Positions 1-5,970 of a DNA stretch of 5,970 nt are shown here, one piece after another. The position numbers and the translations under genes are program-made. Positions within the stretch are counted from its first letter, which is position 1, and each line of letters begins with the position of its first letter. The notes under the pieces are model-generated. The model saw only the letters and a list, made by a program, of their open reading frames with translations, had not been told where the DNA came from and searched no databases. Origin of the DNA: Treponema sp. (GTDB taxonomy: Bacteria; Spirochaetota; Spirochaetia; Treponematales; Treponemataceae); NCBI GenBank assembly GCA_017617145.1, contig JAFZWX010000064.1, positions 1 to 5,970 on the forward strand, in the 5' to 3' direction.

Positions 1-13
1 CATATTCCTCCCT
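1..13 (-). promoter_or_regulatory. Ribosome-binding site and start codon of a gene leaving the left edge
   Basis: Read on the minus strand, positions 13-1 give AGGGAGGAATATG: a purine-rich Shine-Dalgarno-like run (GGAGG at 11-7) followed by an ATG at 3-1. Only that one codon is inside the window, so the product is unknown. The spacing between GGAGG and this ATG is only 3 nt, shorter than usual, so the true start may be a later codon outside the window. If real, this gene is divergent from the Nudix gene to its right, and 14-111 would carry its upstream region. No convincing -35/-10 pair was found there. Confidence 0.4.
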
Positions 14-111
14 GACTGAGTTTCTGGTTTATTTCAGTTTAGAGAGTTTTATTTAATTTGATAATGGCTTTTTTATTTGAACCTGAATTTGGCTTTTTTC
101 GGTGGACTTAG

Positions 112-462
112 GTGTGGCTGAAATCGGCGGGCTCTAACAGCGGATATGGTGACTATAAAGATGGTTGGGAAATACCTGGGGGAAAACTTGAACCAGGTGA
201 AACTCCAGAGGCTTGTATTGTCCGAGAAATCCGTGAAGAGTTGGCTACAGAAATAAAAGCAGAAAAAATTCTTGGGGTAGTGGACTACGATTATCCAAAC
301 TTCCATCTAATTATGTATTGTATTTTGTGTACTATAGTTTCTGGCGAGCTTAAACTTCTTGAACACGAAGCAGCAAAATGGGTAACTAAAGAGACCTTGC
401 GTTCTGTGGACTGGCTTCCGGCAGATCAGTTGATTTTGGATAAGATTGAAGAAATCTTGTAA
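112..462 (+). pseudogene. Nudix hydrolase (MutT/8-oxo-dGTP pyrophosphohydrolase type), 5'-truncated
   Basis: The 116-residue reading frame contains a clear Nudix box at about residues 24-46: G24, E30, R38-E39, E42-E43, that is G-x5-E-x7-RE-x2-EE. The usual glycine near its end is replaced by A45, which occurs in this subfamily. The preceding GYGDYKDGWEIPGG, and the DYDYPNFHL and HEAAKW stretches further on, are typical of small MutT-like enzymes that hydrolyse (deoxy)nucleoside triphosphates to monophosphate and pyrophosphate. Relatives begin about 20 residues earlier with a hydrophobic beta strand ending in a TQRG-like motif. Here an in-frame TAG (109-111) lies directly before the GTG at 112, the first ten residues (MWLKSAGSNS) do not resemble the family, and no Shine-Dalgarno site precedes the GTG. 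The other two forward frames upstream do not encode the missing part. I infer a gene cut by recombination near 138-141; a functional short protein is not excluded. Confidence 0.65.
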
Positions 463-576
463 ATAGCTATTGAAAAGTCTATTATAACCCCTAACCTCTC
501 AAGGTAGTTATTTGATACTTTGATGTTTTATAAAAGTTACTAAAGTTTTATTTAAATAATTAAATCTAATTATCTA

Positions 577-597
577 AAAAACTCATAAGTAGTTTTT
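577..597 (-). terminator. Weak hairpin with T-tract at the end of the GHKL ATPase gene
   Basis: On the minus strand the stop codon begins a stem AAAAACT (597-591) paired with AGTTTTT (583-577) across a 7-nt loop, and the 3' arm runs into a T tract. The stem is almost entirely A/T, so it would be a weak intrinsic terminator. Its position overlapping the stop codon at 598-596 is right for ending the nuclease-ATPase transcript. The rest of 463-576 shows no gene or strong structure. Confidence 0.35.
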
Positions 598-2398
598 ATT
601 GTTGTTTCAATTTTTCAATAAATTGTCTTAATGAAAGTAAAGGTTTTTCACTTGCAGCACCAAGATTATATGAACCCGGCCATTTTAATAAATAATTACT
701 TCCATAAAACAATACATCATCTTTCTCTAACGGAGTTACTTCAACAGAATTCTTGGATAAAGCCTGTTCATCAAAATCCCAGCAAACAAGTAAATCCATA
801 TCTGTGAAGAATTTAATATCAGCAGTAAGATCATCAATAATTGATTGTGCGGCAAACTTAAACTCAATAACACAAGGTAAATCAATTGTGTCAACATCAT
901 TGAACATAGACTTTATGTTTTTCCCTATATCATTTGTACTTATCTGATAATTCGCCCAAAGATCGTAAGTTTGTTTATAACCTGTACTTAAAGACTTATA
1001 ACCTTTTAATATACCAGCACCTACTAACTCATGAAAAAGGGCAACTACTGCAGCCTCTTGGCCATTCGGGTTCTTTTGATAATTAATACAATCAAGACCT
1101 AAGTTTGCATAACAATTTTTCATATTATCATAAATTTTTTGTTTTTCATTAGCTTGTACTGTTGCGTTAATATTACGTACGGCTGGATCAGAACTTACAT
1201 ATTTTATAAATGGAAGAAACTCAGTGAATAATTCTTTCGCTATTTCTTTAAATAATCCTTTAGTTCTTGAAGGGACTGTTTTGCGGCCAAGATCAAATGT
1301 AATATAATCGTCTTCAAGTAGAATGAAGAAATTTCCCCAATATCCAGCATATCCTGTTGTTGGTGGTTCAATAATTATTCCTGTTGGCATTCCTTTTGTA
1401 GCTATATAAATACCAGCAGTAACAAGAGGAACTTTGTCTTGATTTGATTCAGTAATGTAATAATTATTTTTTTCACAAATATCGGCCCATAATAAACGAG
1501 TAGGAGCAAAAAAACAATAATAATTTATGGAATGATTTTTATATTGCCTAGTACTCTTCTTAACCAATGCATTACCTGCTAATTTTTGCGATTTTTGTTT
1601 ATCATCATAGGTTGCTGCTTTTTGTTTGAATTCGTTTAATTCAATTACTTTTTTATTACAGAATTCTTCTGGAAGCAAATATTTAAAAGGGATTGAGAAT
1701 TTATGTTCCTTGTTATAGAGATCAACATATTTTAGAGTTACTTTAATGTTAGGTTGTGTTTCTCCAAAAACCCCTTTTAAATACCCTATTACAGTTTTAG
1801 TACGTAAAATATAAATAAGAACTTCTGGAGTTTGATTGAACAAATCATCTGCTTCAAAGGTATTTTTATCAATATCTGATAATTCGATTTCAGTAAATGT
1901 TTTTTCTGTATGTTCTGTTGATTTTTCTTGTTTAATAGTCAATTCAGGAATTTTTGAGGTTGCTCCAATTCGCCATATTGATGCGCTGTTAATCGATCCC
2001 TCAAAAAAGGATTCAGTATTTTGTGTTTTTATTGAAAATTCATTACAAGAGAAAATGGTATATGTGAGACCAACTCCCTTCTCGCCTATGGAATCATTTT
2101 CTTCTTCCTTATCAGTTCCATTTGGTGCAACCACATCCTTTACTTTGGAGGCTTCTATTCCAATTCCAGTATCGCGTATTGAAATTGTTCTTCCTGGTAC
2201 ACAAATTTTTATTTCAATCTCATGTTCTCTATTGTTATTAGGAAAAGAGATATTATATCTTTTTATTGCATCAACAGAATTCTGAGTTAATTCACTTAAA
2301 ATGTCCCACGAATTACTATAACTGTTGATAATATTATTTATTTCCTTCCTTAAAGATGTTATTGATCTGTTTTCCAAGAAATTATAAGAATTAGACAT
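596..2398 (-). CDS. GHKL (Hsp90/MutL-like) ATPase with a C-terminal PD-(D/E)XK-like domain
   Basis: This 600-residue protein starts with a Bergerat-fold ATPase domain. The N-box is ELTQNSVDAI (E36, N40, D43, Mg-ATP binding), motif G1 is DTGIG (76-80) and motif G2 is GEKGVG (105-110), as in Hsp90, MutL and MORC-type ATPases, which dimerise on ATP binding. Residues about 200-430 are an unassigned middle region. Near the C-terminus, YD (D479) and IEFK (E512, K514), followed by a hydrophobic LLVCWD strand, look like a PD-(D/E)XK nuclease core; this is an inference from motifs. There is no signal peptide or membrane segment, so the protein is presumably cytoplasmic. I chose the ATG at 2398 because GGAG lies 6 nt before it; the upstream TTG at 2410 abuts that GGAG. 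It is the second gene of an operon, 62 bp behind the nuclease gene. It is AT-rich like its partner and unlike the 3844 and 5284 genes. Function in phage or plasmid defence is plausible but unproven. Confidence 0.8.
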   Translation of the reverse strand: MSNSYNFLENRSITSLRKEINNIINSYSNSWDILSELTQNSVDAIKRYNISFPNNNREHEIEIKICVPGRTISIRDTGIGIEASKVKDVVAPNGTDKEEENDSIGEKGVGLTYTIFSCNEFSIKTQNTESFFEGSINSASIWRIGATSKIPELTIKQEKSTEHTEKTFTEIELSDIDKNTFEADDLFNQTPEVLIYILRTKTVIGYLKGVFGETQPNIKVTLKYVDLYNKEHKFSIPFKYLLPEEFCNKKVIELNEFKQKAATYDDKQKSQKLAGNALVKKSTRQYKNHSINYYCFFAPTRLLWADICEKNNYYITESNQDKVPLVTAGIYIATKGMPTGIIIEPPTTGYAGYWGNFFILLEDDYITFDLGRKTVPSRTKGLFKEIAKELFTEFLPFIKYVSSDPAVRNINATVQANEKQKIYDNMKNCYANLGLDCINYQKNPNGQEAAVVALFHELVGAGILKGYKSLSTGYKQTYDLWANYQISTNDIGKNIKSMFNDVDTIDLPCVIEFKFAAQSIIDDLTADIKFFTDMDLLVCWDFDEQALSKNSVEVTPLEKDDVLFYGSNYLLKWPGSYNLGAASEKPLLSLRQFIEKLKQQ

Positions 2399-2450
2399 TG
2401 TTTTCTCCAAAATACGATATCAAGATATATTCTAATTCCCATTTAAAAAA

Positions 2451-2462
2451 AGATCTAGATCT
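2451..2462. repeat. 12-bp perfect palindrome at the nuclease/ATPase gene junction
   Basis: AGATCTAGATCT is two tandem AGATCT hexamers and also a perfect palindrome. It overlaps the stop codon of the nuclease gene (2463-2461). On the minus strand it is directly followed by a run of T, so a short 4-bp stem plus T tract could cause some termination before the ATPase gene. The stem is too short to be confident; it may equally be chance or a protein-binding site. Confidence 0.3.
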
Positions 2463-3672
2463 AAGAATCAATCAATTCATATATGAAATCAAAGAATTCA
2501 ACAGGTGTCATTTTATAGATTTCTACATAGGGGATTTCTTTAGTATAAAAAATGTTTTGCCTTTGCCAGTAATTGATTGCTTTTTTGGTTCTTATCGTTA
2601 TTGTTTCTTTATTCAAATTATCGTTTGGAAATTCAATTTCAATTTCAGGGTCTTTAAGCTGTATTATATTCATACGATTTTTGTTTTGGAAGTTTATAAA
2701 TGGTTCTTTAAATTTTAATAGATACATATTTTCTGGGTGTCTTACAAAATAATGATAAAAATTATTTTTTACTGTTCCAGGCTGCTCATTTTTTGGATAA
2801 ATTTTATCTTTAAGTTTTTCTAGGAATGTAGAATACAAATGTGATTCAACTGGATTAAGATTCAAATCATCTTTTATATAATTTATTAATTCATAATAAA
2901 TTTGTGCCCTTTGCTTAAGAGTTACATTAATTAAATCAATGTCAAATAATTCAAGAAGTTCTGACATTATACTTGAATAGAATTCTTTTTCTCTTTCTCT
3001 TAAACCAAATCTACCTTCCAAATAATCGATGTACTGAATAAGGGTCGATTTGAGAAAAACCTCTTTTGAGAATTCTAGATATGTAAGTATGTCTTTAAAT
3101 AACGGAAGAAGATTATCTTTATAATTTAATTCTATATATCTTCCAGTACTGTTCTCTGTAATTCCAAGAAAAGCTTTAGCTTCGGTTGTTAAACTTTCAG
3201 AGGAAACCTTTTTAGTCCCATCATCAGTAAGATATATGACATAGATTTTATCATTTGGTATATTTGCAATTTTGTTAACAGATTCTACATAACGTTTTAT
3301 TTGTTCTTTTTGATCTTCTGCCCAATTAATTTTATTTTCTATAATAATCGCAATTTTATTATTTTCTTCATGTGAATAAATTAAACCATCAATTTGACAC
3401 CATTGATATTGAAATCCAGGATTGTTAATTTTTTTAATCTTAAGGTCTGTTTTGAGATTTTCGTTTTCATTTAGAAGTTCTAAAAACTTATTTAAAATGA
3501 AATACTCTCTATTTCTTGAGAATTGTAGTAGTTTCATAAGTAGTCTAGTATGTGCATTTTCATTTGCATGTAATTCATCAATAATATTAATATCGTAAGG
3601 CCTTTTTGCATCATTTTTTTCTATGATTTTTTTCATTTCTGAAATGAAAACTTCTTTTGGTAACTTATTCAT
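2461..3672 (-). CDS. PD-(D/E)XK superfamily nuclease (PDDEXK_4-like)
   Basis: This is a 403-residue cytoplasmic protein. The N-terminal half matches the PD-(D/E)XK nuclease pattern: a helical NENAHTRLL segment (37-45, with acidic E38), then D95 in QIDGLI, then IIIENKI with E112 and K114, then WAEDQ-x2-Q-x3-Y (117-128). That order (ExxxxxxLL...D...E-N-K...Q...Y) is characteristic of the PDDEXK_4 family found in many bacterial genomes and assumed to cut nucleic acid with divalent metal. The C-terminal half (about 210-403) is helical, then beta-rich, and I cannot assign it; it could recognise the target or bind the ATPase partner. The ATG has AAGGAGA 5 nt upstream (3684-3678). It is the first gene of the operon with the GHKL ATPase, and it is divergent from the tautomerase gene. 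Base composition is strongly A/T. Family call good; function as defence nuclease inferred. Confidence 0.8.
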   Translation of the reverse strand: MNKLPKEVFISEMKKIIEKNDAKRPYDINIIDELHANENAHTRLLMKLLQFSRNREYFILNKFLELLNENENLKTDLKIKKINNPGFQYQWCQIDGLIYSHEENNKIAIIIENKINWAEDQKEQIKRYVESVNKIANIPNDKIYVIYLTDDGTKKVSSESLTTEAKAFLGITENSTGRYIELNYKDNLLPLFKDILTYLEFSKEVFLKSTLIQYIDYLEGRFGLREREKEFYSSIMSELLELFDIDLINVTLKQRAQIYYELINYIKDDLNLNPVESHLYSTFLEKLKDKIYPKNEQPGTVKNNFYHYFVRHPENMYLLKFKEPFINFQNKNRMNIIQLKDPEIEIEFPNDNLNKETITIRTKKAINYWQRQNIFYTKEIPYVEIYKMTPVEFFDFIYELIDS

Positions 3673-3705
3673 TAGGTTCTCCTTATTCTGAATAATTATG
3701 ATAAA

Positions 3706-3733
3706 ATAATAACATACATTTTTCTTTTTGCAA
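3706..3733 (-). promoter_or_regulatory. Candidate promoter of the nuclease-ATPase operon
   Basis: On the minus strand TTGCAA (3733-3728) is followed after 16 bp by TATTAT (3711-3706), a reasonable -35/-10 pair. Transcription would begin near 3699 and give a leader of about 27 nt before the ATG at 3672, including the AAGGAGA ribosome-binding site. The surrounding DNA is so A/T-rich that other -10-like hexamers exist (for example CATAAT at 3700-3695), so the exact element is uncertain. Confidence 0.35.
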
Positions 3734-3766
3734 CAATTCGGGCTGTTGATAGATATCCCTGCTCGA

Positions 3767-3787
3767 AGATGTAAGACGCTTACATCT
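3767..3787. promoter_or_regulatory. 21-bp dyad symmetry, likely operator of the tautomerase promoter
   Basis: AGATGTAAG (3767-3775) and CTTACATCT (3779-3787) are perfect 9-bp inverted arms around the 3-nt centre ACG. The right arm covers the presumed -35 element (CTTACA 3779-3784) of the promoter for 3844. A perfect dyad of this length on a -35 element is the classic arrangement for a dimeric repressor. The regulator is not identifiable from the site, and no regulator gene lies in the window. With no T tract following, it is unlikely to be a terminator. Confidence 0.5.
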
Positions 3788-3808
3788 CTGTTCTTCGTGT
3801 GCTATAAT
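3779..3808 (+). promoter_or_regulatory. Promoter for the MIF-like tautomerase gene
   Basis: A perfect -10 hexamer TATAAT (3803-3808) is preceded after 18 bp by CTTACA (3779-3784), which matches four of six consensus -35 bases. Transcription would start near 3815, giving a leader of about 29 nt with AGGAG at 3832-3836, 7 nt before the ATG at 3844. The -35 lies inside the right arm of the dyad at 3767-3787, so occupation of that dyad would block polymerase. The downstream DUF6946-like gene, only 17 bp behind the tautomerase, probably shares this promoter. Confidence 0.6.
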
Positions 3809-3843
3809 TAAAAACAAATAATTGAACTTTTAGGAGTAATACC

Positions 3844-4185
3844 ATGCCAATGATTGAAGCCAAGGTAACCATGCAGTTACCTTCAGAAAAAAGAGATGTA
3901 TTAAAAGCCGAGTTCGGAAAAGCTATAAGCATTCTGGGAAAGCCGGAATCTTATTTGATGATTAATCTAGTCGACAATCAGGATTTGTACTTTGGTGGCA
4001 ACAAGCTTGATAAAGGAGCTTATGTAGAAGTAAAAGTTCTTGGCAGCGTAGACGGTGGAGCCAGTGACAAAATGACGGCCAAGGTGTGCGAGATTCTGCA
4101 GAGTGAACTTGGAATTCCCGGAAACGCGATTTATGTTTCGTACTGGGGAACCGGTAACTGGGGCTGGAACGGCGGAAACTTTTAG
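3844..4185 (+). CDS. MIF-like tautomerase (phenylpyruvate tautomerase/MIF family)
   Basis: At 113 residues the protein has the family's usual length (about 114). It begins Met-Pro, so removal of Met exposes the N-terminal proline that acts as the catalytic base in the tautomerase superfamily. Numbering from that proline, K32 falls at the position of the active-site lysine of human MIF, and Y96 and S98 correspond roughly to its Y95 and N97. The tail NWGWNGGNF resembles MIF's C-terminal GWN..F. The CXXC motif of mammalian MIF is absent (AYVEV in its place), so the thiol-oxidoreductase activity is not expected. Relatives form homotrimers in the cytosol, and some modulate host cytokine signalling; the natural substrate here is unknown. 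The start has AGGAG 7 nt upstream. Base composition is much richer in G/C than both flanking genes, so it probably has a different history from them. Confidence 0.85.
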   Translation: MPMIEAKVTMQLPSEKRDVLKAEFGKAISILGKPESYLMINLVDNQDLYFGGNKLDKGAYVEVKVLGSVDGGASDKMTAKVCEILQSELGIPGNAIYVSYWGTGNWGWNGGNF

Positions 4186-4202
4186 TTTTTAGAGGCCATT
4201 AA

Positions 4203-4976
4203 ATGAAAATAATAACTAAAATTGAATCAATAAAAGACTGGAAAAGAGTGTATCCCCCAGCTGGGAAAGATAAACAATGGAAAGATTGTTATAGTGCTAA
4301 AGAGTTTGCAAAAATTGTTACAGATTCTTATAAAGATATCAGTTTTGAAGAAGATTTACGCAATAAGTTACACTTTAATAATTCGTTTCATCTTTTACCA
4401 GAAGAAACATATCCTGAACATTTAAGTGCCTTTGATAATAATTTTAGAGGAAAAAGGCACCACGATTTGGCATGTATTGCTAAAATGGATAACAAAAGGA
4501 TGGCTTTGTGGTTTGAGGCAAAAGTAAATGAATCTTTAGATAAACAACTTTTCAAATATCTAGATTCAAAAGGTAAGAAAGAACGTGTTGATGCTATTTT
4601 AAAGAGTTTTTTTAAAACAGAATATAAAAATGAAATGCATGGAAATATTTACTATCAGATTTTATCTGCTATAGCTGGTTCAATTGCATTTGCCTATGAA
4701 AATGCGGCCAATGATGTTTATTTTATTCTATATCAGATTGAACCAGAAAAAAATAATCAAGTTAAAAATGTTGAAAAGAATATGAATGCACTAAATGATT
4801 TTATTTCATTATTTGGAATAAAAGAAAGAATAGATCCTGATAATAATACTGTTTGTTTGGGAGATCTATCAATTGAGCGTCATCTTTATGATGAAAATCG
4901 TGATTTAGGGCAAATGCATGCAAATGTTTCTGTTGCATTTGTGGAGAAAGAAGTTACAGGTGAATCTATAGATTAA
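4203..4976 (+). CDS. DUF6946-like protein with a PD-(D/E)XK-type signature
   Basis: This 257-residue soluble protein resembles, from memory, the uncharacterised DUF6946 family: WKDCYSAKEFA (26-36), an LLPEE stretch (64-68), HDLACIA (87-93), ALWFEAKVNES (101-111), a GKKERVDAIL segment, then YYQILSAIAGSIAFAYENAANDVYFILYQ. D88 and E105-A-K107 sit on successive predicted strands in the spacing of a PD-(D/E)XK nuclease core, so a metal-dependent nuclease or nuclease-derived role is possible; activity is not known to me. The start codon has AGAGG 7 nt upstream (4191-4195), and the gene lies 17 bp behind the tautomerase gene, implying co-transcription. It is far more A/T-rich than that gene (15 of 60 G/C at 4321-4380 against 29 of 60 at 4021-4080), pointing to separate acquisition. 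Family name moderately sure; function inferred. Confidence 0.6.
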   Translation: MKIITKIESIKDWKRVYPPAGKDKQWKDCYSAKEFAKIVTDSYKDISFEEDLRNKLHFNNSFHLLPEETYPEHLSAFDNNFRGKRHHDLACIAKMDNKRMALWFEAKVNESLDKQLFKYLDSKGKKERVDAILKSFFKTEYKNEMHGNIYYQILSAIAGSIAFAYENAANDVYFILYQIEPEKNNQVKNVEKNMNALNDFISLFGIKERIDPDNNTVCLGDLSIERHLYDENRDLGQMHANVSVAFVEKEVTGESID

Positions 4977-5017
4977 AGTATTTTTAATGGGTCATAAATT
5001 CTTCCGGTGGATAAGAT

Positions 5018-5044
5018 TTATATATTTTTTATATAAGTTTTTTT
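5018..5044 (+). terminator. A/T-only hairpin followed by a T tract
   Basis: TTATATA (5018-5024) and TATATAA (5030-5036) pair across a TTTTT loop and are followed by G and seven T (5038-5044). The location, about 40 bp behind the DUF6946-like gene, suits a weak terminator or attenuator for the 3844-4976 transcript. Because the stem contains no G-C pair it may not terminate. The same stretch holds TATATT-like hexamers that could instead be the -10 of the next gene, although no good -35 was seen. Confidence 0.3.
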
Positions 5045-5045
5045 C

Positions 5046-5054
5046 AAAGGAGGT
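5046..5054 (+). promoter_or_regulatory. Strong Shine-Dalgarno site that fixes the start at 5062
   Basis: AAAGGAGGT is a near-complete match to the anti-Shine-Dalgarno sequence, with GGAGG (5049-5053) 8 nt before the ATG at 5062. An upstream in-frame ATG at 4987 has no such site. A nearer ATG at 5057 is in another frame and stops after five codons. The start at 5062 is therefore preferred. Confidence 0.75.
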
Positions 5055-5061
5055 AAATGAA

Positions 5062-5277
5062 ATGGCTTATTTAATTATTTCAACTGCAATAGAGCAGTAT
5101 GGATTTTTTTGGGAATTAACACTTGCAAACTTTGTAAAGGTTAATTGTCAGCTTGTAGGTATTAGTGCTAATGCAAGAAAGCAGGGAACGATATTGAAGT
5201 TTATGCTTCCCAATGGACAACGGTTTTCTATTAATATCCTTGAAATCTTAATTATTGAGAAAGGAATACATTTTTAG
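5062..5277 (+). CDS. Small protein of unknown function, 71 residues
   Basis: I do not recognise this protein. It begins MAYLIIST, has an aromatic patch (YGFFWEL, 13-19), a central basic stretch (NARKQG, 37-42), and alternating hydrophobic segments (TILKFML 43-49, RFSINILEILII 54-65) that suggest a small beta-rich, soluble fold rather than a membrane protein. There is one cysteine (C29) and no signal peptide. Evidence that it is real is the very strong Shine-Dalgarno sequence 8 nt before the ATG. Starting at the earlier ATG (4987) would add a 25-residue aromatic/basic extension with no ribosome-binding site, so I reject that start. It lies 85 bp behind the DUF6946-like gene and ends 6 bp from the convergent PLD-like gene. 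Its A/T-rich composition matches the DUF6946-like gene, so the two may have arrived together. A partner or immunity-type role is only a guess. Confidence 0.6.
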   Translation: MAYLIISTAIEQYGFFWELTLANFVKVNCQLVGISANARKQGTILKFMLPNGQRFSINILEILIIEKGIHF

Positions 5278-5283
5278 ATTAGC

Positions 5284-5856
5284 TTATCCAATCGGATCCC
5301 CGCAAAACTTTTTCCGTTTACAGCCCTTACAGAACGCTCCCATCCAGACTTCATCAAACTGGGTGGCGGCGTTCTTAACAAATTCTTTATTGCTGCTCAA
5401 AACCCCAGCTTCAAAATTTCGTGTATTTTCCCCTTTCATTCCAAGCCCTGCTCCTGTCAAATTTGCAGAACCAACATAAGCGGCTTTTAAATCAAATATG
5501 ATGATTTTAAAATGAACTCTTGGGCACAAAACTCGTTCCATACCTTCTATGAGGGCGGGGTATTTGTCAAAATCTTGGCGGAAGGCGGGACCTGGTTCTT
5601 TGGCATGGATTAGGCGGATTTCTACTCCGTGTTTGGTTAGGTCGGAAAGAACCTGAAGCAATGGTTCAGTCCCACGGCCGTCTTTGACATAAAGGTCTTT
5701 TATATCGGCGGTGCCGATCCACAACAACTTTTTTACACTTTTTATTCGTTCGATTACCTGGTCGTAGTGTTGCTCATTTGAAATGTATATGAACTCTGAA
5801 GATGACACATCCGGGGTTTTAGGGGCAGAGGTAGATTGTAATTGCAAGTGCAACAC
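5284..5856 (-). CDS. Phospholipase D-like protein with one HKD motif and a C-terminal cysteine cluster
   Basis: The 190-residue protein carries a single complete HKD motif: H115-F-K117, then D122, followed by GSANLTG (129-135) and an FEAGV strand with E149. Such single-motif proteins (Nuc-type nucleases and relatives) dimerise to form one active site and cleave phosphodiester bonds through a phosphohistidine. Upstream, KKLLWIGTADIKDLYV and VEIRLIHA are the usual beta strands of the fold. The C-terminus has C176-x2-C179-x5-C185 then GDPIG, probably a metal-binding (Zn or Fe-S) cluster; this tail recurs, to my recollection, in a PLD-like subfamily. The 5' end is uncertain: the GTG at 5856 directly follows an in-frame TAA, has no Shine-Dalgarno site, and lies just inside the IS end, so the original start may have been lost. 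TTG codons at 5853 and 5847 are alternatives. G/C-richer than the neighbouring AT-rich genes. Convergent with the 71-aa gene. Confidence 0.75.
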   Translation of the reverse strand: MLHLQLQSTSAPKTPDVSSSEFIYISNEQHYDQVIERIKSVKKLLWIGTADIKDLYVKDGRGTEPLLQVLSDLTKHGVEIRLIHAKEPGPAFRQDFDKYPALIEGMERVLCPRVHFKIIIFDLKAAYVGSANLTGAGLGMKGENTRNFEAGVLSSNKEFVKNAATQFDEVWMGAFCKGCKRKKFCGDPIG

Positions 5857-5873
5857 TTAAAATAAATAAAAAA

Positions 5874-5934
5874 ACTTCATAGAATGTTTAAACCCAAAAA
5901 CTACCACATTAAAGGGACAAACAAACTATGAAGT
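5874..5934. repeat. Imperfect inverted repeat enclosing the transposase start codon
   Basis: Arms 5874-5889 and 5919-5934 pair at 14 of 16 positions: 9 bp (ACTTCATAG with CTATGAAGT), a 2x2 A/A internal loop, then 5 bp (TGTTT with AAACA), around a 29-nt loop. The right arm includes the ATG at 5928. The left arm is followed on the minus strand by seven T, so the same structure could act as a weak terminator for leftward transcription. Confidence 0.6.
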
Positions 5935-5970
5935 CATACAGTCATTTTACACAAATGGACATATGTTGTC
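5928..5970 (+). CDS. IS30-family-like transposase, N-terminal fragment
   Basis: The last 43 bases encode MKSYSHFTQMDICC and continue beyond the window. Short N-termini of the form M-x-x-Y-(S/T)-H-(L/F)-T are typical of IS30-family DDE transposases, where they lead into a helix-turn-helix that binds the element's terminal repeats. AAAGGG (5911-5916) lies 11 nt before the ATG as a ribosome-binding site. The start codon is inside the right arm of the inverted repeat at 5919-5934, which could limit translation from transcripts entering from outside. Fourteen residues are few, so the family call is tentative; the catalytic domain is out of view. Confidence 0.5.
   Translation, partial: MKSYSHFTQMDICC

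What the first reader, a model, noticed from the sequence alone, without database searches (positions are those of the whole stretch)
596..3672. Two-gene GHKL ATPase + PD-(D/E)XK nuclease module, candidate undescribed defence system
Seen: an operon of a nuclease with D95...E112-x-K114 and a 600-aa protein with intact N, G1 and G2 boxes of the Bergerat ATPase fold, close spacing, own promoter and terminator candidates, AT-rich composition. Known: GHKL ATPases of the MutL/MORC/Hsp90 type act as ATP-driven clamps or switches, and prokaryotic ones have been linked to restriction-type nucleases. Inferred: the pair acts together against invading DNA. I do not recognise it as one of the named defence systems.
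Basis: partly seen in the sequence, partly recalled or inferred. Interest (0 to 1): 0.7.

Follow-up and report, generated by a model that had tools for sequence, protein, structure and literature searches.

The report
ATP-driven DNA-cutting enzyme plus neighbour nuclease
The larger of these two bacterial genes probably encodes a self-contained, ATP-driven DNA-cutting enzyme of a kind already described and likely used against viruses, while the smaller nuclease gene beside it looks like a local neighbour rather than half of a new two-gene defence system.

Summary
In detail: a 403-aa PD-(D/E)XK nuclease (2461-3672, minus) lies 62 bases upstream of a 600-aa GHKL ATPase (596-2398, minus), motifs intact. 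E457, D479 and E512-x-K514 are invariant in 61 of 61 aligned family sequences, window included, with a fitting alpha/beta order in the model. GHKL + S5-like middle + E-D-ExK C-terminus is the paraMORC3 layout (Iyer et al. 2008) and the layout of VcSduA, a tested anti-phage protein. At least 9 of 33 relatives have DNA restriction or modification genes within 6 kb. The C-terminal domain is not detectably the Shedu domain, so it probably works like VcSduA but is not shown to be a Shedu member.

The two-gene module is not supported: the nuclease subfamily was found near 0 of 33 ATPase loci, and while ATPase relatives reach 79-88% identity, no listed nuclease relative exceeds 51%.

Most likely an ATP-gated restriction-type nuclease acting alone on foreign DNA, beside an independent nuclease. 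A new member of a known kind; function inferred, not shown.

The parts
596..2398 (-). GHKL ATPase with C-terminal E-D-ExK domain (paraMORC3-type), 600 aa
599..1111 (-). C-terminal PD-(D/E)XK-like domain, residues 430-600: E457 (codon 1028-1030), D479 (962-964), E512 (863-865), K514 (857-859)
   Evidence: E457, D479, E512, K514 61/61; 29-sequence C-terminal alignment A3; helix-strand-strand-strand(ExK)-helix-strand order in the model (the block around D479 has low confidence, mean pLDDT 61); D-x12-ExK spacing in 17 relatives. Fold not confirmed by structure search
2461..3672 (-). PDDEXK_4 (PF14281) nuclease, 403 aa; first gene of the two-gene strand unit
2399..2460 (-). 62-bp gap with a GGAG ribosome-site-like sequence before the ATPase ATG

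Best explanation
The 600-aa protein is a self-contained, ATP-gated DNA endonuclease of the paraMORC3 kind. Shown here: an intact GHKL ATP site, an S5-like middle region and a C-terminal E-D-ExK domain, all strictly conserved in the family; part of the relatives lie beside restriction-modification genes. Inferred: it dimerises through the GHKL domain on ATP binding, the middle domain clamps DNA, and clamp closure or ATP hydrolysis licenses the C-terminal domains to cut foreign (unmodified or otherwise wrongly marked) DNA, so that it acts as a stand-alone defence nuclease in this host, like VcSduA. The upstream PDDEXK_4 nuclease is most likely an independent accessory gene that happens to share the transcription unit.
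For: ATP motifs and E457/D479/E512/K514 invariant in 61 of 61. Model and fold match over residues 9-410 to Hsp90, topoisomerase VI-B, SMCHD1 and MORC3. paraMORC3 is described in print as GHKL + S5 + C-terminal domain with E-D-ExK, in restriction-modification neighbourhoods or standing alone (PMC2292703, section 5 read whole). Within 6 kb of the 33 relatives: C5-methyltransferase in 4 (L004, L008, L026, L031), Sau3AI/MutH-type restriction enzyme in 3 (L004 by similarity, L026, L031), Vsr in 3 (L004, L008, L031), type I R-M subunits in L024 (M and R) and L017 (M), N6/N4-type methyltransferase in L003 and L019, DndC-DndD in L005; together at least 9 of 33. VcSduA, same layout, loses anti-phage activity on mutating either site (PMC12137116, passages). 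The second nuclease does not travel with it.
Against: I found no biochemical or phage test of this family (searches, open-licence papers only). The C-terminal domain hits no Pfam or PDB nuclease convincingly (best CoiA_nuc, E 0.0067, 3 of 29 members match it), PADLOC shows only a DruL match in 1 of 29 (E 6e-4), and the fold search did not test that part. In 24 of 33 loci no such gene was recognised within 6 kb (their neighbours were not all scanned), so a repair or other role is possible, as Iyer et al. noted for solo copies.
Confidence: 0.6

Rival explanations
1. The two genes are one functional two-component defence system: the PDDEXK_4 nuclease is the effector or sensor and the GHKL protein its ATP-driven switch.
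For: Same strand, 62-bp gap, both AT-rich against most flanking genes. A convergent gene on one side and a divergent one on the other leave them as one strand unit. Each protein's top cluster stands for more than one contig (3 and 4), so the pair may exist in a few close copies.
Against: Nuclease subfamily near 0 of 33 ATPase loci; GHKL family near 0 of 13 PDDEXK_4 loci (flanks about 1.5 kb or less) and 0 of 3 viral-contig nuclease loci. ATPase relatives at 88, 85 and 79% identity exist, the last on a 42-kb contig, but the next nuclease is 50% identical and none of the 120 listed exceeds 51%. The ATPase already has a nuclease-like domain.
Confidence: 0.15
2. It is a GHKL-Shedu (type I-D) protein, i.e. 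a direct relative of VcSduA.
For: Same domain order and similar size; VcSduA's authors say proteins of that layout were formerly annotated paraMORC3.
Against: SduA_C (PF14082) matches no scanned family member; the 3 matches in 15 genomes of relatives are other, shorter ORFs. Profile comparison with two GHKL + SduA_C proteins (L087, L088) aligns only residues 2-236 (E 3.5e-4); C-termini E 0.053, against 1e-8 for the control SduA_C comparison. That control is partly circular, since L087 and L088 were found by SduA_C, and two sequences give low power.
Confidence: 0.12
3. Solo copies act in DNA repair (MutL/MutH-like mismatch or lesion processing), not defence.
For: Iyer et al. raised a non-RM role for solo paraMORC3. 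In 24 of 33 loci no restriction or modification gene was recognised within 6 kb. GHKL plus nuclease is also the MutL arrangement (recalled).
Against: Patchy occurrence at E <= 1e-30: 1 of 391 genomes in the class of G012 and 2 of 345 in the phylum of G007, each count including the centre genome. AT-rich setting in the window; links to R-M and Dnd genes in at least 9 of 33.
Confidence: 0.1

Closest known systems
paraMORC3 family (Iyer, Abhiman, Aravind 2008, PMC2292703)
   Same: GHKL + S5-like middle + C-terminal E-D-ExK domain; patchy in bacteria and archaea; in restriction-modification neighbourhoods or without conserved neighbours
   Different: The proteins named in 2008 were not in the text read, so direct sequence membership was not checked; the window copy has a second nuclease gene beside it
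VcSduA, Shedu type I-D (PMC12137116)
   Same: Single protein with N-terminal GHKL ATPase and C-terminal PD-(D/E)XK nuclease; its authors hypothesise that the ATPase controls the nuclease
   Different: VcSduA ends in DUF4263/SduA_C; the window family's C-terminus is not detectably SduA_C. VcSduA itself was not available for a direct comparison
BbrUII/HgiDII restriction enzymes (NCBIfam NF050001)
   Same: Weak similarity in the GHKL part
   Different: 13.5 bits against a cut-off of 550, residues 24-182 only
Tiamat TmtA (PADLOC)
   Same: GHKL-type ATP site; one TmtA model matches 23 of 32 family members, another reaches E 1.4e-12
   Different: In the window protein the match covers positions 57-130 of a 1782-position model, 14.7 bits

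Membership tests
paraMORC3 | N-terminal GHKL domain with intact ATP motifs | tested here: met
   61/61 conserved, HATPase_c_3 above cut-off
paraMORC3 | S5-type middle domain | tested here: met
paraMORC3 | C-terminal globular domain with E-D-ExK | tested here: met
   E457, D479, E512-x-K514 61/61; helix-strand-strand-strand-helix-strand order in the model; the fold itself was not confirmed by structure search
paraMORC3 | RM-linked or standalone gene neighbourhoods | tested here: met
   R-M, methyltransferase or Dnd genes within 6 kb in at least 9 of 33 loci; no recurrent partner recognised in the rest
paraMORC3 | Sequence relation to the proteins named in 2008 | not tested
   Accessions are not in the passages read
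Shedu type I-D (VcSduA) | C-terminal SduA_C/DUF4263 domain | tested here: not met
   No PF14082 match in the window protein, nor among the 32, 10 and 29 (overlapping) entries; hhalign C-termini E 0.053 against control 1e-8
Shedu type I-D (VcSduA) | N-terminal GHKL ATPase | tested here: met
   region shared with L087/L088 is residues 2-236
Shedu type I-D (VcSduA) | Anti-phage activity needing ATPase and nuclease sites | not testable with these tools
   needs a bench test
Conserved two-gene GHKL + PDDEXK_4 module | Homologues neighbour each other across genomes | tested here: not met
   0 of 33 ATPase loci for the nuclease subfamily, 0 of 13 PDDEXK_4 loci, no co-inheritance; wider PDDEXK_4 members could be missed near the ATPase
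PDDEXK_4 (PF14281), smaller protein | Pfam model and D-ExK motif | tested here: met
   50.6 bits, cut-off 22.3; D95, E112, K114 in 21/21
Tiamat | Match to most of the TmtA model | tested here: not met
   74 of 1782 positions in the window protein
BbrUII/HgiDII restriction enzymes | NCBIfam equivalog cut-off 550 bits | tested here: not met
   13.5 bits
HtpG/Hsp90 chaperone | NCBIfam equivalog cut-off 371 bits | tested here: not met
   22.3 bits, residues 27-91 only

The most novel reading that the evidence does not exclude
A family of ATP-gated nucleases, parallel to but separate from GHKL-Shedu, forms an untested stand-alone defence system and elsewhere serves as a second layer for Sau3AI-type, type I and Dnd systems; in this treponeme-like host it has recruited a PDDEXK_4 nuclease as a partner, giving a machine with one ATPase and two nucleases.
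Probability: 0.13. Interest if true: 0.6.

Novelty: new member of a known kind. Interest (0 to 1): 0.33.

Why it matters
It turns a supposed two-gene unknown into a testable single-protein hypothesis with named catalytic residues (E36, E457, D479, E512, K514) in a family that sits next to restriction and DNA-mark genes in some hosts. It also suggests that the GHKL + nuclease design occurs with at least two detectably different C-terminal domains, so defence finders that rely on SduA_C would miss this branch.

Tried and rejected
Considered and rejected: chaperone (HtpG), Tiamat and BbrUII/HgiDII, each matching only the ATP-binding part of the window protein. Phage origin: no record of the phage collection has the ATPase; the one viral-contig match, L037, has the same length and match span as the Metabacillus contig L002. 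The nuclease has no plasmid match and one partial phage-record match (27% of the query). Window DNA against plasmids: only pieces at the MIF and PLD genes in 2 records. PDB sequence search with the C-terminal profile: nothing at E 10. Profile comparison of the two nuclease-type domains: no relation. 'PF14281' is in 0 papers searched; 'PDDEXK_4' does not occur in the 10 papers listed of 7,095. Gu 2025 and Loeff 2025 on Shedu are not held; nothing of them was read.

Limits: the profile A2 finds its own subfamily but the wider PDDEXK_4 family poorly: with filters off it recovered 4 of 13 PF14281 loci at E <= 0.01 and missed 9, so 'absent near the ATPase' speaks for the window's nuclease subfamily. 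(A2 in 0 of 15 genomes or records) had no positive control and is weak. Several loci are short contigs. Pfam/PADLOC was run on only 10 neighbour genes and PDB sequence search on 6 more (one, L021, without a match), out of 337 neighbouring ORFs, so 9 of 33 is a lower bound. Other weak hits not followed: LmuA in 1 of 32 family members (E 3.9e-4) and DruL in 2 of 32, DruL in 1 of 29 C-termini. Rows dropped: L027, L031, L032 and L033 (broken or partial ORFs) from the 61-sequence alignment; L022 from A3 (92% identical to L024), 4 of 17 SduA_C stretches gave stops because I read the wrong strand and were left out, and L045 and L057 were not used. The 61 sequences include the window's own protein and 4 near-identical pairs. 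The hhalign negatives rest on few sequences and are weak evidence.

Full report
What is there. The window carries, in order: a NUDIX gene (112-462, +), the GHKL gene (596-2398, -), the PDDEXK_4 nuclease gene (2461-3672, -), a MIF-like gene (3844-4185, +), a DUF6946 gene (4203-4976, +), a small ORF (4987-5277, +) and a PLD-domain gene (5284-5856, -). The two genes of the finding share a strand, are 62 bp apart, and each has a GGAG-type ribosome-site-like sequence. They are more AT-rich (30.4 and 25.7% GC) than the NUDIX, MIF and PLD genes (41.6-44.2%), as are the DUF6946 gene and the small ORF (28.9 and 29.9%), which suggests acquired DNA. Promoter-like and terminator-like matches are at chance level. 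No whole genome is held for the window. The MIF gene is 78% identical in DNA to one on Treponema saccharophilum pTS1, and some nuclease relatives are labelled Spirochaetaceae or Treponema, so a treponeme-like host is likely but inferred.

What it is like. Iyer et al. 2008 (PMC2292703; passages, section 5 read whole) described paraMORC3 as GHKL + S5 with an extra C-terminal domain bearing E-D-ExK, in restriction-modification neighbourhoods or, for a subset, alone. The present family fits each feature that could be tested. A 2021 paper (PMC8011034, passages) likewise ties other HATPase_c_3 proteins to type II R-M regions rich in C5-methylases. VcSduA (PMC12137116, passages) has the same layout, is related by its authors to paraMORC3, and loses anti-phage activity when either the ATPase or the nuclease site is mutated. 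But VcSduA ends in SduA_C, and this family does not detectably: PF14082 matches none of the family members scanned, and two Bacteroidota proteins of the GHKL + SduA_C layout (L087, L088) align with it only over residues 2-236. So it probably works like VcSduA without being shown to be a Shedu.

Neighbourhoods. One scan of genome contigs gave 33 loci in bacteria and archaea. I grouped 337 neighbouring ORFs within 6 kb by similarity. The groups found in three or four loci were C5-methyltransferase (L004, L008, L026, L031), a Sau3AI/MutH-type restriction enzyme (L004 by similarity, L026, L031), Vsr (L004, L008, L031) and a group that looks like helix-turn-helix proteins by eye (L010, L019, L026). 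Among the eleven two-locus groups are type I R-M methyltransferases (L017, L024), a methyltransferase group (L003 with an Mrr domain, L019), and AspBHI-like methyl-dependent enzymes (L026, L031); the others have no restriction theme that I recognised. L024 also has a type I R subunit 400 bp upstream of the gene, and L005 has DndC and DndD. Together at least 9 of 33 loci (L003, L004, L005, L008, L017, L019, L024, L026, L031) have restriction or DNA-modification genes within 6 kb; this is a lower bound because most neighbours were not scanned. Over the whole fetched flanks a C5-methyltransferase is present in 6 of 33 and Vsr in 4 of 33. A distant plasmid relative in Rhizobium rhizogenes has a cytosine methyltransferase beside it and Vsr about 5.5 kb away. 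L027 and L031 are broken copies.

The pairing. The window's nuclease subfamily is near none of the 33 loci (and with filters off, best E 0.23). The GHKL family is near none of 13 PDDEXK_4 loci from 341 genomes (flanks 1.5 kb or less) and none of three viral-contig nuclease loci. In the protein database the ATPase has relatives at 88, 85 and 79% identity (the last on a 42-kb contig), while the nuclease's next relative is 50% identical and none of the 120 listed (of 544) exceeds 51%. If the two were inherited together, nucleases of similar closeness should be present, unless the nuclease evolves much faster. The pair is therefore local as far as tested; a recent functional partnership is not excluded.

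Verdict. A real, well-conserved, probably ATP-gated nuclease of a described kind, most likely defensive, next to an unrelated nuclease in an AT-rich stretch of accessory genes. The proposal of an undescribed two-gene defence system is not supported.

Noticed in passing
window 4203-4976 (+): DUF6946 protein has D88 followed by E105-A-K107, so it may be another PD-(D/E)XK-type protein; AT-rich like the two genes of the finding.
   Followed up: partly
window 5284-5856 (-): PLD-domain protein with weak matches to DISARM DrmC and other PLD-type defence models.
   Followed up: no
window 3844-4185 (+); L041 6018-6359: MIF-like gene 78% identical in DNA to one on Treponema saccharophilum pTS1 that sits among an LlaJI restriction-modification set, Vsr and a Doc-type toxin.
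   Followed up: partly
window 5874-5934: 16-nt inverted repeat (88%) at the right edge, overlapping a possible ORF start (by eye); possibly the end of an insertion sequence.
   Followed up: no
window 112-462 (+): MutT-like NUDIX protein matching PADLOC candidate PDC-S07 at E 1.2e-36.
   Followed up: no
L004, L026, L031: The GHKL-nuclease family recurs with a Sau3AI-type restriction enzyme plus C5-methyltransferase in an archaeon, a Lachnospiraceae MAG and a lactobacillus; the copy in L031 is broken.
   Followed up: partly
L024 2635-9589, L017 13077-14858: Type I restriction-modification subunits within 6 kb of the GHKL-nuclease gene.
   Followed up: partly
   Followed up: partly
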